Made by a program: the position numbers and the translations under genes
NCBI GenBank assembly: GCA_017443985.1
Contig: JAFSXR010000007.1
Span: forward strand, 1 to 63,943
Direction: 5' to 3'
DNA length: 63,943 bases
From: Synergistaceae bacterium
GTDB lineage: Bacteria; Synergistota; Synergistia; Synergistales; Aminobacteriaceae
Part shown: positions 1 to 63,943 of the stretch, piece by piece
Layout of the letters: every line of letters starts with the position of its first letter
How positions within the stretch are numbered: the first letter of the stretch is position 1
The notes under the pieces: model-generated
What the model was told of the DNA's origin: nothing
The model's database searches: none
Seen by the model: only the letters and a program-made list of their open reading frames with translations

Positions 1-1104
1 GAAATATTGACGGATTTCTTTCGGAAAACTCTTCCAGCGTCCGCGCAGCACGTTCACTGTCGCTTGAGTTCCGACCATCTGGCTTGACGGCGTAACGAGC
101 GGAGGATAGCCCATTGCTTTGCGCACTACCGGGACTTCGTTCAAAACGTCCTCAAGTTTGTCTATGGCGTTCATTTCTTTTAACTGCTTGACCATGTTTG
201 AATACATGCCGCCCGGAATTTGATAACGAAGAATATTAATATCAACTCAGGCGATCTCCGGCAGTAAATCTTTATATTTCTCGCGCAGCTTCTTAAAATG
301 ATTGCAGATTGGGAGAAGGTCATCAATTTTAATTCCCGTGTCATATTCCGACCCTGCCAACGCGGCGACCAGCGACTCGGTAGGCGGCTGGCTCGTTCCA
401 AGCGCGAACGGCGAAATAGCTGTGTCGATAATTTCCGCGCCGGCTTCAATTCCTGATAAGTATGCCATGCTCGCAAGTCCTGTCGTGTAGTGGCTGTGAA
501 GTTCTACGGGAACGTCAACTTTTTCCTTGATAGCCTTGACGAGCTTTGCGCAGTCCATAGGGCCTATTAATCCGGCCATGTCTTTAATGGCGATTGAGTC
601 GGCTCCCATTTCCTGCATCTGCTTGGCCATGTTTGCGAAAGTGTCAAGCGTATGGACGGGCGACAAAGTGTAGCTCATGCAGAGCTGTAAATGCGCTCCT
701 TCTTTTTTAACCTGGTCGGCGGCGATTTCAACGTTCCTTAAATCGTTGAGCGCGTCAAAACATCTGACTATATCTATTCCATTTCCGACGGCCTTTTTAA
801 CGAACTCGCGGACTACATCATCAGCGTAATGACGATAGCCGACTAAGTTCTGGCCGCGCAGAAGCATTTGTAATTTTGCTTTCTTCACACGGGCGCGAAT
901 GAGCCTCAGTCTTTCCCAAGGGTCTTCGTCAAGGAAACGCATAGCCGAGTCGAAAGTCGCTCCGCCCCACATCTCTAACGCCCAGTAGCCCGCGTTGTCC
1001 ATGTACTCAAGTACCGGCAGCATGTCATCAGTTCTCATTCTCGTTGCGATTAATGACTGATGGGCATCGCGCAGGGCGGTTTCTGTAATTCGTACCTTTG
1101 GCAT
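1..1104 (-). pseudogene. oadA: Oxaloacetate decarboxylase alpha / carboxyltransferase 5S-type subunit, partial, with in-frame TGA
   Basis: Carboxyltransferase domain of the biotin-dependent decarboxylase/transcarboxylase family, which moves CO2 between an oxoacid and biotin. Residues 12-18 read RDAHQSL (metal Asp13); K174 in IKDMAGL is the expected carboxylated lysine; H203 and H205 in ELHSHYTTG are metal ligands. An in-frame TGA at 247-249 (codon 286) interrupts the gene. The same frame stays open to the window edge with typical family sequence (YQIPGGMYSNM, then MGYPPLVTPSSQMVGTQA). Homologues as I recall them have Gly at the TGA position, so one GGA-to-TGA change explains it. The gene runs off the left edge, so the C-terminus is unseen. 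It is a recent pseudogene, a sequencing error or, less likely, recoded. Family assignment is firm; the exact enzyme is not. Confidence 0.85.
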
Positions 1105-1179
1105 AAAATTTTTTTCCTCCTGTTGAATTTTTTTAATTCGTTAATTTGTCTTAATTATACACAATTATTAATTATTGAT

Positions 1180-2649
1180 TTAACTGTGCGGCAGAACTCC
1201 GAGAGCGTAGCTGATTTTTCTTTCGCGCCCGTCCGAAGGCGAATTATAAATTTTTCCGTTGATTATCATTTCCGTAGAGCCTCCGCCGTCGAGATTAAGA
1301 GCATACATGACACCGTGAGCCCGTAAAATATCCGTGAGCTCGTTTATAGTTGCTCCAGATGCGTGCATACCGTTTCTACCGTCCACGACAAGAAAGACCC
1401 AATCGCCCGACGCAGAGAGCCCGACAGCAGAACGGGGGTGCCTGACTGACGTTAAAGTGTTATTAAAATCTTCGGGGATTGTTGAGGCAAAGCCGTCATC
1501 TAAAAGCAGCGGCCCTGCCTGAATTATATTCTCCATGTCGTACCATTGAGCAAGCTCTTCTGACGAGTAAATGACTTTGAAAACCGCTTCGTCGTCTTTG
1601 TTCCAGCCTAGACAGCCGCGCCCGTCATAACCTTCGTTTATCATGCTGCCGTTAATTTTTAATGCGCCGATGGGATAGCCGTGTCCCGGAGTTGTCGTCG
1701 CAAAAAATCCCGCGTTGATTGAGGCCCTCGCGCCGTACTGCCTTGAAAGTTCTGAGAGCTTCAATAAATCTTTTGTGCTGTTTTTCGAGATTAAAGGCAA
1801 AATTTTCCAGTAGGACGGATCAATCATTAACATGGTCCAAAATTTAGGCACAATGTTCGTGTCTCTGTTGCTCATTGACGGCAAAATCCTAAACTGCAGG
1901 CCCCGTGCTTTGGCAGTAGAAATTAATTTCCTGATGTCGTTATAATCTTCAATTTTTTGTGTTCTCACGCCGTAAATGCCTTCAGTGCTGAAAACTTTTG
2001 CGTCAATTCCCGAAGAGTTCAGAGAATTTTTGAAAGCGTCTGCGGCGGCGCGTGTTTTTATTCCGTCCATATAAAATCTCCACGCCGGAACGCCCGTGAA
2101 AACTCCCTCGCGGTGAACAAAAATTTTTAATCCCTCAACGGGATTTCTTACCATGTCGAAAGTTAAATTTCCGCTCGCGTTTTTTACTCGGTCGAGAATA
2201 ATTTGAGCTTCTTTCGCGCTTAAATTATTTTGCCCGTTAAAAATTTTTGATTTCGTAAAAATTATTGGGTTCATGTTCGTAGCTACGACGAGACAGCCCC
2301 TCTCGAACGAAGTTAATTTTTTCTCATCGTCAAAGCCCGTCGGATAATCTGAAAAGATCCCGGCCTCGAATGAAAGCCCCAGACTTTGAATACACCAGCG
2401 CAGAGCCTCGCGTCTCGTTACGTTTGCTTTAATGTTGTCTACCTTGTCCGTAATAATTCCCGTCCTGAGCATAAAAGCAACGGGGCTTGAATTATCGTAT
2501 TCGTATGTTCCGCTCCAGTCGATACCGCGAGCCTTGAGAAGCCCCCCGATGAACTCCGCACGGGTTACGGAATAAGCTGTGCCGCTGCTTAAAAATAAAA
2601 ATATAAAAATAAAAATATAAAAACGTCTGAAAATTTTTACTTTCTTCAA
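1180..2649 (-). CDS. Secreted phosphodiester glycosidase (NAGPA-domain) protein
   Basis: A 489-residue exported protein. Residues 1-27 form a signal peptide (basic start, long hydrophobic stretch, cleavage near TAYS). Residues about 30-175 resemble SLH-like helical repeats (AEFIGGLLKARGI, TRREALRWCIQSLGL), which in this family can tether proteins to the envelope. Residues about 300-489 match the NAGPA/phosphodiester glycosidase fold: SINAGFF, VDGRNGMHASGATINEL and NLDGGGSTEM. The family hydrolyses sugar phosphodiesters; the natural substrate cannot be read from sequence. It stands alone, 75 bases downstream of the oadA-like gene on the same strand. The start ATG directly precedes the basic signal-peptide residues MKKVKIFRR. 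Confidence 0.82.
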   Translation of the reverse strand: MKKVKIFRRFYIFIFIFLFLSSGTAYSVTRAEFIGGLLKARGIDWSGTYEYDNSSPVAFMLRTGIITDKVDNIKANVTRREALRWCIQSLGLSFEAGIFSDYPTGFDDEKKLTSFERGCLVVATNMNPIIFTKSKIFNGQNNLSAKEAQIILDRVKNASGNLTFDMVRNPVEGLKIFVHREGVFTGVPAWRFYMDGIKTRAAADAFKNSLNSSGIDAKVFSTEGIYGVRTQKIEDYNDIRKLISTAKARGLQFRILPSMSNRDTNIVPKFWTMLMIDPSYWKILPLISKNSTKDLLKLSELSRQYGARASINAGFFATTTPGHGYPIGALKINGSMINEGYDGRGCLGWNKDDEAVFKVIYSSEELAQWYDMENIIQAGPLLLDDGFASTIPEDFNNTLTSVRHPRSAVGLSASGDWVFLVVDGRNGMHASGATINELTDILRAHGVMYALNLDGGGSTEMIINGKIYNSPSDGRERKISYALGVLPHS

Positions 2650-2699
2650 ATCTTGTCAACCCTATCTAAAATCTTTCAAAAGCTGATATAATTTCACTC

Positions 2700-2840
2700 A
2701 TGCCCCTGCGGGTTCATGTGATAGTGAATACGTTCTGAGCCAACACTCGATTCCAACTTGGCAGTTTGCCGCAGACTTAAAGTCTTTAATAGGGACGGGT
2801 CAGAACTTTCAATACACGGTTCCTGCGGAGGCATTTTTTA
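2700..2840 (+). ncRNA. ssrS: 6S RNA
   Basis: The 5' strand GCCCCTGCGG pairs with 3' CCTGCGGAGGC to form the long closing stem. A large internal bubble follows, then GTTCTGA pairs with TCAGAAC, and inside it GCCAA pairs with TTGGC. The 3' segment CCTGCGGAGGCAT and the 5' segment CTGAGCCAAC closely match the conserved parts of E. coli 6S RNA. A TATAAT at 2687-2692 places the start near 2700, and a T-rich run begins at 2834. 6S RNA binds the housekeeping RNA polymerase holoenzyme as an open-promoter mimic. The exact ends are approximate, and about 140 nt is slightly short for the family. Confidence 0.82.
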
Positions 2841-2843
2841 TTT

Positions 2844-2906
2844 CAGGTAGGAATTAGGAAGCAGGAAGTAGGAAGTAAAAAAGAAAACCTCCTACCTCCT
2901 ACCTAA
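2844..2906. repeat. Heptamer repeat locus 1 (TAGGAAG/TAGGAGG, inverted arms)
   Basis: Direct units (GTAGGAATTAGGAAGCAGGAA...) at 2844-2876 face inverted units (CCTCCTACCTCCTACC) at 2887-2905 across a short A-rich loop. The RNA can fold into a hairpin in either direction. It separates the 6S RNA from the converging HAD gene and probably acts as a terminator. Confidence 0.75.
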
Positions 2907-3679
2907 ATTATAAGCCCGAGTTCATAGCATGCCTGCAAGATTCCGCCTTCGTCAATGTCATCGCAAATAAAATCCGCAGCTTCTTTCACTTTTTCAGACG
3001 CTCCGGCAACCGCGACGCTTAACTTAGCATTTTTTAACATCTCAATATCGTTCGGGCCGTCCCCGAAAGTTATAACATCATCGATATTTGCATTTTTATA
3101 TTTCATAAAAATTTCAATGCCGCGCCATTTTGAAGTCTCTGAATTTCTTGCTTCAGTAAATGCGTTCATCAGTTCAAGCCTCACGCCTTCGGGGGGAGCA
3201 TAAAAAATTCCGTGCTTTGCCTCTAAATTTTTCGGCGGCACTAAGATATAGCACATTATTGCGCGTTTTAATTCTTTCATTGATTTTATGCAGTCATAAC
3301 CGGCCTGCTGATTAAAATATTTTCTGAACATGCCAGAATTTTCGTCAGTGTAAATAAATTTTTCATCGGCTGCGGCTGTCAAGTTTGGAAATTTTTTTGC
3401 GGTCTCTAAAAATTTTTCTAAATGTTCATCAGGGAAAAAGGCGTTAAAAATTTCTTGGCCTTCTGAAAAAATCTGCGCGCCTCCAGAGCAAACGAGATTA
3501 TTAATCTCAAATACCTTTGCTGTAGGAAAAGTCAAGAAGCCTGCGCGACCCGTAGCTATTGCAGGAACATGCCCGGCGGCTTTTAATAATTTTATTGCCT
3601 CTCTCGTCTGCTCGGGAATGTGAGGGAAATTTACGTGGCTCACTAATGTGTTGTCAATGTCAAAAAAAATATATTTCAT
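2903..3679 (-). CDS. HAD-superfamily Cof-type phosphatase
   Basis: A 258-residue haloacid-dehalogenase hydrolase of the Cof (IIB cap) type. The N-terminus FFDIDNTLVSH carries the nucleophile Asp7 and acid Asp9. The C-terminal motif TFGDGPNDIEML holds the metal-binding aspartates, and a cap domain occupies about residues 85-185. Such enzymes dephosphorylate sugar phosphates, flavin nucleotides or PLP; the substrate is not predictable here. It follows cobU with a 9-base gap on the same strand, so it may be co-transcribed with cobS-cobU. Its stop lies in the inverted arm of heptamer repeat locus 1. Confidence 0.85.
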   Translation of the reverse strand: MKYIFFDIDNTLVSHVNFPHIPEQTREAIKLLKAAGHVPAIATGRAGFLTFPTAKVFEINNLVCSGGAQIFSEGQEIFNAFFPDEHLEKFLETAKKFPNLTAAADEKFIYTDENSGMFRKYFNQQAGYDCIKSMKELKRAIMCYILVPPKNLEAKHGIFYAPPEGVRLELMNAFTEARNSETSKWRGIEIFMKYKNANIDDVITFGDGPNDIEMLKNAKLSVAVAGASEKVKEAADFICDDIDEGGILQACYELGLII

Positions 3680-3688
3680 GAAAAATTT

Positions 3689-4069
3689 TTATCCTTTCAA
3701 TCTCAACGGCAGCCCTGCGAAAATCCTGTCAACTATGTCAGCTTCGCTTGCAAGAAATTTATAAACGCGGCCCGTTTCATCGCGCCAGAGCCTTTCAAAT
3801 TTATCCGCAGGAACAACGCCGCCGGAAATTTCATCGCCGATTATTATGGAATTTCTTAAAATTTCGAGCCTCGACTCAAAAAATTCTAGAGCGTTAATAT
3901 TTTTCCGCAGCAAATTTTTTACTCCGTAATGAAGATTTAATATTAGTCCCGGCGCAGAAATATTTTCAGGCTCTGTTTTTTCTAAGTCGTAAATAAAATT
4001 AAATTTCTTATATAATTTTTCAGCGTAGGCCCGTTTGCCCATGTAACGCCCGCCTAAAATTAAATGCAG
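3689..4069 (-). CDS. cobU: Short, divergent CobU-like adenosylcobinamide kinase
   Basis: The N-terminus LILGGRYMGKRAYAEKLY corresponds to the CobU P-loop. The C-terminal half (GDEISGGVVPADKFERLWRD, then AGLPLRLKG at the end) matches the conserved end of CobU. CobU phosphorylates adenosylcobinamide and then adds GMP. Only about 126 residues are present against roughly 180 usually, and the middle part with the RI..H guanylylation histidine is not recognisable. The first ATG (4040-4042) would cut the P-loop in half. The frame is open upstream only to a TGA, leaving a CTG at 4067-4069 as the likely start, overlapping the end of cobS. Family membership is good; full bifunctional activity is doubtful. 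Confidence 0.7.
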   Translation of the reverse strand: MHLILGGRYMGKRAYAEKLYKKFNFIYDLEKTEPENISAPGLILNLHYGVKNLLRKNINALEFFESRLEILRNSIIIGDEISGGVVPADKFERLWRDETGRVYKFLASEADIVDRIFAGLPLRLKG

Positions 4070-4812
4070 TTTTCAATCACCGTTCCCGTTAAAAATAAAA
4101 TCTCTGAAATTTCCAGATAAGCTCCGAGTAAATCGCCGGTAATGCCTCCGAAAATTTTTGAGCAGATTTTTGTCCAGATTATAAGACTCAAAATAAAAAT
4201 TACGGGAATTATTATAGAATTATTTGCGAATGAAAGAATAAAAAATAAGAAAAGGAAAAAAATATTGCCGCTTTTTTTTCGCGCTGCTCCCGTGATGAAA
4301 GCGAGGCCGCCGGATTTTGCGAATTTAATATTATTTAATATCACGGCCATTCCCAAGCGCGAATAGATAGGAATGAAGAAATTTATTTTAATTCCTTGCG
4401 AAAAAATTTCGGCGAACAAAAAAGTTTTTGCCATTAAAGCTAATGCACAGCCCATGACCGCGAAAGAGCCTGCGTGAGTGTCGGATAAAATTTTTAGGCG
4501 CATCTCTCTGTCCCTCCGTGAAAAAATTGCGTCGCAGGTGTCCATCAAGCCGTCCATGTGAAGTCCGCCGGTTAAGCTCAAGGTTAAGAATGTCATCAAA
4601 AAACCGCGCAATGTTCCAGAAATTTTTTCAGCGAGGCCAAGAGCGTAAAAAAATCCCAGCCAACATGTCGCGAATAAAAATCCTGTTACGGGTATCATGA
4701 CGCAGAAGTAACGAAGATTTTTTTCGTTCCATTCGGGCAAAAATTTTTGAGGAGCAGGAAAAATTGAAAGAAACGTTAGAGCGATTAGAAATGAATTTAT
4801 TTTATACAGCAA
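4060..4812 (-). CDS. cobS: Adenosylcobinamide-GDP ribazoletransferase
   Basis: Integral membrane cobalamin synthase, which joins adenosylcobinamide-GDP to alpha-ribazole (phosphate). It has several hydrophobic segments and the hallmark GGLHMDGLMDTCDAI in the first half; GGITGDLLGAYLEISE near the C-terminus is also typical. The start is uncertain. An ATG at 4864-4866 lies 65 bases inside hicB, whereas TTG at 4810-4812 gives a family-like N-terminus (LYKINSFLIALTFLSIFPAP). I prefer the TTG. The upstream hicAB pair overlaps this start, which suggests the toxin-antitoxin pair inserted directly in front of the cob genes and may have altered translation initiation. The downstream cobU overlaps its stop. 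Confidence 0.88.
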   Translation of the reverse strand: MLYKINSFLIALTFLSIFPAPQKFLPEWNEKNLRYFCVMIPVTGFLFATCWLGFFYALGLAEKISGTLRGFLMTFLTLSLTGGLHMDGLMDTCDAIFSRRDREMRLKILSDTHAGSFAVMGCALALMAKTFLFAEIFSQGIKINFFIPIYSRLGMAVILNNIKFAKSGGLAFITGAARKKSGNIFFLFLFFILSFANNSIIIPVIFILSLIIWTKICSKIFGGITGDLLGAYLEISEILFLTGTVIENCI

Positions 4813-5080
4813 TTTTCGAATATAAATCTGTATCAGCTTCAACAAGTGCGACAATTTCACCGGCATTTAATTTTATTGTCGATAAATCACTCGGCTGTGG
4901 GATTACTTCTCCTTTATCTTCAGAGTTAAGCAGCATTAAATTTAATACGTCATTAGCATTGTCGAGAGCTTCACGCAAAGTTTCTCCGTCCGTGAAGCAG
5001 TTACGTAAATCAGGAAAATTTACATAATAGACTCTATCGTTAAAGTCATAGCTTATTATTGCCGGAAACTCGTATTTCAT
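4802..5080 (-). CDS. hicB: HicB-family antitoxin (pair 1)
   Basis: A 92-residue protein with the partially degraded RNase-H-like fold of HicB: YDFNDRVYYVNFPDLRNCFTDG, then TLREALDNANDVLNLML. It neutralises HicA by direct binding. The C-terminus (IVALVEADTDLYSKIAV) is short and shows no obvious separate DNA-binding domain. Its ATG overlaps the hicA stop by four bases, so the two are translationally coupled in the toxin-first order. Its 3' end overlaps the probable cobS start. Confidence 0.85.
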   Translation of the reverse strand: MKYEFPAIISYDFNDRVYYVNFPDLRNCFTDGETLREALDNANDVLNLMLLNSEDKGEVIPQPSDLSTIKLNAGEIVALVEADTDLYSKIAV

Positions 5081-5262
5081 TTTATACCTGCCTCCCTAAA
5101 TATATTTCTTAATGTACCGTTGGGAATTTCCCTGCCGACATGTCTCCATACAGGAAAATCATGCCCTGTTATCTCTGAGTGCCAAACTTCATGATTAGCT
5201 CCCTCACGAATTATATAACAGCCATATTTTTTTAAGATTTTTATTAATTCAGAACGCTTCAT
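5077..5262 (-). CDS. hicA: HicA-family mRNA interferase toxin (pair 1)
   Basis: A 61-residue protein with the double-stranded-RNA-binding-like HicA fold: KRSELIKILKKYGCYIIREGANHEVWHSE. The His in ANHEVW is at the family's catalytic position. HicA toxins cleave mRNA independently of, or during, translation. It lies 60 bases downstream of the broken aldo/keto reductase and heptamer repeat locus 2, and is coupled to hicB. No separate promoter was identified. The other two hicA genes in this window are clearly different sequences, so this is not a local duplication. Confidence 0.85.
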   Translation of the reverse strand: MKRSELIKILKKYGCYIIREGANHEVWHSEITGHDFPVWRHVGREIPNGTLRNIFREAGIK

Positions 5263-5280
5263 AAAATATATAAAAAGTGA

Positions 5281-5326
5281 GGAGCTTTTTTAACTCCTAA
5301 CTCCTCATTCCTAACTCCTACCTCAA
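5281..5326. repeat. Heptamer repeat locus 2
   Basis: Units read ACTCCTA / ATTCCTA / CTCCTAC on the plus strand, TAGGAGT-type on the minus strand. It starts at the stop codon of the aldo/keto reductase and ends in GAGGAGC, which can pair with GCTCCTC across an A/T run. Confidence 0.75.
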
Positions 5327-6450
5327 AGAAGCACTTTTGCAACTTTTTCAAGCTCGTCGCGGATTTTAATATGCTGAGGGCAGGCCGCCTCACATGCACC
5401 GCATTTAATGCACTCGTTTGCGCGTTTATGGCCCTGTCCTGCAACGTTCCAGTCTTCGTTGTGCTTTGCCAGTCCAAGATTTCCATAGAGCGTATACATA
5501 TTCATTGACGCAAACGAAGCCGAGATGCCTATATCCATCGGGCAGACCTTTGCGCAGTAATTGCAAGTCGTACACGGAATAATCGGAAGTTTTGCGAGCT
5601 CGATGCTTGCCTTTTCGATAACTTTTTTCTGTTCGGGCGTTAAGTGCTTAAAGTCTTTCATGTAAGAAAGATTGTCGCGCATTTGTTCAAGATTCGACAT
5701 TCCCGACAGAACTGTGATAACGCCGTCTAAATCCGCTGCAAACCTTACTGCCCACGAGGCACACGAAGAATCAGGCTCCGCGTCCTTGAGAATTTTCTCA
5801 ACGCTTGCAGGAGGTGTCGCCAAGTTTCCGCCCTTTACGGGTTCCATGATGATTACGGGCTTGTGGCTTGTTATGCTTTCTTGCGACTTCGTAGCACTCT
5901 CTTGATTTAATCGCAGGGTTTTCCCAGTCGCCGTAATTAATTTGAAGTTGAACGAACTCCGCTTCAGGGTGCTTCGTTAAAATTTCTTCGAGCTGTTCGG
6001 GCGTTGAATGGAACGAAAAGCCGAGATGTTTAATTTTTCCCTTCTTCTTCTCGTTCAAAAAATAATTCCATAAATCAAAATCCTCAAAAAATTTTGTCCT
6101 CGAGTCGCCGAGATTATGAAGCAGATAAAAATCAAAATATCCTGCGCCGGATTGTTTCAATGAAGTTTCATACTGCGCGATCGCGTCCTCTTTTGTCTTG
6201 CAGTTAATCCACGCGGCGTTTTTCGTGGCAAGCTGGAATTTTTCTCTAGGATAACGTTCAACAAGTGCCTGACGTATAGCGTCCTCGCTTCCCGGATATG
6301 CCCAAGCCGTGTCAAAATAAGTAAACCCGGCCGCTAAAAATTCATCGACCATTTTTTTGTCTGCTCAATGTCGATCGTATTCTCATCAATTTTCGGCAGA
6401 CGCATAAGCCCGAATCCGAGCTTCTTTATATCTTCTCCCAAGTATGACAT
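5323..6450 (-). pseudogene. Aldo/keto reductase with C-terminal 4Fe-4S domain, two frameshifts
   Basis: Reassembled, this is a roughly 375-residue aldo/keto reductase of the ferredoxin-tailed group. FDTAWAYPGSEDAI, LATKNAAW and YLLHNLGD carry the Asp, Tyr, Lys and His tetrad. CNYCAKVCPMDIGI and CIKCGACEAACPQHI are two cluster-binding motifs. The start is ATG at 6448-6450. Near 6352-6359 a run of seven A should be eight (..EQTKK then MVDEFL). Near 5850-5870 the 7-base unit ACAAGCC is tandemly duplicated, where KPVIIMEPVKGG would otherwise read through. The two shifts cancel, but about 500 bases between them are in another frame. A tandem 7-mer duplication is hard to explain as a read error, so decay is likely. 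Confidence 0.85.
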
Positions 6451-6812
6451 AAAATTTTACCCCCATGAAAATTTTTATTAGAATATTAACATGTTCAACG
6501 GGACTTTAATCAAGAGTAACGAATAAGAAATTACTTCGGCAAAAAAAATTTATGCTAAAATAATTTTTATCCCAAATTCAAAAAATTTCATGAGAGAAAA
6601 AATTTTTGCAACTACTTTTACGCCTACAAAAAGTTTTAATTTTTTTAATGCCCACAAAATTTTACAGAGCTGATTAAAAAAATAGAGTCACGATTTTTTT
6701 CAAAGCCTCAGGATAAATTGCGGTTTGTGTTTTGTTTTGCTAGAATTGCTTAAAATATTTTCATCGGACGTAGTGATAAGCAAAAAAAAAAAATTAGGAG
6801 TGAAAAAATAAA
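6451..6812 (+). promoter_or_regulatory. Intergenic region with promoter for eda-rsfS
   Basis: About 360 bases without a gene, very AT-rich with many AAAATTTT runs. A sigma70-type promoter reads TTGCGG (6718-6723), a 17-base spacer, then TAGAAT (6741-6746). A ribosome-binding site TTAGGAGTG lies about 10 bases before the eda ATG. The other end would hold the promoter of the divergent aldo/keto reductase. I see no structured RNA here. Confidence 0.55.
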
Positions 6813-7454
6813 ATGATATTTGAACAGTTTTCAAAAATCGGAATTATTCCTGTTGTTGTACTTGACGACGCAAAAGACGCTGCACCGCTTGCGAAGGTCC
6901 TTTGCGAGAACGGTCTGCCCTGCGCTGAAGTAACTTTCAGAACTGCGGCGGCTGAAGAAGCAATTAAAACAATGTCGCGTGAATTTCCTGACATGCTTGT
7001 CGGGGCCGGCACAGTCCTTACGATTGAACAGGCTGACAAGGCAATCAACGCCGGAGCAAAATTCATCGTCGCACCGGGACTTAATCCCAAGATCGTTCAG
7101 TATTGCCTCGACAAGAGCGTACCGGTAACACCCGGCACACAGACACCCAGCGAAATGGAACAGGCTCTCGAACTTGGCCTCAAGGTCGTAAAATTTTTCC
7201 CGGCTGAACCGTCAGGCGGTCTCAACATGATTAAGGCAGTCGCGGCGGCATACGTTGACTTAAAATTCATGCCCACAGGCGGAATTAACGCAAAGAACGT
7301 GAGAGATTATCTTGCGTACAACAAAATCATTGCGTGCGGCGGAAGCTGGATGGTCAAAAAGGATTTAATCGCGGCCGGCGAATGGGACAAAATCGGCGCA
7401 ATGGTCAGAGAAGCTGCCGACATCGTAAAAGAAATCAGAGGGAACGCCAAATAA
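6813..7454 (+). CDS. eda: KDPG / 4-hydroxy-2-oxoglutarate aldolase
   Basis: A 213-residue class I aldolase that splits 2-keto-3-deoxy-6-phosphogluconate to pyruvate and glyceraldehyde 3-phosphate, or 4-hydroxy-2-oxoglutarate to pyruvate and glyoxylate. Visible motifs: CAEVTFRTAAAEEAI with the general-acid Glu, VGAGTVLT, the Schiff-base lysine in VVKFFPAEPSGG, and MPTGGI for phosphate binding. Length fits the family. No Entner-Doudoroff dehydratase lies nearby, so the physiological substrate is open. It begins a two-gene unit with rsfS and has its own promoter. Confidence 0.92.
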   Translation: MIFEQFSKIGIIPVVVLDDAKDAAPLAKVLCENGLPCAEVTFRTAAAEEAIKTMSREFPDMLVGAGTVLTIEQADKAINAGAKFIVAPGLNPKIVQYCLDKSVPVTPGTQTPSEMEQALELGLKVVKFFPAEPSGGLNMIKAVAAAYVDLKFMPTGGINAKNVRDYLAYNKIIACGGSWMVKKDLIAAGEWDKIGAMVREAADIVKEIRGNAK

Positions 7455-7766
7455 ATGCCGGGCATGATCGAAAATGTTATTGCGGCACTCGAAGCGAAGA
7501 ACGGCGAAAATATAATTTCTCTCGACCTAAAAAATAAGGGCGGTCTTGCTGATACGTTCGTTATCGTTACGGGAAATTCTGAAACTCACATGAAAACTTT
7601 GGCCGAAGCGGCTGAAGAGGCTCTCGAACGTGAAGGGCGCAGATGCAAAATCGAAGGCGAACACAGCGTAAACTGGCGTTTGATTGACGCTGGTGATGTT
7701 GTTGTTCATGTTTTCAGCCATAAGGGCAGAGAATTTTACAGGCTCGAAAGACTTTGGGAGAATTAG
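7455..7766 (+). CDS. rsfS: Ribosomal silencing factor RsfS
   Basis: A 103-residue RsfS/Iojap protein, which binds ribosomal protein L14 and blocks subunit joining during starvation. Motifs: DTFVIVTGNSETHMKTLAE, GEHSVNWRLIDAGDVVVHVF and a terminal FYRLERLWEN. It starts immediately after the eda stop with no gap, so it is co-transcribed with eda. This is an unusual partner, since rsfS is commonly near nadD. Its TAG stop is the first TAG of heptamer repeat locus 3, so the repeat inserted exactly at, or created, the 3' end of the gene. Confidence 0.92.
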   Translation: MPGMIENVIAALEAKNGENIISLDLKNKGGLADTFVIVTGNSETHMKTLAEAAEEALEREGRRCKIEGEHSVNWRLIDAGDVVVHVFSHKGREFYRLERLWEN

Positions 7767-7828
7767 GAGTTAGCCTGCCTTAGGCAGGTAGGAGTTAGGA
7801 ATTTTTTTCCTGCTCCTAATTTTTTTCT
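7764..7828. terminator. Heptamer repeat locus 3 forming a bidirectional terminator
   Basis: Two nested structures: a perfect hairpin CCTGCC-TTA-GGCAGG, then TTAGGAGTTAGGAA facing TTCCTGCTCCTAA, each followed by a T-run on the relevant strand. It separates rsfS (plus) from hflC (minus), which converge here. Confidence 0.8.
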
Positions 7829-8700
7829 TCGCTGTATAAAATTTTTCCGATCGCGGAATTTTTATCAAGAATGATAACTTTTTCGCCGTTGCCTTTCATT
7901 GATTTTTTCAGAGCGTCGAGCGAACGCAAGAAATTATAAAATTCTGCTTTTTCCGGAGTGTCATACGCGCTCTGTAAAATTTTCATGTACTGCGCTTCGC
8001 CTTCTGCGATTAACACGGCGGCTTTCTGTTCAGCTTCGGCGGATTTAATCGCGGCTTCCCTGTCCGTCTTGTTGCGGATTTTCTGAGCCTCTGAATTTCC
8101 TTCGGCTGTGTATGACGCGGCGATGTTCTGACGCTCTGAAATCATGCGTTCATAGACTGCGGCTTTGTTGTCGTCCGGGAGGTCAAGAGCTTTCATCTCC
8201 GTCTGGACTATCATAATTCCATACATGCCTATGTCGGAGTTTGAGTCTTCTGCGATTTTCGTTGAGAGCTTCCCTCCTCGTGCCTCGATAACTTCATCTT
8301 GGGTCATTGAAGAAATTACGTTCTTAATCGCATTGTAAACGGCGGCTTCAATTCTTTCACGCGCACGGGACTCTACAGCGTTCAAAGTTTGAATATATTT
8401 CACGGGATCAATTACGCGCCACGTTACGTAATTGTCAGCAATCATGGATTTTTTATCCTTCGTGATAACTCCTGAGCGCGGTATGTCGTATAAATGCAGC
8501 TTTTTTGAAATATAGCGCACAGTATTGACGGTCGGGAGCTTGTATTTTATTCCGGGAGTGTCGCTGACCGAGACAATCTTGCCGAACTCAAAGAGAGCGG
8601 CGTATTCATTCGGGCCGACAACATAAAAAGAGAACGGAAGCGTCAGCACAAACACAACGCCGATTAACATTAACGCGCCCCTGATTACAAAATTTTTCAT
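7816..8700 (-). CDS. hflC: HflC, SPFH-domain protease modulator
   Basis: A membrane-anchored SPFH (band 7) protein with one N-terminal transmembrane segment (about residues 5-25, GALMLIGVVFVLTLPFSFYVV). The SPFH domain follows (NEYAALFEFGKIV, then the KKSMIADNYVTWRVIDP region), then a charged helical part (QNIAASYTAEGNSEAQKIR). HflC and HflK form a cage around the FtsH protease. I take the ATG at 8698-8700, which has AAAGGGTG upstream; an in-frame GTG three codons earlier is possible. It is the last gene of hflK-GDSL-hflC, whose usual adjacency is broken by the esterase gene. Confidence 0.9.
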   Translation of the reverse strand: MKNFVIRGALMLIGVVFVLTLPFSFYVVGPNEYAALFEFGKIVSVSDTPGIKYKLPTVNTVRYISKKLHLYDIPRSGVITKDKKSMIADNYVTWRVIDPVKYIQTLNAVESRARERIEAAVYNAIKNVISSMTQDEVIEARGGKLSTKIAEDSNSDIGMYGIMIVQTEMKALDLPDDNKAAVYERMISERQNIAASYTAEGNSEAQKIRNKTDREAAIKSAEAEQKAAVLIAEGEAQYMKILQSAYDTPEKAEFYNFLRSLDALKKSMKGNGEKVIILDKNSAIGKILYSEEKN

Positions 8701-8715
8701 GTCTATCACCCTTTC

Positions 8716-9378
8716 TTATTTTTCATGGAGCCATGTTGACAAAGATTCAACCCATTTAACCACGCCCGCGCCGTTCAAGTGAACTCCGTCAACGGTATAG
8801 CGTTCGGGCAGCTCGCCGCCTTCAGCAAACAATGAATAAGTATCTATCAACGTAAAATTAATTTCGTTCGATAATTTCACAAGTCCGGCGTTAATTTCCC
8901 TAATAGTTTCATAAGGCCGCCGGCTGTCGCCGAATTTATGATTGACCGGGAAAAGCGTTTGAACATATAAAGCCGTCTGCGGTGATTTTTCGCGGAAGGT
9001 GTCAATAATTTTTTTGATGTTGCTGACAATTTTATCAGCTTTAATGTCAAAAACTATGTCGTTCGTCCCGATTAAAATAAACAATTTCGAGGGCTTCAAG
9101 CTGATAACTTCATCAAGACGTTTCAAAACTCCTGACGTTGTATCGCCTGCAATGCCGCGATTTTTAATTGTTAAGTCCGGCACAAGCTCATCAAATTTCA
9201 CGTAATCCGTAAGGCTGTCGCCTAAAAAAACAATTTTATTTTCGTCTCTGGGCATACTCTCAAAAATGCTGAATTTGACTTTATAATAAGCTGATTTAAG
9301 ATTGTCGCTCTCTGAAGCAGCAAAAGCAGCAGAACTAAAAATTAAAACGAGCGCGGATAATAAAAAAATTTTCTTCAT
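8716..9378 (-). CDS. Exported SGNH/GDSL-family esterase
   Basis: A 220-residue protein with a signal peptide (residues 1-20, ending SSAAFA). SGNH blocks are clear: FLGDSLTD (nucleophile Ser), NRGIAGDTTSG (Gly), ILIGTNDIV (Asn) and DGVHLNGAG (Asp and His). Such enzymes hydrolyse acyl esters on lipids, glycans or thioesters outside the cytoplasm. It is lodged between hflK and hflC with gaps of about 15 bases on each side, so the three form one unit. Whether it acts with the HflKC membrane domain is speculation from location. Confidence 0.88.
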   Translation of the reverse strand: MKKIFLLSALVLIFSSAAFAASESDNLKSAYYKVKFSIFESMPRDENKIVFLGDSLTDYVKFDELVPDLTIKNRGIAGDTTSGVLKRLDEVISLKPSKLFILIGTNDIVFDIKADKIVSNIKKIIDTFREKSPQTALYVQTLFPVNHKFGDSRRPYETIREINAGLVKLSNEINFTLIDTYSLFAEGGELPERYTVDGVHLNGAGVVKWVESLSTWLHEK

Positions 9379-9391
9379 GAATTTTCACCCC

Positions 9392-10312
9392 TTAAAATTT
9401 ACCTACCTGTCGGTCAGACGGGTCGAGCAAAAGTAATTTTTCCGAAGTTCCGTCCGTGATGATGACTTTAGCGTCCGGCAAAACTTCTTCGAGAGCCTCA
9501 TAAAATAACCTCTGCTTAGTGATTAGCGGGTAGGCTTTGTACTCCTCGTACATGTTATTAAATCTAGCCGTCTGTCCGTTGGCTTCGGCTATGCGCGCTG
9601 ACTTGACTGCTTCGGCCTTCTGGATAATCTGGTCGGCTTTTGCTTCAGCTAACGGGAGCTGCTCGGACTGATATTTTTTCGCACTGTTAATCATTGTCTC
9701 GCGGGCCTGCCGGGCCGTCTCAACTTCCTTGAACGCCTGAATAATTTTTTCCGTCGGCGGTTCAGCGTCCTGCACGGTTAAATTAACGCATTGAAGGCCG
9801 ATATTGCTTGCCGCTAACATTGCCGTTAATTTTTCTCGCACTGAAACTTGAATTTCATTTTTCCCCGTCGTTATTACCTCATCGACAGGATAATCGGCGA
9901 CTGTTCCGCGAATACAAGAGAGCAGCATATTTCGCAAAATATTTTCGGGATTGTCGGAGTTATAAAGATAAGCAACCGGGTCAGAGACTTTATACTCAAG
10001 ATAAAAATCAATGTTCACGAAATTAAAATCCGACGTAATCATGACGCTCTCTTCAGACTGCGCGACGTTGCGCCCGGCCCTGTCAACTTTGTAGCCGATG
10101 CCCGTTCCGTGCGTGGTCATGTCAACGATATTAACCTGCTGAATGAACGGAATTTTGAAATATAATCCCGCCGTGTCAGTCCTGACTATATTTCCGAACA
10201 TGGTTATAACCGCCTGTTCCTGTTCGCCGACCGTGTAAAATCCGTCAAGGAACATGAAAACTCCGAGCGCGATTAAAATCACAATCGGAAGAAAAAATTT
10301 TTGACTCCTCAT
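9392..10312 (-). CDS. hflK: HflK, SPFH-domain protease modulator
   Basis: A 306-residue HflK-like protein. One transmembrane helix (about residues 7-25, FLPIVILIALGVFMFLDGF) is followed by the SPFH domain (YTVGEQEQAVITMFGNIVRTDTAG; LEYKVSDPVAYLYNSDNPEN; VNLTVQDAEPPTEKIIQAFK). A coiled segment rich in Ala, Glu and Lys comes next. It lacks the Gly/Pro-rich N-terminal cytosolic part of E. coli HflK, as in many non-proteobacterial homologues. It is first in the hflK-GDSL-hflC unit; the promoter lies in the short divergent gap to the cobQ-like gene. Confidence 0.9.
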   Translation of the reverse strand: MRSQKFFLPIVILIALGVFMFLDGFYTVGEQEQAVITMFGNIVRTDTAGLYFKIPFIQQVNIVDMTTHGTGIGYKVDRAGRNVAQSEESVMITSDFNFVNIDFYLEYKVSDPVAYLYNSDNPENILRNMLLSCIRGTVADYPVDEVITTGKNEIQVSVREKLTAMLAASNIGLQCVNLTVQDAEPPTEKIIQAFKEVETARQARETMINSAKKYQSEQLPLAEAKADQIIQKAEAVKSARIAEANGQTARFNNMYEEYKAYPLITKQRLFYEALEEVLPDAKVIITDGTSEKLLLLDPSDRQVGKF

Positions 10313-10366
10313 AAAAAATTCCCTCCTGTTAAAATTGTTTTTATAATCAATTTTTAATTAATTATA

Positions 10367-11239
10367 ATGGAGCGAAAAAATTTCATGAACGGCATAATGA
10401 TACAGGGCACATCGAGCGACTCCGGGAAAAGTTTTATAGTTACCGGGCTTTGCAGATTATTTTCTAAAAAAAATTTTAGCGTATGCCCTTTCAAATCTCA
10501 GAACATGTCAAATAATTTCTTTATAACTCATGACGGCTTAGAGATGAGTACGGCGCAGGCTGTGCAGGCAAGAGCAGCAGAACTTAGGCCGGAAATTTTT
10601 ATGAACCCGATTTTATTGAAGCCTCAACACGAAAAATCTTCGGAAATAATTTTGAACGGTAAAAAATTTGAGAAGTCCGCCGAAAAAAATTTTTATTACG
10701 GAAATTTCACGGAGCATGAAGGAATTAACGCCGTGCGCGAAGCCCTTGAAAAAATCAAAAAAAATTTTGACGCGATAATTATCGAGGGCGCAGGAAGTCC
10801 GGCGGAAATCAATCTGAACGAACACGAAATCGTCAACATGAGAATAGCGCGTGAAGCTGACGTGCCCGTGATTTTAGCGGCTGATGTCGATAGAGGCGGC
10901 GCGCTTGCTTCCGTCGCCGGGACTCTGGAACTTTTAGGCCAAGACCGCGAGCGCGTGAAAGGAATAATTTTCAACAAATTTCGCGGCGATATTAATTTGT
11001 TCCGTTCTGCTGTCGAATGGACGGAAAATTATACGGGCGTTAAAGTGCTGGGCGTTCTCCCGTTCGCGAAAAATATTCTGCTCGAAGCCGAAGACTCTTT
11101 GAGCGAAGACTTTAATAAAAATCTCGAAAAAAATTCACGGGAAAAATTTTTGACGGGCGAAGAAGCCTTTGACGCTATAGCTGACCTGCTTGAAAAAAAT
11201 CTCGATGTAAATTTTTTGCGCAACTTAATGTTTCAGTGA
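10367..11239 (+). CDS. cbiP: Cobyric acid synthase-like protein lacking the glutamine amidotransferase domain
   Basis: The synthetase half of CobQ/CbiP, the ATP-dependent amidase that makes cobyric acid, is present and well conserved. GTSSDSGKSFIVTGL is the P-loop region; PFKSQNMSNN, EMSTAQAVQARAAEL, NPILLKP, EGAGSPAEINL, ADVDRGG and GIIFNKFRGD follow in order. After GVLPF...EAEDSL (about residue 245) the sequence goes almost directly to a C-terminal end (AFDAIADLLEKNLDVNFL) like that of full CobQ. The roughly 200-residue GATase domain with its Cys-His-Glu triad is missing, leaving 290 residues instead of about 500. No stop or frameshift is needed to explain it. The 3' end overlaps cobD tail-to-tail by 65 bases. 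It would need free ammonia or a separate amidotransferase. Confidence 0.82.
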   Translation: MERKNFMNGIMIQGTSSDSGKSFIVTGLCRLFSKKNFSVCPFKSQNMSNNFFITHDGLEMSTAQAVQARAAELRPEIFMNPILLKPQHEKSSEIILNGKKFEKSAEKNFYYGNFTEHEGINAVREALEKIKKNFDAIIIEGAGSPAEINLNEHEIVNMRIAREADVPVILAADVDRGGALASVAGTLELLGQDRERVKGIIFNKFRGDINLFRSAVEWTENYTGVKVLGVLPFAKNILLEAEDSLSEDFNKNLEKNSREKFLTGEEAFDAIADLLEKNLDVNFLRNLMFQ

Positions 11240-12209
11240 AAAAAATATTCTCTTCCGGCAGTCTCGTCGCGGCGCGGATATATTTTCCCTCAAGTCCGGG
11301 AAAATTTCTTGTGTGCCTCACGGCAATTCCGGCCTTCAATAAAAATTTTATAACCTCGATATCTTTTTCAACCCTTATCAGGAAAAAATTAACTGACGTG
11401 TCCATGACTTCAAAGCCGGATTTTTTCAGAGCGTTTATAAATTCCGGCGTGTGTGTTTTATAAAATGCCCGTGAAGCTGAATAAAATTCTTTATCATTAA
11501 GAATTTTATGTGCTAATTCTTGAGCTATGGCGTTGACGCTCCATGTGGGCTGAAATTTTTTTAGAGCGTCAATAATTTTTTCGTCCGCGATTACATAGCC
11601 TATTCTTGCTCCGCTCAAGTGAAAAAATTTCGTGAGGGAACGCAGCAAAATTACATTTTCAAAACCGCAGAGCCGTTCGGGCTTTTCCTCAGTCAACAAA
11701 AAATCTATATACGCCTCATCAATTATAAATAAAGTGTCGGGAAATTTTTTTATGACTTCAGAAAGTTTTATATAAATCCCCGTAGGGTTATTGGGGTTAG
11801 TGATTATAAAATTTTTATAAATTCCTGCCTGATTAATATTAAAAACATTTTCAGCGTCGGGAAAAGCTCGTGAATATTCCGTGTAACACGGCTGAAAAAT
11901 TCCCGTGCGTTTTTCTTTTAATAAACCTGCGAGCAAAAAAACAGCCTCGTTAATTCCGTTCGTAAATAAAATTTTTTCGGGGGATATATGTTCGCGCTCC
12001 GATATAAGCCGCAAAAGTTTTTTGCACTCATTATCGGGATAGCGCGAGATTAAATTTTTTATGTCTATGTCAAAGTCAGGGCACGGAAAAATATTTGTGT
12101 TCGTGCTGAAGTCTAAAACTCTTTCAGGAATTTCAATCCCAAAATAATTATAAAGATTTTCCGGGTTTGCCCCGTGAAGCGTCAAAAAATATTTCAAATT
12201 TATTTTCAC
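11175..12209 (-). CDS. cobD: Threonine-phosphate decarboxylase (CobD-type aminotransferase fold)
   Basis: A 344-residue PLP enzyme of fold type I, close to histidinol-phosphate aminotransferase. TLHGANPENLY and LDFSTNTNIFPCP at the N-terminus are characteristic of CobD, which makes (R)-1-amino-2-propanol phosphate for the nucleotide loop of cobalamin. ITNPNNPTGIY, IIDEAYIDF and the PLP-lysine motif SLTKFFHLSGARIGYV are intact. The C-terminal 20 residues are antisense to the end of the cbiP-like gene. It is transcribed away from the MATE gene. The cobalamin context (cobU, cobS, cbiP in the window) supports CobD over HisC. Confidence 0.85.
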   Translation of the reverse strand: MKINLKYFLTLHGANPENLYNYFGIEIPERVLDFSTNTNIFPCPDFDIDIKNLISRYPDNECKKLLRLISEREHISPEKILFTNGINEAVFLLAGLLKEKRTGIFQPCYTEYSRAFPDAENVFNINQAGIYKNFIITNPNNPTGIYIKLSEVIKKFPDTLFIIDEAYIDFLLTEEKPERLCGFENVILLRSLTKFFHLSGARIGYVIADEKIIDALKKFQPTWSVNAIAQELAHKILNDKEFYSASRAFYKTHTPEFINALKKSGFEVMDTSVNFFLIRVEKDIEVIKFLLKAGIAVRHTRNFPGLEGKYIRAATRLPEENIFFTETLSCAKNLHRDFFQAGQL

Positions 12210-12236
12210 CTCGTGAAAATATTATAAACGCGAGGC

Positions 12237-12318
12237 TTGACAATTAGAGTGTTATAATAACTTTGCTGTGCAGCATAAATGCGTAAGTCCGGGCAAATCG
12301 GACCGACGCATTTTTTTT
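12237..12318 (+). promoter_or_regulatory. Leader with terminator-like hairpin upstream of the MATE gene
   Basis: TATAAT is at 12253-12258. A TTGACA at 12237-12242 is only 10 bases away, so it is probably not its -35 partner. Then AATGCGT (12278-12284) pairs with ACGCATT (12306-12312), and inside it GTCCG pairs with CGGAC. Eight T follow. The hairpin lies between promoter and gene, so it can work as an attenuator. I do not recognise a known riboswitch class. Confidence 0.55.
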
Positions 12319-12352
12319 ATGCTTAAATTTTTTTGAAAGGTGAATATAAATT

Positions 12353-13765
12353 TTGAACAACAACGAAAACGCAAATATTTTTCTTGAGCGCGAACCGGTC
12401 GGAAAATTAATGGTGCGTTACGCCGTACCTCTGATAGTGTCGCTTCTTGTGGCGGCTCTTTATAACATAGTGGATCAAATTTTCATCGCGAACACTGATT
12501 ATTTAGGGTCAAACGGAAATGCTGCCAACAATGTAGTTTTTCCGATGACGGTTATTGCGCTTGCATTTACTTTAATGATTGGCGACGGGGTATGCGCTTT
12601 TGTAAGCATGAGTCTTGGAGCGCGTGAACATAAACAGGCCGGAGACAGTGTAGGAAGCGCGGCTCTTTTATCTGCATCATGCGGAATTATTATAGCTTTC
12701 ATTTATTACATCTTCCGTGAGGAGCTTTTAACTTTCTTCGGTGGGCGTGTGAATGAAGAAACTTTCAGGCTTGCGGTTGAATATTTTACTTTTATAATTC
12801 CCGGAATACCTTTTTATGTTTTCGGCCAGGCAATGAACCCGATAATCTCAGCGGACGGAAGCCCGAATTACGTCATGTTTTCGACTTTATGCGGAGCGAT
12901 GATAAATATAATTCTTGACCCTGTATTTATTTTTATATTTCATTGGGGAATGACGGGAGCGGCTGTAGCGACGATTATGGGACAAATTTTTACGGCGTGC
13001 ATGTCGCTGCTATACATTTCAAAAAAAATGAAGGCTGTTAATTTTTCGCGCAAAAATCTCTCTTACAATGTTCCGTTAATGAAAAGATATTTGCCATTAG
13101 GAATGTGCAGTTTTCTTTCACAAATTTCATTAGTTATCAGTGTCGCGTCAGTTAATATTATGATACATAAATACGGCGCATTAGACCCGATTTTCGGACA
13201 AGCTGAATTTTCTCAAATCCCAATGTCGGTAATCGGAATAGTCATGAAATTTTTTCAAATTGTAATTTCTATTGTCGTAGGACTTTCAGCAAGCTGCACT
13301 CCGATTGTTGGCTTCAATGTCGGCGCAGAACGTCCTGACCGCGTAAAAAATTTATTCACGCTTTTATTAAAATGCGAAACTTTCATAGGCGTTATAGCTT
13401 TCATAATCGTTGAATTTTTCCCGGCCAGCATTGCTGAACTTTTTGGAGCTTCGGGTGAAAGTGTTTACTATGCAGATTTTACGGTTAAGTGCTTCAGAAT
13501 TTATCTTTGCATGATAATTTTTGCGTGCGTAAACAAAGCCGCGTTTATTTTTATTCAGGCAATGGGAAAGCCATATATTTCTGCGGGGCTCTCAATGGTT
13601 CGTGAAATTATTTTCGGTGCAGGACTGACGATAATTATGCCTATTTTTATGGGACTTGACGGGGTTTTGTGGTCAATGCCGGCAAGCGATGCTCTTACTT
13701 TTATAATTTCTCTTGCAGTAATCATTATGATATATAAAGAATTAGGAGCTATAAAAAACTCCTAA
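12353..13765 (+). CDS. MATE-family multidrug/metabolite efflux transporter
   Basis: A 470-residue membrane protein with about twelve transmembrane helices, two homologous halves and MATE features (REPVGKLMVRYAVPLIVSLLVAAL; ADGSPNYVMFSTLCGAMINIILDPVFIF; FNVGAERPDRVKNLF). These use a Na+ or H+ gradient to export cationic compounds. The start is TTG at 12353-12355 with GAAAGGTG upstream; no ATG nearby fits. A terminator-like hairpin in its leader hints at transcriptional control. The gene ends in heptamer repeat locus 4, which supplies the TAA. The substrate is unknown. Confidence 0.9.
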   Translation: MNNNENANIFLEREPVGKLMVRYAVPLIVSLLVAALYNIVDQIFIANTDYLGSNGNAANNVVFPMTVIALAFTLMIGDGVCAFVSMSLGAREHKQAGDSVGSAALLSASCGIIIAFIYYIFREELLTFFGGRVNEETFRLAVEYFTFIIPGIPFYVFGQAMNPIISADGSPNYVMFSTLCGAMINIILDPVFIFIFHWGMTGAAVATIMGQIFTACMSLLYISKKMKAVNFSRKNLSYNVPLMKRYLPLGMCSFLSQISLVISVASVNIMIHKYGALDPIFGQAEFSQIPMSVIGIVMKFFQIVISIVVGLSASCTPIVGFNVGAERPDRVKNLFTLLLKCETFIGVIAFIIVEFFPASIAELFGASGESVYYADFTVKCFRIYLCMIIFACVNKAAFIFIQAMGKPYISAGLSMVREIIFGAGLTIIMPIFMGLDGVLWSMPASDALTFIISLAVIIMIYKELGAIKNS

Positions 13766-13771
13766 CTCCTA
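13742..13771. repeat. Heptamer repeat locus 4
   Basis: ATTAGGAGC faces ACTCCTAACTCCTAA across an A-rich loop, and the plus strand continues in nine A. It contributes the last two codons and the TAA stop of the MATE gene. It lies between the convergent MATE and grdB genes. Confidence 0.7.
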
Positions 13772-13779
13772 AAAAAAAA

Positions 13780-15084
13780 TTATTCAGTAAAAACTGTCTG
13801 CTCGGTTATTTCAGTCTGTAAGGCTTTCAAACCGCGCTCAACAAGTTTTCTTCTTAATGCCTTCTCCTCTTCGGGAGTTCTCGAAGGGTCGCCGAACGGG
13901 TGAGGGATTGCGATTGTCGGGACGATTCTGTTTGCTCCGACTGTCTGCGAGATCGGGACTATCGTACACATATGGACGACCGGTAACTTGCGCTCAATTT
14001 CTTTGACCATCGTTGCACCGCAACGAGTACAGGTTCCTCAGGTTGACGTTAAAATTACAGCGGTTACTCCGTTCCTTACAAGACGATTGACAATTTCAGC
14101 ACCGAATTTCTTTGCGTTTGCTACTGAAGTTCCGTTGCCGACTGTCGCGTAGAATTTGTTATGAAGTTTTCCGATAACGCCCTCGCGCTCTAAGTCTCTT
14201 AAAACGTCAACGGGGAGAACTCTATCAGCGTCCTGGTCGGCGTATGTTGCGTCATAACCGCCGTGAGCAGTGCAATGGGTCTCGCTCGTTAAGTTCATAA
14301 CGCCTGTGAGGTCATACTCGCCGAACTTGCTTGCGCTTGACGCTTCAATGTGGTCAGGGTTGCCCTTCGGACAAATTCCGCCGCTCGTAACAAGAGCTAT
14401 AGTTGCGTGGGCCATGTCCTTTACTGCGGGCTGGGGCGGTACTCTGTCGAAGACGGGCATTTTATATTCAGTCTCAAAGGGCTCGCCTTTTAATTTTGCT
14501 ACGAACATGTCAACGCAGCGTTCAGCGGCTAGCTTGTCATAAAAAATATTTTTGCGGACTCCGCGCTCAATATAACCCTCTTCGGACGGTTTGCCTATTG
14601 CCTCGCCCTTCAATAACTTGAGAGCCATTTTTGCCATAGCCGGAACGGCCTTTCTCATTCCTACGGCGTTGTCGGGGGTCTCGATAATCCAAGCGGCTTT
14701 CTTGTACATCTCCACGCCGGGATTTTCGGGGTACATGCCGCTTATAACGGGAATATTAAATTCTTTTGCAACGGCAGCGCACATGGCACCGCAGGCAGTC
14801 CCGTAGCGTCCTGCATTAAATGCCGGGCCCGCTATGAAAGCGTCAGGCTGATATTTTTTCATCATGTCGAGAATTTTCGCCGTCGCCTCGTCCATGTTTG
14901 AAGCAAAGTAGCTGTCTCCGCATATTACGGTCGCAACGATCTCGGCCTCGCCTTTGAACGCACCCTTGAGAGCCATGCCTGGCCCTACAACGCCTTCTCT
15001 TATTTCGGGCTGATAGTCGGCTTTCTCTTCTCCGCCTATGCCGGCATAAAACTGGTTAATATAATGAATTACTTTGAATGACAT
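13780..15084 (-). CDS. grdB: Glycine/sarcosine/betaine reductase component B gamma subunit, selenoprotein
   Basis: Component B activates the amine as a Schiff base and forms carboxymethyl-selenocysteine, which passes to protein A. The gene is one reading frame of 434 codons interrupted at codon 349 by TGA (14038-14040). Flanking residues read VILTST-U-GTCTRCGATMVKEIE, exactly the GrdB selenocysteine context. A short stem-loop follows the codon (separate entry). Without recoding the product would lose its last 85 residues. Other family motifs: YCINQFYAG-like start, AGPAFNAGRYGTACG, SGGICPKGNPDHIEAS. It follows grdE by 13 bases. GrdF (sarcosine) or GrdH (betaine) cannot be excluded; the glycine riboswitch favours glycine or sarcosine. 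Confidence 0.93.
14008..14040 (-). promoter_or_regulatory. UGA selenocysteine codon and bacterial SECIS stem-loop in grdB
   Basis: Twelve bases after the TGA, CGTTGC (14020-14025) pairs with GCAACG (14011-14016) around the loop GGT. The spacing and G/U in the apical loop fit a bacterial SECIS bound by SelB. It implies selA, selB, selC and selD elsewhere in the genome. Confidence 0.85.
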
Positions 15085-15097
15085 TTTTATTCACCTC

Positions 15098-16390
15098 CTA
15101 AAGCGTATAAGCTCCGAGCTTCGTGTAGCCGAGTTCGCTCATCGAGCCCGTGATGGCTTGAAGCTCAACGGTGATTGAGCCGTCGTCGGCAAGTGAACCG
15201 TTCCAGCCTCCTGCGATTACGTCAGCTTCTTGGGCATAGCCGATAACTTTTTTCATTGCCGGGAGTTTTATAACTTCGTTCGCGTTCCCTGCCGTTACAC
15301 AGGCGTTACCCTCAGGGCATGAGTCTGCTAATGACTGGCTTGCTCCGTCTTGGCCTGCGTACTCGTCAGTTAATAACGCCGTCTTAATTCCGAGCCTTTC
15401 AGCCTTCCAGCAGTTCATGATTAAATCAGCGTCAGGGTTGCCGAAGCCCTCTTCAGTGATTACAAGCCCGTCAAGGCCGAGCATAGCGGCTAATTTCGTG
15501 GCGTAAGTTGAGCTTCTGCGTTTGTCCGCAAGGGTAACATTCTCGTTCGTAACAATGCAGCCGATGAAGTTAAAATCTTTTCCGTGCCTCTTTAACATGT
15601 CAGCAATTACGGGGTTATTCTGGTGAGAGTAAGTGCTGTTCTTGTCGCACGCGCTGACGCAGTTTCCTGATACTATTGCGCCGTCCATGACTTCGAGGGG
15701 CGATAAGAAAGTCGGGAGAATTTTTTTAACGTCAACGCCGTATAAATACGTGTCGTGTAAAAGTCCCTGCGTCTGGAGCATGTAGAGATAGCCGACTTTA
15801 GGAAGTCCGGGAAGATTATTCATGCCCTCGCGGATATTCGCCTGCTCGTATGTTTCGATTAAATCAGCTTTCACATCAGCGCATGACTTTGCAAGATACG
15901 CGGCGGCTTTGAGTCCGGCCATTCTGCAAGCCTTTTCATAATCGTGCTTGTCCATGTTCGGGTCAGACGGCTCAAGAACTAAAACAACGTTGCAGGTCTT
16001 TGAGTAGGGCGTGTAGTCAGCTCCGGGCCCGCTCATGTCGATAATACCCTCTTGGAAGCGGACCAGCTTTCCTGCGGTCAAGACTGCCGCGCCGCTTAAT
16101 ACGAGCGTTTTGCCCTCGCCGACCGTCTCAACGTCGCTCAATAAGCCAGGAAAAACCTGTCCCCTGCCCTCGATTTTCCAACGGGGCTCAATGACATCTT
16201 TGACGGGCATAATTCTCACGCTCTCACCGGGCATCGCTAAATCAACGTCAAGATTTTTCCCTAATAACGGGTCTTCAGCGATTAGTGAAAGCAGCTCGGC
16301 CTTGTTGACGCTCAAAACTCCGTCAGCAAAACCGGTCTTGTCTGAAAACTTCAGGCTCTTAACGTTCAGCCAGTGAAGTTCAAGTTTCAA
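15098..16390 (-). CDS. grdE: Glycine/sarcosine/betaine reductase component B alpha/beta proprotein
   Basis: A 430-residue proprotein that self-cleaves to the alpha and beta subunits of component B. The cleavage site is Asn-Cys in IVSGNCVSACDKNSTY, Cys244, where cleavage converts the Cys into the pyruvoyl group that binds the substrate amine. Other conserved stretches are VQFPG-like GQVFPGLLSDVETVG and ADYTPYSKTCNVVLVLEP. Length and cleavage position fit GrdE (and GrdG/GrdI). It lies between grdX and grdB in the usual order. GrdA, GrdC and GrdD are not in the window, so the rest of the reductase is encoded elsewhere. Confidence 0.92.
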   Translation of the reverse strand: MKLELHWLNVKSLKFSDKTGFADGVLSVNKAELLSLIAEDPLLGKNLDVDLAMPGESVRIMPVKDVIEPRWKIEGRGQVFPGLLSDVETVGEGKTLVLSGAAVLTAGKLVRFQEGIIDMSGPGADYTPYSKTCNVVLVLEPSDPNMDKHDYEKACRMAGLKAAAYLAKSCADVKADLIETYEQANIREGMNNLPGLPKVGYLYMLQTQGLLHDTYLYGVDVKKILPTFLSPLEVMDGAIVSGNCVSACDKNSTYSHQNNPVIADMLKRHGKDFNFIGCIVTNENVTLADKRRSSTYATKLAAMLGLDGLVITEEGFGNPDADLIMNCWKAERLGIKTALLTDEYAGQDGASQSLADSCPEGNACVTAGNANEVIKLPAMKKVIGYAQEADVIAGGWNGSLADDGSITVELQAITGSMSELGYTKLGAYTL

Positions 16391-16417
16391 CGTAAATCCC
16401 TCCTTAATAATTTTTAG

Positions 16418-16450
16418 TGAGGAGTTAGGGGTTAGGGGTCAGGAGTGAGA
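16418..16450. repeat. Heptamer repeat locus 5 (GAGTTAGGGGTTAGGGG)
   Basis: A degenerate version of the heptamer, TTAGGGG / TTAGGAG, at the 3' end of grdX. It encodes the C-terminal residues LLTPNP and the stop of grdX, and sits in the gap before grdE. Confidence 0.6.
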
Positions 16451-16805
16451 ACTGAAGCAGGCTTTCTTTCATCAATTCCGCGTCAATGTATGCGTAATCC
16501 TTCAAAGTTGCCTCGTCAATTTCTTCGGGCATTATTAATTTGCAGGATTGATACACGCGCACAGCGTCCTCGATTAAAGAAAGCGAGTCTAAATCTACGA
16601 GCCCGGACCTCTCATCAATTATTACGCTTCTGAAGGGCTGATGATTGGGCCGAAGATTACCGCAAAGCGGGTGGGTTAAAATTTTGCTGCCGAAGTGAAC
16701 AAGACTGCGGACATGAATCAAAACATCAAGCGAAGAACCGTCAATAAATTCTCCGTTCCTGACTGTGTTATATAAATTCATGTTGTTTGTGATAAGTTTG
16801 AACAT
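16425..16805 (-). CDS. grdX: GrdX-family protein
   Basis: A 126-residue protein matching GrdX, which is encoded at the head of many glycine reductase operons and has no established biochemical role. MFKLITNNMNLYN at the start, THPLCGNLRPNHQPFRSVIID in the middle and SLSLIEDAVRVYQSC are recognisable. It is first in grdX-grdE-grdB, preceded by a strong ribosome-binding site GGAGGGG and a glycine riboswitch. Its last residues (LLTPNP) are written by heptamer repeat locus 5 and are probably not native to the family. Confidence 0.82.
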   Translation of the reverse strand: MFKLITNNMNLYNTVRNGEFIDGSSLDVLIHVRSLVHFGSKILTHPLCGNLRPNHQPFRSVIIDERSGLVDLDSLSLIEDAVRVYQSCKLIMPEEIDEATLKDYAYIDAELMKESLLQFSLLTPNP

Positions 16806-16837
16806 TAATTAACCCCTCCGCGATTTTTCTGCGTCTG

Positions 16838-16965
16838 TTGCCATTAACATAATGGGTAATGGGCTTCAGAGTCCTGTCCGGGTACGGTCTTTTTGCCTGA
16901 GAGTTTCGCGCTTGCTTCTTGCCCCTTCGGCGACTTAATTTAATAAAAAGTTCTCTCCCGTATCC
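16838..16965 (-). promoter_or_regulatory. Glycine riboswitch (gcvT class), single aptamer
   Basis: Read on the minus strand, the conserved blocks appear in order: CGGGAGAGAACTT, GTCGCCGAAGGGGCAAGA, AACTCTCAGGCAAAAAGACCG, GGACAGGACTCTGAAG. One aptamer is present. Just after it, CCATTA pairs with TAATGG, like the partner (ghost) helix of singlet glycine riboswitches. It lies 30-160 bases ahead of grdX and should couple expression to glycine. Glycine reductase use suggests an ON switch. Confidence 0.93.
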
Positions 16966-17000
16966 TTCAATCAAGGTTATTTTTATTTTATTCCAAGCTA

Positions 17001-17029
17001 ATTATAATACGCCGCTATTTTTAATTCAA
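17001..17029 (-). promoter_or_regulatory. Promoter of the grdXEB operon
   Basis: On the minus strand, TTGAAT (17024-17029), a 17-base spacer and TATAAT (17001-17006) give a good sigma70-type promoter starting near 16994, about 30 bases before the riboswitch. It overlaps the stop of the symporter gene. Confidence 0.7.
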
Positions 17030-18430
17030 AAATTTTTCGCGGTCATACGCAATTCCCTCGTTATATTCTTTCAAGAGCCTTGCAACTTTATTGCTTAAAA
17101 ATAAAATCGCGATTAAATTCGGGATAACCATAATTCCGTTGAAGAAGTCGGAAAGTTCCCAGACTAAATCAATTTTCAAAACGCTTCCCGTGAAAATAAA
17201 CGCCATCACTAAAAGCTGATAGGGCAGCAGGGCCTTTGCTCCGAATAAGTAGCGGATATTTGACTCTCCGAAATAATACCAGCCTATTACGGTTGAGAAG
17301 GCAAAGAACAGCAGGCACACCGCGATAAAAGGATAGCCCCATGAGCCCAAGAAATGTTCAGCGAATGCTGCTTGAACGAGTGAAATTCCGCGCAGGTTAG
17401 CTCCGCCCTCGACAAAATTATTATCGAGAACTCCTGATGACATTACGGTAAAAACAGTAATGTTTAACACTACGAAAGTGTCAATGAAAACTGCGATAAT
17501 TCCCAAAACTCCCTGCTCAACCGGGTGGGCTACGTTAGCGACTGCGTGAGCGTGAGGAGTCGATCCCATTCCGGCCTCGTTCGAGAAAAGTCCGCGAGCA
17601 ATTCCGTAACGTGCCGCCTGAGCAACAGCTACACCGGCCATTCCTCCCCATACTGCCTTAGGGGCGAATGCACAAGCAAAAATTTCACCGAACACTGACG
17701 GAAGGTGCGAGATGTTCATAAAGATTAAGACAAAGCCGACAACGACATAGAGAATCGCCATAATAGGAACTAATTTTTCAGTTACTGAAGCTATGCGTTT
17801 TACTCCGCCGATGAAAATTAATCCTGCCACGACAGCAAGCACAGCCCCGATAATTTTTACGTCCCAGCCGAACGCGCCGTTAAAAGCATCGCTGATTGAG
17901 TTAGCCTGTACCATGTTGCCCATGAAGCCGAGTGCTAATATTATTGAGACGGCGAAGAAGCCCGCTAAAAATTTTGAGAAAGCATTGTTGCCCAAGCCTC
18001 TGGAAATATAATAAGCTGGGCCGCCGACAACGTGGCCTGTCTCATCACGCTGCTAATATAATTGTGCGAGGCAGGCTTCCGCAAAATTTGTAGCCATTCC
18101 GAAAAATGCCGCTACCCACATCCAGAAAATTGCTCCGGGCCCTCCTGAGACTAACGCAGTCATAGCTCCGGCCAAGTTGCCCGTACCGACCTGAGCCGCG
18201 ATTGCCGTTGCAAGTGCCTGAAATGAGCTCATGCCGTGCGCTCCGGCTGCTTCGCCGAACAATGAGAAGTTGCCGAAAAGTTTTTTGCAGGCCGTTCCAA
18301 ATTTTGTAATCTGCACAAAACCAAGTCTCAATGTGAAAAACAAACCTGTACCGCAAAGCAGAGGGATTAAAAAATTTGTTCCCCATAAGAAGCCGTTAGC
18401 TTCACTCACGAGTTTTAACAGCTCGTCCAT
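17021..18430 (-). pseudogene. Na+:alanine/glycine symporter (AGCS family) with in-frame TAG
   Basis: Reassembled, this is a roughly 468-residue AGCS transporter, which imports small neutral amino acids with Na+. The N-terminal part has GLFFTLRLGFVQITKF and AIAAQVGTGNLAGAMTAL. The rest has VGGPAYYISRGLG, GLFSNEAGMGSTPHAHA and about eight further helices. At 18053-18055 the frame meets TAG between EACLAQLY and QRDETGH and stays open on both sides. Homologues usually carry Arg or Lys there, so AAG-to-TAG is a one-base explanation. The downstream part alone would begin at ATG 17993-17995 and lack the first helices. Its place directly upstream of the glycine-riboswitch operon suggests glycine as substrate. 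Nonsense mutation, error or amber readthrough are all possible. Confidence 0.85.
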
Positions 18431-18477
18431 AATTAAAACCTCCTGTTAAAAATTTAATTTTTTGAAAAATTTTGACA

Positions 18478-18645
18478 ATAAAAAAACGCCCAAAAGCTAC
18501 TAAGCTCTTGAGCGTATAATTCACGATTTATGCACGCAAAGCGAAATCCCGACCGGGATTTAGTGATTTTTCATATTCAGTTGAAAATTTGAAATGAAGT
18601 CAACTTGTTTCCTCTCGCGATGATTTTATTGTCCGCTAGATTATA
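18478..18645 (-). promoter_or_regulatory. Structured leader with terminator upstream of the symporter
   Basis: On the minus strand TATAAT (18640-18645) is followed by about 160 bases with several helices: GTTGA/TCAAC, an outer AATCAC/GTGAATT enclosing the perfect hairpin AAATCCCG-GT-CGGGATTT and a small CGC-TTT-GCG hairpin. Last comes an 11-pair stem (CGCTCAAGAGC with GCTTTTGGGCG, 18487-18514) and seven T. It could end the upstream secreted-protein gene or attenuate the symporter. No known riboswitch class is recognised. Confidence 0.6.
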
Positions 18646-18650
18646 TCACT

Positions 18651-19343
18651 CTAGCCTACGGGCGACTCCCACGTCATAAAGACGATGACTGTCTCGCCGT
18701 TCTTATTAGTTCCGAACTCGAAGAAAATTTCTTCGCCCAGAGCGTTACGGCACGTCCAGCCCTCAAAATTTTCATCAGGGTCTTCGATTTCATTGCCCAA
18801 GACTCTTAAAAGTTTTTCTTGAGTATCGCCGAGACAAATATCTCCGAAGGGCATCAAGCCGCTTTTTACTTCGACGCGCTGAAGCCTGTCGTCAAGAAAA
18901 TCAAGCTGGAAGCCATTATAATTTAATACTGATGTGCCCGGACCGTCTGCAAAGTCTTTCGGTTTTCCGTGAATGGCGAGTGCTTTATCCCGCGTGATTC
19001 CGAAAGCCATTTGAATTTCAGCGGACATTTTACAGCCTGCTGTGTCAACGTTCTTTTCCCCTGCATACTCAGGCTTAACGAACTGAGCTGAAATAAAAGC
19101 AGTGCCTTTTTTTGTGGGGTGATCAATTTCAAGCCATTTTTGACCGTCAACAAAAGTTTCTCCCATGACGACAAAGACATCGCCTTTATTCACTTTGCCG
19201 ATAACGTAGCCCTTAGTGCCGGGATCTGCGCGAAGCCTTACGCCGTCGCCCTTAGACATTCCGATATAAGGATATTGAAGAGCCGAAGCCGCAGAAGAAA
19301 ACGCAAGCAAAAAGAAAAACGCAAGTGCAACAAATTTTTTCAT
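18651..19343 (-). CDS. Exported SH3b-domain protein of unknown function
   Basis: A 230-residue protein with a signal peptide (residues 1-22, ending ASA). A bacterial SH3 domain follows at about 25-95 (GDGVRLRADPGTKGYVIGKVNKGDVFVV, typical of peptidoglycan-binding SH3b). Two short alpha/beta units follow (DKALAIHGKPKDFADG..LQRVEV and DTQEKLLRVLG..FFEFG), resembling the repeated C-terminal units of the large protein at 28508-30373. It probably sits in the periplasm near the wall. It is third in a row of exported genes, 3 bases after the preceding stop. Confidence 0.65.
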   Translation of the reverse strand: MKKFVALAFFFLLAFSSAASALQYPYIGMSKGDGVRLRADPGTKGYVIGKVNKGDVFVVMGETFVDGQKWLEIDHPTKKGTAFISAQFVKPEYAGEKNVDTAGCKMSAEIQMAFGITRDKALAIHGKPKDFADGPGTSVLNYNGFQLDFLDDRLQRVEVKSGLMPFGDICLGDTQEKLLRVLGNEIEDPDENFEGWTCRNALGEEIFFEFGTNKNGETVIVFMTWESPVG

Positions 19344-19346
19344 TTA

Positions 19347-20021
19347 TTAGTCCCTCCCGGCATTAGTAACCCAGTCGGTAGTCATGTCAATAATTACCCA
19401 TGTGCCATTAACCGGTCTGACAGTAGCAGCGAACATTCCCGGACGCTCCGTAATTTTTTTAGAATTATAAATATCTCCGGCAATTAATAAATTTTTGCCC
19501 CTCTTTGTAACTCCCTGAACGTCAGCAAAATAAATTTTGTCGTTGCCGGGCTCTCTGAAGCTGTCCGCGTCAAAGTGAAATAATTTTCCGTCAAAAGAAA
19601 AAACCGCGCTAGGGTCCTCAGCGATTACGCTCAAATCTTTTTTGCTGATGTCAAGACCGAAATATTTTTTGACGCTCTCGAAAACAAATTTCTTGTCAAT
19701 CGTAAGATTTCCGCTCTCGCAGTTTTTATCTTTGCATTTTTTAATTCTGCTGTTGTAGTTGTTGATGAGGTTGTGAATAATTCCAAATCTTGCAAGCTCG
19801 GCAATGTTGGCCGGGTTTCCTAAATGAGTTACAGGCTCTTCGTACTCGCTTAATGCCTCGCCGTCATTGTCTCCGTCCTCAAGGTCGAAGTTAAAAAATC
19901 CTGCCTCCGTGAAGTTGCTGATAAAGACGCTCATTTTTTTCATTTCCGGAGTTTGATCTATAGCAGACGCAGCGCAGCAGAATACAAAAATTAAAAGAAC
20001 TGACAATAAAAATTTTTTCAT
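19347..20021 (-). CDS. Exported protein of unknown function, paralogue A
   Basis: A 224-residue protein with a signal peptide (1-20, ending AASA). Acidic EDGDNDGEA is followed by THLGNPANIAELARFGI, a CKDKNCE cysteine pair, NLTIDKKFVFESVKKYFGLDIS and GKLFHFDAD. I do not recognise a named family. It is clearly homologous to the next gene upstream (20018-20641), so the pair arose by tandem duplication. The four-base overlap ATGA couples their translation. The cysteine pair CxxxxC and acidic stretch might bind a metal, but this is only a guess. Confidence 0.65.
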   Translation of the reverse strand: MKKFLLSVLLIFVFCCAASAIDQTPEMKKMSVFISNFTEAGFFNFDLEDGDNDGEALSEYEEPVTHLGNPANIAELARFGIIHNLINNYNSRIKKCKDKNCESGNLTIDKKFVFESVKKYFGLDISKKDLSVIAEDPSAVFSFDGKLFHFDADSFREPGNDKIYFADVQGVTKRGKNLLIAGDIYNSKKITERPGMFAATVRPVNGTWVIIDMTTDWVTNAGRD

Positions 20022-20641
20022 TGAATAATCTCTCCCGTCTTGAGTGAAAGTATCGCAAAAGTATTTTTGCCTTTATATTTATGAATTTTTGCCGCAGCCT
20101 CGAATTTTCTAAAAGGTTTATCGTAGCTGTAAAAAGTTCCGAGCATAGTTATAATTTTTCCGTTCCGCGTGGCTTTTTCGACAACTGTAGAATAATCTTC
20201 CCCCTCGACATCTCCGTCAAAGTGATAAACTTTTCCGTCATACTCAATCGTAATTTCCATATCCTCGTCCGTAACGGTTTGATTTTCTATGTCGATGTCA
20301 AAAAATTTTTTCACTGTTTCCTTTATATATTTTCCGTCAATCGTCATAAGGCCGTTAAGTTTGCAGTCGGGGTCTTCGCAAAATTTTATGAGGCTGTGAT
20401 TATAACGAACATTATAATCAATTCCGAAGGAAATTAAATGATACACGTTAGCAGGATCTCCCAAGTGCAACAGATCATCATCGCCGTCTGCCTTAACGTC
20501 AAAATTTTCAAGTGAAAACCTAACAAAAGGGGTCAGGAAATCGCCCATGCTCTTGAGTTCTTTTTTAGTGAAGGCAAATGACGAATCAGCAAGAACAAAA
20601 AAAATTAAAATTACGGCAGAAAAAGATAAAAATTTTTTCAC
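20018..20641 (-). CDS. Exported protein of unknown function, paralogue B
   Basis: A 207-residue protein with a signal peptide (1-23, ending SSFA). It shares a block with paralogue A: LHLGDPANVYHLISFGI, CEDPDC, GLMTIDGKYIKETVKKFFDIDIE and GKVYHFDGD. The C-terminus (AAAKIHKYKGKNTFAILSLKTG) aligns with AATVRPVNGTWVIIDM of A. No known family is recognised. It is first of a three-gene run of exported proteins (B, A, then the SH3b protein) and lies downstream of the binding-protein/Skp cluster with an 83-base AT-rich gap. Confidence 0.65.
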   Translation of the reverse strand: MKKFLSFSAVILIFFVLADSSFAFTKKELKSMGDFLTPFVRFSLENFDVKADGDDDLLHLGDPANVYHLISFGIDYNVRYNHSLIKFCEDPDCKLNGLMTIDGKYIKETVKKFFDIDIENQTVTDEDMEITIEYDGKVYHFDGDVEGEDYSTVVEKATRNGKIITMLGTFYSYDKPFRKFEAAAKIHKYKGKNTFAILSLKTGEIIQ

Positions 20642-20724
20642 GATAAAAAAATTTCCTCCCTCGTATTTAATTTTTATTTTAACTTCGGTGAGAAAAATAT
20701 ATCACAAAAAATTTTTAATTAAAG

Positions 20725-21939
20725 TTAATACGAAGGCACGTAGGCAAGTCCGCGAGTATTAATCACGTCTAAATCATAAAAATCATGATTGCGGACTTCA
20801 ACAATGAAAACATTTCTTGAAACAGGTCTGTGAAGCAAGGGACTGATATTTAATTCCTGATTGCCGAACGGGATTGAACGCACATGCGCAAGATTATTCA
20901 ATAAATTTTCTCTGGGCATTGCGTCAACAGGCTGCGGCATTAAATCAACGGCCCTCTTAAACCATTCATAAAGAGCTATTGCGCGTCCTGCGGCTACCGT
21001 GTCATTAACGGCCATTGCACGTGTCCGCCATAACATGCGCTTAATTTCGATAAAGCCTCCGAGTGAAGCAAGCATTATATTTTGGTCCGCAAAAATCATT
21101 CCGAGACACGATAAATACATTTTGTCAGGCTCGGCACAGTTCCATAACTGCCAAGCTGTCCGAAGGCGCATAAAATTTCTCCATATCTCCCGCGCTCCCA
21201 TGCTGCCCATAAAAGAAATTACTACTCCGGCCTTGTCGCCCTCGAAGCTCTCAATTTCTTCTGACATCATAGCGTAAGTATCACGGACGGAAGCGTCGGC
21301 CCAGTAAGGCATCGGCATAAAACCCTCGCTGTCGAGCATTGAATAACAGATTTTTGCCTCGCGTTCCTGATTAATCGTGAAACGCGCAGCGGCTAAGGCG
21401 ATTCTTTTTTCTTTGTCATAAATTTTTGCGGCGTATTGAGAAAATGCCGGGCACCTGTAATCACGATATAAATCAAGCGCAAAAATATTATTAATCGGCC
21501 TTCCGTTACGGTCAATCAAAACATTTTCGCCGCCTGCAATTAATAACGGGATATTCATTCCGGCCATACGCGAGACGAGAATTTTATCAGCCTCAGGAGA
21601 AAGCGCGAAGCTCAACACCGCGATAGAATGAGCGTCAAACTTAAAATTAATATCGCGTGCAGGCTGCTGACTTTCTTTGGGATTTTCGAGAAAAATAAAT
21701 TTTACGTCATGGCCTCCAACGCCGGAACTGCTCTCGGAAATTTCACGCTCGCACCACAAAAGCGCGGTCTTGATGGATTTTCCCGGCTCTGCTTCCCAGC
21801 CGCCCTCCGGAGGTACAGCTAAGACGTTCCACACCCACTCATGCTCTTGATTTTTTTGTTGAGCCGAGTAAGCGCGGAACGCCCAGTTAAAATTCAACAA
21901 GCATAAAAAAATTACGGTGAACGCAAAAATTTTACGCAT
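20725..21939 (-). CDS. Periplasmic ligand-binding-like protein (type 1 fold, LIV-type)
   Basis: A 404-residue exported protein with a signal peptide (1-26, ending RAYSA). The body resembles the type 1 periplasmic-binding fold of branched-chain amino-acid binding proteins: KSIKTALLWCEREISESSSGVGGHDVKFIFLE-like first strand-helix, MNIPLLIAGGENV, YAAKIYDKEKRIALAA and DKAGVVISFMGS. No ABC permease or ATPase is adjacent, so it is either an orphan solute receptor or has another envelope role. It lies 30 bases downstream of skp. Assignment is by overall pattern, not by a unique motif. Confidence 0.6.
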   Translation of the reverse strand: MRKIFAFTVIFLCLLNFNWAFRAYSAQQKNQEHEWVWNVLAVPPEGGWEAEPGKSIKTALLWCEREISESSSGVGGHDVKFIFLENPKESQQPARDINFKFDAHSIAVLSFALSPEADKILVSRMAGMNIPLLIAGGENVLIDRNGRPINNIFALDLYRDYRCPAFSQYAAKIYDKEKRIALAAARFTINQEREAKICYSMLDSEGFMPMPYWADASVRDTYAMMSEEIESFEGDKAGVVISFMGSMGAREIWRNFMRLRTAWQLWNCAEPDKMYLSCLGMIFADQNIMLASLGGFIEIKRMLWRTRAMAVNDTVAAGRAIALYEWFKRAVDLMPQPVDAMPRENLLNNLAHVRSIPFGNQELNISPLLHRPVSRNVFIVEVRNHDFYDLDVINTRGLAYVPSY

Positions 21940-21969
21940 AAAAATTAAATTTTATTTTTCTTAAAATTT

Positions 21970-22443
21970 TTAGTTCTTTCTCGATAACTGCTGAATAACG
22001 TCCTGCGTGATGTCAACGCCGCCGATTAAAACGACAAATTTATCAAGCACAAGATTTAATTTTTTCTTGACGGCAACTTCACGTACAGCCTGCTCGCAAT
22101 CGCGGTAAATGGGAGCCATTAACTTCTGCTCTTCTTCTGCAAGCTCCATTCTTTTTGCCTGGACGGCCTGTGCTTTTTTCGCGGTGTCTGTCTCTTTATC
22201 TGCTGCTGCTTTTGCTTCGTTTTCTTTCTGTCTGGCGATGTCTGCTAATTTCTGGCGAGCCTGAGCAAGTCCCGGATGATTGTTAAGAATTTCTCCTCTG
22301 TCAACTACGCCGACTGTCTCCGTGCCTGCTGACTGTGCAGGAGCGGCCGCTGCGGCTTTCTTCTGTGCTGCTGAAGCGATTGATGTCAAGCTCATTACTA
22401 CTAAAACTGCGATTACAAGCAAAATAAATTTCTTTAATGACAT
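21970..22443 (-). CDS. OmpH/Skp-family periplasmic chaperone
   Basis: A 157-residue Skp/OmpH-like protein. Residues 1-24 form a signal peptide, followed by VGVVDRGEILNNHPGLAQAR, the usual first strand. A long charged coiled coil (about 60-115, rich in Ala, Lys and Glu) follows, then a return strand KLNLVLDKFVVLIGGVDIT. Skp holds unfolded outer-membrane proteins in the periplasm, so the gene supports a diderm envelope. It is transcribed ahead of the ligand-binding-like gene; AGGAGG lies about 8 bases before the ATG. Confidence 0.85.
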   Translation of the reverse strand: MSLKKFILLVIAVLVVMSLTSIASAAQKKAAAAAPAQSAGTETVGVVDRGEILNNHPGLAQARQKLADIARQKENEAKAAADKETDTAKKAQAVQAKRMELAEEEQKLMAPIYRDCEQAVREVAVKKKLNLVLDKFVVLIGGVDITQDVIQQLSRKN

Positions 22444-22546
22444 TATAAAAATATTCCTCCTAAGTTTTATAAAACGCCTAAAAAACTTTCGAGGTGCATT
22501 TTACATTTTATTTTTCATTAAAAAACCGTAAAGATTACGCAATTTC

Positions 22547-23026
22547 CTAAGAATTTACGCTTGGCCCTGTGATTATTTTTCGTTTTTCAAGAAATTTCAT
22601 CAGCGGAACTCCGACAAGATAACACGCTCCGGCCTCGCCCAGCCCGACATAAAAGCACGTTGCGATTAATGGCACGTCGATTAAAAAATGCAGCATTGCT
22701 CCGATTACTACTGCGTTAGAAATTACGGGCCAGAATGCCGCGACAAAAATATTTTTTGATTTCAGAGTGAGAAACGCCGCGATGAGAGTCGCAAGCGAAC
22801 CGAAAAACATATCCGTAAAACCGAAGCCCCCGAAAAAATTTGCGAACACGCAGCCTATAGTCAGGCCGGGTATAGCTTCAGGAAAATAAAACGGCAGGAG
22901 GGTAAGAGCCTCCGAAACCCTAAACTGAACAGGACCGTAGGAAATCGGCGCAAGAGCTATGGTGAGTGCCGCGTAAAGTGCCGCAATTAATGCACCGCGC
23001 GCAATTTTTTTTGTGTAAGTATTAAT
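22547..23026 (-). CDS. queT: QueT-family transporter, non-canonical start
   Basis: A membrane protein of the QueT family, the substrate-binding (S) component of an ECF importer for queuosine precursors. The full sequence includes ARGALIAALYAALTIALAP, SYGPVQFRVSEALTLLPF and FPEAIPGLTIGCVFANFFGG, all typical. A GTG at 22847-22849 would start inside this conserved block and lose about 60 residues. Upstream in frame there is no ATG, GTG or TTG that fits. ATT at 23024-23026 lies 9 bases after AGGAG (23036-23040) and gives 159 residues, the usual family length. I infer an ATT (or ATA) start. It directly follows priA. Tgt elsewhere in the window fits a salvage role. Confidence 0.8.
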   Translation of the reverse strand: MNTYTKKIARGALIAALYAALTIALAPISYGPVQFRVSEALTLLPFYFPEAIPGLTIGCVFANFFGGFGFTDMFFGSLATLIAAFLTLKSKNIFVAAFWPVISNAVVIGAMLHFLIDVPLIATCFYVGLGEAGACYLVGVPLMKFLEKRKIITGPSVNS

Positions 23027-23052
23027 TTTTATTATCTCCTCTTAAAAAATTT

Positions 23053-24810
23053 TTAACTTTTTAATGTGATCTTTAATAATTTTCTTTTAGAATTAAATTT
23101 TTGCAAGACCTTCTCAACAGGTTCGAGCGAGTTTGTATTAACATAAAGCGGTTGCGAAGAGTCGCCGGGATCCATGACAAAAATTCCTGCGTCAAAAAAT
23201 TCGTCAAGCAATCTTTCGCGCAGATTTATATCTTCGCTTTCAATCTCGATTATAAAAGCGAACGGCGGCAAATCAAATTCGCGGCGCGTCTCAAGTTCTG
23301 ACGGAAAAAATTTTTCCCAGCCTGTATATAAAAATTTAGCCAGCTTCATTCCTGATTTACGGGACTGAATTAAAATTTTCCGTTCTGAATTTTTTTCGCG
23401 CCCCCTCCAGTAACTTTCCCATAAGAGCCCAAAGACATTAACTCTTGTGTCGTAATCCTGCCGCCATAATTCTAAATCTAAATCGAGCCACGCAATTAAC
23501 GACGGATTAATTTTTTCGCAAAGTTCCAGTCCGCGCTGCGTGCTTAAAATTAAACTGTTTTTTTTCGGACGGCTGTATTTATCCGCATAGACCTGAACTT
23601 TATCGTAATACCGCCCGGCAATTTTTTCGAGAGCCTCAAGTCCCGGCCGCTTGCCGGTAAAAAATTTATAGCCGCAATTTTCGCATTTCTCAGGAAGTTC
23701 GCGGACCGTTCCGCAAATTCTACAGCGCAGAATTTTTCCGTTATTCTCGCTTCTCATTAAATTTTTGCAATTTGGGCACGCTATCGGCTTTCCGCAGTTG
23801 TCGCAAAAAACTTCGGACGCTTCGCCGAGCCTGTTCAAAATCCAAATTACGGTGTTATTTTTCGCAAGCTCCCTGTAAGTATTTTTTATAAGCGAAAATG
23901 TCAAAGGGATTGAGCCTTTTATCCCGTGAGTTTCTTCGTTGCGCGTCTTAGCATGAAAAATATCGGCGAGGATTATATTTTTTTTCTCAGGCAGAATTTT
24001 TTGTTCCGGCTTTGACCGCAAAAAAGTTTTCAGCGACGGTATACGGCCTCCGGCGACAAATTCAGCTCCCAAAAAAGCTGCCCGGCGGCCTGCAAGACTC
24101 CTAGCGGAAATATTCAAGACCGGCGGAATTACATAAGCCGCGTTAGCTTCGTCCTCGATTATGATTTTCTCCGGCATTAACGGAGCGAATACGGCACCGG
24201 CAGTCCCGATTACAATTCTAAATTTTTTTTCGTTCACTGACAGCCACGCGAGCCATAATTTATTCCCTCCGGCAGACGGCCATAAAAAAGCCTGCTCTCT
24301 CAAATTTTCAGGGAGCGTCAAAAAAAATTCTTTTGCTTTTTCTTTTCTTGGAAATAAAATCAAAGTCCTTTTATTACTTTCAAGCTCATTGAGATAAAAA
24401 TTTTTTCGCTCAAAATCAAAAGGGTTAAAAAAATCTAATTCGTGAAAAATTTTTTTATCATGCTGAAAATTTTTTGAGTGATTAAATATTTTATCGCCCA
24501 TTATTAACGGTCTCGGCAAAATAATTTTTAGGGCAGCACCGGCTCCGCAAAGACACACGCGCCCGGCATAAGCCGCCATGTCCCATAAATCAGGGTCGAT
24601 TATGCTTTGAGCGTCTATAATGCCTTCAATGCTTTTTATTTTTATTTCTTGCGATAAATTATTTTTAGAGAGGCCAAGAACAAAACCGGCGTGCAGATTT
24701 TTTTTGACTTCTACAATGACTCTCGCGCCCGTTTGAATTTCGACAGGGCATTGATACATTAAATCGGACAGAGCCATCTCCGGCACTGCAACGTCATAAA
24801 GAAATGACAT
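23053..24810 (-). CDS. priA: PriA-like primosomal protein with degenerate ATPase motifs
   Basis: The architecture is PriA: an N-terminal DNA-binding domain (VAVPEMALSDLMYQCP), a helicase region, a zinc-binding insert with eight cysteines (CDNCGKPIACPNC and CRICGTVRELPEKCENCG), and a C-terminal REFDLPPFAFIIEIE. PriA reloads DnaB at stalled forks. Length is 585 against roughly 730. The Walker A segment (GVTGSGKT in active PriA) is absent. Motif II reads EDEANAAY instead of DEEHD. The region of motif VI (GRAGR) reads SYWRGREK. VIGTAGAVFAPL keeps only the outline of motif Ia/Ib. It is therefore probably helicase-dead but structurally retained. It overlaps coaBC by 17 bases. Confidence 0.85.
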   Translation of the reverse strand: MSFLYDVAVPEMALSDLMYQCPVEIQTGARVIVEVKKNLHAGFVLGLSKNNLSQEIKIKSIEGIIDAQSIIDPDLWDMAAYAGRVCLCGAGAALKIILPRPLIMGDKIFNHSKNFQHDKKIFHELDFFNPFDFERKNFYLNELESNKRTLILFPRKEKAKEFFLTLPENLREQAFLWPSAGGNKLWLAWLSVNEKKFRIVIGTAGAVFAPLMPEKIIIEDEANAAYVIPPVLNISARSLAGRRAAFLGAEFVAGGRIPSLKTFLRSKPEQKILPEKKNIILADIFHAKTRNEETHGIKGSIPLTFSLIKNTYRELAKNNTVIWILNRLGEASEVFCDNCGKPIACPNCKNLMRSENNGKILRCRICGTVRELPEKCENCGYKFFTGKRPGLEALEKIAGRYYDKVQVYADKYSRPKKNSLILSTQRGLELCEKINPSLIAWLDLDLELWRQDYDTRVNVFGLLWESYWRGREKNSERKILIQSRKSGMKLAKFLYTGWEKFFPSELETRREFDLPPFAFIIEIESEDINLRERLLDEFFDAGIFVMDPGDSSQPLYVNTNSLEPVEKVLQKFNSKRKLLKITLKS

Positions 24811-25993
24811 TGTCCCAAATTTCGCAGGCTATGTCGTCTTTTAAGCCGGAAAAAATTTTTTCAGTTTTGTTTATATCTTTAGGAATTAATTTTACTGTGT
24901 TAGTGTCAACAGCGAAGCCGGAATTTTTTTCGCTGACATCGTTGGCCAAAATATAATCAAGATTTTTACGCGCTAATTTTTCGCGGGCATTTTCTGAAAT
25001 ATTTTGAGTCTCAGCTGCAAACCCGATTAAAATTTGATTTTCGCGTTTTAATTTCCCGACTTCGGCAGAAATATCAGGATTTTGTGAAAGCTCTATGACT
25101 AAATCATTTTTCCCTTCGCGTTTAATTTTTTGAGGCGAGAAATTTTTTGCCCTGTAGTCCCCGACTGCCGCAGCCTTAACGATAAAATCAGCCCATGATA
25201 AATTTTTTTTCACGGCCTCGAGCATTTCAAGCGCGGATTTAATTTTTATGACTTCAAAGCCGTAAGAATTAAAATTAAAATTAACAGGCCCGGAAATAAT
25301 TTTTACCTCAGCTCCTCTGTACCATGCTGCACGCGCCATAGCCGCTCCCATTTTCCCGGTGCTTGGATTAGAAATAAAACGAACGGGGTCTAAATATTCG
25401 TGCGTCGGCCCGGCCGTAATTAAAACTTTTTTATTAACTAAATCATGAACGGGGTATAACGCTCTAAAAATTTCTAATAAAATTTCTTCGGGCTCGTTCA
25501 TTCTGCCTTTGCCCGACACTCCGCAGGCAAGCTCGCCTTCAGCCGGATTAATGACTTTTATTCCGCGCTCCGAAAGAATTTTTATATTTTCCTGCGTCGC
25601 TTTATTAGCGTACATGTTTTCATTCATTGCCGGAAAAATTAAGAGCGGGCACGTTGAAGCAATGACTGCTGAAGTCAAAAGATTGTCGGAAATTCCGTGC
25701 GCGATTTTTGCGAGAGTGTTCGCCGTGCACGGAGCGATTACAAAAACGTTGGCCCATTGAGTTAAATTTACGTGAGGGATATTGAAGTCAAAATTATTTT
25801 CCGTCCAAATTTTTCGCCCCGAAAGAGTTTCAAGAGTCATCGGAGCAACAAAATTTTTAGCCGCTTCCGTCAAAATAATTTCTATCTCACAGCCGGCTTT
25901 CTTAATTAATCTGACCAGTCCGGGAATTTTATAGGCCGCTATGCCTCCTGTTATGCCCAAGAGAATTTTGCGGCCTGCTTTCCAGTTATTCAT
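24794..25993 (-). CDS. coaBC: Bifunctional phosphopantothenoylcysteine decarboxylase / phosphopantothenate-cysteine ligase
   Basis: Two coenzyme A steps in one protein. The flavin-binding CoaC half has LLGITGGIAAYK, FVIAPCTANTLAKIAHGISDNLL, PAMNENMY and CGVSGKGRM. The CoaB half has ITAGPTHEYLDPVRFISNPSTGKMG and FIVKAAAVGDYR. I place the start at ATG 25991-25993 (MNNWKAGRKILLG). An earlier in-frame ATG at 26032 would add a Gln/Lys-rich leader that is only the shadow of the upstream gene's acidic tail. It overlaps the omega-like gene by 8 bases and priA by 17, so the three form an operon. Confidence 0.93.
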   Translation of the reverse strand: MNNWKAGRKILLGITGGIAAYKIPGLVRLIKKAGCEIEIILTEAAKNFVAPMTLETLSGRKIWTENNFDFNIPHVNLTQWANVFVIAPCTANTLAKIAHGISDNLLTSAVIASTCPLLIFPAMNENMYANKATQENIKILSERGIKVINPAEGELACGVSGKGRMNEPEEILLEIFRALYPVHDLVNKKVLITAGPTHEYLDPVRFISNPSTGKMGAAMARAAWYRGAEVKIISGPVNFNFNSYGFEVIKIKSALEMLEAVKKNLSWADFIVKAAAVGDYRAKNFSPQKIKREGKNDLVIELSQNPDISAEVGKLKRENQILIGFAAETQNISENAREKLARKNLDYILANDVSEKNSGFAVDTNTVKLIPKDINKTEKIFSGLKDDIACEIWDNVISL

Positions 25994-26588
25994 CTGAATT
26001 TGTTTCTGTTGTTTCTGCTTCAACTGCTTCAACTGCTTCGGCTTCAGCCGGTTCTGATTCAGTTTTTGTATCGTCCTTAGCTTCTTCTTTTTCTTCGTTC
26101 GTAGTTCTTTTCGTCCTTGCAGCAGGCTTTGATTTTTTTTCGGATACTTTTTTAGTTTTAGTTTTAGTTCTTTCGGTGTTTTCTTTTTTCTCTCTTTTAC
26201 GTTCGGGCTTTTTCTCCGTTGTCTCCTCGTCCTGTGTTTCTTCGATGTCTGTATTTTCTTCTTCGTCTTCCTTTTCGTCTGCTTCTTCTTCAGGCTCCAT
26301 TTCAGGTAAAATTTTGGGCTCTGGCGTTATTGTTTTTTCCTGTTCCGGCGCAGCAGAGACAGTGATCTTGACTTTCGCAGGCGCATAATTTACGCTTATC
26401 GGACTTGTATCGTTCTCAATTTCGCTCAGAACATTCGATATAAAACGCTCATTAGAGTCCGGGTTATTTTTATCAAAAGTAAACTCCTCGCTTTCACGCC
26501 GTGCCTCAGCGGATACTTTTGTTGTAATCTCGTATTTGTTATCAGTTCCGCATTTTTCAGCGAGCCATTCAAGGTCATAAAATTTCAT
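25986..26588 (-). CDS. rpoZ: Putative RNA polymerase omega subunit with long charged tail
   Basis: The first 35 residues (MKFYDLEWLAEKCGTDNKYEITTKVSAEARR) have the pattern of omega: a helix, then NKY and an alternating helix ending in Ala-Arg-Arg. The position ahead of coaBC and priA is the common place of rpoZ. Residues about 90-200 are a low-complexity acidic/basic tail (runs of Glu, Lys, Thr) and are probably disordered. Usual omega is 60-90 residues, so the extension more than doubles it. A different small nucleic-acid-associated protein is possible, since the omega match is short. Confidence 0.5.
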   Translation of the reverse strand: MKFYDLEWLAEKCGTDNKYEITTKVSAEARRESEEFTFDKNNPDSNERFISNVLSEIENDTSPISVNYAPAKVKITVSAAPEQEKTITPEPKILPEMEPEEEADEKEDEEENTDIEETQDEETTEKKPERKREKKENTERTKTKTKKVSEKKSKPAARTKRTTNEEKEEAKDDTKTESEPAEAEAVEAVEAETTETNSDE

Positions 26589-26994
26589 AAAAAATTCTCC
26601 TTATGCAAAAAATTTTTATCACGTTTATATTTTAGCGCAGGGGAGCGAATTATCGCACGCTCGACTTGATATTATACACGCAGGAGGAGCTGTGGCAGCT
26701 CCATAAAAAATGCACTTATGATATAATACCTTAAGTCATTCTAAAAAATCCAGAAGAATTATTTTTTGGGGGCTACAATGGGCACTACAAAAACTTCAAA
26801 ATTTTTTCGTCATTATAATTTTTTACGACACGTATAAAAAAATTTAAGTCAATGAATTTTCACAAGACCTTCTCAAAAATTTTCGCTCCGGCTTTTTAAG
26901 TTTTATAAAAATTTTTTTAGGCCCTAAAAATTTTTTGTGCTGTAAAATAATAGCAAGTGAATTTTTAATCTCAATATGAAAAAGGTGATAGCCA
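26589..26994. other. Gene-free AT-rich interval between divergent operons
   Basis: About 400 bases without a gene. It holds a perfect stem GGAGCTG-TGG-CAGCTCC (around 26684-26700) with no T-run on its 3' side on either strand. There is a TATAAT about 30 bases further on the plus strand, and a minus-strand TATAAT in GTATAATATC toward the omega-like gene. AAAATTTT runs are frequent. Promoters for both flanking operons must lie here; no RNA gene is recognised. Confidence 0.5.
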
Positions 26995-27588
26995 ATGAAC
27001 TACGAAAATTCAGTAACACTTTCCGGCCGTCTGCATCTCTTGAGCCGCAAAAAAGACGATAAGCACTTCGCATTCTCGATCCGCCACGAGAGTTCTATGA
27101 TTGACGGAACGCCGCGCAAAGATTTTTTGAATGCCCGTGCTTTTCTGCCTGATGTCCAGGAAAAATTGAAAGCCCTCGAAGAAAATACGCCTATCCTCGT
27201 TCACGGGGCATTGAGAACATCGACGGGAAGCGGCGAGTTATATTTAGCCGTCAGCGATGTTGAAGTTTTACCGGAAGATTTTAAGCCGGAAAATGACGTA
27301 GAACTTGCGGGCTATGTTCATTTAGTAAAAGCACAGCCGGTGGGCGAGACGGGGCTCGGAAGGTATCAACGCTTCGCGGTCCGTCAGGAATATGCTGACG
27401 AGCACGGCCACTCAAGACGCGATTTTATAGTCGTTCGCGTCTATGAGGAAGTTGTCAACAGCTACGACAGCAATGTAAATTCTATTGTAAACGAGAAAAA
27501 AACAGACGACCCTGTAAAAGTCAAAGGCACTCTGCGCTCATCAAGGGGAAGCGGAGTCAATTACGTTATGTGCACTGACATAAAATAA
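26995..27588 (+). CDS. Tandem OB-fold, SSB-like protein
   Basis: A 197-residue protein made of two similar halves. Half one has NSVTLSGRLHLLSRKKDDKH, RKDFLNARAF and GALRTSTGSGELYLAVSDVEVL. Half two has NDVELAGYVHLVKAQPVGE, RRDFIVVRVY and GTLRSSRGSGVNYVMCTDI. Each reads like a single-stranded-DNA-binding OB fold of about 90 residues. The acidic SSB tail is missing. It probably binds nucleic acid, but the function is not known. AAGGTGATA precedes the ATG. It is followed 3 bases later by the rpiR-type regulator, so the two are co-transcribed. Confidence 0.6.
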   Translation: MNYENSVTLSGRLHLLSRKKDDKHFAFSIRHESSMIDGTPRKDFLNARAFLPDVQEKLKALEENTPILVHGALRTSTGSGELYLAVSDVEVLPEDFKPENDVELAGYVHLVKAQPVGETGLGRYQRFAVRQEYADEHGHSRRDFIVVRVYEEVVNSYDSNVNSIVNEKKTDDPVKVKGTLRSSRGSGVNYVMCTDIK

Positions 27589-27591
27589 AAA

Positions 27592-28461
27592 ATGAACGTT
27601 CAGCGACTTGAAGACAGAATAAGAGGGAAGCTCAACACGTTTCCTTCAAAAACACGACGGGTAGCCGAATATATTTTGGCTAACTCATCAGAAATAGCTT
27701 TTCACTCAATCAGCGAGACTGCCGAAAAATTATCAGTCTCCCGCGCTCAGCTGGTCCGCGTTTCCAGAATGCTGGGTTTTGAAGGCTACGCTGACCTTAA
27801 GAATACGCTGAAGAAAAAATTATTGACTCAGGTCATTCCCTCATCGTCAAAGATCGGGCTTGAAAACGGATCTGATATTATTTCGGAGCTTTGCAGGCTG
27901 GAGCAGGCGAATATAAGCGAGACTTATAAAAATCTGACGCTTGACAAGGCCATGATAAATAATTTCTGCGATTTCATAAAAAATTCTGATGCGATTTACT
28001 GCATGGGCTGGGGAATTTCCGCTCTTCCTGCCGAATGGCTCTACACCAGATTTACCGAGCTCGGCCTGAAAAGCGTTTTAATGCGGCGCGGTTCTCTTTC
28101 TCTAATCGAACAGGCAAGGGGAATAAAATCTAATGACATGTTAATCGTCTGCGAGCTTCCAAGCTACGTAATCGAAGTAACAGAGGCCGTGAAAGAAATT
28201 TCTTCTCAAAATACCTGCGTTGTTACAATCACTGACAGCCCGGCGGCTCCGGTGTGTACATATTCGCAGCTTAATTTTTATGCCAGCGACAACTCGCCGA
28301 TATTCGGAAGCAGTTTAATCGGTTCGATGTTTGCCGTTCATGTTTTAACTTCCGTGCTTGCTCAAAAAATGGGCAGCGCCGGGAAAACAGCACTCGAAAC
28401 TCAAAAAGAAAATCTGAAAGATAACCGCGTCTATTATCCGTCATACGGACTTAGATATTAA
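27592..28461 (+). CDS. RpiR/MurR-family transcriptional regulator
   Basis: A 289-residue regulator. The N-terminal HTH_6 domain has SKTRRVAEYILANSSEIAFHSISETAEKLSVSRAQLVRVSRMLGFEGYADLK-type sequence at about 18-70. The C-terminal SIS domain at about 110-260 (SDAIYCMGWGISALPAEWLYTR; NDMLIVCELPSY; TCVVTITDSPAAP) binds a phosphosugar-like effector. Members control sugar-phosphate or amino-sugar catabolism, but no sugar genes lie nearby. The effector and targets are unknown. It ends at heptamer repeat locus 6, which with the opposing gene forms a shared terminator. Confidence 0.87.
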   Translation: MNVQRLEDRIRGKLNTFPSKTRRVAEYILANSSEIAFHSISETAEKLSVSRAQLVRVSRMLGFEGYADLKNTLKKKLLTQVIPSSSKIGLENGSDIISELCRLEQANISETYKNLTLDKAMINNFCDFIKNSDAIYCMGWGISALPAEWLYTRFTELGLKSVLMRRGSLSLIEQARGIKSNDMLIVCELPSYVIEVTEAVKEISSQNTCVVTITDSPAAPVCTYSQLNFYASDNSPIFGSSLIGSMFAVHVLTSVLAQKMGSAGKTALETQKENLKDNRVYYPSYGLRY

Positions 28462-28511
28462 GTAAGAGTTAGGAGTTAGGAAGTAAAAACCCCTTGCTCC
28501 TGACTCTTTAC
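28461..28511. terminator. Heptamer repeat locus 6, convergent terminator
   Basis: AGAGTTAGGAG faces CTCCTGACTCT, with the units TTAGGAAG and CCCCTTG in the loop. It lies between the convergent regulator and the SH3/zinc-ribbon gene. Confidence 0.7.
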
Positions 28512-30373
28512 TGAATTGAATTTATTGTTATTACGCTTATGGCGTTGTTCTTGTCGAGCTGTACGCTGACGCCCGTTTTATTTCCCTCGTTGTACTGCAA
28601 AATTTTATTGCTGAGGCCCGAAGGGTAGCCCATAATCTGAAGCAGTGCCGTCTGGCTCATTCCAACCTTCAAGCCGTTTTGAAGTTCCCGTCTCGAACTG
28701 GTAACCCTTATGCGCGTCAAATCGTCGTCCTTAAAGGTTGCAGTAAGTCCTTCCCATTCCGCGCTTGTCGATGAACTTCTTGTGGGCTGTCCGAGAGCGT
28801 CGGCAAGCTGTGATTTATCGCTGCCGAATGTTTTTAATAAAGCGTTCGAGTATCCGGAGGGCAGGCCCTCGCCAAGCGGCTGAATATAGCGTCCGTAGAT
28901 CCAGCCTTCTTTTCCGCCGGTAATGACGTTATACCAGATACCCTGATGCTGTCCTGAAGTTACGTTATAGTTGCCGATAATTTCAACTCTGCTGTTGACA
29001 TTGAGGCGCGCAACCCTGTCTGAATTTGTCGTATGATCGGCGCGGACGTTGACATTACTGCCGATGACCATTCCTCGTTTAGGCTCTCTGGCCGGCGTGA
29101 AGTTCGGCAGGACGTTTTCAGCTACGGCGATCGGCGTTGCGATACTGGTATCCTGCACCGGCGCGGCTGTCGTTGACGATCCTGACGGTACGGTCGTTAC
29201 GCTGATATTATTTTCATTATTAGCGTTCAAGTTATTAATAACTTTTGTCTGTGCGATAGGCGGCAAATCTCCGGGCGGAAGTTTTCTGAGGCCGAGCAGG
29301 AAGTACAAAGCACCGCCGACAACACCGACAAGCAAAAGCATGCTGAGAATTTTTCTGCCTGCTGAACGCTTGCGCTTCTTTGCTCTTCGCGTGTATCTTG
29401 AAAATTCCTGATAAGACGAGGCCGCCGCGTCAATGTTATTGTTAATTTTTTGTCTTGTTCCGCCGGCCATGCCGAAATCCGAAGATGCTGCCCTCTTGGG
29501 TTTCACGAATACTTTTGGATTTCCAGCCTGTTCGCTGTTCATTTCATCATCACCATCATTCACATTAGGATTTGTATTTATATCGTTCATTGCGAAATTT
29601 TTTTCAGACTCAAAATTTCCGCCCGGAGTATCAGCTGCGTCGCTGTTCTGTGCTTCAGGCAGTTCTTCATCAACAGGTATAGAAAGAGCCGTGCCGCATA
29701 CGGAACAAAATCTTGCCTCTCGTGCAACGGTTGCTCCGCAAGTTGGGCAGGATTTCGACATTCGCCTTCGTAATTTCGGAGGCTCGTTATTAATATTAAG
29801 GACGGGGGGAGTTACATCGCCGTTTAACGTAGGCTCAGGAATGTTCGCTTCGTTATATGAAGGTGCCGCAGGCTGTTCGGGATAGCCTCCCTGTACATAA
29901 TCAACTTCATCTCCTTCTTCGGCGTAGTTCTCGCTTTCGTTGCCGAGATAATATTGCGGCGTTTGCGGCTGTGAAAATTCTTCGGGCTCCGGCTCTTCAT
30001 CGTCCTCATAAAACAAGTCTTGATAGTCGTTACGTTTTTCAGGCTTCAAGAAAAAGCACAGAAGCATCGCAAAAAAATATATTCCGCCATAAAGCCACGT
30101 ATCTTTTGACGGGACACAGAGCCCTCCGCCTATTAAAAGAAACAGCGCGCCCCATTTGCTTTTATTAAAGGCTATCACGCCTCCGATTAAAGCAAAGATA
30201 GCCGACACTACGGGCAGGCTTGCAAGAACGGTAGTAGAGACGTTAAAAATCGCTCCGGTATTCACGAGTGATCCGAAGAGCATAAAAACGCCATGTATTA
30301 TCGAGGTTATCGCAGCACCTAACGTCAGTGCTAAAATTACCCAGCTCATTTTTCTTAGATATTCACTCCTCAT
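28508..30373 (-). CDS. Membrane protein with zinc ribbon and SH3b domains
   Basis: A 621-residue protein. Residues about 8-115 contain four predicted transmembrane helices. An acidic, Pro-rich linker follows, then a zinc ribbon (CPTCGATVAREARFCSVCG, about residue 210). A further Asn-rich linker leads to a basic patch, a fifth helix (ILSMLLLVGVVGGALYFLLGL, about 345-365) and a Thr/Asn linker. An SH3b domain follows (IGSNVNVRADHTTNSDRVARL, about 440-500), then two small repeated units (LADALGQPTR..DDLTRIRV and LQIMGYP..). The zinc ribbon would face the cytoplasm and the SH3b the periplasm, suggesting an envelope sensor or scaffold. The C-terminal layout matches the SH3b protein at 18651-19343. 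Confidence 0.65.
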   Translation of the reverse strand: MRSEYLRKMSWVILALTLGAAITSIIHGVFMLFGSLVNTGAIFNVSTTVLASLPVVSAIFALIGGVIAFNKSKWGALFLLIGGGLCVPSKDTWLYGGIYFFAMLLCFFLKPEKRNDYQDLFYEDDEEPEPEEFSQPQTPQYYLGNESENYAEEGDEVDYVQGGYPEQPAAPSYNEANIPEPTLNGDVTPPVLNINNEPPKLRRRMSKSCPTCGATVAREARFCSVCGTALSIPVDEELPEAQNSDAADTPGGNFESEKNFAMNDINTNPNVNDGDDEMNSEQAGNPKVFVKPKRAASSDFGMAGGTRQKINNNIDAAASSYQEFSRYTRRAKKRKRSAGRKILSMLLLVGVVGGALYFLLGLRKLPPGDLPPIAQTKVINNLNANNENNISVTTVPSGSSTTAAPVQDTSIATPIAVAENVLPNFTPAREPKRGMVIGSNVNVRADHTTNSDRVARLNVNSRVEIIGNYNVTSGQHQGIWYNVITGGKEGWIYGRYIQPLGEGLPSGYSNALLKTFGSDKSQLADALGQPTRSSSTSAEWEGLTATFKDDDLTRIRVTSSRRELQNGLKVGMSQTALLQIMGYPSGLSNKILQYNEGNKTGVSVQLDKNNAISVITINSIQ

Positions 30374-30410
30374 AAAAATTAATTTTTTGTTTATTATACA
30401 TAAAAAAATA

Positions 30411-30437
30411 CTTCCTACCTCCTACCTCCTAACTCTT

Positions 30438-30447
<10 letters not shown>
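30411..30447. repeat. Heptamer repeat locus 7
   Basis: CTTCCTACCTCCTACCTCCTAAC on the plus strand, just past the stop of tsaC (minus). It lies between tsaC and the following SH3/zinc-ribbon gene, and includes AAAGAGTTAAAAGAGTTA-type units on the minus strand. Confidence 0.7.
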
Positions 30448-32556
<2,109 letters not shown>

Positions 32557-32606
32557 TCATGTATAATTTTATTTAATTATAATTTTTTTTTAAGGAGCTT
32601 TTCAAC

Positions 32607-32831
32607 ATGAACTGTAAAATAAATTTTCTTTGGGACAACGAAGCAGCAGTATGGATTGCGACAAGCCCTGATGTGCCGGGACTAATGCTCGAATCCGGCT
32701 CACTTGACGCTCTTATTGAACGAGTAAAATTCGCAACACCTGAGCTTATGGAGTTAAATGGAATAAAGCCTGAAAATCTCAATATGTCATTTATTGCTAA
32801 ACGCGAAGACAAGATAACTGTAAATGACTGA
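32607..32831 (+). CDS. hicB: HicB-like antitoxin (DUF1902-type, pair 2)
   Basis: A 74-residue protein with the compact HicB core: NFLWDNEAAVWIATSPDVPGLMLESGSLDALIERV. It lacks an obvious DNA-binding C-terminus. It precedes its toxin gene, the reverse of pairs 1 and 3, and overlaps it by 8 bases. Sequence similarity to the other HicB proteins in this window is low, so it was probably acquired independently. The ATG has AAGGAG about 11 bases upstream. Confidence 0.8.
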   Translation: MNCKINFLWDNEAAVWIATSPDVPGLMLESGSLDALIERVKFATPELMELNGIKPENLNMSFIAKREDKITVND

Positions 32832-33021
32832 GTACGAAAAAATAGTCCGTGAAATTTTGAAAAAGCACGGCTGCTATTTTGTTCGGCACGGCAAAGGCGA
32901 TCATGATATTTGGTACAGCCCGATTACGAATGCTAACTTTGCGGTTGACGGCAAAATTAAATCGCGGCACATGGCAAACGGTATAATGAAACAAAGCGGC
33001 ATTAATCATCATTTCAAATAG
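32824..33021 (+). CDS. hicA: HicA-like mRNA interferase toxin (pair 2)
   Basis: A 65-residue YcfA/HicA protein: YEKIVREILKKHGCYFVRHGKGDHDIWYSP, with His in GDHDIW at the active position. It overlaps its antitoxin and converges on pair 3, whose hicB is separated from it by the TRD remnant at 33008-33117. Its C-terminus (KQSGINHHFK) reads into DNA antisense to that remnant. Confidence 0.82.
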   Translation: MTEYEKIVREILKKHGCYFVRHGKGDHDIWYSPITNANFAVDGKIKSRHMANGIMKQSGINHHFK

Positions 33022-33117
33022 CGATTCAAAATTTCTCCCGTCTCGCCTTTTAATAATTCTAATCTTTTTTCGGCTTCGAGGAGCTTTTCAACTTTCAAGT
33101 ATTTTTTCAAAATTTTA
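33008..33117 (-). pseudogene. Remnant of a target-recognition-domain C-terminus
   Basis: Conceptual translation gives ILKKYLKVEKLLEAEKRLE then LLKGETGEILNRYLK and a stop. This repeats the end of the second TRD at 33608-34188 (EAEKRLELLKGKTGEILKKYL). It starts just after the hicB stop of pair 3, so that hicAB pair sits between two copies of the same coding sequence. No start codon; not expected to be expressed alone. Confidence 0.7.
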
Positions 33118-33333
33118 CGCGTACATTAAATTATTTTTATAATGCGGAATTTCACGCCCAAGCATTTCTGCCGTTTCAAGCCATTCTGCAATAATTATTT
33201 CAGAATTTCTTAATGCTTCTTCTGGTGTATTGCCGTCAGCCATACAGCCTGCAAGTTCAGGGACTTCAACTAGAAATTTATTGTCATCTTCAGACCAGTA
33301 AAGTATTTTTTTGTACTTATCCATAAAAAACAT
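33115..33333 (-). CDS. hicB: HicB-family antitoxin (pair 3)
   Basis: A 72-residue HicB protein: YWSEDDNKFLVEVPELAGCMADGNTPEEALRNSEIIIAEWLETA, the classic core with the PEALxN-type helix. It is short, without a C-terminal DNA-binding domain. It lies 8 bases after hicA 3 in the toxin-first order. Its last codons touch one of the direct repeats. Confidence 0.87.
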   Translation of the reverse strand: MFFMDKYKKILYWSEDDNKFLVEVPELAGCMADGNTPEEALRNSEIIIAEWLETAEMLGREIPHYKNNLMYA

Positions 33334-33341
33334 CTCCCAAA

Positions 33342-33590
33342 TTAAATGCTTAATTTATATTTTAGAATAACATTACGAATCTGTTTAACCTGATACGATT
33401 TTGCTTTGTTACCGTCAGGTTGTATATTAATAATTTCTTCAACTCCGGCTTTCCAATATATAAAATGGCTTCCTCTTGTTCTATGCTGAAAGCCAAGAGC
33501 TGTTAAAAGTTTTTGTAAATCAGAAAACGCAATATTATTATCTTTCACGCCGCTTAAAACATCAAAAAGAATTTTTATAACAGGCGGCAA
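33342..33590 (-). CDS. hicA: HicA-family mRNA interferase toxin (pair 3)
   Basis: An 82-residue HicA: FSDLQKLLTALGFQHRTRGSHFIYWKAGVEEIINIQPDGNKAKSYQVKQI-type sequence with the catalytic His in GSHFIY. It lies 17 bases downstream of the second TRD and in the same direction as the R-M gene, so all may be read from one transcript that begins far upstream. Confidence 0.87.
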   Translation of the reverse strand: MPPVIKILFDVLSGVKDNNIAFSDLQKLLTALGFQHRTRGSHFIYWKAGVEEIINIQPDGNKAKSYQVKQIRNVILKYKLSI

Positions 33591-33607
33591 AATGTTTCAC
33601 TTCCATT

Positions 33608-34188
33608 TTAATTCAAATATTTTTTCAAAATTTCCCCAGTCTTGCCTTTTAATAATTCTAATCTTTTTTCGGCTTCGGCAATTTTGTTTTCAAAGACTTC
33701 GCATTCGTCTATAATTTTTTGTTGAACGTCGAGCGGCGGCACAGGAATTTTTAGTGTCCCAATATTATTTGACAGATTATTTATATTTGAGCCTGTACTA
33801 CTTTCAGAAAAAATTTTTTTCATCGTAGAGCTATTCAAAATATAATACAAGTATTTTGAAATGCACTTCGTATTTTTTGCGCGAATAATTCCCATAAATC
33901 CACCTGCATAAAAATTCGTATCAGCCTTTATATATGCAACTTTTCCAACGTGCTTTTTGCTCCCGCTTGACATACAAATAAAAATATCTTTTGCTTTAAG
34001 ACGACTATCTTCAGGAAAATCTTTTTTATCATCAACATAAATTTTCTTCGTTATTTCAAAACGTCCGTCAAGTGTAATATTGTCTGCTGTAAGAACAATA
34101 TTTTGAGTTTCATTTAACCTCTGTTCACCTTTATCGTAATTAACACCTCTAAAGAGTAAAGCAATATCAAAAAGATTAAATAGTTTTA
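33608..34188 (-). CDS. Second target-recognition domain, out of frame with the R-M gene
   Basis: About 193 codons are open from the poly-G tract to the stop at 33608. The order is VKLFNLFDIALLFRGVNYDK (typical TRD start), DIFICMSSGSKKHVGKVAYI, KYLYYILNSS, IPVPPLDVQQKIIDECE and a C-terminal helix EAEKRLELLKGKTGEILKKYL. It has the form of half an HsdS subunit. It has no good start of its own except ATG 33971-33973, which would remove the first third. It is most sensibly the continuation of the preceding R-M gene after a one-base change in the G tract. Confidence 0.82.
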
Positions 34189-37100
34189 CCCCCCCCCCGA
34201 AATGACATCAAGATTGGTAAAAATTTCTTCAATCTTTTTGTGGTAATTTTCAATGCTCATGCGCGTTAAGTTATATTCGTCGTCAACGGCTTCACATTCG
34301 GAAATTATTTTTTGTTGAATTTCGAGCGGCGGAACAGGAATTTTAATTTCTTTAATTTCGCCAACGGATATAGAAGCAAAACCAAGTCCGTTATGTCCTG
34401 TTATATTTTCTTGATTAACTTTCAGAACATAATATAAATAATTTTGCATTACATCATCACTATTTGATTTAATAGCAGCAAGTCCACGCCCTATACAAAT
34501 TTTTTCATATGGATTTAGATTAATATCTCCTACAGGAGCGCGAACACTCATTAATATATCGCCCTTTACAGATTCTTTTGTAATTGAAGATGTCCATACG
34601 GAAGGAGATAACAAATACTTTTCTCCATATTCCTTTTTCCCCTGATAGAACGGTAACCCCAAGCCTTCGCTATTGTAATATTCAGATTGCGGCGATTGTC
34701 CAGCAATAATGTTTGCAATCTCACCCAAATTTTTTATTGAAAATTTACTTTTGATTTCTACCGCTTTATCTGAAGTCAGCTTCATCGCCTTATTAAAACT
34801 CACACGCGAAAAATCTAACATATCCCTCGTATTTACGACTGAAGCATAAACAGACTGCTCTTCGTTAAAAATCGGCACAATCCCCTCAAAAGATTTTTTG
34901 ACCGCATTTGCAAGCGTGCCTTCTGCGGCTCTGTCGTCATCGTTGTAAAGTTTTCCTCCGGCTTTAATGAGTACCATTCCCTCGTTGCCTTTCCTGTTTG
35001 ACCAATCATAGCCGAGAAAATCTTTTTGCTCTTTATTATCCGCCGGAGCTGTAATAATCACGGTGCTTTGACTGTATACCAATGCGAAATATAAAATCTT
35101 TTCCCTTTCAATTCCGTGAGCATATTCATAAAATTTTTTGAGATAAATTTCAGGATTTTTTATTTTCTTAGCTTCCTGCGAATCGGAAAAAGAATTTACA
35201 TACATCTTGAAATATTCAACTGAATTTAATGCTTCTCTTGAAAATTCTTTTTTCAGGAAATTTTTATAATCGTCTTGACTAACTCCAATTTGATTTATAT
35301 AAGCGTCTAAAATTTTTTTGTCCTGCCAGTCCGCGAGAATGACATTATCAAAAATCGCGTCTACGCTATCATTAAATAAATCGCTTTGTTTCGGAGGCTC
35401 GTTGAATTTTTCCAAGAACATAACGACAGTATTTATCCCGGCTTCCCAGAAAGTTTTTGATCCTAATGCAACAATGGCGCGGATATAAAAATTCCGCAAA
35501 ATTATTTCTCGTGCTCCTGTATAGCTTGCACTGTCGTTTGAAAGAATTGAACTCGGCAGGATAACCGCCGCAATTCCTTTAGGCTTTAATAACTGCGAAA
35601 TTCTTTCGACAAAAAGCGTTTCAATTTCGCTTCCGTTGAGGCCGATTTTTTTACTTAAAGTGAAATTTTCTTTAACTTTCTTCTGTAAATATTGCGAGAA
35701 ATCTTTGACGGAGTACGGAGGATTAGAGACTAAAATATCGAAAGTCCCGTTTTCAATTCCTTTATCAGGAGAATTTTCGAGACCGTCGCCGAAAATAATA
35801 TTGCCTTCGCCCGCGCCGTTCATGAACAAAGAAACTTTAGCAACCCTTGCGAGCCTGTAGTCTTTTTCAATTCCGTAAATAGAATTTCTAGCCCAGTCGT
35901 TATTTTCAGACTTTGCAAAAAAATTCAATGCCTCTATTGCTTCTGTCAGGAAATGCCCGGCACCGCAAGCGTAGTCAATGATTTTTGGATAGTCGGATTT
36001 AATCATGCGCTCAACAGGCAGACAATCCCATATGAAGCGCGTTATAGGGATCGGCGTAAAAAATTGTCCTTCATTCTGCTTAAAGCCCTTGTTTAATAAC
36101 TGCTCGAATAAATTTCCTAAAACTGAATATCTTGACTGGTAAATGATTTTATATCTTTCAAAGAGCTGTACAACTTCGACTAAAATTTTACCGTTTTGCA
36201 AAAATAATTCCTCATTGTGAACATCTTTGAAAGCAAAATCATTATTAGTGTAAAATTTTAACTTACGTATAGTTTCTTTTAAGTCCTTAATGGCATTTTT
36301 TCTATTTGCGCCTGTGTAATGCGAGAACAGCCATTCAGGATAATCGGCATCAACATAAAAAATTTTTTCTCGCATAAATTTTTCCATGCCTTCGCTGTGA
36401 AGTTTTTGTAAAGTGTCCTGCAAATCTTCGTAAGTGTCTTGGCCTTGCCTATATTGAAATTTTACTATGCTGTCTTCGCTGCTGTTAGTTTCATCAACCA
36501 GCTTGGCAATGAAAAGAGCTATTAATCTGTTGAAGGCGTTTTCTTTATCGCTGACGTTATTATGTCGCAGGATTTCTTCAAATTGATTGACGATTCTATT
36601 TGCTTCTTCGCTTTCAAATTTCCGTAAATCTTTTTTGAAGAGCGGTTTAATCCCAATGTTATACGCACTTGAATAAACAGAAAAAATTAAATCGTCATGG
36701 ATTTGTTTTTCATAAGTTTCTGCCCATGCCGCGAATTTTTCAGGGACTGTCGGGGAATTTTTATAAAGTTTTATGGTTGTATCATTTTCGGCAAGAAGAA
36801 TTAAATTTTTGTCATCAGAGCAGTTTATTGTCGGAGCTTTATATTTAACTTCGTTATCTTGAAAATCTGAAGAATACAGCACGAGCCATTTACAAGAATT
36901 TTCCTGCTGCCAATATGAAAATAATTGAGCCCCATCGTTTTTAGTGTCTTTAAGAGCCTTTTCAAATTCGCTTCCCCAAGTCTTGCATTCGATAATAAAA
37001 AGCGTCGAGCCGTCCTTATCGTTTACGCAAATATCAGCACGTCCGCCTTTCGCATCGTGTCCTAAGTGCCATTCTTTTTCCAGTTCAATATGTTCGGGCC

Positions 37101-37332
37101 TGTAGCCTTTTTCTAAAAGACGGTTGACACATTCAAACACGACAAAATTTTCATTAGCAGTAAAATTATTATTTCTTTCACGGCCTTTTATGTCGTTAGG
37201 ATAACATAATTCTTTCACTGAAAAGTCAGCTTGCATTGAAACATTTTCAGAAAAAAATTTTTTATACGTAAAGCCGTATTTTTCAAATCCAAGAGCTAAA
37301 AGCAGACTTTCAAAATTTTCTTCAGTAATCAT
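34186..37332 (-). CDS. Single-chain restriction-modification enzyme (type IIG-like), truncated after the first TRD
   Basis: A 1048-residue protein with four parts. Residues 1-210 form a PD-(D/E)XK nuclease (GGRADICVN with D100, LFIIECKTWG with E115 and K117). About 240-420 is a helical connector ending NEGQFFTP. About 425-640 is an N6-adenine methyltransferase (DYACGAGHFL 453-462, NPPY 537-540). From about 885 there is one TRD (IKNLGEIANIIAGQSPQSEY to IPVPPLEIQQKII). It ends GGG-stop in the poly-G tract. Nuclease plus methylase plus specificity in one chain is the type IIG pattern; with one TRD it may recognise a half site or be inactive. Its ATG is 2 bases after the tatD stop, so it uses that operon's transcript. 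Confidence 0.85.
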   Translation of the reverse strand: MITEENFESLLLALGFEKYGFTYKKFFSENVSMQADFSVKELCYPNDIKGRERNNNFTANENFVVFECVNRLLEKGYRPEHIELEKEWHLGHDAKGGRADICVNDKDGSTLFIIECKTWGSEFEKALKDTKNDGAQLFSYWQQENSCKWLVLYSSDFQDNEVKYKAPTINCSDDKNLILLAENDTTIKLYKNSPTVPEKFAAWAETYEKQIHDDLIFSVYSSAYNIGIKPLFKKDLRKFESEEANRIVNQFEEILRHNNVSDKENAFNRLIALFIAKLVDETNSSEDSIVKFQYRQGQDTYEDLQDTLQKLHSEGMEKFMREKIFYVDADYPEWLFSHYTGANRKNAIKDLKETIRKLKFYTNNDFAFKDVHNEELFLQNGKILVEVVQLFERYKIIYQSRYSVLGNLFEQLLNKGFKQNEGQFFTPIPITRFIWDCLPVERMIKSDYPKIIDYACGAGHFLTEAIEALNFFAKSENNDWARNSIYGIEKDYRLARVAKVSLFMNGAGEGNIIFGDGLENSPDKGIENGTFDILVSNPPYSVKDFSQYLQKKVKENFTLSKKIGLNGSEIETLFVERISQLLKPKGIAAVILPSSILSNDSASYTGAREIILRNFYIRAIVALGSKTFWEAGINTVVMFLEKFNEPPKQSDLFNDSVDAIFDNVILADWQDKKILDAYINQIGVSQDDYKNFLKKEFSREALNSVEYFKMYVNSFSDSQEAKKIKNPEIYLKKFYEYAHGIEREKILYFALVYSQSTVIITAPADNKEQKDFLGYDWSNRKGNEGMVLIKAGGKLYNDDDRAAEGTLANAVKKSFEGIVPIFNEEQSVYASVVNTRDMLDFSRVSFNKAMKLTSDKAVEIKSKFSIKNLGEIANIIAGQSPQSEYYNSEGLGLPFYQGKKEYGEKYLLSPSVWTSSITKESVKGDILMSVRAPVGDINLNPYEKICIGRGLAAIKSNSDDVMQNYLYYVLKVNQENITGHNGLGFASISVGEIKEIKIPVPPLEIQQKIISECEAVDDEYNLTRMSIENYHKKIEEIFTNLDVISGGG
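34189..34198 (-). repeat. Poly-G tract (10 G on the coding strand), probable phase-variation switch
   Basis: Ten consecutive C on the plus strand, the longest G:C homopolymer I noticed in a strongly AT-rich window. It lies exactly at the R-M gene's 3' end: TCG GGG GGG GGG TAA. Eleven or eight G would bypass the TAA and continue into the second TRD. Confidence 0.85.
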
Positions 37333-37334
37333 GA

Positions 37335-38129
37335 TTATTTAGTTCTAAAAAAATTTTCAAAATTATTTTCAATAATTTTTTCGAGTTCCTCAACGCTCGT
37401 ATTTCTCTCCTGCGCTGCCCTCTCGTAGACAAATTTTATAAAAGCAGGCTCGTTAGTTTTTCCCCTCATCGGAACGGGAGCCATATACGGGCAGTCAGTC
37501 TCAAGCAAAATTCTATCAGCCGGAATTATCCTGAACACCTCGCGCAGTTCTTCGGAGCCTTTGCCCTTCCACGTCAACGCGCCTCCAAAAGCGCACATGC
37601 CGCCCATCTCTAAAACCTCGTCAAGGAATTTCAAACCGCCTGCGTAACAATGAAATAATAATTTCAAATTTTTATGAGCGTGTAAAATTTTCATAGCGTC
37701 GTCCATTGCCTCACGGATATGCAAAATCACGGGCATGTTGACTTCTTCAGCAAAATTTAATTGAAGCTCAAAAATTTTTTTCTGAACATCTCGCGGCGAT
37801 AAATCATAATGATAATCAAGGCCGATTTCGCCGACCGCAACGACTTTTTCATCGTTGACGAGTTTATAAAATTCTTCGGGTATTGTCTCATAACGCTTGG
37901 CCTCGTGTGGGTGAATACCGATTGAAGCGTAACAGGTAGGAGTTAGGAGGCAGGAGTTAGGAGGTAAAGAAAATTTGTGAGCAAGTTCGACGGCCTCTAA
38001 ACTGTCATCTAAATCACAGCCGACGATAATTAATTTTTTCACGTTGGCTTCGTAAGAGCGTCTAATAATTTCTTGAGCGTCTTTTCTCAATTCTTCCGAG
38101 TTAATATGGCAATGCGAATCTATAAGCAT
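37335..38129 (-). CDS. tatD: TatD-family DNase with a repeat-derived insertion
   Basis: A 264-residue metal-dependent deoxyribonuclease/hydrolase. IDSHCHINSEEL holds the first two histidines; VAVGEIGLDYHYD, PVILHIREA, FHCYAGG and LETDCPYMAP carry the others and the Asp. At about residues 53-67, between AHKF and CYASIGIHPHEAK, homologues have only a few residues. Here SLPPNSCLLTPTC is inserted, encoded by the heptamer repeat (separate entry). The reading frame is kept and the site is a surface loop after a helix, so activity may survive. It overlaps ribF by 10 bases. Confidence 0.92.
   Translation of the reverse strand: MLIDSHCHINSEELRKDAQEIIRRSYEANVKKLIIVGCDLDDSLEAVELAHKFSLPPNSCLLTPTCYASIGIHPHEAKRYETIPEEFYKLVNDEKVVAVGEIGLDYHYDLSPRDVQKKIFELQLNFAEEVNMPVILHIREAMDDAMKILHAHKNLKLLFHCYAGGLKFLDEVLEMGGMCAFGGALTWKGKGSEELREVFRIIPADRILLETDCPYMAPVPMRGKTNEPAFIKFVYERAAQERNTSVEELEKIIENNFENFFRTK
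37934..37968. repeat. Heptamer repeat locus 8, inside tatD
   Basis: CAGGTAGGAGTTAGGAGG and CAGGAGTTAGGAGG lie in tandem on the plus strand, antisense to tatD, where they encode about 12 extra residues. This is the only copy wholly within a conserved gene. Confidence 0.85.
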
Positions 38130-39079
38130 GATTTTATATTTATAATTTCAGGTAAAAAATTTTCTTGAGTGTAATAAATTTTTTCAGCGCGTTCTAAAAA
38201 TTTTTTCGTGTTCAAAAATTTCATGGCACTTTTATAAATTTCTCTGCATGTATGAACATCATCTTTTATCTGCGCCATTAAAGCATCTTGATTTTCAAAA
38301 GTTTTTATTCCTCGAACACGGCCGATCAAAAAAATTAAGAGCTCTGATCCATAAATATCATCGTAAAAATCCGTGATAAAAACTTCGGCGCGCGTCTCGT
38401 TCACGTCATGAAAGGTCGGATTATTTCCGATTGACAAAGCTCCGCAGTGCCATTCATGATTAATTAATACGGCGGTGCTGTAAACTCCATAGGCCGGGAC
38501 AATTCTATTTTCAAGATTTATATTAGCCGTCGGGAAATTCATTTTGCGGCCGCGTTCGTTGCCGTGAATAACGTCGCCGATCATGAAGAATGGATAGCCC
38601 AAAATTTTTTTCACGCCGTCAGCGTCGCCGGAAATAATTTTTTCTCGTGCCTTTGAGCTTGAATAAATATTTTTATCAAATAAATTCAGCGTAAAAATTT
38701 TTATTTTTTTTGCGTAAATTTTTTCAAGATATTCAGTGCTGCCGAGCCGTTCATGTCCAAAATGAAAATCACTGCCCGCGACAATTCCGTCAACATCAAA
38801 ATTTTTTATGAGAATGTCAATAAATTTTTCCGGGCTTAAATTTTTGAAAACTTCATCAAAATTAAATACAAAAAATTTTGGAATATCTAAAATTTTGCTC
38901 AGGAAACCGCGCTCGTTCAGCGTAAATAAAGAATGATTTAGCTTGTGCATAAATTCCGAAGGGTGCGGATAAAAAGTTACAACGCCCCAATCGTCATTGA
39001 CGGCGTTTTCTCTGCAAACGTCAAATAATTTTTCGTGTCCTCTGTGAAAACCGTCAAACGCGCCTACAGTGATTAGCAT
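38120..39079 (-). CDS. ribF: Bifunctional riboflavin kinase / FAD synthetase
   Basis: A 319-residue enzyme that phosphorylates riboflavin and adenylates FMN. The N-terminal adenylyltransferase half has TVGAFDGFHRGHEKLF (the HxGH motif) and GSDFHFGHERLGS; SSSKAREKIISGD contains the second nucleotide-binding motif. The C-terminal kinase half has GRKMNFPTANI and GALSIGNNPTF. It lies between truB and tatD, in the rimP operon, where ribF commonly sits next to truB. Confidence 0.94.
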   Translation of the reverse strand: MLITVGAFDGFHRGHEKLFDVCRENAVNDDWGVVTFYPHPSEFMHKLNHSLFTLNERGFLSKILDIPKFFVFNFDEVFKNLSPEKFIDILIKNFDVDGIVAGSDFHFGHERLGSTEYLEKIYAKKIKIFTLNLFDKNIYSSSKAREKIISGDADGVKKILGYPFFMIGDVIHGNERGRKMNFPTANINLENRIVPAYGVYSTAVLINHEWHCGALSIGNNPTFHDVNETRAEVFITDFYDDIYGSELLIFLIGRVRGIKTFENQDALMAQIKDDVHTCREIYKSAMKFLNTKKFLERAEKIYYTQENFLPEIINIKSCL

Positions 39080-39093
39080 TTTATTATTCTATT

Positions 39094-39972
39094 CTAAACT
39101 TTCGGGACAATGACTTCGGGCTTGACGTAATCATAGCCTGCGTAAGAGCCGAACGCTAAAAAATTTTCGCCCTCGACGCAGATAAAACCTTTCACGCTGA
39201 CACCGCGATAAAATTTTTCCGCGTGATTTAACAAAATGCTCATGCCGTTCATGAAAGTTTTTTCGTCGCGCTGACCAATAAAAATTCTCGTGAAATTTTT
39301 AGCAAGCTCCGAAAGATTTACTATCTTATAAATTTTATCGTCAGGGTTATTTGCGTCTTTGACGTTAAAATTTCCGACAGCAACGCGCTCTAATTTTTTT
39401 ACGTGAGCTCCGCAACCCATGATTTTTCCCAAGTCGTGAGCAAGGCTTCGTATGTAAGTTCCCCTACCGCATGAGACTTCAAGCTCTATAGTCCCGTCAT
39501 TTTTATTAAAGGGCGTTAAAATTTTTATATTTCTGAAAAAAACCGGGCGCGACTTCATCTCTATATCCTGACCTGCGCGGGCTAATTGATAGGCGCGTTT
39601 GCCCTCAACCTTTATCGCTGACACTGCCGGAGGTGTTTGAAGCCTCACGCCCGAAAAAGAGAATAAAGCGTCATGAAAAATTTTTTCGTCAAAATTTTCA
39701 AAGCCCTTTTCAGAAATAATTTCGCCGGAATAATCGTAAGTGTCTGTCTCAATTCCAAACTGAATTTTAGTTCTGTAAATTTTCGGCAGCGACATAACAA
39801 ACTCGCTGAGGCGCGTCGCGTGTCCGATTAAAAGCACTAGCAACCCTGAAGCGGTCGAATCAAGCGTGCCTGAATGACCGACTTTCAGACCGGCTAATTT
39901 TTTTTTCGCTGTTCCTACACAAAAAGTACTGCGCGAGCCTTCGGGCTTATTAATGAGAATTAAGGCATTCAT
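39094..39972 (-). CDS. truB: tRNA pseudouridine(55) synthase
   Basis: A 292-residue TruB. The catalytic Asp is in VGHSGTLDSTASGLLVLLIG. Also visible are INKPEGSRSTFC, IQFGIETDTYDYSGEI, PPAVSAIKVEGKRAYQLARAG, and VSCGRGTYIRSLAHDLG. It makes pseudouridine 55 in the T loop of tRNAs. It overlaps nrnA by 23 bases. The order rbfA-nrnA-truB-ribF is the usual one. Confidence 0.95.
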   Translation of the reverse strand: MNALILINKPEGSRSTFCVGTAKKKLAGLKVGHSGTLDSTASGLLVLLIGHATRLSEFVMSLPKIYRTKIQFGIETDTYDYSGEIISEKGFENFDEKIFHDALFSFSGVRLQTPPAVSAIKVEGKRAYQLARAGQDIEMKSRPVFFRNIKILTPFNKNDGTIELEVSCGRGTYIRSLAHDLGKIMGCGAHVKKLERVAVGNFNVKDANNPDDKIYKIVNLSELAKNFTRIFIGQRDEKTFMNGMSILLNHAEKFYRGVSVKGFICVEGENFLAFGSYAGYDYVKPEVIVPKV

Positions 39973-40969
39973 GATATTTTTGCATGATTAATTTTTCCAG
40001 TTCGTTCATTGCGTCATTAATCGGCACATTAAACTTTGCTCCGGCTGCGCGTTCATGGCCTCCGCCACCTAAAGTGCGTGCAAACTCTCCGGCTCCGAAC
40101 GGGCTGCCCTCGCGTGAACGTATGCTCAATCTGACATTGCCGGTCGGAAATTCTAATATCGTCGAAATTAATTTAACGCCCATGATAGTCATGAACATGC
40201 TCGAAAGTCCTTCGGTGCCTGTCATGTCCGCACCGACTTCCTGAAAATCTGATGCAAATAAAATTGAAATTGCAAAAATATTTTCAGGCCCGAACATTTT
40301 TACGCGAGACATAGCACGCGACCATAAAAGAAAATCTGCAGGCGTTTTATTCTGGCTTATTAAGTCGCTCATGTGTGCAGGCTCTGCTCCGAGTTTTATT
40401 AATTCAGCGGCAATATTATGCGTCAGCGGCGAAGTATTAGAGAACGAGAAGCCGCCCGTGTCCGTGAAAATTCCCGTGTATAAGCTCTCGGCTATGGGCT
40501 GCGTGATTTCCCAGCCGTCGGCTTCAAAAATTCTGTAGAGCATTTCGCAGGTCGATGAGGCTTTCCCGTCAACGCAATTTACGCGCCCGAATAAAGAATT
40601 ATCTTCATGATGGTCTATGTTAAGGGCGTTAATATTTTTTGAAGCGTCAAAGCCTAAAGTCCCGCGCTCCTCGTTGGAACAGTCAAGAAAAATATATAAA
40701 ACGTCATTTTCATTAACGAAATCAAATTTTTCGCAGGTTATGTGAGCGTCGAAGCCCGATAAATATTTATATCTGTCAGAAAGTTTTTCGTCAGGATTGA
40801 GCCAGCATACATTTTTGCCTAAATTTTTTCCTGCAGTGTAAAGAGCAGTCGATGAGCCCCAAGCGTCCCCGTCGGCCTTAGCGTGAGTAAAAATTTTCCA
40901 CGTTCCGTAAGCCTTCAGAGTTTTTGACGCGCTTAATAAATCTTCAGGATTAAATTTCGTCTGCGTCAT
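39950..40969 (-). CDS. nrnA: DHH-family oligoribonuclease / PAP phosphatase
   Basis: A 339-residue DHH phosphoesterase. ThAKADGDAWGSS-type motif I, LDCSNEERG, the DHH motif in NIDHHEDNSLFG, TDTGGFSFSNTSP, and the C-terminal DHHA1 motif LGGGGHERAAG are in order. NrnA removes short RNA oligonucleotides and 3',5'-bisphosphoadenosine. I use ATG 40967-40969; an in-frame GTG lies one codon earlier. The ribosome-binding sequence GGAGG (8 bases upstream) belongs to heptamer repeat locus 9. Confidence 0.93.
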   Translation of the reverse strand: MTQTKFNPEDLLSASKTLKAYGTWKIFTHAKADGDAWGSSTALYTAGKNLGKNVCWLNPDEKLSDRYKYLSGFDAHITCEKFDFVNENDVLYIFLDCSNEERGTLGFDASKNINALNIDHHEDNSLFGRVNCVDGKASSTCEMLYRIFEADGWEITQPIAESLYTGIFTDTGGFSFSNTSPLTHNIAAELIKLGAEPAHMSDLISQNKTPADFLLWSRAMSRVKMFGPENIFAISILFASDFQEVGADMTGTEGLSSMFMTIMGVKLISTILEFPTGNVRLSIRSREGSPFGAGEFARTLGGGGHERAAGAKFNVPINDAMNELEKLIMQKYHECLNSH

Positions 40970-41372
40970 CACTCCTACCTCCTACCTCCTCATCGGCATT
41001 GCCGACCTCACCCGCGCTCCTGCCTGACAAGCCGAAGCCTAATTTTTCTAAAATGCTGTCAATTTTCGCTCCGTATGCGCTGCTTTTGTCAATATAAAAT
41101 TCAAGAGACGGAACCCGGCGCAATTTTATCGACTGTCCCAACATTCCTCGAATTGCGCCTTTGATTTCGTTCAAGTCCTTCAAAATTCCCGGACACTTCC
41201 GAGCCTCAAGAGCAGTGAAAAAAACTTTTGCGCGTTCTAAATCTTTCGTACACTCAACGCCCGTTATTATCGTGCCCTTGACGCTCTCTTTCTGAATTTT
41301 ATTTTCAATTATTAAAGCTATTTCGCGCTGAAGCTGTTTGTTGATGCGCGACATTCTTAAATTGCTGCTCAT
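40950..41372 (-). CDS. rbfA: 30S ribosome-binding factor A
   Basis: A 140-residue RbfA, a KH-fold factor for 16S rRNA maturation. SRINKQLQREIALIIENKIQ, GTIITGVECTKDLERAKVFFTAL and LRRVPSLEFYIDKSSAYGAKID are typical. The last roughly 25 residues (GLSGRSAGEVGNADEEVGGRSDDADEI) are an extension partly written by heptamer repeat locus 9. The end overlaps nrnA by about 20 bases. It starts right at the infB stop. Confidence 0.93.
   Translation of the reverse strand: MSSNLRMSRINKQLQREIALIIENKIQKESVKGTIITGVECTKDLERAKVFFTALEARKCPGILKDLNEIKGAIRGMLGQSIKLRRVPSLEFYIDKSSAYGAKIDSILEKLGFGLSGRSAGEVGNADEEVGGRSDDADEI
40971..40992. repeat. Heptamer repeat locus 9 (rbfA tail / nrnA ribosome-binding site)
   Basis: GAGGAGGTAGGAGGTAGGAG on the minus strand. 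It encodes EEVGGRS in the tail of RbfA and also supplies the purine-rich site for nrnA initiation. Confidence 0.8.
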
Positions 41373-43393
41373 TATTGTAAAGTTCTTTTTTCTTCTACGA
41401 CTTCGTAGACTTCGAGAATATCATCGGGTTCAAAATCCTGATAGCCTTCGAGAGAAATTCCGCAGTCCATTCCGGCTTTAAGTTCTCGTGCCTCGTCTTT
41501 TTCGTGGCGCAGGGAAGCAATTTTTCCGTCCCAAATTACAATGCCGTCTCTGATAACTCTGACTTTTGCCGTACGCTTGACGACTCCTTTTGTAACGTGA
41601 GAGCCTGCTATGCGTCCGATCTTCGGAACTTTGAAAATCTGTCTGATTTCTACTTCGCCTAAAGTTTCTTCGCGCAGTGTCGGCTTCAGCAAGCCTGCCA
41701 TAGCCGCCTTAACGTCATCGATAATGTCATAAATTACGTTATAAATTCTTATCTCAACTCCGTTAAGCTCCGCGATTTTTTTAGCGTTACCGTCAGGTCT
41801 GACGTTAAAGCCTATTATTACGGCGTTTGAAGCTGACGCGAGCATTACATCGCTTTCCGCGATACGTCCCACGCCCCTATGAACGATCGACACGCCGACT
41901 TCATTAGTCGCAAGTTTTTCGAGAACTGCGCAGAGAGCTTCGAGCGATCCCTGAACGTCGCACTTGACAACTAAATTCATGTGAGGCAGCTGGCCTTCCT
42001 GCAAATTTGAATATAAATCTTCAAAAGAGGCGCGTTTGACATCTGCAGCGGCTTCACGTTCTTTTAATTTTGCTTCGTCGAGGGCGGCTCTTGCGTCCCT
42101 TTCAGTTTTTACGACCCTGAAACTTTCGCCCGGATTGGGGACATCACTCAAGCCTAAAATTTCAACAGGTGTGCTTGGCCCGGCACTCTTGAGACCTTTA
42201 CCGGCCCAGTCGAACAAGGCGCGGGTTTTTCCCCACGTTGAATTAAATAAAACAATATCGCCGGCCTTTAGTGTTCCGTTCTTAACTATGACAGTAGCGA
42301 CGGGGCCCTTGCCTTTGTCTAATCTTGCTTCGATTACAACGCCTTCGGGGGTCGCGTTCGGGTCAGCTTTGATTTCCTGCATTTCAGCTTCAAGCAAGAC
42401 TCGCTCTAAAAGGTCGGGAACTCCGATGCCCTGCTTTGCTGAAATTTCTACGGCTCCGACCTCGCCGCCCCAACCTTCAACAAAAATTCCAAGCTCTGAA
42501 AGCTGCTGGCGGACTCTGTCAGGTTTTGCGCCCTGCTTGTCGATTTTATTAATCGCAACTACTAACGGCACCCCTGCGGCTTTTATATGGTCAATGGCTT
42601 CACGGGTCTGCGGCATAACTCCGTCATCAGCACCGATTACCAAAATTACAATGTCCGTAACTCCTGCGCCCCTTGCCCTCATTGCCGTAAATGCCTCGTG
42701 GCCAGGCGTGTCAAGAAAAACAATCTGCTTGCCGTCCTGAACGACTACATACGCGCCTATATGCTGAGTAATTCCGCCTGCTTCGTGTTCGGCGACTGAA
42801 GAGTGCCTTATATGGTCAAGCAATGTAGTTTTTCCGTGATCGACGTGTCCCATAACAGTAATAATCGGCGGACGCTCAACAAGTTTCACAACCGGCTTAG
42901 GCTGAACTTTTTGAGGCTGAGGAGGCGTAGAAATATTTTCGGGCTTCGGCTGCTGCTGCCTGTCGTTCCTGTTATTGTCCCTGTTATCTTTTCTGGGCGG
43001 GAATTGTGAAGAATTTTGCTGCTGGTTTTGATTTTGATTTTTCTGGAATTTTTGAGGCTTCTGAAATTTTTGAGGTCTTTGAGGTCTTTCAGGCTTAAAA
43101 TCTTTTTCTTCTTTATCCTCTTTATCTTCTCTGGGTAAGTCTTTTTTGCCCTGAGGCTTTACAAATTTTTCTGGTTTAGTCTTTGAGCCTTCAGTGCTGC
43201 GCTGTTTTTTCTCCTGCGACTTGGCCTCGCTTGCTTCCTTAATTATATTCTCGACTATCTGCGCCGTTTCCTCGTCTATTGAGCTTGAGTGGGATTTTAC
43301 GGGCACATCAAGCTGCTGCAAAACGGCTAATAACTCTTTATTGCTCTTCTTTAATTTTCTGGCAAGGTCGTAGATCCTTATTTTATCGCTCAA
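41372..43393 (-). CDS. infB: Translation initiation factor IF-2
   Basis: A 673-residue IF-2. An N-terminal IF2N domain (RIYDLARKLKKSNKELLAVLQQLD) is followed by a low-complexity Gln/Pro/Lys/Asn-rich linker at about 60-165. The GTPase domain has MGHVDHGKTTLLDHIR, DTPGHEAFTAMRARG and AINKIDK; domains II to IV follow (GVVKRTAKVRVIRDG, CGISLEGYQDFEPDD). It brings initiator tRNA to the 30S subunit. It overlaps the upstream YlxR-L7Ae gene by 11 bases and meets rbfA at the stop. Confidence 0.96.
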   Translation of the reverse strand: MSDKIRIYDLARKLKKSNKELLAVLQQLDVPVKSHSSSIDEETAQIVENIIKEASEAKSQEKKQRSTEGSKTKPEKFVKPQGKKDLPREDKEDKEEKDFKPERPQRPQKFQKPQKFQKNQNQNQQQNSSQFPPRKDNRDNNRNDRQQQPKPENISTPPQPQKVQPKPVVKLVERPPIITVMGHVDHGKTTLLDHIRHSSVAEHEAGGITQHIGAYVVVQDGKQIVFLDTPGHEAFTAMRARGAGVTDIVILVIGADDGVMPQTREAIDHIKAAGVPLVVAINKIDKQGAKPDRVRQQLSELGIFVEGWGGEVGAVEISAKQGIGVPDLLERVLLEAEMQEIKADPNATPEGVVIEARLDKGKGPVATVIVKNGTLKAGDIVLFNSTWGKTRALFDWAGKGLKSAGPSTPVEILGLSDVPNPGESFRVVKTERDARAALDEAKLKEREAAADVKRASFEDLYSNLQEGQLPHMNLVVKCDVQGSLEALCAVLEKLATNEVGVSIVHRGVGRIAESDVMLASASNAVIIGFNVRPDGNAKKIAELNGVEIRIYNVIYDIIDDVKAAMAGLLKPTLREETLGEVEIRQIFKVPKIGRIAGSHVTKGVVKRTAKVRVIRDGIVIWDGKIASLRHEKDEARELKAGMDCGISLEGYQDFEPDDILEVYEVVEEKRTLQ

Positions 43394-44012
43394 CGGCGTT
43401 GCTCCTTTCTGTATCTTTATTTATTAGGCTTATAATTCTTTTGGCAAACCCCGAATTAAGAGGCAAGGCCAAAATTTGAACGCTGTCTCTTAATCCTGTA
43501 ACTTCTGATAATTCCTTAATCGTCATGTCTAGCAAAATTTTTTCATGAGAAGCCGCAAATTTTTTTACGCCCTCCGAAGAATTTTCCGCAAGAATGACGA
43601 GAATTTTTTTATGCCCGGATTTTTCAATTTCATTTTCAATTCTTTCCGAGCCTATTAACAACGCTCCGGCCTTACGCGCAAGGCCAAGAACTGATTTAAT
43701 TTTTAGATTAACGCTCTTCTCACTGCCGGACTTTTTTATATATTCTTCAAGCTCAAGCCAGAAGTCATTATTAACTTCAGCCTTGAGGGAGTGAGAAATA
43801 ATCCCGGATTTTTTAGCGCGCTCAAGACATTCTAAATCAGAGCATATATAAACGCCGCGTCCGGGTAATTTTTTTTCAGTATCGATGAAAATCCTTCCGT
43901 CAGGACTTTTCACAAGACGGATTAAATTTTCCTTATCGTTCTTTACTCTGCAAACGGCGCAGGAACGCTGGGGAATATGTTTTTCTTTACTGTCCTTCTT
44001 CAAAAACCTCAT
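43383..44012 (-). CDS. YlxR (RnpM) - ribosomal L7Ae-like fusion protein
   Basis: A 209-residue protein joining two RNA-binding modules that are usually separate neighbours (ylxR and ylxQ) between nusA and infB. Residues 1-90 are YlxR/DUF448: PQRSCAVCRVKNDKENLIRLV and GRIFIDTEKKLPGRGVYIC. Residues about 100-200 are L7Ae/L30e/YlxQ-like: IKSVLGLARKAGALLIGSE, ILVILAENSSEGVKKF. YlxR homologues have been reported to bind RNase P RNA. The fusion fixes a 1:1 ratio. It overlaps nusA by 26 bases. Confidence 0.9.
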   Translation of the reverse strand: MRFLKKDSKEKHIPQRSCAVCRVKNDKENLIRLVKSPDGRIFIDTEKKLPGRGVYICSDLECLERAKKSGIISHSLKAEVNNDFWLELEEYIKKSGSEKSVNLKIKSVLGLARKAGALLIGSERIENEIEKSGHKKILVILAENSSEGVKKFAASHEKILLDMTIKELSEVTGLRDSVQILALPLNSGFAKRIISLINKDTERSNAVER

Positions 44013-45099
44013 GGAAAATATCCTTCAGCGTCGGCATTCTCTCCGGCTCAACTGTTGTAACGTTGAGCTTCCAGCCCGTTAATTTCGCCGCGAGCTTGAC
44101 GTTTTGTCCTAACTTGCCTATAGCCAGCGATAACTGATCCTGATACACGTAGACATTAGCTTCTTTTTCGTGGTCAAGGACGGGCTCAACTTTTGCAATC
44201 TGAGCAGGGGACAGAGCATTTTTTATATAAACTAGAGGGTCATTGCTAAAAATAACAGCGTCAATTCTTTCATTTTTAAGCGATTGACTGATGGCTTTTA
44301 TTCTTGAGCCGCCGCTGCCGATACATGCGCCCACCGGGTCAACACTAGGATCAAGGGTTGACAGAGCGACTTTAGCTCTTGAACCGCTGTCTCTTGCTAT
44401 GTTCCTTATCTCGATAATTCCCTGCTGTATTTCAGGAATTTCAAGCTCCAGCAATTTTTTCAAAAGTCCCGGGTGTGTTCTTGATACGACGATTCGAGGA
44501 CCTCTTTGCTTATTTTTTACTTCAAGAACATAAAAGCGCATGACTGTGCCGGGATTGTACCGCTCTCCCGGTATTCTCTCGCGCTTTGGCAATTCTGCGT
44601 CGGTCTTGTCGTTTATTCTTACTACGATGTCGTCGCCCTCAACTCTGTAAATAGTCCCGCTGATCATTTCGCCTACCCTGTCAGCAAAAGCGTTATAGAC
44701 AACGTTGCGTTCGGCATCGCGTAATTTTTGTGCGATAACCTGACGAGCAGTCTGCGCGGCTATACGTCCAAAATTAGTCGGAGTTTTTTCGATTTTTATT
44801 TTTCCTCCGATTTCAGCTTCGTTGTCATATTTAAGAGCGTCCTCTAGGGTTATCTCGCTGTTCGGCACGGCGTTTGGGTTGTCTCCAAGTTTCTCAACGA
44901 CCTTGCGGATTTCATAAATAGTCATGTCGCCGGTGTCGTGGTCAATATGTATTTCAGCTTCACATTCACCGGATTGATACTTGTTATAAGCTGACAACAT
45001 GGCCGACTCCATAGTAGCTATTACTACGTTTATATCGAGTCCTCGCTGCACGGACAGAGCGTCAAGAGCTTCGATAAATTCACGACCGAGACGCATCAT
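43987..45099 (-). CDS. nusA: Transcription termination/antitermination factor NusA
   Basis: A 370-residue NusA with an N-terminal RNA-polymerase-binding domain (EFIEALDALSVQRGLDINVVIATMESAM-type), an S1 domain (about 135-200, GEMISGTIYRVEGDDIVVRI) and KH1-KH2 (VDPVGACIGSGGSRIKAI; NVYVYQDQLSLAIGKLGQNVKLA). The C-terminal acidic repeats of enterobacteria are absent, as in most bacteria. It starts 4 bases before the end of rimP. A terminator-like hairpin in the operon leader makes NusA-dependent autoregulation plausible. Confidence 0.95.
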   Translation of the reverse strand: MMRLGREFIEALDALSVQRGLDINVVIATMESAMLSAYNKYQSGECEAEIHIDHDTGDMTIYEIRKVVEKLGDNPNAVPNSEITLEDALKYDNEAEIGGKIKIEKTPTNFGRIAAQTARQVIAQKLRDAERNVVYNAFADRVGEMISGTIYRVEGDDIVVRINDKTDAELPKRERIPGERYNPGTVMRFYVLEVKNKQRGPRIVVSRTHPGLLKKLLELEIPEIQQGIIEIRNIARDSGSRAKVALSTLDPSVDPVGACIGSGGSRIKAISQSLKNERIDAVIFSNDPLVYIKNALSPAQIAKVEPVLDHEKEANVYVYQDQLSLAIGKLGQNVKLAAKLTGWKLNVTTVEPERMPTLKDIFHEVFEEGQ

Positions 45100-45623
45100 T
45101 TTTTTCTGCTCCCCTTTCTCTTATTTTTTCTTTTGTTCGTGTCATTCTCATTTTCGTTTTCATTTTCAAATCTGTATATTAAATTTCCTCCCTTTATGAT
45201 TTCAAACGGTATACGCTTTTCCCCTATGTCGCAGAGCAGAGTAATCTGCCCGTCAGCTACAGAATTAATCACGCCTGTAAAAGTTTTACGCCCTTCAAGA
45301 AGTCCATTTAATCTGATTCGGGCCTCACGGCCTTGAAATCTTTCATAATCATTCAGCGTGTATAACGGCCTTTCAATACCGGGCGAGCTGACTTCGAGAT
45401 AATAGCGTCCTCTGTCGATCTCCGGCATGTCGGGATTTTCGTCAAGAAATTTATTTACATGCCTCGATACTGTCTCACAGTCATCAACGTTAATTCCGCC
45501 GAGTGTGTCAATCAATATCTGCACCTTCATGCGCCCAAACTCCGAGCGTATACCTACATGCACACACTCATAGCCGGAGCGCGTTACGATTGCTTCAATC
45601 TGTTTCAAAAATTGTTCTGTCAT
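45096..45623 (-). CDS. rimP: Ribosome maturation factor RimP
   Basis: A RimP of 175 residues from ATG 45621-45623 (MTEQFLKQIEAIVTRSG), with AGGATAG upstream. Motifs: VQILIDTLGGINVDDCETVSR, YYLEVSSPGIERPLY and LLEGRKTFTGVI. The C-terminus is an Asn/Glu then Lys/Arg-rich tail. RimP binds the 30S precursor. It is the first gene of the operon. Longer in-frame starts exist but would lie within the leader hairpin. Confidence 0.93.
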   Translation of the reverse strand: MTEQFLKQIEAIVTRSGYECVHVGIRSEFGRMKVQILIDTLGGINVDDCETVSRHVNKFLDENPDMPEIDRGRYYLEVSSPGIERPLYTLNDYERFQGREARIRLNGLLEGRKTFTGVINSVADGQITLLCDIGEKRIPFEIIKGGNLIYRFENENENENDTNKRKNKRKGSRKK

Positions 45624-45643
45624 TTTTATTCTATCCTGCATAT

Positions 45644-45671
45644 AAAAAAGGAGAGGGTATTCTCCCACTCC
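45644..45671 (-). terminator. Leader terminator/attenuator of the rimP-nusA-infB operon
   Basis: On the minus strand GGAGTGGG (45664-45671) pairs with CCCTCTCC (45650-45657) with one mismatch around AGAATA, then six T. It lies between the promoter and rimP, so some transcripts should stop here. A NusA-responsive attenuator is an inference. Confidence 0.65.
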
Positions 45672-45700
45672 TTCCACGTTACAATCATGAAATTACTTGC

Positions 45701-45728
45701 ATTATAGCGCAGATTTTCATTTATTCAA
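45701..45728 (-). promoter_or_regulatory. Promoter of the rimP-nusA-infB operon
   Basis: TTGAAT (45723-45728), a 16-base spacer and TATAAT (45701-45706) on the minus strand. The predicted start near 45694 gives a leader of about 70 bases before rimP. Confidence 0.7.
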
Positions 45729-45809
45729 TAATTTATAGCTCAACGCTCTCGTTCATGTTTTCATGTTATTATTAAAGGCAAAAATTTTTTGAAAGGAGAA
45801 ATTTTTTTC

Positions 45810-47321
45810 ATGGCCTATTTCTACAACGAGCCCTCGCATACTTTCTCCGAGTACCTGCTGATTCCGACGTACTCATCAGAAAATTGCGTGCCCTCGAACG
45901 TTTCACTCAGGACCCCTCTTTGCAAGTTCAAAAAGGGCGAAGAGCCTCCGCTGTCAATAAATATTCCGCTGACTTCCGCGTGTATGCAGTCAGTTTCAAA
46001 TGACAGCATGGCTATAGCTCTTGCTCGTGAGGGCGGAATTTCTTTCATTTACTGCTCACAGCCTGTTGAGAAACAGGCCGAAATGGTTGAGCGCGTCAAG
46101 AAATATAAAGCAGGATTTGTCGCAAACGACTCCGCCATAAGCCCTGAGCAGACTCTCAAAGATATTTTAGACTTAAAGCAGCAAACCGGGCACACGACCG
46201 TAGCAGTTACTGAAGATGGAAGTTTAACGGGAAAATTGCTGGGCATCGTAACGAGCCGGGACTATCGGGTAAGCCGTTCAAACTTAGACGATAAAGTCTG
46301 CGACTTCATGACTCCGATTGACAAAGTTATTTCAGCCGGAGAGGGACTGACCCTCAGCGAAGCCAACGATATTTTATGGGAGCATAAATTAAATTCACTG
46401 CCGATTATCGACAGCGACGGGCACATGGTCGCGTTCGTGTTCAGAAAAGATTACGACATGCACAAAGAAAACCCGTTAGAGTTATTAGACTGCAAAAAGC
46501 GTTACATGACAGGCGCAGGGATTAACACACGCGATTATGAACAGAGAGTCCCGGCACTGCTCGAGGCCGGTGCGGACGTGCTTTGCATTGACAGCTCCGA
46601 AGGCTTCACGGAATGGCAGCGCAGGACTTTACAATGGATAAGGAAAAATTACGGCGATGAAGTAAAGGTCGGGGGCGGTAACGTTGTTGACGCTGACGGC
46701 TTTAGATTTTTAGCGGAGGCCGGAGCCGACTTTATAAAAATCGGAATAGGCGGAGGCTCAATCTGTATCACACGCGAGGCAAAAGGTATCGGGCGCGGAC
46801 AAGCTACGGCGGTCATCGAAGTTGCTCAGGCACGCGACGAATATTTCAAAGAGACTGGAATTTATATACCTATCTGCTCCGACGGCGGAATTGTCATGGA
46901 CTATCACATCACATTAGCTCTCGCGATGGGGGCGGACTTCTGCATGTTAGGAAGATATTTCGCACGCTTTGACGAAAGCCCTACGAACCGCGTCATGGTC
47001 AACGGCAATTACGTTAAAGAATACTGGGGCGAAGGCTCAAGCCGCGCTCGAAACTGGCAGAGATACGACAGCGGCGACGCTTCACAGTCAAAACTTTCGT
47101 TTGAAGAGGGCGTTGACAGCTACGTGCCGTACGCCGGAAGCCTGCGCGACAATGTAAACGAGACACTCAGCAAAATTAAATCAACGTTCTGCAACTGCGG
47201 CTCATTAAATCTTCAGGAAATGCGCGAGAAAGCAAAATTAACGCTCGTTTCTCCTGTAACTTTAATCGAAGGCGGAGCGCATGACGTTATCATGAAAGAA
47301 GCAGTCAGAAGGAATAAATAA
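45810..47321 (+). CDS. guaB: Inosine-5'-monophosphate dehydrogenase
   Basis: A 503-residue IMPDH, which oxidises IMP to XMP in guanine nucleotide synthesis. The catalytic Cys loop reads [19 protein letters not shown], where most bacterial enzymes have [43 protein letters not shown] and [14 protein letters not shown] (flap) are present. A CBS pair interrupts the barrel at about 110-215. The start at 45810 ([10 protein letters not shown]) follows AAAGGAG; an ATG 21 bases earlier is possible. The sequence resembles the longer parasite-like IMPDH group. It ends in heptamer repeat locus 10. Confidence 0.92.
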
Positions 47322-47373
47322 CAGGTAGGAGGTAGGAGTTAGGAGGTAGGAGGTAAAAAAACATTCCTGCCTG
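47322..47373. repeat. Heptamer repeat locus 10
   Basis: CAGGTAGGAGGTAGGAGTTAG and GAGGTAGGAGG follow the guaB stop, then seven A and the inverted CATTCCTGCCTG. This is the longest perfect run of the family in the window. It lies between guaB and metN, which run in the same direction. Confidence 0.82.
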
Positions 47374-47383
47374 AAATAAAAAA

Positions 47384-48424
47384 ATGATTGAGCTTGAACA
47401 CATTGTGAAAAAATTTCACGCAGACAAAAAAGACACAGCCATTCACGCGGTCAATGACGTTTCATTAACGATTAACGACGGCGATATCTACGGGATTATA
47501 GGCTTCTCAGGCGCAGGCAAGTCAACTCTTGTCCGCTGTATCAATCTGCTTGAGCGTCCCGACTCCGGCAGCGTTAAAATTGACAGCGTAGAGATGACAA
47601 AATTAAAGCCCCGTGAACTTTACAAAGCCCGTACAAAAATCGGAATGATTTTCCAGCAGTTTAATTTAATGCCTTCCCGGACTGTCTTTCAGAATGTCGC
47701 GTATCCGTTAAAAAACATGACTAAGGACGAAATTAAAAAGCGCGTCCGTGATTTATTAGCTCTTGTTGAAATTTCGGAGAAGGAGAACGCCTACCCCTCT
47801 GAGCTTTCCGGCGGTCAGAAACAGCGCGTGGCAATAGCAAGGGCACTCGCCAACGACCCCACTATTTTATTATGCGACGAGGCAACAAGCGCACTTGACC
47901 CTCAGACTACAGGCTCAATCCTTCAATTACTGAAAGACCTCAATAAACAACTCGGCCTCACGATTGTAGTTATAACTCATGAAATGGAGGTCGTGAAAAA
48001 TATCTGCCTTAAAGCCGCCGTCATGGACGCAGGAAAAATTATAGAGCGCGGCGATGTGTTCACGATATTCTCTGACCCTCAGCACACCGTAACGCGAAAT
48101 TTTGTGAGAACTACATCAAATCTTTCAAAGATTGAAACGCTGATAAAAGACGATTCGCCTATGGTCCAGTTGAAGCCAGGCGAGCTAATGGCGCGGCTTG
48201 TTTACATTCATGCTGACGTGTCGGAGCCGCTGATTTCTTTCGCGTCCAGAGAATTTGACATTGAGATAAATATAATTCTTGCTGACGTTGAAATTGTCGC
48301 AGGCGCGATGGTCGGAGGAACGGTCGTAATTTTCAACGGCCCCCGCGAACGAATTAACAGGGCCATAGATTATTACAAGAGCAAAGATATCAGAGTGGAG
48401 GTTATCAAAGATGCCGGAGCTTAA
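47384..48424 (+). CDS. metN: Methionine ABC transporter ATP-binding protein
   Basis: A 346-residue ATPase. Walker A GFSGAGKSTLVRCINLLERP, the Q loop in IGMIFQQFNLM, signature LSGGQKQRVAIARAL, Walker B ILLCDEATSALDP and the switch His in VITHEMEVV are intact. The C-terminal NIL domain (about 265-340, LVYIHADVSEPLISFASREF) is typical of MetN and binds methionine for trans-inhibition. It overlaps metI by 14 bases. No metQ lies downstream, so the binding protein must be elsewhere. Confidence 0.93.
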   Translation: MIELEHIVKKFHADKKDTAIHAVNDVSLTINDGDIYGIIGFSGAGKSTLVRCINLLERPDSGSVKIDSVEMTKLKPRELYKARTKIGMIFQQFNLMPSRTVFQNVAYPLKNMTKDEIKKRVRDLLALVEISEKENAYPSELSGGQKQRVAIARALANDPTILLCDEATSALDPQTTGSILQLLKDLNKQLGLTIVVITHEMEVVKNICLKAAVMDAGKIIERGDVFTIFSDPQHTVTRNFVRTTSNLSKIETLIKDDSPMVQLKPGELMARLVYIHADVSEPLISFASREFDIEINIILADVEIVAGAMVGGTVVIFNGPRERINRAIDYYKSKDIRVEVIKDAGA

Positions 48425-49088
48425 AATTTTACTGCCTAACTTAATGAAGCGTCTGCCGGAGTTTTGGAAGGCTTGCGGAGATACGCTCTTAATGGAAGCG
48501 TGGTCGGGCGTGATTATTTTTATTTTCGGGCTGATTTTCGGAATTATTTTGACCGTAACGAAGCCAGGCGGAATTATGGAGAACAGGCCGGTTTATCAGG
48601 TACTCGACAAAATCATAAATTTATTCCGTTCGATACCGTTCATAATTTTGCTGACGGCTTTGATGCCTTTGTCGCGCTGGATTATGGGAACGGCTATTTA
48701 TGTTCGCGGCGTTATAGTGCCGTTAGTTTTCGGGGCGACTCCGTTTTTTTCGCGTCAGGTTGAGAGCGCGTTAGCTCAAACGGACAAGGGCTTAGTTGAG
48801 GCGGCGTTGTCAATGGGCTCAAGTCCCTTTGAAGTAATTTTCAGGGTGTATCTCCGCGAGAGCTTAGCTCCGATTATCCGGGCAATAACGATAACTATAA
48901 TCAGCTTATTAGGCTTAACGGCGATGGCCGGAGCTGTCGGCGCAGGAGGCTTGGGAGATTTTGCGATCCGCTACGGCCACGACAGAAACATGATTGATAT
49001 TACGTGGGTAGTCGTAGCAGTTTTAGTTTTGGGTGTCAGCGTCGTTCAGTGGATCGGCGAAATGCTGGCAAGAAAAAATACTCATTAA
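48411..49088 (+). CDS. metI: Methionine ABC transporter permease
   Basis: A 225-residue MetI with about five transmembrane helices and the EAA loop (LVEAALSMGSSPFEVIFRVYLRESL) that contacts MetN. RSIPFIILLTALMPLSRWIMGT and GAVGAGGLGDFAIRYGHDR are family hallmarks. It is the second and last gene of metNI. Convergence with lspA occurs within heptamer repeat locus 11. Confidence 0.93.
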   Translation: MPELKILLPNLMKRLPEFWKACGDTLLMEAWSGVIIFIFGLIFGIILTVTKPGGIMENRPVYQVLDKIINLFRSIPFIILLTALMPLSRWIMGTAIYVRGVIVPLVFGATPFFSRQVESALAQTDKGLVEAALSMGSSPFEVIFRVYLRESLAPIIRAITITIISLLGLTAMAGAVGAGGLGDFAIRYGHDRNMIDITWVVVAVLVLGVSVVQWIGEMLARKNTH

Positions 49089-49094
49089 TTTTTC

Positions 49095-49121
49095 TAACTC
49101 CTACCTCCTAACTCCTAACTC
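49095..49121. repeat. Heptamer repeat locus 11 (lspA C-terminus)
   Basis: CTAACTCCTACCTCCTAAC and TCCTAACTC on the plus strand. On the minus strand it encodes the last residues of LspA (ELGVRR) and its TAG stop. Confidence 0.8.
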
Positions 49122-49487
49122 AAATACAATTATCAAAGCTCCCAGTGAAATTTCAACGTCGGCAAGATTAAAATTTATATCCAAGAACGGCAGCGGAGAC
49201 GGTATCCAGTCTATGACGAAGCCTAAAAAAAATCTCTCAAGAAAATTGGACAGAGCCCCACCGGACATTATGGCGAGGCCAAGCCGCGTGAATTTATTTA
49301 TTCTCGTGAAAAGGCTCAAAAAAATTATAATCGCGCAGGAAATCCCGGAGAATATCAAAATAACTTCCGGCGAACCTGAAAAAAGACTGAAAGCCGCGCC
49401 GGTATTGTAGGACAAAGCATCAAAAAAAATTCTCGCGCATTGTTCAATTAATACGCAGAGAATTATTATTGCAAACGTTAAAAGCAA
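49101..49487 (-). CDS. lspA: Lipoprotein signal peptidase
   Basis: A 128-residue membrane aspartic protease with four helices; it cuts prolipoproteins before the lipidated Cys. The catalytic Asp pair is in SNFLERFFLGFVIDWI and FNLADVEISLGA. YNTGAAFSLFSG matches the conserved NxGAAF block. It is short (usual 150-165): the N-terminal helix is compact, and the C-terminus ends in repeat-encoded ELGVRR. Its start overlaps the end of the following HAD gene by 10 bases. Confidence 0.88.
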   Translation of the reverse strand: MLLTFAIIILCVLIEQCARIFFDALSYNTGAAFSLFSGSPEVILIFSGISCAIIIFLSLFTRINKFTRLGLAIMSGGALSNFLERFFLGFVIDWIPSPLPFLDINFNLADVEISLGALIIVFELGVRR

Positions 49488-50311
49488 AATTTTTTAATTC
49501 CTTCCGCTACTCCGTCATGGTCGCAGTCAGTTGTTACGAAGTCGGCAACATCTAAAACTTCTTTGCAGGAATTTTTCATTGCTGCTCCGATGCCGGCGGC
49601 CTCAATCATGCTCACGTCGTTTAATCCGTCCCCGAAAGCGATTGTGCCCTCAATCGGAATTTTTAGATACTCGGCTAAAAATTTCAAAGCATTGCCTTTT
49701 TTCGCGTTCATGTCGTTTATTTCAATATTATTAGAAATTGATGACGTGAAAAGAGTTTTTCTGAAAACGACGGGCAGAGCCTTTAATAAATCCGCACGCA
49801 GATTTTTATCAAGCGTAAAAATTTGAATTTTCTGCACGCCTTCGCAATTTTTTACAAGCTCGTAAAATTCTTCGCTCTCAAGAGGTTTTCGGAAGTCCGC
49901 AACAAGTTTAACCTGCCACTCGCCGACCATAAAAGCCGGGATTTTTTCGTGAAGCTCGCGCCGCATGTAGCCTTTGCTGTCTATGACGCAGTCGTAAATT
50001 ATTTCGTCAATGTCATCGAATACACGCGCCATTTTCAACGCACGCTGGGCAGGAATTTCAAATTTTACGAGGGATTTTGATTTTTTAACGTCATAAACTT
50101 CCGCGCCGTTTAGAGTTATTGCGTAGTTAATGAAGTCTAATTCTCTAACATAGTCGGGAATTAAATTCCAAAACCGCCCCGTTGACGGGACAATTTCAAT
50201 TCCCATTGAGGCGGCCTTTTCAAGAGTTTCACGTGTGTTCGGCGTTAATTCTTTTTTTGAATTTAATAAAGTTCCGTCAAGGTCGAACGCGATTAATTTT
50301 ATATCTGCCAT
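49478..50311 (-). CDS. HAD-superfamily Cof-type phosphatase
   Basis: A 277-residue Cof-type HAD. IAFDLDGTLLNSKKELTPNT holds Asp nucleophile and acid; the cap spans about 85-190. NAKKGNALKFLAEYL and AFGDGLNDVSMIEAAGIGAAMKNS give Lys and the metal-binding Asp. The substrate is probably a sugar or nucleotide phosphate but cannot be named. It overlaps both neighbours (lspA and pepF) and belongs to a pepF-HAD-lspA unit. Confidence 0.9.
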   Translation of the reverse strand: MADIKLIAFDLDGTLLNSKKELTPNTRETLEKAASMGIEIVPSTGRFWNLIPDYVRELDFINYAITLNGAEVYDVKKSKSLVKFEIPAQRALKMARVFDDIDEIIYDCVIDSKGYMRRELHEKIPAFMVGEWQVKLVADFRKPLESEEFYELVKNCEGVQKIQIFTLDKNLRADLLKALPVVFRKTLFTSSISNNIEINDMNAKKGNALKFLAEYLKIPIEGTIAFGDGLNDVSMIEAAGIGAAMKNSCKEVLDVADFVTTDCDHDGVAEGIKKFCF

Positions 50312-52104
50312 GCCTTATAGCCCTCGTTAAGTCTCTCTTCAAAAAATTTCATGGTCCTTTCAAACGGCTCTGAGCTCGTCAAATCGACTCCGGCACGCTT
50401 CAAAATATTCAAAGAGTAATCACTGCCGCCGCTCTTCAAAAATTTTAAGTAACGCTCGACTGCGCCGTCCTCGTGATTTAATATTGACGAAGCAAAAGCA
50501 TTCGCCGCCGTGAATCCTGTTGAATATTTATAAACATAGAAGGCCGTGTAGAAATGCGGTATCCTTGCCCACTCGACGCAGAGTTCCGGGTCAATTATCA
50601 TTTCCGGGCCGTAGCAGTCAGCATTTAATTTTTCCCACAAACTATTGAGCCAGTCGGGAGTTAAAACGCCTCCGCCCTCGACGTAAGAATGAGTTTCTCT
50701 CTCGAAGTCCGCGAACATTGCCTGACGGAAAAATGTTGTCCGCACCATGTCGTAATAATAACTCAAGAGCCATTTTTTATTTTCGACGCTTTCTGCATTT
50801 TTCAACAAATATTCAAGCAATAATGCCTCGTTCGTGGTCGAAGCAACTTCAGCTAATAAAATTGTGTAGTCGGCGTATACCTGCGGCTGATTTTCGCGTG
50901 AATAATAGCTGTGCAGGCTGTGTCCCATTTCGTGAACAAGCGTGAAAACGTCGTGTAATGTTCCGTCATAATTCAATAAAACATAAGGGTGAGTGCCGTA
51001 TGCTCCCCACGAGTACGCGCCTTTTCTCTTGCCTTTGTTCTCGTAAATGTCTATCCAGTGTTCATTAACGCCCTTCTTGAAATTTTCGAGATAGTCCGGG
51101 CCGAGCGGAGCAAGTGCCTTCAACGCGAGCTCAACAGCATCATTAAATTTTATTTCGTTTTCAGGTTCGTTTGAAATCGGCACGTTTAAGTCGTAATAAT
51201 GAAAGTCATCGAAGCCAAGAACTTTTTTTCGCAAAGCTACAAGCCTGTGCATTAAATTTGAATATGATCTAGCCGTGCTTACAACGTGATTATAGACTTC
51301 TTCGGGGACGTTCTCGGCAAATAAAGCCATGTCGAGCGAATTTTTATATTTCCGTGCGTTTGCGTAAAAGATATCGCCCTTGACAGAGCCGTAATATAAC
51401 GCGCCTATTGCGTTTTTATATTTCTCGTAAGTTCCGTAAATTCCTGTGAAGGCATTTTTTCTCACGTCCCTGTTAAGGCTTCGGCTGTATCTGTACCAGC
51501 GTTCTTCTGTTAATTCTGCGGTGCTGCCGTTTTCGTCAATGATGTCCGGGAATTTTATATCAGCGTCGGTTAAAAGCGTGAAGGCATTTTCGGGGACTGA
51601 TTTTAATTCTGCGGCGTGAGCTAATAACATTTCCATATCGTGCGACAAAATATGCTCGCGTTCGCGCAGTAATCTTCTAAAGAAAAATTCATAGCGCGTT
51701 AATTCATGCTCGTTTTTTATGCAGTTGTTAATGTAATCGTGAGGAAGCGCGAGGACCTCCGGCTCAAAAAAAGCTATAGCCGCAGAATATTTCACGAGTA
51801 AATTCTCGGCCATTCCGGCTAACTGCATGGGCTTCTGTTCGCGTAAATCCTCGTGGCTTTTCATGTTCGCATAAACGTAGAGTTTATTAAGCTCGAGCGA
51901 CACGGCCTCATCATCTTTTATAAACGCCAGCAAAATTTCTGAACCTTCGCCGAGCCTGCCGGAATAATTTTTTAACGCTTCGATTTTATTTTGAGTTTCG
52001 CTAAAAGTTTTCTGCCACTCATCAAAATTTGCATAAATAGCCTCTAAATTCCATTTTGCCTCATTCGGGATCGATGAACGCTCCGGGACACTGTTAGATT
52101 TCAT
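50299..52104 (-). CDS. pepF: Oligoendopeptidase F
   Basis: A 601-residue M3B zinc metallopeptidase. The zinc site is HEMGHSLHSYYS (HExxH), with the third ligand Glu in LLAEVASTTNEALL. The N-terminal part (WNLEAIYANFDEWQKTFSET) and AFYVYKYSTGFTAANAFA near the end fit PepF. It cleaves short peptides in the cytoplasm, in keeping with an amino-acid fermenter. It is first in its unit, and its 5' region faces the SWIM gene. Confidence 0.94.
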   Translation of the reverse strand: MKSNSVPERSSIPNEAKWNLEAIYANFDEWQKTFSETQNKIEALKNYSGRLGEGSEILLAFIKDDEAVSLELNKLYVYANMKSHEDLREQKPMQLAGMAENLLVKYSAAIAFFEPEVLALPHDYINNCIKNEHELTRYEFFFRRLLREREHILSHDMEMLLAHAAELKSVPENAFTLLTDADIKFPDIIDENGSTAELTEERWYRYSRSLNRDVRKNAFTGIYGTYEKYKNAIGALYYGSVKGDIFYANARKYKNSLDMALFAENVPEEVYNHVVSTARSYSNLMHRLVALRKKVLGFDDFHYYDLNVPISNEPENEIKFNDAVELALKALAPLGPDYLENFKKGVNEHWIDIYENKGKRKGAYSWGAYGTHPYVLLNYDGTLHDVFTLVHEMGHSLHSYYSRENQPQVYADYTILLAEVASTTNEALLLEYLLKNAESVENKKWLLSYYYDMVRTTFFRQAMFADFERETHSYVEGGGVLTPDWLNSLWEKLNADCYGPEMIIDPELCVEWARIPHFYTAFYVYKYSTGFTAANAFASSILNHEDGAVERYLKFLKSGGSDYSLNILKRAGVDLTSSEPFERTMKFFEERLNEGYKAWQI

Positions 52105-52236
52105 TCGGTTAGTTTTCCTTTCATGAATATATTGGCTTATTTTATCATTCGCCGATTAGCGCAGGTACGCAGCTTTTCGGAAGCCGTAAGATAATGTAGT
52201 ATAATAGCCTAAAATAACGAGGAATCAAGGGAGAAA

Positions 52237-53502
52237 ATGAGCTTTTATTACTATAGAACACGTCCCATTTCAAAAGAAGAATTTAAAGCAAAGGCAGACA
52301 GCTTTCTGCTGACCCACCCTGACTGTAACCCGGTCGAGACAAGCGGTATGACTAAACAGGAAATTTGCTCCAGCTGGTGGGGGAAATCGTGGTGCGAAAA
52401 TCTTGAACGCTACGCAGAATGGGCAAACAGGATAAATCTTGGCAGAGGTTATGCGCGTAAGGGTGCCGTTGTGGACTTAAAAATAAACGGCGGTGATATT
52501 CACGCTTTTGTTTTTGGAAGCAGAAGTGATCCGTATGAAGTGAAAGTAAAAATATATCCTATACCTTCTAAGCGTCAACAAGAGATTGAAAAATTTGCTG
52601 CAGGGAGGATTCAAAATTTAGAAGAGTTAATCTCAGGGAACTTTCCGGAAGGATTAAAGGATATATTCTTTCAGAAAGGCGTACTCTTTCCCAGACCTGA
52701 TGAAATAGACTTCAGCTGCACTTGTGCTGATATGTCGTATATGTGCAGACACGTAATAGCCGCTTTGTATGGAATTGGTGTAAGACTTGACAGCAATCCG
52801 CTCATTTTCTTTGAGATGAGAGGGATTGATACAGAAAAATTTATATCCAATATTGTAAATGGGAAGATTGAAAAAATGCTTGCAAATGTAAATAATTATA
52901 GTCCAAGAATATTAAAAGATGCTGATCTTATCGAGCTTTTTAACGTAGATATCGATGAACAGGAAATGAAACCGCAGCTGCCTGCAAATGATGACAAACA
53001 AGAACCAGAAAAAGAAACAAAACCTGCGCCTGATGTATCTGATGTAGAGGTAATCGAGACTGCCAAACCTAAGCCTAAGAAAAAATTAAAAGACTTCACA
53101 GATGAAGAAATAGAGGCTTTATTTGAACTCATTAAAGATCTAGGTCTTTCTAAAGCCGCTAAGCAGGCCAATATTACATTAGGCACAGCGCAGACGATAA
53201 GGAAAAAAGTTTTACTGCGCAGACTATCAGAAAATCGAGCGAAAACTCAAGAGAAGCCGATGCAGCCTAAAATTAAAGAAGAAAGAAAAGAAGAAAGAAT
53301 TGCAGTCAATAATATCGTACAGCCGACGAAGCAGGAGAAGAAAGAAACACAACCGATCCCGTCAGTTGATATTCAGGCATTGAAAGAACAGATACTGTGG
53401 CTTAAGGTTGAAAACGCACAGCTAAAAGCAAAAACGGCGATGCTTTTGTCTCAGTTGAACAAAATGAAAACAGCAATCAGCTGCCTTATTGAATACCGTT
53501 AA
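52237..53502 (+). CDS. SWIM zinc-finger protein with HTH-like and coiled-coil C-terminus
   Basis: A 421-residue protein. Residues about 40-130 (WWGKSWCENLERYAEWANRI, GRGYARKGAV) match the region preceding SWIM fingers in SWIM-family bacterial proteins. The finger is CTCADMSYMCRHVIAALYGIG (about 165-185). A Lys/Pro/Glu-rich linker (about 240-290) leads to an HTH-like segment, FTDEEIEALFELIKDLGLSK (about 290-330), and a coiled coil at the end (KVENAQLKAKTAMLLSQLNKM). The same two C-terminal elements occur in the convergent neighbour. SWIM proteins probably bind DNA or protein; in some genomes they accompany SNF2 helicases, none of which is here. Promoter TATAAT lies near 52200. Confidence 0.75.
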   Translation: MSFYYYRTRPISKEEFKAKADSFLLTHPDCNPVETSGMTKQEICSSWWGKSWCENLERYAEWANRINLGRGYARKGAVVDLKINGGDIHAFVFGSRSDPYEVKVKIYPIPSKRQQEIEKFAAGRIQNLEELISGNFPEGLKDIFFQKGVLFPRPDEIDFSCTCADMSYMCRHVIAALYGIGVRLDSNPLIFFEMRGIDTEKFISNIVNGKIEKMLANVNNYSPRILKDADLIELFNVDIDEQEMKPQLPANDDKQEPEKETKPAPDVSDVEVIETAKPKPKKKLKDFTDEEIEALFELIKDLGLSKAAKQANITLGTAQTIRKKVLLRRLSENRAKTQEKPMQPKIKEERKEERIAVNNIVQPTKQEKKETQPIPSVDIQALKEQILWLKVENAQLKAKTAMLLSQLNKMKTAISCLIEYR

Positions 53503-54085
53503 ATTCGCTTATCTGTGTCAGCTCCACTATAGCCGAACGAAATTTCCTTAACTGGTCGGAGAGGGCTTCGACTTTATCTTTAAGCAGAACATTCTCTATA
53601 GTAAGAGCTTCAAGTTCTGCTTTGACGGGCGCGGCCGGATCCGTTGAAGGCGTTGAATTATCATTATACGCTGTCGCAGCTTCTTCAGCTCCTCCTTTAT
53701 TTTTCTCGGCAGCAGTGTCCTGTGTTTCTTCTGAATTTAGCAGAGCCTGGACTTTGGTATATTTTTTCCATGAGGCTAAACGCTGCCACGTTATTTTGTT
53801 CTCTTTAGCGGCTTGAGCAAAACCTACTTCTTCTGCTCTTCTAAGAATTTCCTGCTTTTCTTCATCAGTAAAAGAGTTAAAGTCAACAGCCGCTGCCCCA
53901 TTACCGCTTTCACTTTCATTTGATACGGCCCCAGTTTTTCCTAATTTTGTCCTATACATCCAATAACGTATAATCCATTCTTTGACATCATATTCTTTGG
54001 CAGCCTGCGCAATTGTTGTTTGTCTGGCTTTTGCTATAATCTCCAGTTTTTCTTCGTCAGTAAATTCTCTTGATGCTTTTGGCAT
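53486..54085 (-). CDS. Double HTH protein with coiled-coil C-terminus
   Basis: A 199-residue protein from ATG 54083-54085, preceded by AGGAGAC. Two similar helix-turn-helix-like units: FTDEEKLEIIAKARQTTIAQ (about 6-45) and FTDEEKQEILRRAEEVGFAQ (about 72-112). The pattern is like the psq/IS3-OrfA type. An acidic Ala/Thr linker follows, then a coiled coil (ENVLLKDKVEALSDQLRKFRSAI). It converges on the SWIM gene with a 17-base overlap and shares both elements with it. It may be a domesticated transposase-type DNA-binding protein, but no transposase catalytic domain is visible. It follows smpB by 16 bases. Confidence 0.65.
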   Translation of the reverse strand: MPKASREFTDEEKLEIIAKARQTTIAQAAKEYDVKEWIIRYWMYRTKLGKTGAVSNESESGNGAAAVDFNSFTDEEKQEILRRAEEVGFAQAAKENKITWQRLASWKKYTKVQALLNSEETQDTAAEKNKGGAEEAATAYNDNSTPSTDPAAPVKAELEALTIENVLLKDKVEALSDQLRKFRSAIVELTQISEFNGIQ

Positions 54086-54101
54086 TTTTTGTCTCCTATA
54101 T

Positions 54102-54578
54102 TTAGTAATCCCTGCTGTCTCTGAAGGCACGCGCTATAGTTCTTTTCACGTCTCTATCCGCAATGGCATCGCGTTTATCGTGAACATTCCGGCCTTTAGC
54201 GAGAGCTAACTCGACCTTTGCCCGCTTCCCGTTTTTTATATATACTGTTAAAGGTACAAGAGTGAGTCCCTTTTCTCGAATTTTATTTTTCAAGCGTAGT
54301 ATTTCACGTTTATGCATCAATAATTTTCTGTCCCGCTCCGGCTCATGATTATAATATGTTCCTTTATCATATGGGGATATATGTACACCAAACAGCCACA
54401 GCTCATCATTTTTTAATGACGCATAAGAGTCTTTAAGATTTAAGCTGCCGGCCCTTACGCTTTTTATTTCTGTGCCCGTCAAAACTATCCCGCATTCAAA
54501 GGCCTCAACTATAAAATAATCGTGCCTTGCCTTTCGATTTTGAGCTACAACTTTATTATTAGTGTTAAATTTAGACAT
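54102..54578 (-). CDS. smpB: SsrA-binding protein
   Basis: A 158-residue SmpB from MSKFNTNNKVVAQNRKARHD. Motifs: DYFIVEAFECGIVLTGTEIKSVRAG, SYASLKNDELWLFGVHISPY, HEPERDRKLLMHKREI and a basic C-terminal tail (RNVHDKRDAIADRDVKRTIARA). It brings tmRNA to stalled ribosomes. An in-frame ATG 36 bases earlier would add a hydrophobic leader that is not usual. The tmRNA gene itself is not in the window. Confidence 0.94.
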   Translation of the reverse strand: MSKFNTNNKVVAQNRKARHDYFIVEAFECGIVLTGTEIKSVRAGSLNLKDSYASLKNDELWLFGVHISPYDKGTYYNHEPERDRKLLMHKREILRLKNKIREKGLTLVPLTVYIKNGKRAKVELALAKGRNVHDKRDAIADRDVKRTIARAFRDSRDY

Positions 54579-54630
54579 AATGCAGAATTTTACATTAAAA
54601 AAATTTTTTATCAAGCTATAACTTTTGTAA

Positions 54631-55581
54631 TTACTGCGTTGATAATATTTTAGCTAAATTTTCAGGGCTTTCATTTTCATAAAAAATCCTTGAATTTTTC
54701 GACAGCTTCACAAACTCTTGGGCATTTTTAACTTGATGATTGTCGGCGGCTTTAGGCCAAGGAATAGACACGGCAGGAATTTCCCATTTAAGAACTTCGG
54801 CAAGCGTGGAGCCTCCTGCGCGGCACACGATGACATCGCAGACTGAATAAAAAGGGTTAGTGTCCCATTGAGGCGGTATAAAATGCACGTTGCTTATGTC
54901 TTTTCTTTCGTGCGATAAAAATATAAATTCAAAATCTCTGCAAAGCTCTGCGGTTTTCATCAATAATTCATTTAACGGGCCGCTGCCTAAAGAACCTCCG
55001 GCAACCCCGATAACTTTAGCGTCCGAAAAAAGAGTCAGGCCAAGTGCTTTTAATGCTTCGGATTTTTTTATTCTTACGGGCTCTCGGACAGGTATCCCGA
55101 CATATTGAAATTTATCAATGCCTTCACAGACCGGCCAGCCCGTTATAATATCAGCTCCCCATTTTAGCGCGAGTTTGGTAACTTTTCCGGCAACGGCGTT
55201 TTGTTCATGGAGAGTTACGGGAATTTTTTTGATTTTTGCGATTAAAAGCGGAGCGAATGAAATATAGCCGCCGAACAAATAAATTTTATCGGGCTTGAAA
55301 TTTTTTATATGCTTCCAAGTTTGAAAAAAAGATTTTATCAGAGCGGCGAGCCTTGCTAAAATTTTTATAATTGATTTTGTTCCAAGAGGCGAGCCGGAAA
55401 TAGCCAGCACGAACGGATTAATATCTGCGGAGCCGTAAATTTCTTTTTCAAGCTCACGCGAACCGCACAGCCATTTAACTTCCGCGCCGTTTTTTTCGAG
55501 ATCTTTACCAAAAACTATAGCTGGAAAGATGTGTCCGCCCGTTCCGCCTGAAGCGATTAAAAATTTTTTATGAGTGTCCAT
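54631..55581 (-). CDS. murG: UDP-GlcNAc:lipid I N-acetylglucosaminyltransferase
   Basis: A 316-residue GT28 enzyme that makes lipid II. ASGGTGGHIFPAIVFGKDL, FGGYISFAPLLIAKIKKIPVTLHEQNAVAG, GGSLGSGPLN and CRAGGSTLAEVLKWEIPAVSIPWPKAADNHQ are in place. It is somewhat short: the C-terminal helices stop after ENLAKIL, where others have 25-35 more residues. It overlaps ftsW by 14 bases, within the murD-ftsW-murG order of the dcw cluster. Confidence 0.93.
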   Translation of the reverse strand: MDTHKKFLIASGGTGGHIFPAIVFGKDLEKNGAEVKWLCGSRELEKEIYGSADINPFVLAISGSPLGTKSIIKILARLAALIKSFFQTWKHIKNFKPDKIYLFGGYISFAPLLIAKIKKIPVTLHEQNAVAGKVTKLALKWGADIITGWPVCEGIDKFQYVGIPVREPVRIKKSEALKALGLTLFSDAKVIGVAGGSLGSGPLNELLMKTAELCRDFEFIFLSHERKDISNVHFIPPQWDTNPFYSVCDVIVCRAGGSTLAEVLKWEIPAVSIPWPKAADNHQVKNAQEFVKLSKNSRIFYENESPENLAKILSTQ

Positions 55582-56710
55582 TATTTATTTCTCTTTTCTT
55601 TGTTATCTTTTTTTTCTTGTCCTTATCTTTTTCCGTATTTTCTTTATTTTCTGCTTTTATCGTCATCAAAATGCCGATCTTGGCCCACATGCAGAGCATA
55701 GAACTTCCGCCCCAGCTTATAAAAGGCACGGGGATCCCGGTGAGAGGCATTAATTTTGTAACGCCGGCAACATTTAAGAACATCGGAAAAATTACAGAAG
55801 CAGTGAGGCCGAGCGCAAGAGATTTTGTAAAAGAATTTTTTGCATTTTTATAAATATAAAAAACCCTCCACGTCCACGCGGCATAAAGAATTACCAAAAA
55901 CATCGTGCCGACCAGCCCGAACTCCTCACCGATGGCCGGGAAAATATAATCCGTGTCGGCTTCGGGGAGATATTTTTCCTGCTGGAGGCCCTTGCCAATT
56001 CCAACGCCTGTTAATGATCCGTTAGCAAACGCTACGAGCCCTTGAATAATTTGATAGCCGGTGTCGGTCGGGTCGTCCCACGGGTTCCAGAACGCATTAA
56101 ATCTTCTCATTCTGTAGGGAGCAAGCCAAATTAAAATAATAACTGCAATAATTCCAAGAGCAATGCCGATTAACGGATATTTCCAGCCCCTACGCTCTAT
56201 GTGCATGACAAAACATACTGAGGCTACTAAAATAGTTCCGCCCAAGTTCGGCTGAAGCAATAACGGCACGGCTAATAACGCTATCGTTGTTAAAGTCGGG
56301 CTCAAAAATGTGTGCCAGTCCTTGCGCGATAAAGTTACCTCCTCTTCGTTCAAACGTTTTGCCATAAAAATCGGTAAAGTTAATAAAACAAATTCAAGCG
56401 GCTGAAAACGAAATCCCGGCACAGCGAGCCAGCGCGTTGCTCCTCCAGCCTTTACTCCGAGTCCGGGGATCAAAGTTAAAACTAACAAAAGCCATGATAC
56501 AAAAAATAATTTTCCGCTGTTTTTCCTGAACCATTCCGTTTCAAAGCACATGCACACAAACATTAAAGTTATCCCAAGCCCTATAAACTGGAACTGTCGC
56601 AAGGGGGGCGCGAAAGGGTTTCCGCTAGTCATGTTGTTACGGAGCGATAAGGACGAGATCATTATCATTCCGCAGCCGCTTAATATTAGGGGTATGATTA
56701 CTTCGATCAT
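55568..56710 (-). CDS. ftsW: FtsW/RodA-family peptidoglycan polymerase
   Basis: A 380-residue SEDS protein with about ten helices. GGATRWLAVPGFRFQPLEFVLL, LLQPNLGGTILVA, GYQIIQGLVAFANGSLTGVGIGKG and EADTDYIFPAIGEEFGLVG are the SEDS hallmarks, including the catalytic Asp in the last loop. A Lys-rich cytoplasmic tail ends the protein. Position between murD and murG indicates the divisome enzyme FtsW. Confidence 0.93.
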   Translation of the reverse strand: MIEVIIPLILSGCGMIMISSLSLRNNMTSGNPFAPPLRQFQFIGLGITLMFVCMCFETEWFRKNSGKLFFVSWLLLVLTLIPGLGVKAGGATRWLAVPGFRFQPLEFVLLTLPIFMAKRLNEEEVTLSRKDWHTFLSPTLTTIALLAVPLLLQPNLGGTILVASVCFVMHIERRGWKYPLIGIALGIIAVIILIWLAPYRMRRFNAFWNPWDDPTDTGYQIIQGLVAFANGSLTGVGIGKGLQQEKYLPEADTDYIFPAIGEEFGLVGTMFLVILYAAWTWRVFYIYKNAKNSFTKSLALGLTASVIFPMFLNVAGVTKLMPLTGIPVPFISWGGSSMLCMWAKIGILMTIKAENKENTEKDKDKKKKITKKREINNGHS

Positions 56711-56723
56711 TATTAATTATTTA

Positions 56724-58091
56724 TTATTTGGATTTTTCTTTAACGATTCTGCAGAAATGTTCGCCGCGAGCCTTATAACTTTTATACATATCCCAGCTTG
56801 TACACGCTGGCGATAAAAGCACGACCATTCCGGGCTTTGCTAAACTTTCGCAAATATCGACGGCTTCTTCCATGTTTGAGGCCCTTTTGAAATTTTTACA
56901 GCCTGATTTTTCGAGGGCGTTTTGAATTTTTCCAGCCTCTTCACCGATTAAGACGGCATAGTCGCAATTTTCCTCCACAGCTTGGGCAAGCGGCGCGTAG
57001 TCCTCTCCTTTTCCCTGACCGCCGAGAATAATAATTTTACGGCCTTTAATGCTCGTCATCGCTGTTATAGTTGCAGCGACGTTTGTCCCCTTTGAGTCGT
57101 CAATATATTGAACGCCGTTGATAGTTCCTGCATATTCGCAGCGGTGCGGCAGGGGCTTAAAGCCTTCGAGCAAAAATTTTGCGTCGGAAATATTCACTCC
57201 CGATAATTTTGCAGCGCATAACGACATCGCAACATTTTCAAGATTATGCGCACCGATTAAAGTCGTGTCGGAGAAGCTGAAAAGTTTTTCACTTTTACCG
57301 TTGAGAATTAATATCGCGTCTTGGCCCTCTTCATTCATAAAGATATGGCCCTGCGCGTCGTGTTCGGGGATTTTATTCCAGCTTAGTGTGATAATTTTTC
57401 CCGAAGCATTAAGAATTTCAAAATCTCTGTCTTGAATTATTCCCCAGCCTTCTGAATCGCGCAGGCTTAAAACTTTTGACTTTGCCTCGACATAATTTTC
57501 AAAACTTCCGTGCCAGTCTATATGGTCGGGGGCAATGTTAGTAACGATTGAAATTTTTGAACGCAGATTATTTTTTGCCCGTGCTAATTGAAAACTGCTT
57601 AACTCCAAGACGACAGCGTCAAAATTTTCTTTTTCATTCGTGAACGTTGATGAAGCCGTGCCGAGATTTCCGCCCGTGCCTGCTTTAAGTCCGGCTCTGT
57701 TCAAAATATGGCCGGTCAATGAAGTTACGGTACTCTTTCCGTTGCTTCCGGTAACGCAGATTAAATTTTTAGCCTTTATGTGAGGCAGAACGAAATCTAA
57801 TTCGCCCGTGAGTTTTAAGCCGCGTTTTTCGGCCTCAATTAAAATTTCGGACTTAGGGGAAATTCCGGAGCTGATTAAAATTTCGCAGGCACCGTCAAAA
57901 ACTTTTTCGGTGTTGCCGTTTTCTTCAAAGTCAATATTATTTTTCGTGAAAAGTTTTTTTATATTGTCATTAATAATTTTTTGTTCGGATACAAAGACAT
58001 CGAAGCCGAGATTTTTTGCAAGCAAGGCCAAGCCCTGACCGCTGACACCTGCTCCGATTACTGAAAGCCTTTTATTTTTGTAATCAGGCAT
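56724..58091 (-). CDS. murD: UDP-N-acetylmuramoylalanine-D-glutamate ligase
   Basis: A 455-residue Mur ligase from MPDYKNKRLSVIGAGVSGQG. The ATP loop is CVTGSNGKSTVTSL; VLELSSFQL, IAPDHIDWHGSFENYVEAK, PHRCEYAGTINGVQYIDDSKGTN and LSPACTSWDMYKSYKARGEHF identify MurD. It adds D-Glu to UDP-MurNAc-Ala in the cytoplasm. A longer in-frame ATG 48 bases upstream gives a hydrophobic leader not seen in the family. It is first in this dcw segment; murC and ftsQ/ftsZ are not present. Confidence 0.94.
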   Translation of the reverse strand: MPDYKNKRLSVIGAGVSGQGLALLAKNLGFDVFVSEQKIINDNIKKLFTKNNIDFEENGNTEKVFDGACEILISSGISPKSEILIEAEKRGLKLTGELDFVLPHIKAKNLICVTGSNGKSTVTSLTGHILNRAGLKAGTGGNLGTASSTFTNEKENFDAVVLELSSFQLARAKNNLRSKISIVTNIAPDHIDWHGSFENYVEAKSKVLSLRDSEGWGIIQDRDFEILNASGKIITLSWNKIPEHDAQGHIFMNEEGQDAILILNGKSEKLFSFSDTTLIGAHNLENVAMSLCAAKLSGVNISDAKFLLEGFKPLPHRCEYAGTINGVQYIDDSKGTNVAATITAMTSIKGRKIIILGGQGKGEDYAPLAQAVEENCDYAVLIGEEAGKIQNALEKSGCKNFKRASNMEEAVDICESLAKPGMVVLLSPACTSWDMYKSYKARGEHFCRIVKEKSK

Positions 58092-58186
58092 AAAAAATAA
58101 TCCTCCTATAAAAATTAAATTTAAGTTATTATAAGCCATATAAATTCTACGAACATTTTATAAAAATTTTTTAGGAGGTTTTTTTA

Positions 58187-59020
58187 ATGGCAAAGAAGAA
58201 AAATAAAAAATTTTGGGCAGTTTCATTTTTTCTCCTTGCTTGCGTGAGCGGCTGGTTCATCGAAAAAATTATCAACAGATTTCTCGACAAGACGATCGGC
58301 GATAAAGTTGAAGTTGCGATTGACTATTCTTTAGACGAAATAGATGCTATGTTTAGGCAGTCATTTACTTCAATGAAAAACTACCTTGCAAAGAACACGC
58401 CGCAGCAGATTGAAACAAAAGCGGAAAACGAAGACCCCGAAGCTCAATATAATTTAGGTAACATGTATTATTTTGGAACAGGCGTAGCGAAAGATTATAA
58501 CGAAGCCGTTAAATGGTACCGCAAGGCCGCTGAACAGGGACTTGCTCAAGCTCAAAATAATCTTGGCTTCATGTATAATAAAGGCTATGGAGTAGCGAAA
58601 GATTACAACGAGGCTTTCAAATGGTGGCGCAAGGCCGCTGAACAGGGAGATGCTAAAGCTCAATGTAATCTTGGCGTTATGTATGATACCGGCGAAGGAG
58701 TAGCGAAGGATTACAACGAGGCCGTTAAATGGTACCGCAAGGCCGCTGAACAGGGATATGCTGACGCTCAATATAATCTTGGCGTAATGTATTATTTTGG
58801 AAAAGGAGTAGCGGAAAATTACAACGAGGCCGTTAAATGGTACCGCAAGGCCGCTGAACAGGGACTTGCTCAAGCTCAATATAATCTTGGCGTAATGTAT
58901 GGTAACGGCGAAGGAGTAGCGAAGGATTACAACGAGGCCGTTAAATGGTTCAGAAAGGCCGCTGAACAGGGACATGCTCAAGCTCAAGAAGCATTAAAAG
59001 AACCTGGCGAAAGCTGGTAA
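58187..59020 (+). CDS. SEL1-repeat protein, membrane-anchored
   Basis: A 277-residue protein. A transmembrane anchor lies at about residues 10-27 (FWAVSFFLLACVSGWFIEKI), then a short linker and five 36-residue SEL1 (TPR-like) repeats from about 83 to 265 of the form AQYNLGVMYYFGKGVAxDYNEAVKWYRKAAEQG. The repeats are also very alike in DNA (108-base units from about 58435 to 58975), pointing to recent tandem duplication and possible copy-number change. SEL1 proteins act as scaffolds in envelope signalling or stress. AGGAGG lies about 9 bases before the ATG. Its target is unknown. Confidence 0.85.
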   Translation: MAKKKNKKFWAVSFFLLACVSGWFIEKIINRFLDKTIGDKVEVAIDYSLDEIDAMFRQSFTSMKNYLAKNTPQQIETKAENEDPEAQYNLGNMYYFGTGVAKDYNEAVKWYRKAAEQGLAQAQNNLGFMYNKGYGVAKDYNEAFKWWRKAAEQGDAKAQCNLGVMYDTGEGVAKDYNEAVKWYRKAAEQGYADAQYNLGVMYYFGKGVAENYNEAVKWYRKAAEQGLAQAQYNLGVMYGNGEGVAKDYNEAVKWFRKAAEQGHAQAQEALKEPGESW

Positions 59021-59327
59021 ATTTTGATATAAAAAAATTAGGAGCAAGGTTTTTAACTTCTCACTCATAACTTCTATGAACTTAAAAGAATATTATAAGA
59101 CATGAATTAAGAGTGAAGAATAAAAAATATAAAAGCACTTAAAATTTTCAGCTCAAAATTTTTCAATGAGCCCGGTAAAAATTTGAAAACTTATTTTTTT
59201 AATTGTCTCTGAAAAAATTTATAAGCTCTGAAAAAAATAAAAATTTTTGTAGGTGTAAATGTAATTGTAAAAAAACAGCCCTCTTGGAATCAAGAGAGCT
59301 ACTTTGATTATTATATCATAAGTTTTT
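59021..59327. other. Gene-free interval between convergent genes, with one clear terminator
   Basis: About 300 AT-rich bases. A weak heptamer-like start (TTAGGAGCAAGG at 59039) follows the SEL1 stop. The rest has several AAAATTTTT runs. The only defined element is the minus-strand terminator listed separately. Confidence 0.5.
59269..59300 (-). terminator. Rho-independent terminator of the exported-protein gene
   Basis: On the minus strand AGCTCTCTTG (59291-59300) pairs with CAAGAGGGCT (59277-59286) with one G-T pair, followed by seven T after one G. Confidence 0.8.
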
Positions 59328-59858
59328 TTATTCCCACTTGCTGCTTTTATAAACGATTTGAATAAATTTGTCGCTTAGGGAATTTCCCGGAAACCTCCGC
59401 GATGCTTCCGCGTTATAAGTCAGCGTTACCGTCGTATAGCGGTCGGGGGTCCATACATTTTTCAGAATAATTTTCCCGGATTTTCGCGTGTTCGCCGACG
59501 GAGACTCGCGTGTAGAACCGTAAGAGGAGTTGAAGCCTTTTTGAAGAGCCTCATAAAATTTTCTGTCATATTCAGAATCCCCCATGCTCTGAAGATAAAC
59601 GGACTTTGAACTCAAAATTTTATTCTTGTAAAAACTGAAAACAAACATCGCCGGATAGCCCTCAAAAAATCCCTCCATAGTTAAAGTTTCTTTTCTAGGT
59701 GTCAGGACTCTCGCTCCGCTGTTCTCCATTCTCTTTTGAGTTCGTGCGAACGTGTGTCCGAACGGAAGCGACAAGAAAGCCTCAGAACTGTTTGACAATG
59801 CACAAGCCGTCCCGGAAAATATAAGAATGATTACAAGAGCTGTAAAAAATTTTTTCAA
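59328..59858 (-). CDS. Exported protein of unknown function
   Basis: A 176-residue protein with a signal peptide (1-20, ending TACA; the Cys is in TACALSN, so a lipoprotein is possible but the lipobox is poor). The body is an alpha/beta unit beginning FLSLPFGHTFARTQKRMENSGARVL, which resembles the first strand-helix of small envelope proteins that measure ligand at the periplasmic face. DRKFYEALQKGFNSSYGSTRES and TVTLTYNAEA follow. No family name can be given. It is 27 bases downstream of bioY, so probably co-transcribed with birA-bioY, and ends in a clear terminator. Confidence 0.6.
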   Translation of the reverse strand: MKKFFTALVIILIFSGTACALSNSSEAFLSLPFGHTFARTQKRMENSGARVLTPRKETLTMEGFFEGYPAMFVFSFYKNKILSSKSVYLQSMGDSEYDRKFYEALQKGFNSSYGSTRESPSANTRKSGKIILKNVWTPDRYTTVTLTYNAEASRRFPGNSLSDKFIQIVYKSSKWE

Positions 59859-59884
59859 TCAAGCTCACTCCAAAAATAAAAGAA

Positions 59885-60406
59885 TTATTTGCCAGTCATT
59901 TTATTCAGCCTTTTCATGATGAGACCGGCAAGAATGGATTTGAAAATATCGCCGGGCATCGGCATTAAAACAAAATAAACTAAAAGAGTTTTCGCGCCGA
60001 GTTCATTCTGAAGATAAAATTTTGACATTAAATAATAATATGGAATACCAAGCGCGTAAATTACGGCTATCCCTGCGAGCGCGCCGAGCGTCCACGTCAA
60101 AAAACACGGCTTGAATTTTTCTGCAATGTATCCGGCAAGCCATGAGCCGGGAATAAATCCGACTATGTAGCCGAATGTCGGACTTAATGCCGAGCCGGTG
60201 AAAACCGGAAGGCCGATTAATCCTGCCGCAACGTAAACGCAGACTGAAACGGCTCCGTATTTTCTGCCAAGCACAAGCCCGGATAAAACTACAAAAAGCG
60301 TCTGAAAAGTCAAAGGCAGCAGCGGCGTAGGAATTTTTATATATGTCCCGATCGTTATTAACGCCGCAAATAAAGCGCAAAGCACAAGATTTTTTGTTGT
60401 TTTCAT
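59885..60406 (-). CDS. bioY: Biotin transporter BioY
   Basis: A 173-residue S component of the ECF biotin importer with about five to six helices. IPTPLLPLTFQTLFVVLSGLVLG, YVAAGLIGLPVFTGSALSPTFGYIVGFIPGSW-type sequence and FVLMPMPGDIFKSILAGLI are typical. It follows birA by 8 bases. The pair suggests that the cell takes up biotin rather than making it; no bio synthesis genes are seen here. Confidence 0.93.
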   Translation of the reverse strand: MKTTKNLVLCALFAALITIGTYIKIPTPLLPLTFQTLFVVLSGLVLGRKYGAVSVCVYVAAGLIGLPVFTGSALSPTFGYIVGFIPGSWLAGYIAEKFKPCFLTWTLGALAGIAVIYALGIPYYYLMSKFYLQNELGAKTLLVYFVLMPMPGDIFKSILAGLIMKRLNKMTGK

Positions 60407-60413
60407 TATAAAA

Positions 60414-61184
60414 TTAAAATCCTTCCCTAACTAAAAAAACTTCTCCTGAACGTAAAATTTCTTTTTCGCCGTCCTCATTAAGAATCACGAGGCCCCCGGA
60501 ATCGTCAATGCCCTCGACAAGACCCGAACGGCTTTCATTATTTTTCATAAAGGTGATATTTTTTCCGATTAACAGCGAACGTTCGCGGTAAGCGTCGATT
60601 AAATTTTTGTCGCTGAGATTTTCCGCGAAGTCCATAACATAATCGGCGACTCGTGCGCAAAGTTCGGCACGCGAAAATAAAATTTCATCGTCAGAAAAAA
60701 TTGCTCCGGCATTTCCGGCCTGTTCTGTAAAATTTTTTGTTGAGATGTTTATTCCGATACCGGTTATTACGCTGTCCGTCAAAGCTTCAGTCAAAATGCC
60801 GGCGATTTTTTTATCGTGAAAAAAAATATCGTTGACCCACTTAATTTTTAATTTGCCTTTTGAACGTTTGTATAAATCCTCGACCGCAAAGCATACCGCT
60901 ACAGCGTCGGCAATAGTTATCATTTGAAATTGCGCAAGCTCGACATGCGGCCTTAATATTAACGACATATAAAGCCCCGTATCAGGAGGCGACTCGAAAG
61001 AATGACCGCTGCGCCCCCGTCCTGCCGTCTGCTCGTTGGCAGTTATCAAAGTCCCGTGAGGCGCGCCGTTCGATGCTAAATTTTTTGCATAATTATTTGT
61101 TGAGTCTATTTTGTCAAGGCATATGACACGCGAAATTTTTGAATTACGCGAAAGATTTTTTGTGATTTCTTCTTCAGTCATCAT
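60414..61184 (-). CDS. birA: Biotin-[biotin carboxyl carrier protein] ligase
   Basis: A 256-residue ligase of the short type, lacking the N-terminal DNA-binding domain, so it is not a repressor. CLDKIDSTNNYAKNLA, ANEQTAGRGRSGHSFESPPD (biotin-binding loop) and IKWVNDIFFHDKKIAGILTE are intact, and a small C-terminal SH3-like domain follows. It attaches biotin to carrier proteins such as that of the OadA-type complex at the left end. It is first in birA-bioY. Confidence 0.93.
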   Translation of the reverse strand: MMTEEEITKNLSRNSKISRVICLDKIDSTNNYAKNLASNGAPHGTLITANEQTAGRGRSGHSFESPPDTGLYMSLILRPHVELAQFQMITIADAVAVCFAVEDLYKRSKGKLKIKWVNDIFFHDKKIAGILTEALTDSVITGIGINISTKNFTEQAGNAGAIFSDDEILFSRAELCARVADYVMDFAENLSDKNLIDAYRERSLLIGKNITFMKNNESRSGLVEGIDDSGGLVILNEDGEKEILRSGEVFLVREGF

Positions 61185-61207
61185 GTTGTAAATTTGATTT
61201 TATTTTT

Positions 61208-62362
61208 TTATTTTATGATACCGGCTAAATTAAACACCGGCGTTAATATCGCAAGCACGATAAATCCAACAGAAAGTCCCAGCGATAATACTAATATTGG
61301 CTCGAGCAGCGTTGAAAGTTTTTCCATGCGCGATTGAGCCATTTCGCGGCACTGCTCCGAGACGTTAGCTAATGCGCCGTGAAGATCTCCGCCCATTTCA
61401 CCGACCCTGACGACTGCGACAGTTTCTTCGGGAAGTCCGATTTTTTCTAATGCTCTGTCGAATTTATGCCCGGCTTTGACCATTTCGGCGGCATCGAGCC
61501 ATCTCTGCTTATAAATATCCATCGATGAGGCCATTTTCAGAGCAGATACTAAAGGGATACCCGACTTCAACAAAGTTGAAATATGCGACATTACAAGCGC
61601 GAGATTTAATTGATCTCTAATGCCCTTCATGCCAGGCATGGTGAGGGATTTCCCTTTGTGCTTCATCCATAGATAGCCCAATAAAAGCGCAATTAATAAA
61701 TAAGTTCCATAGTTCACCATAAAATCCGACATTGCGATTAAAATTCTTGTCGGCAGGGGTAGAGTCTGGTGCATATCGGCAAACAAATCCGAAATTTTCG
61801 GCACAACATACGTAATCATGAAGGACACAACGCCGACTCCGACAATCATCATGATTATGGGATATGTCATCGCGCCGCGTATTTTTCTTTGTAAATCGTC
61901 CTCAAGTTTGAACTCGTCAGCCGCTTCTGTCAGAACTGAAATTAAAGTTCCGCTCTGTTCTCCTGACTCGGCAACGCGCCAAAGACTTTCGCGGAATGCT
62001 CCGCTCTCTGCCAATGCCGTATGAAATTTCCGGCCTCCCTGAACTTCAGCCAAAATCTTTTCCATGACGGGACGCAGAATTTTATCTCTCGTCTGCTTTG
62101 ACATGATGCGCAATGCGTCTGCGAGCGGCAAACCTGATTTTAGATAAGAGGCCAAGCTCCGGCAGAAAAATATATGCTGTTCGAGGGGCAGTAATTTTAT
62201 TTTTACTTTACCGCCCTTTTTCTCCTCAGCTACTTTTATATCTACTACTACGATGCCGCGCTCTGTTAATTTATCAACGGCCTGCATTGATGAGCCGGCC
62301 TCCACAGTTCCTTTTGTGTTCTTGCCTTTCGCGTCGTAGCCTGAATAATTAAAATAAGGCAT
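61208..62362 (-). CDS. pilC: Type IV pilus / type II secretion inner-membrane protein PilC/GspF
   Basis: A 384-residue platform protein with two repeats of the T2SSF domain. Repeat one is QHIFFCRSLASYLKSGLPLADALRIM with VAESGEQSGTL; repeat two is ALVMSHISTLLKSGIPLVSALKMAS with VRVGEMGGDLHGAL. There are three transmembrane helices. The N-terminal PilC-type region has YFNYSGYDAKGKNTKGTVEAGS. It lies downstream of a pilB ATPase, separated by the deacetylase gene. Whether the machine makes pili or secretes proteins cannot be told. Confidence 0.92.
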   Translation of the reverse strand: MPYFNYSGYDAKGKNTKGTVEAGSSMQAVDKLTERGIVVVDIKVAEEKKGGKVKIKLLPLEQHIFFCRSLASYLKSGLPLADALRIMSKQTRDKILRPVMEKILAEVQGGRKFHTALAESGAFRESLWRVAESGEQSGTLISVLTEAADEFKLEDDLQRKIRGAMTYPIIMMIVGVGVVSFMITYVVPKISDLFADMHQTLPLPTRILIAMSDFMVNYGTYLLIALLLGYLWMKHKGKSLTMPGMKGIRDQLNLALVMSHISTLLKSGIPLVSALKMASSMDIYKQRWLDAAEMVKAGHKFDRALEKIGLPEETVAVVRVGEMGGDLHGALANVSEQCREMAQSRMEKLSTLLEPILVLSLGLSVGFIVLAILTPVFNLAGIIK

Positions 62363-62370
62363 TTTTTATT

Positions 62371-63222
62371 TTATTTTTCTTGCCCCTGCCAACGCCACAT
62401 ATCTTCTGATAACGGCTTCCAGCGGTCAATGAATGCATCGGCAGGCATGTCCTTATATTCTTTGATATATTGCTTAAAAAGTTTTTGGTCGTCTTTGCAC
62501 AGTTCCAAGCCCATAGAAATTCTTGGTATGCTGTAGCGTGCAGGCTCATCGCAGTATCCATTGTCCCCTACGGCAAACGACAGCGCATAGCCTGCGCTCT
62601 TAACTGCCTCTATAATTTCTTTGTTATAATTTCCGTAAGGATATACAAACGCTTGAACTTTTTTACCCGTTATCTTTTCGAGAATTTTTTTTGAGTCTTC
62701 AAGTTCTTTTTTCCGCGCTCTTTCATCGATCAAATAAAAATCCGAGTGCGACATCGTATGAGAAGCTATTGAGATAAGTCCGCTCTTTGCCATATTCTTG
62801 AGCTGTTTCTCTGTAACATGAACATAAACTGTCGTAAAAACGCCTATTACATCAGTAATAATACAAACAGTTGCTTTCATGCCGCGCTTTTTCAGCTCCG
62901 GGAAAGCGTAGTGATAAACGCCCGAATAACCGTCATCGAATGTTATTAGTACTGACTTTTCCGGAAAATCTTTTCCCTGCTTCACATAAGAAATAAATTC
63001 CTCTATCGAAAGCGTTTGATAACCGTTATTCTTGAGCCAGTCAAGCTGTGCCGCGAAATCTTTTGCGAGAACATCAAATTCATTCATAGCTTTGCTCTTG
63101 ATGTCATGATACATAATGACAGGCGGAAAATATGCGCGGTTTTCCTTTGTCTGCTTTGTAGCAGCAAAGACTGACGGCGATAATAAAAAAATAAAAAATA
63201 CTGTTAAAAAAATTTTTCTCAT
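62371..63222 (-). CDS. Exported polysaccharide deacetylase (NodB-type)
   Basis: A 283-residue protein with a signal peptide (1-20, ending VFA). NodB motifs: VIMYHDIK, LITFDDGYSGVYHYAFPEL (the Asp-Asp pair), SHTMSHSDF (metal His pair) and VQAFVYPYGNYNKEI. It removes acetyl groups from amino sugars of peptidoglycan or exopolysaccharide. It is placed between the pilB and pilC genes with gaps of 3 and 8 bases. That may link it to wall remodelling around the machine, but this is inferred from position only. Confidence 0.88.
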   Translation of the reverse strand: MRKIFLTVFFIFLLSPSVFAATKQTKENRAYFPPVIMYHDIKSKAMNEFDVLAKDFAAQLDWLKNNGYQTLSIEEFISYVKQGKDFPEKSVLITFDDGYSGVYHYAFPELKKRGMKATVCIITDVIGVFTTVYVHVTEKQLKNMAKSGLISIASHTMSHSDFYLIDERARKKELEDSKKILEKITGKKVQAFVYPYGNYNKEIIEAVKSAGYALSFAVGDNGYCDEPARYSIPRISMGLELCKDDQKLFKQYIKEYKDMPADAFIDRWKPLSEDMWRWQGQEK

Positions 63223-63225
63223 TGA

Positions 63226-63943
63226 TTAATCCTCCCCTGCAACTCTTGCTAATTCATCGGGCGAAGTCAATCCCGACTGAACAGCAGATAATCCAATTTC
63301 CCATAAAGTTTTGAAGCCGCTTTCTCTTGCAATGTCCCTCAATTTTGAGGCAGGCGCACCGCTTACGAAAGCCTCTTGGATAGCTTCATTAATTACAAAT
63401 TGCTCATAAAGTCCTACACGTCCCCTATAGCCTGTATTATGACACTGTGAACAGCCGACGGGGGCAAACGCTCTTTGAAGTCCCTGCTTAGCCATCATCG
63501 CCGGAGGAGCTATTTCTTTTCGGCAATGCGGGCATAATCTTCTAGCTAATCTCTGCGCAACTGTGCCAACCATGCAGCTTGCTGCTAAATACGGCTCTAT
63601 TCCCATATCAACAAGTCTGATTATTGCGCTTATCGAGTCGTTTGTATGCAATGTAGATAGCACTAAATGTCCTGTCAGTGAAGCCTGAACTCCGATGTGA
63701 GCTGTTTCAAAGTCTCTCATCTCTCCTATCATTACGATGTCGGGGTCTTGTCTCAAAATTGAGCGCAAAGCCGCCGCAAAGGTTACTCCGGCCTTCTCAT
63801 TAACTTGTATCTGCGAGACGCTTGGCAGGTCATATTCTACGGGGTCTTCAACGGTGATTATATTAACTTCAGGACGAGCAAGAGCCTGCAAAATTGCATA
63901 AAGGCTCGTCGATTTTCCCGATCCCGTAGGGCCTGTGAATAAA
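63226..63943 (-). CDS. pilB: Type IV pilus / type II secretion assembly ATPase PilB/GspE (partial)
   Basis: The C-terminal 238 codons of a GspE/PilB ATPase. The gene continues past the right edge; the Walker A motif [12 protein letters not shown] lies at its very start in this window. [12 protein letters not shown] (Asp box), [19 protein letters not shown] (Walker B), [13 protein letters not shown] (His box) and a four-Cys zinc site CPHCRKEI with [12 protein letters not shown] follow. It powers assembly of pseudopilins and is first of pilB-deacetylase-pilC in this window. Confidence 0.93.

Follow-up and report, generated by a model that had tools for sequence, protein, structure and literature searches.

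Introduction

In the Type I system NgoAV of Neisseria gonorrhoeae (hsdS1/hsdS2), a single G turns a truncated S subunit, which recognizes the palindromic site GCAN8TGC, into a fused S subunit with two TRDs that recognizes GCAN7STCA (PMC9577141). The one-TRD form EcoR124I delta50 is active (PMC3874165), and more generally one-TRD truncations of the Type I enzymes EcoR124I, EcoDXXI and NgoAV are active on palindromic sites. Similarly, in the Type IIB enzyme BsaXI (RM + S), TRD1-CR1 alone with RM gives ACN5GT (PMC9159934). AloI, PpiI, TstI and CjeI are single-chain Type IIB enzymes of about 1250 aa laid out as R~M~TRD1~TRD2 (PMC3874165; PMC4027205), and HaeIV, which naturally has only one TRD (R~M~TRD), recognizes the symmetric site GAYN5RTC, presumably as a homodimer (PMC3874165).

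Homopolymers are known to act on related genes. In the Type IIG enzyme JHP1272/HP1353-HP1354 of Helicobacter pylori, a second homopolymer brings in a further recognition domain at the C terminus, and with it a change of specificity (PMC3936762). Cj0031 of Campylobacter jejuni is a single-chain Type IIG enzyme in which poly-G phase variation is ON/OFF (PMC4889913). Across 22 Campylobacter genomes, the cj1051c/CjeI group is listed among the phase-variable genes (PMC6321876), and four clonal isolates had tract lengths of 9/10/9/9 (PMC5135748); the literature examined for this group gave neither the place of the tract with respect to the TRDs nor any comment on specificity.

The gene described here lies on the minus strand of a 63,943-nucleotide stretch of a Synergistaceae genome (hereafter the window). 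It probably encodes a single-chain Type IIB/IIG restriction-modification (R-M) enzyme whose DNA specificity is switched by slippage of a G tract, between a HaeIV-like and an AloI/TstI-like form.

The gene and its poly-G tract

The features of the gene are listed in Table 1. The initial annotation had described a 1048-residue R-M protein ending at ten Gs and a TAA, which the minus strand bears out (34198-34186): the context is ...ATT TCG GGG GGG GGG TAA AAC..., the first G of the tract being that of TCG. It had also proposed that one more G, or two fewer, opens a complete second TRD, and this proved correct as well. The shifted frame starts with GTA at 34189 and runs for 193 aa to a stop at 33608-33610; G11 gives a product of 1241 aa and G8 one of 1240 aa (one Gly fewer), and G9 and G10 give 1051 and 1048 aa. 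This tract is the only run of at least eight Gs in the window, and the gene combines a repeat tract longer than chance with a reading frame set by its length, as expected of an SSR-driven phase-variable gene.

Because the 1271-position PADLOC type IIG model spans both pieces (positions 1-1068 and 1088-1270), the fused two-TRD chain can be taken as the family norm. The two-TRD form has the domains of the AloI kind in one chain of about 1250 aa (N-terminal PD-(D/E)xK nuclease-gamma N6-MTase-TRD1-CR1-TRD2-CR2), and the one-TRD form has those of the HaeIV kind, R~M~one TRD plus a CR helix, again in one chain. For the enzyme first labelled type IIG-like, single-chain Type IIB/IIG of the AloI/HaeIV kind is a better class name than the Cj0031 kind.

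Table 1. Features of the R-M gene and its tract, in positions of the window
Feature	Position	Strand	Evidence
Short-form ORF: endonuclease - N6-adenine methyltransferase - TRD1 - CR1, 1048 aa	34186..37332	-	PADLOC type IIG PDLC03624, 916 bits
PD-(D/E)xK nuclease core, residues 97-120 (GRAD...IIECKTWG)	36973..37044	-	HSDR_N_2 (HsdR-N-like) E 5.6e-7; D100, E115, K117 invariant in A3
Gamma N6-adenine methyltransferase domain, residues 403-692 (DYACGAG, NPPY)	35257..36126	-	PF02384 E 2e-35; motifs in nearly all homologues
TRD1, residues 863-1022	34267..34746	-	Methylase_S PF01420 E 5e-18
CR1 dimerisation helix, 3' of TRD1, end abuts tract	34201..34338	-	IPVPP-to-tract distance; L085 model
Poly-G tract, G10, one-TRD register; TRD2 opened by G8 or G11	34189..34198	-	Sequence reading
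TAA stop of the one-TRD form	34186..34188	-	Sequence reading
TRD2 + CR2, open in shifted frame	33608..34189	-	Methylase_S PF01420 E 1.7e-13

The position of the tract in the protein is informative. The last IPxP motif of TRD1 (IPVPP in the window) lies 47 residues before the tract, and 47-52 residues before it in homologues (21 genes in which the motif was found). Since the window's CR2 ends 46 residues past its own motif, the short form stops where a complete TRD-CR unit ends, and it retains a complete TRD1-CR1 unit. The S region of the homologue L085, which naturally has two TRDs, was modelled with AlphaFold2 (pLDDT 88) and has an HsdS-like fold (match to 1yf2, E 2.7e-23). In this model the CR1 helix occupies residues 171-214, the poly-G codons residues 215-217 and the first strand of TRD2 starts from 218; poly-G is thus predicted to encode a Gly loop that links the CR1 helix end to TRD2. 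A model of the whole 1048-aa chain was of low quality (pLDDT 66) and was left out of the interpretation. The starts of CR1 and CR2 are alike in the window (IPVPPLEIQQKIISECE and IPVPPLDVQQKIIDECE), a likeness of the kind that has been linked in Type IC S subunits to interchangeable helices.

That TRD2 is an independent gene with its own start, which the initial annotation had named as the finding that would tell against it, is rejected: no ATG, GTG or TTG is present within the first 40 TRD2 codons of the window, and all 16 one-TRD loci discussed below lack an SD-preceded start in the early part of TRD2.

The tract across the family

Homologues were gathered by running a profile of the genus homologues against genome contigs; the best 80 of 279 relatives, of which 79 were usable, make together with the window gene a set of 80 genes, or 296 kb. 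A G7-G12 tract is present in 29 of these 80, a share that holds among close relatives only (best 80 of 279), and it always lies at the CR1/TRD2 junction (nt 3080-3310 of the ORF). No other run of at least seven Gs or Cs occurs outside the junction in the 80 genes, and a first-order Markov simulation predicts about 6.5 G7+ runs scattered over all 296 kb. The placement of the tract at the junction is not due to chance. In each of the 29 genes one register yields 1216-1272 aa with both TRDs, and the other two stop at most about 40 codons past the tract. Among these best relatives and the window gene, 13 are in the two-TRD register, and eight need +1 and eight -1 to reach TRD2, a split that is close to even.

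The comparison with related genomes proposed in the initial annotation therefore shows that homologues from four phyla share the position of the tract, and the notion that it is a quirk of the window genome alone is rejected. Tract genes come from Bacillota (Monoglobus, Ruminococcus, Lachnospiraceae, Oscillospiraceae, Erysipelotrichaceae and Veillonellaceae), Actinomycetota (Actinotignum, Leucobacter and Actinomycetaceae), Bacteroidota (Bacteroidales/Prevotella) and Synergistota (the window gene), and the junction tract is thus present in at least four phyla. L102 ('Prevotellaceae' inside Actinomycetota) and L113 ('Saccharibacteria' inside Bacteroidota) were excluded from this count because the taxon names of these MAGs disagree with the tree. 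Two tract genes lie beyond the 29, L165 and L172. The former, one of three homologues on viral contigs, has G8 at the junction together with a separate frameshift in TRD1; phage and plasmid collections held no homologue spanning 80% of the query, only distant matches. Within the genus, the nearest relatives (L026 and L087) are without a long tract, and L091 carries an in-frame C-G6 at this site. Given these tract-less neighbours and the 17 changes of tract state on a tree of the R-M part (79 rows), the putative switch is often gained or lost, which weighs against the reading as a specificity switch.

A natural difference in tract length is found in Actinotignum schaalii, in which strain AS1054 has G10 and a product of 1226 aa, and strain FB123-CNA-2 has G11 and 1061 aa. 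The two genes (L115 vs L116) are one G and one SNP apart in 3.8 kb, and their 13-kb surroundings are 96% identical. Unequal tract length between close relatives thus exists in this species, the window's own species being represented by one genome, although a homopolymer sequencing error could lie behind the A. schaalii difference. As a separate matter, a near-identical gene in 96%-identical flanks hints that lineages of A. schaalii have recently exchanged the gene itself.

These data bear on two explanations in which the DNA does not switch. In the first, the assembly would be wrong at the G10, or the gene would be a decaying pseudogene. The window's genome is indeed fragmented (76 contigs, about 75% complete) and homopolymers are error-prone, but the same tract is found in independent assemblies, isolates included (Actinotignum and Leucobacter). 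Decay is difficult to reconcile with a TRD2 whose frame is otherwise intact in the 16 one-TRD loci, and with dN/dS values of about 0.03-0.11 in the R-M pairs compared, where dS was measurable. This explanation is very improbable. In the second, programmed slippage along the G run, during either translation or transcription, would produce both proteins at once from unchanged DNA, which would be consistent with a G run directly 5' of TAA and with the fact that a -1 slip in the window leads to the full-length frame. However, +1 and -1 are needed equally (eight and eight one-TRD loci), which leaves no programmed direction and led us to reject a programmed frameshift; together with the natural tract-length difference in A. 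schaalii, this makes slippage of this kind extremely improbable.

A proposed switch of specificity

In the proposed mechanism, slipped-strand changes in the tract would reset the reading frame in the Gly loop that joins CR1 to TRD2. In two of the three registers, including the G10 of the window, translation would stop right after CR1, and the resulting R-M-TRD1-CR1 short form would be active and pair via CR1 with a second copy, the dimer presumably methylating and cutting an interrupted palindrome as HaeIV does. In the third register (G8 or G11), read-through into TRD2-CR2 would yield an AloI/TstI-like enzyme with an asymmetric bipartite site. It also seems fairly likely that the family as a whole, found in at least four phyla, mostly among gut and host-associated bacteria, alternates between HaeIV-like palindromic and AloI-like asymmetric specificity by means of the tract at the CR1/TRD2 hinge.

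The main rival is classical ON/OFF phase variation, in which the two-TRD form alone would be active and the one-TRD registers would be OFF. This is the commonest outcome of SSR phase variation, as in Cj0031 (PMC4889913), and the finding that 16 of the 29 tract genes (best 80 of 279 relatives plus the window) are in one-TRD registers is compatible with a costly restriction enzyme that is kept off. Besides, an active endonuclease with changing specificity should endanger its own chromosome until the new sites are methylated, which is a point against a specificity switch. Nevertheless, the tract spares the catalytic and DNA-binding domains and falls just past a complete TRD-CR unit, the R-M domains are constrained in relatives fixed in a one-TRD state, and Type I and IIB relatives stay active when cut to one TRD. 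ON/OFF variation is therefore considered unlikely, though it deserves serious attention.

Homologues fixed with one TRD include L088, in which the tract is eroded and TRD2 lost, and L100 and L114, in which TRD2 is deleted; in L103 the tract is broken and an intact TRD2 is locked out of frame, and in L034 TRD2 itself is broken. The R-M part of L088 has a dN/dS of 0.08-0.10, like that of switching relatives, and either position, 1 or 2, can hold the same TRD families. It is because of these fixed one-TRD relatives, the constraint on L088, the occurrence of TRDs in either position and the active one-TRD forms known elsewhere that we infer a switch of specificity in preference to ON/OFF. With the junction tract in four phyla, the one-G pair in A. 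schaalii and the complete TRD1-CR1 unit, this comparative evidence supports the original suggestion that the tract may alter specificity, not merely the on/off state.

Exchange of TRDs can also be followed within the genus. One TRD2 family (IGKRVLN...VFSANVxEPFGYVDELL) is joined to differing TRD1s in L026, L031, L033, L035, L036, L038 and L039, and these differing partners look like a reassortment of recognition halves.

Genome surroundings and other G tracts

The nearest named relatives of the window genome are MAGs from goat and deer gut. Upstream of the R-M gene lies a TatD-like gene (named from sequence); on the downstream side, hicA/hicB-like genes are accompanied by a small duplicate of the R-M gene 3' end. 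On the minus strand (33009-33125 and 33115-33590), this second copy of the S-domain 3' end (EAEKRLELLKGETGEILNRYLK) lies out of context past a hicA/hicB-like pair, and the toxin-antitoxin genes look as though they were seated between two copies of the R-M gene 3' end. A further hicB/hicA-like pair is found on the plus strand (32583-33021), and HicB- or RelE-like genes often lie 3' of homologues elsewhere in the genus.

In the whole genome there are 79 G6, five G7 and one G8 tracts, yet eight of G9-G12, which means that long tracts are in excess. The other G9-G12 tracts look like contingency loci (C7, C35, C70, C8, C22, C29 and C59; gene names read from translations). Two end the signal peptides of beta-helix repeat surface proteins, in the same context LILGGG, and one is within an FkbM-like methyltransferase. 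In C8 the tract lies between TTGACG and TATAAT, a promoter-like sequence, in C22 just upstream of a secreted-protein gene, in C29 upstream of a prepilin-like gene and in C59 in the leader of a flagellin-like start. Tracts of at least nine Gs are present in all 43 genomes of the window's genus, with 2 to 59 in each (59 in G026, 49 in G032 and 46 in G037), which suggests, at the level of sequence, that phase variation is widespread in this gut Synergistaceae genus.

Implications and comparison with known systems

If the proposed switch is real, a single-base slip would shift the genome-wide methylation pattern and the barrier to phages and plasmids in many commensal gut bacteria, and the state of the switch could be typed from tract length alone. 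Single-chain Type IIB enzymes would then include an epigenetic system, natural and widespread, that switches specificity. A review regards it as a mystery how an AloI-type enzyme functions with a single R-M unit for two TRDs (PMC3874165), and natural one-TRD and two-TRD versions of one enzyme would be material for testing this mode of action.

The initial annotation knew of no described case in this organism group; there are precedents in NgoAV, in HP1353-1354/JHP1272 of H. pylori and in the phase-variable CjeI group of Campylobacter. Type I (NgoAV) already provides the logic of the switch, and the MmeI-like IIG enzymes of H. pylori a related idea. NgoAV resembles the window gene in that its poly-G closes the first TRD half (PMC9577141), but its HsdR, HsdM and HsdS are separate, whereas R, M and S form one chain in the window. 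Unlike the window gene, JHP1272/HP1353-HP1354 has an MmeI-like continuous site and gains a small domain, with no second HsdS-type TRD-CR half, and the Cj0031 tract divides its gene at position 2573 of 3732 bp. In the open-licence literature no prior description was found of single-chain Type IIB enzymes with a tract at the TRD1/TRD2 hinge, which is no proof of absence; the likeness of the CjeI group to the window gene is drawn from literature descriptions. BsaXI is the nearest solved R-M relative (8w0p), but its S subunit is separate and its truncation was engineered rather than natural. The two forms of the window gene finally have their own counterparts: the R~M~TRD1~TRD2 layout of AloI, PpiI, TstI and CjeI is common to the two-TRD form, and HaeIV, for which no switching has been described, would be the equivalent of the short form.
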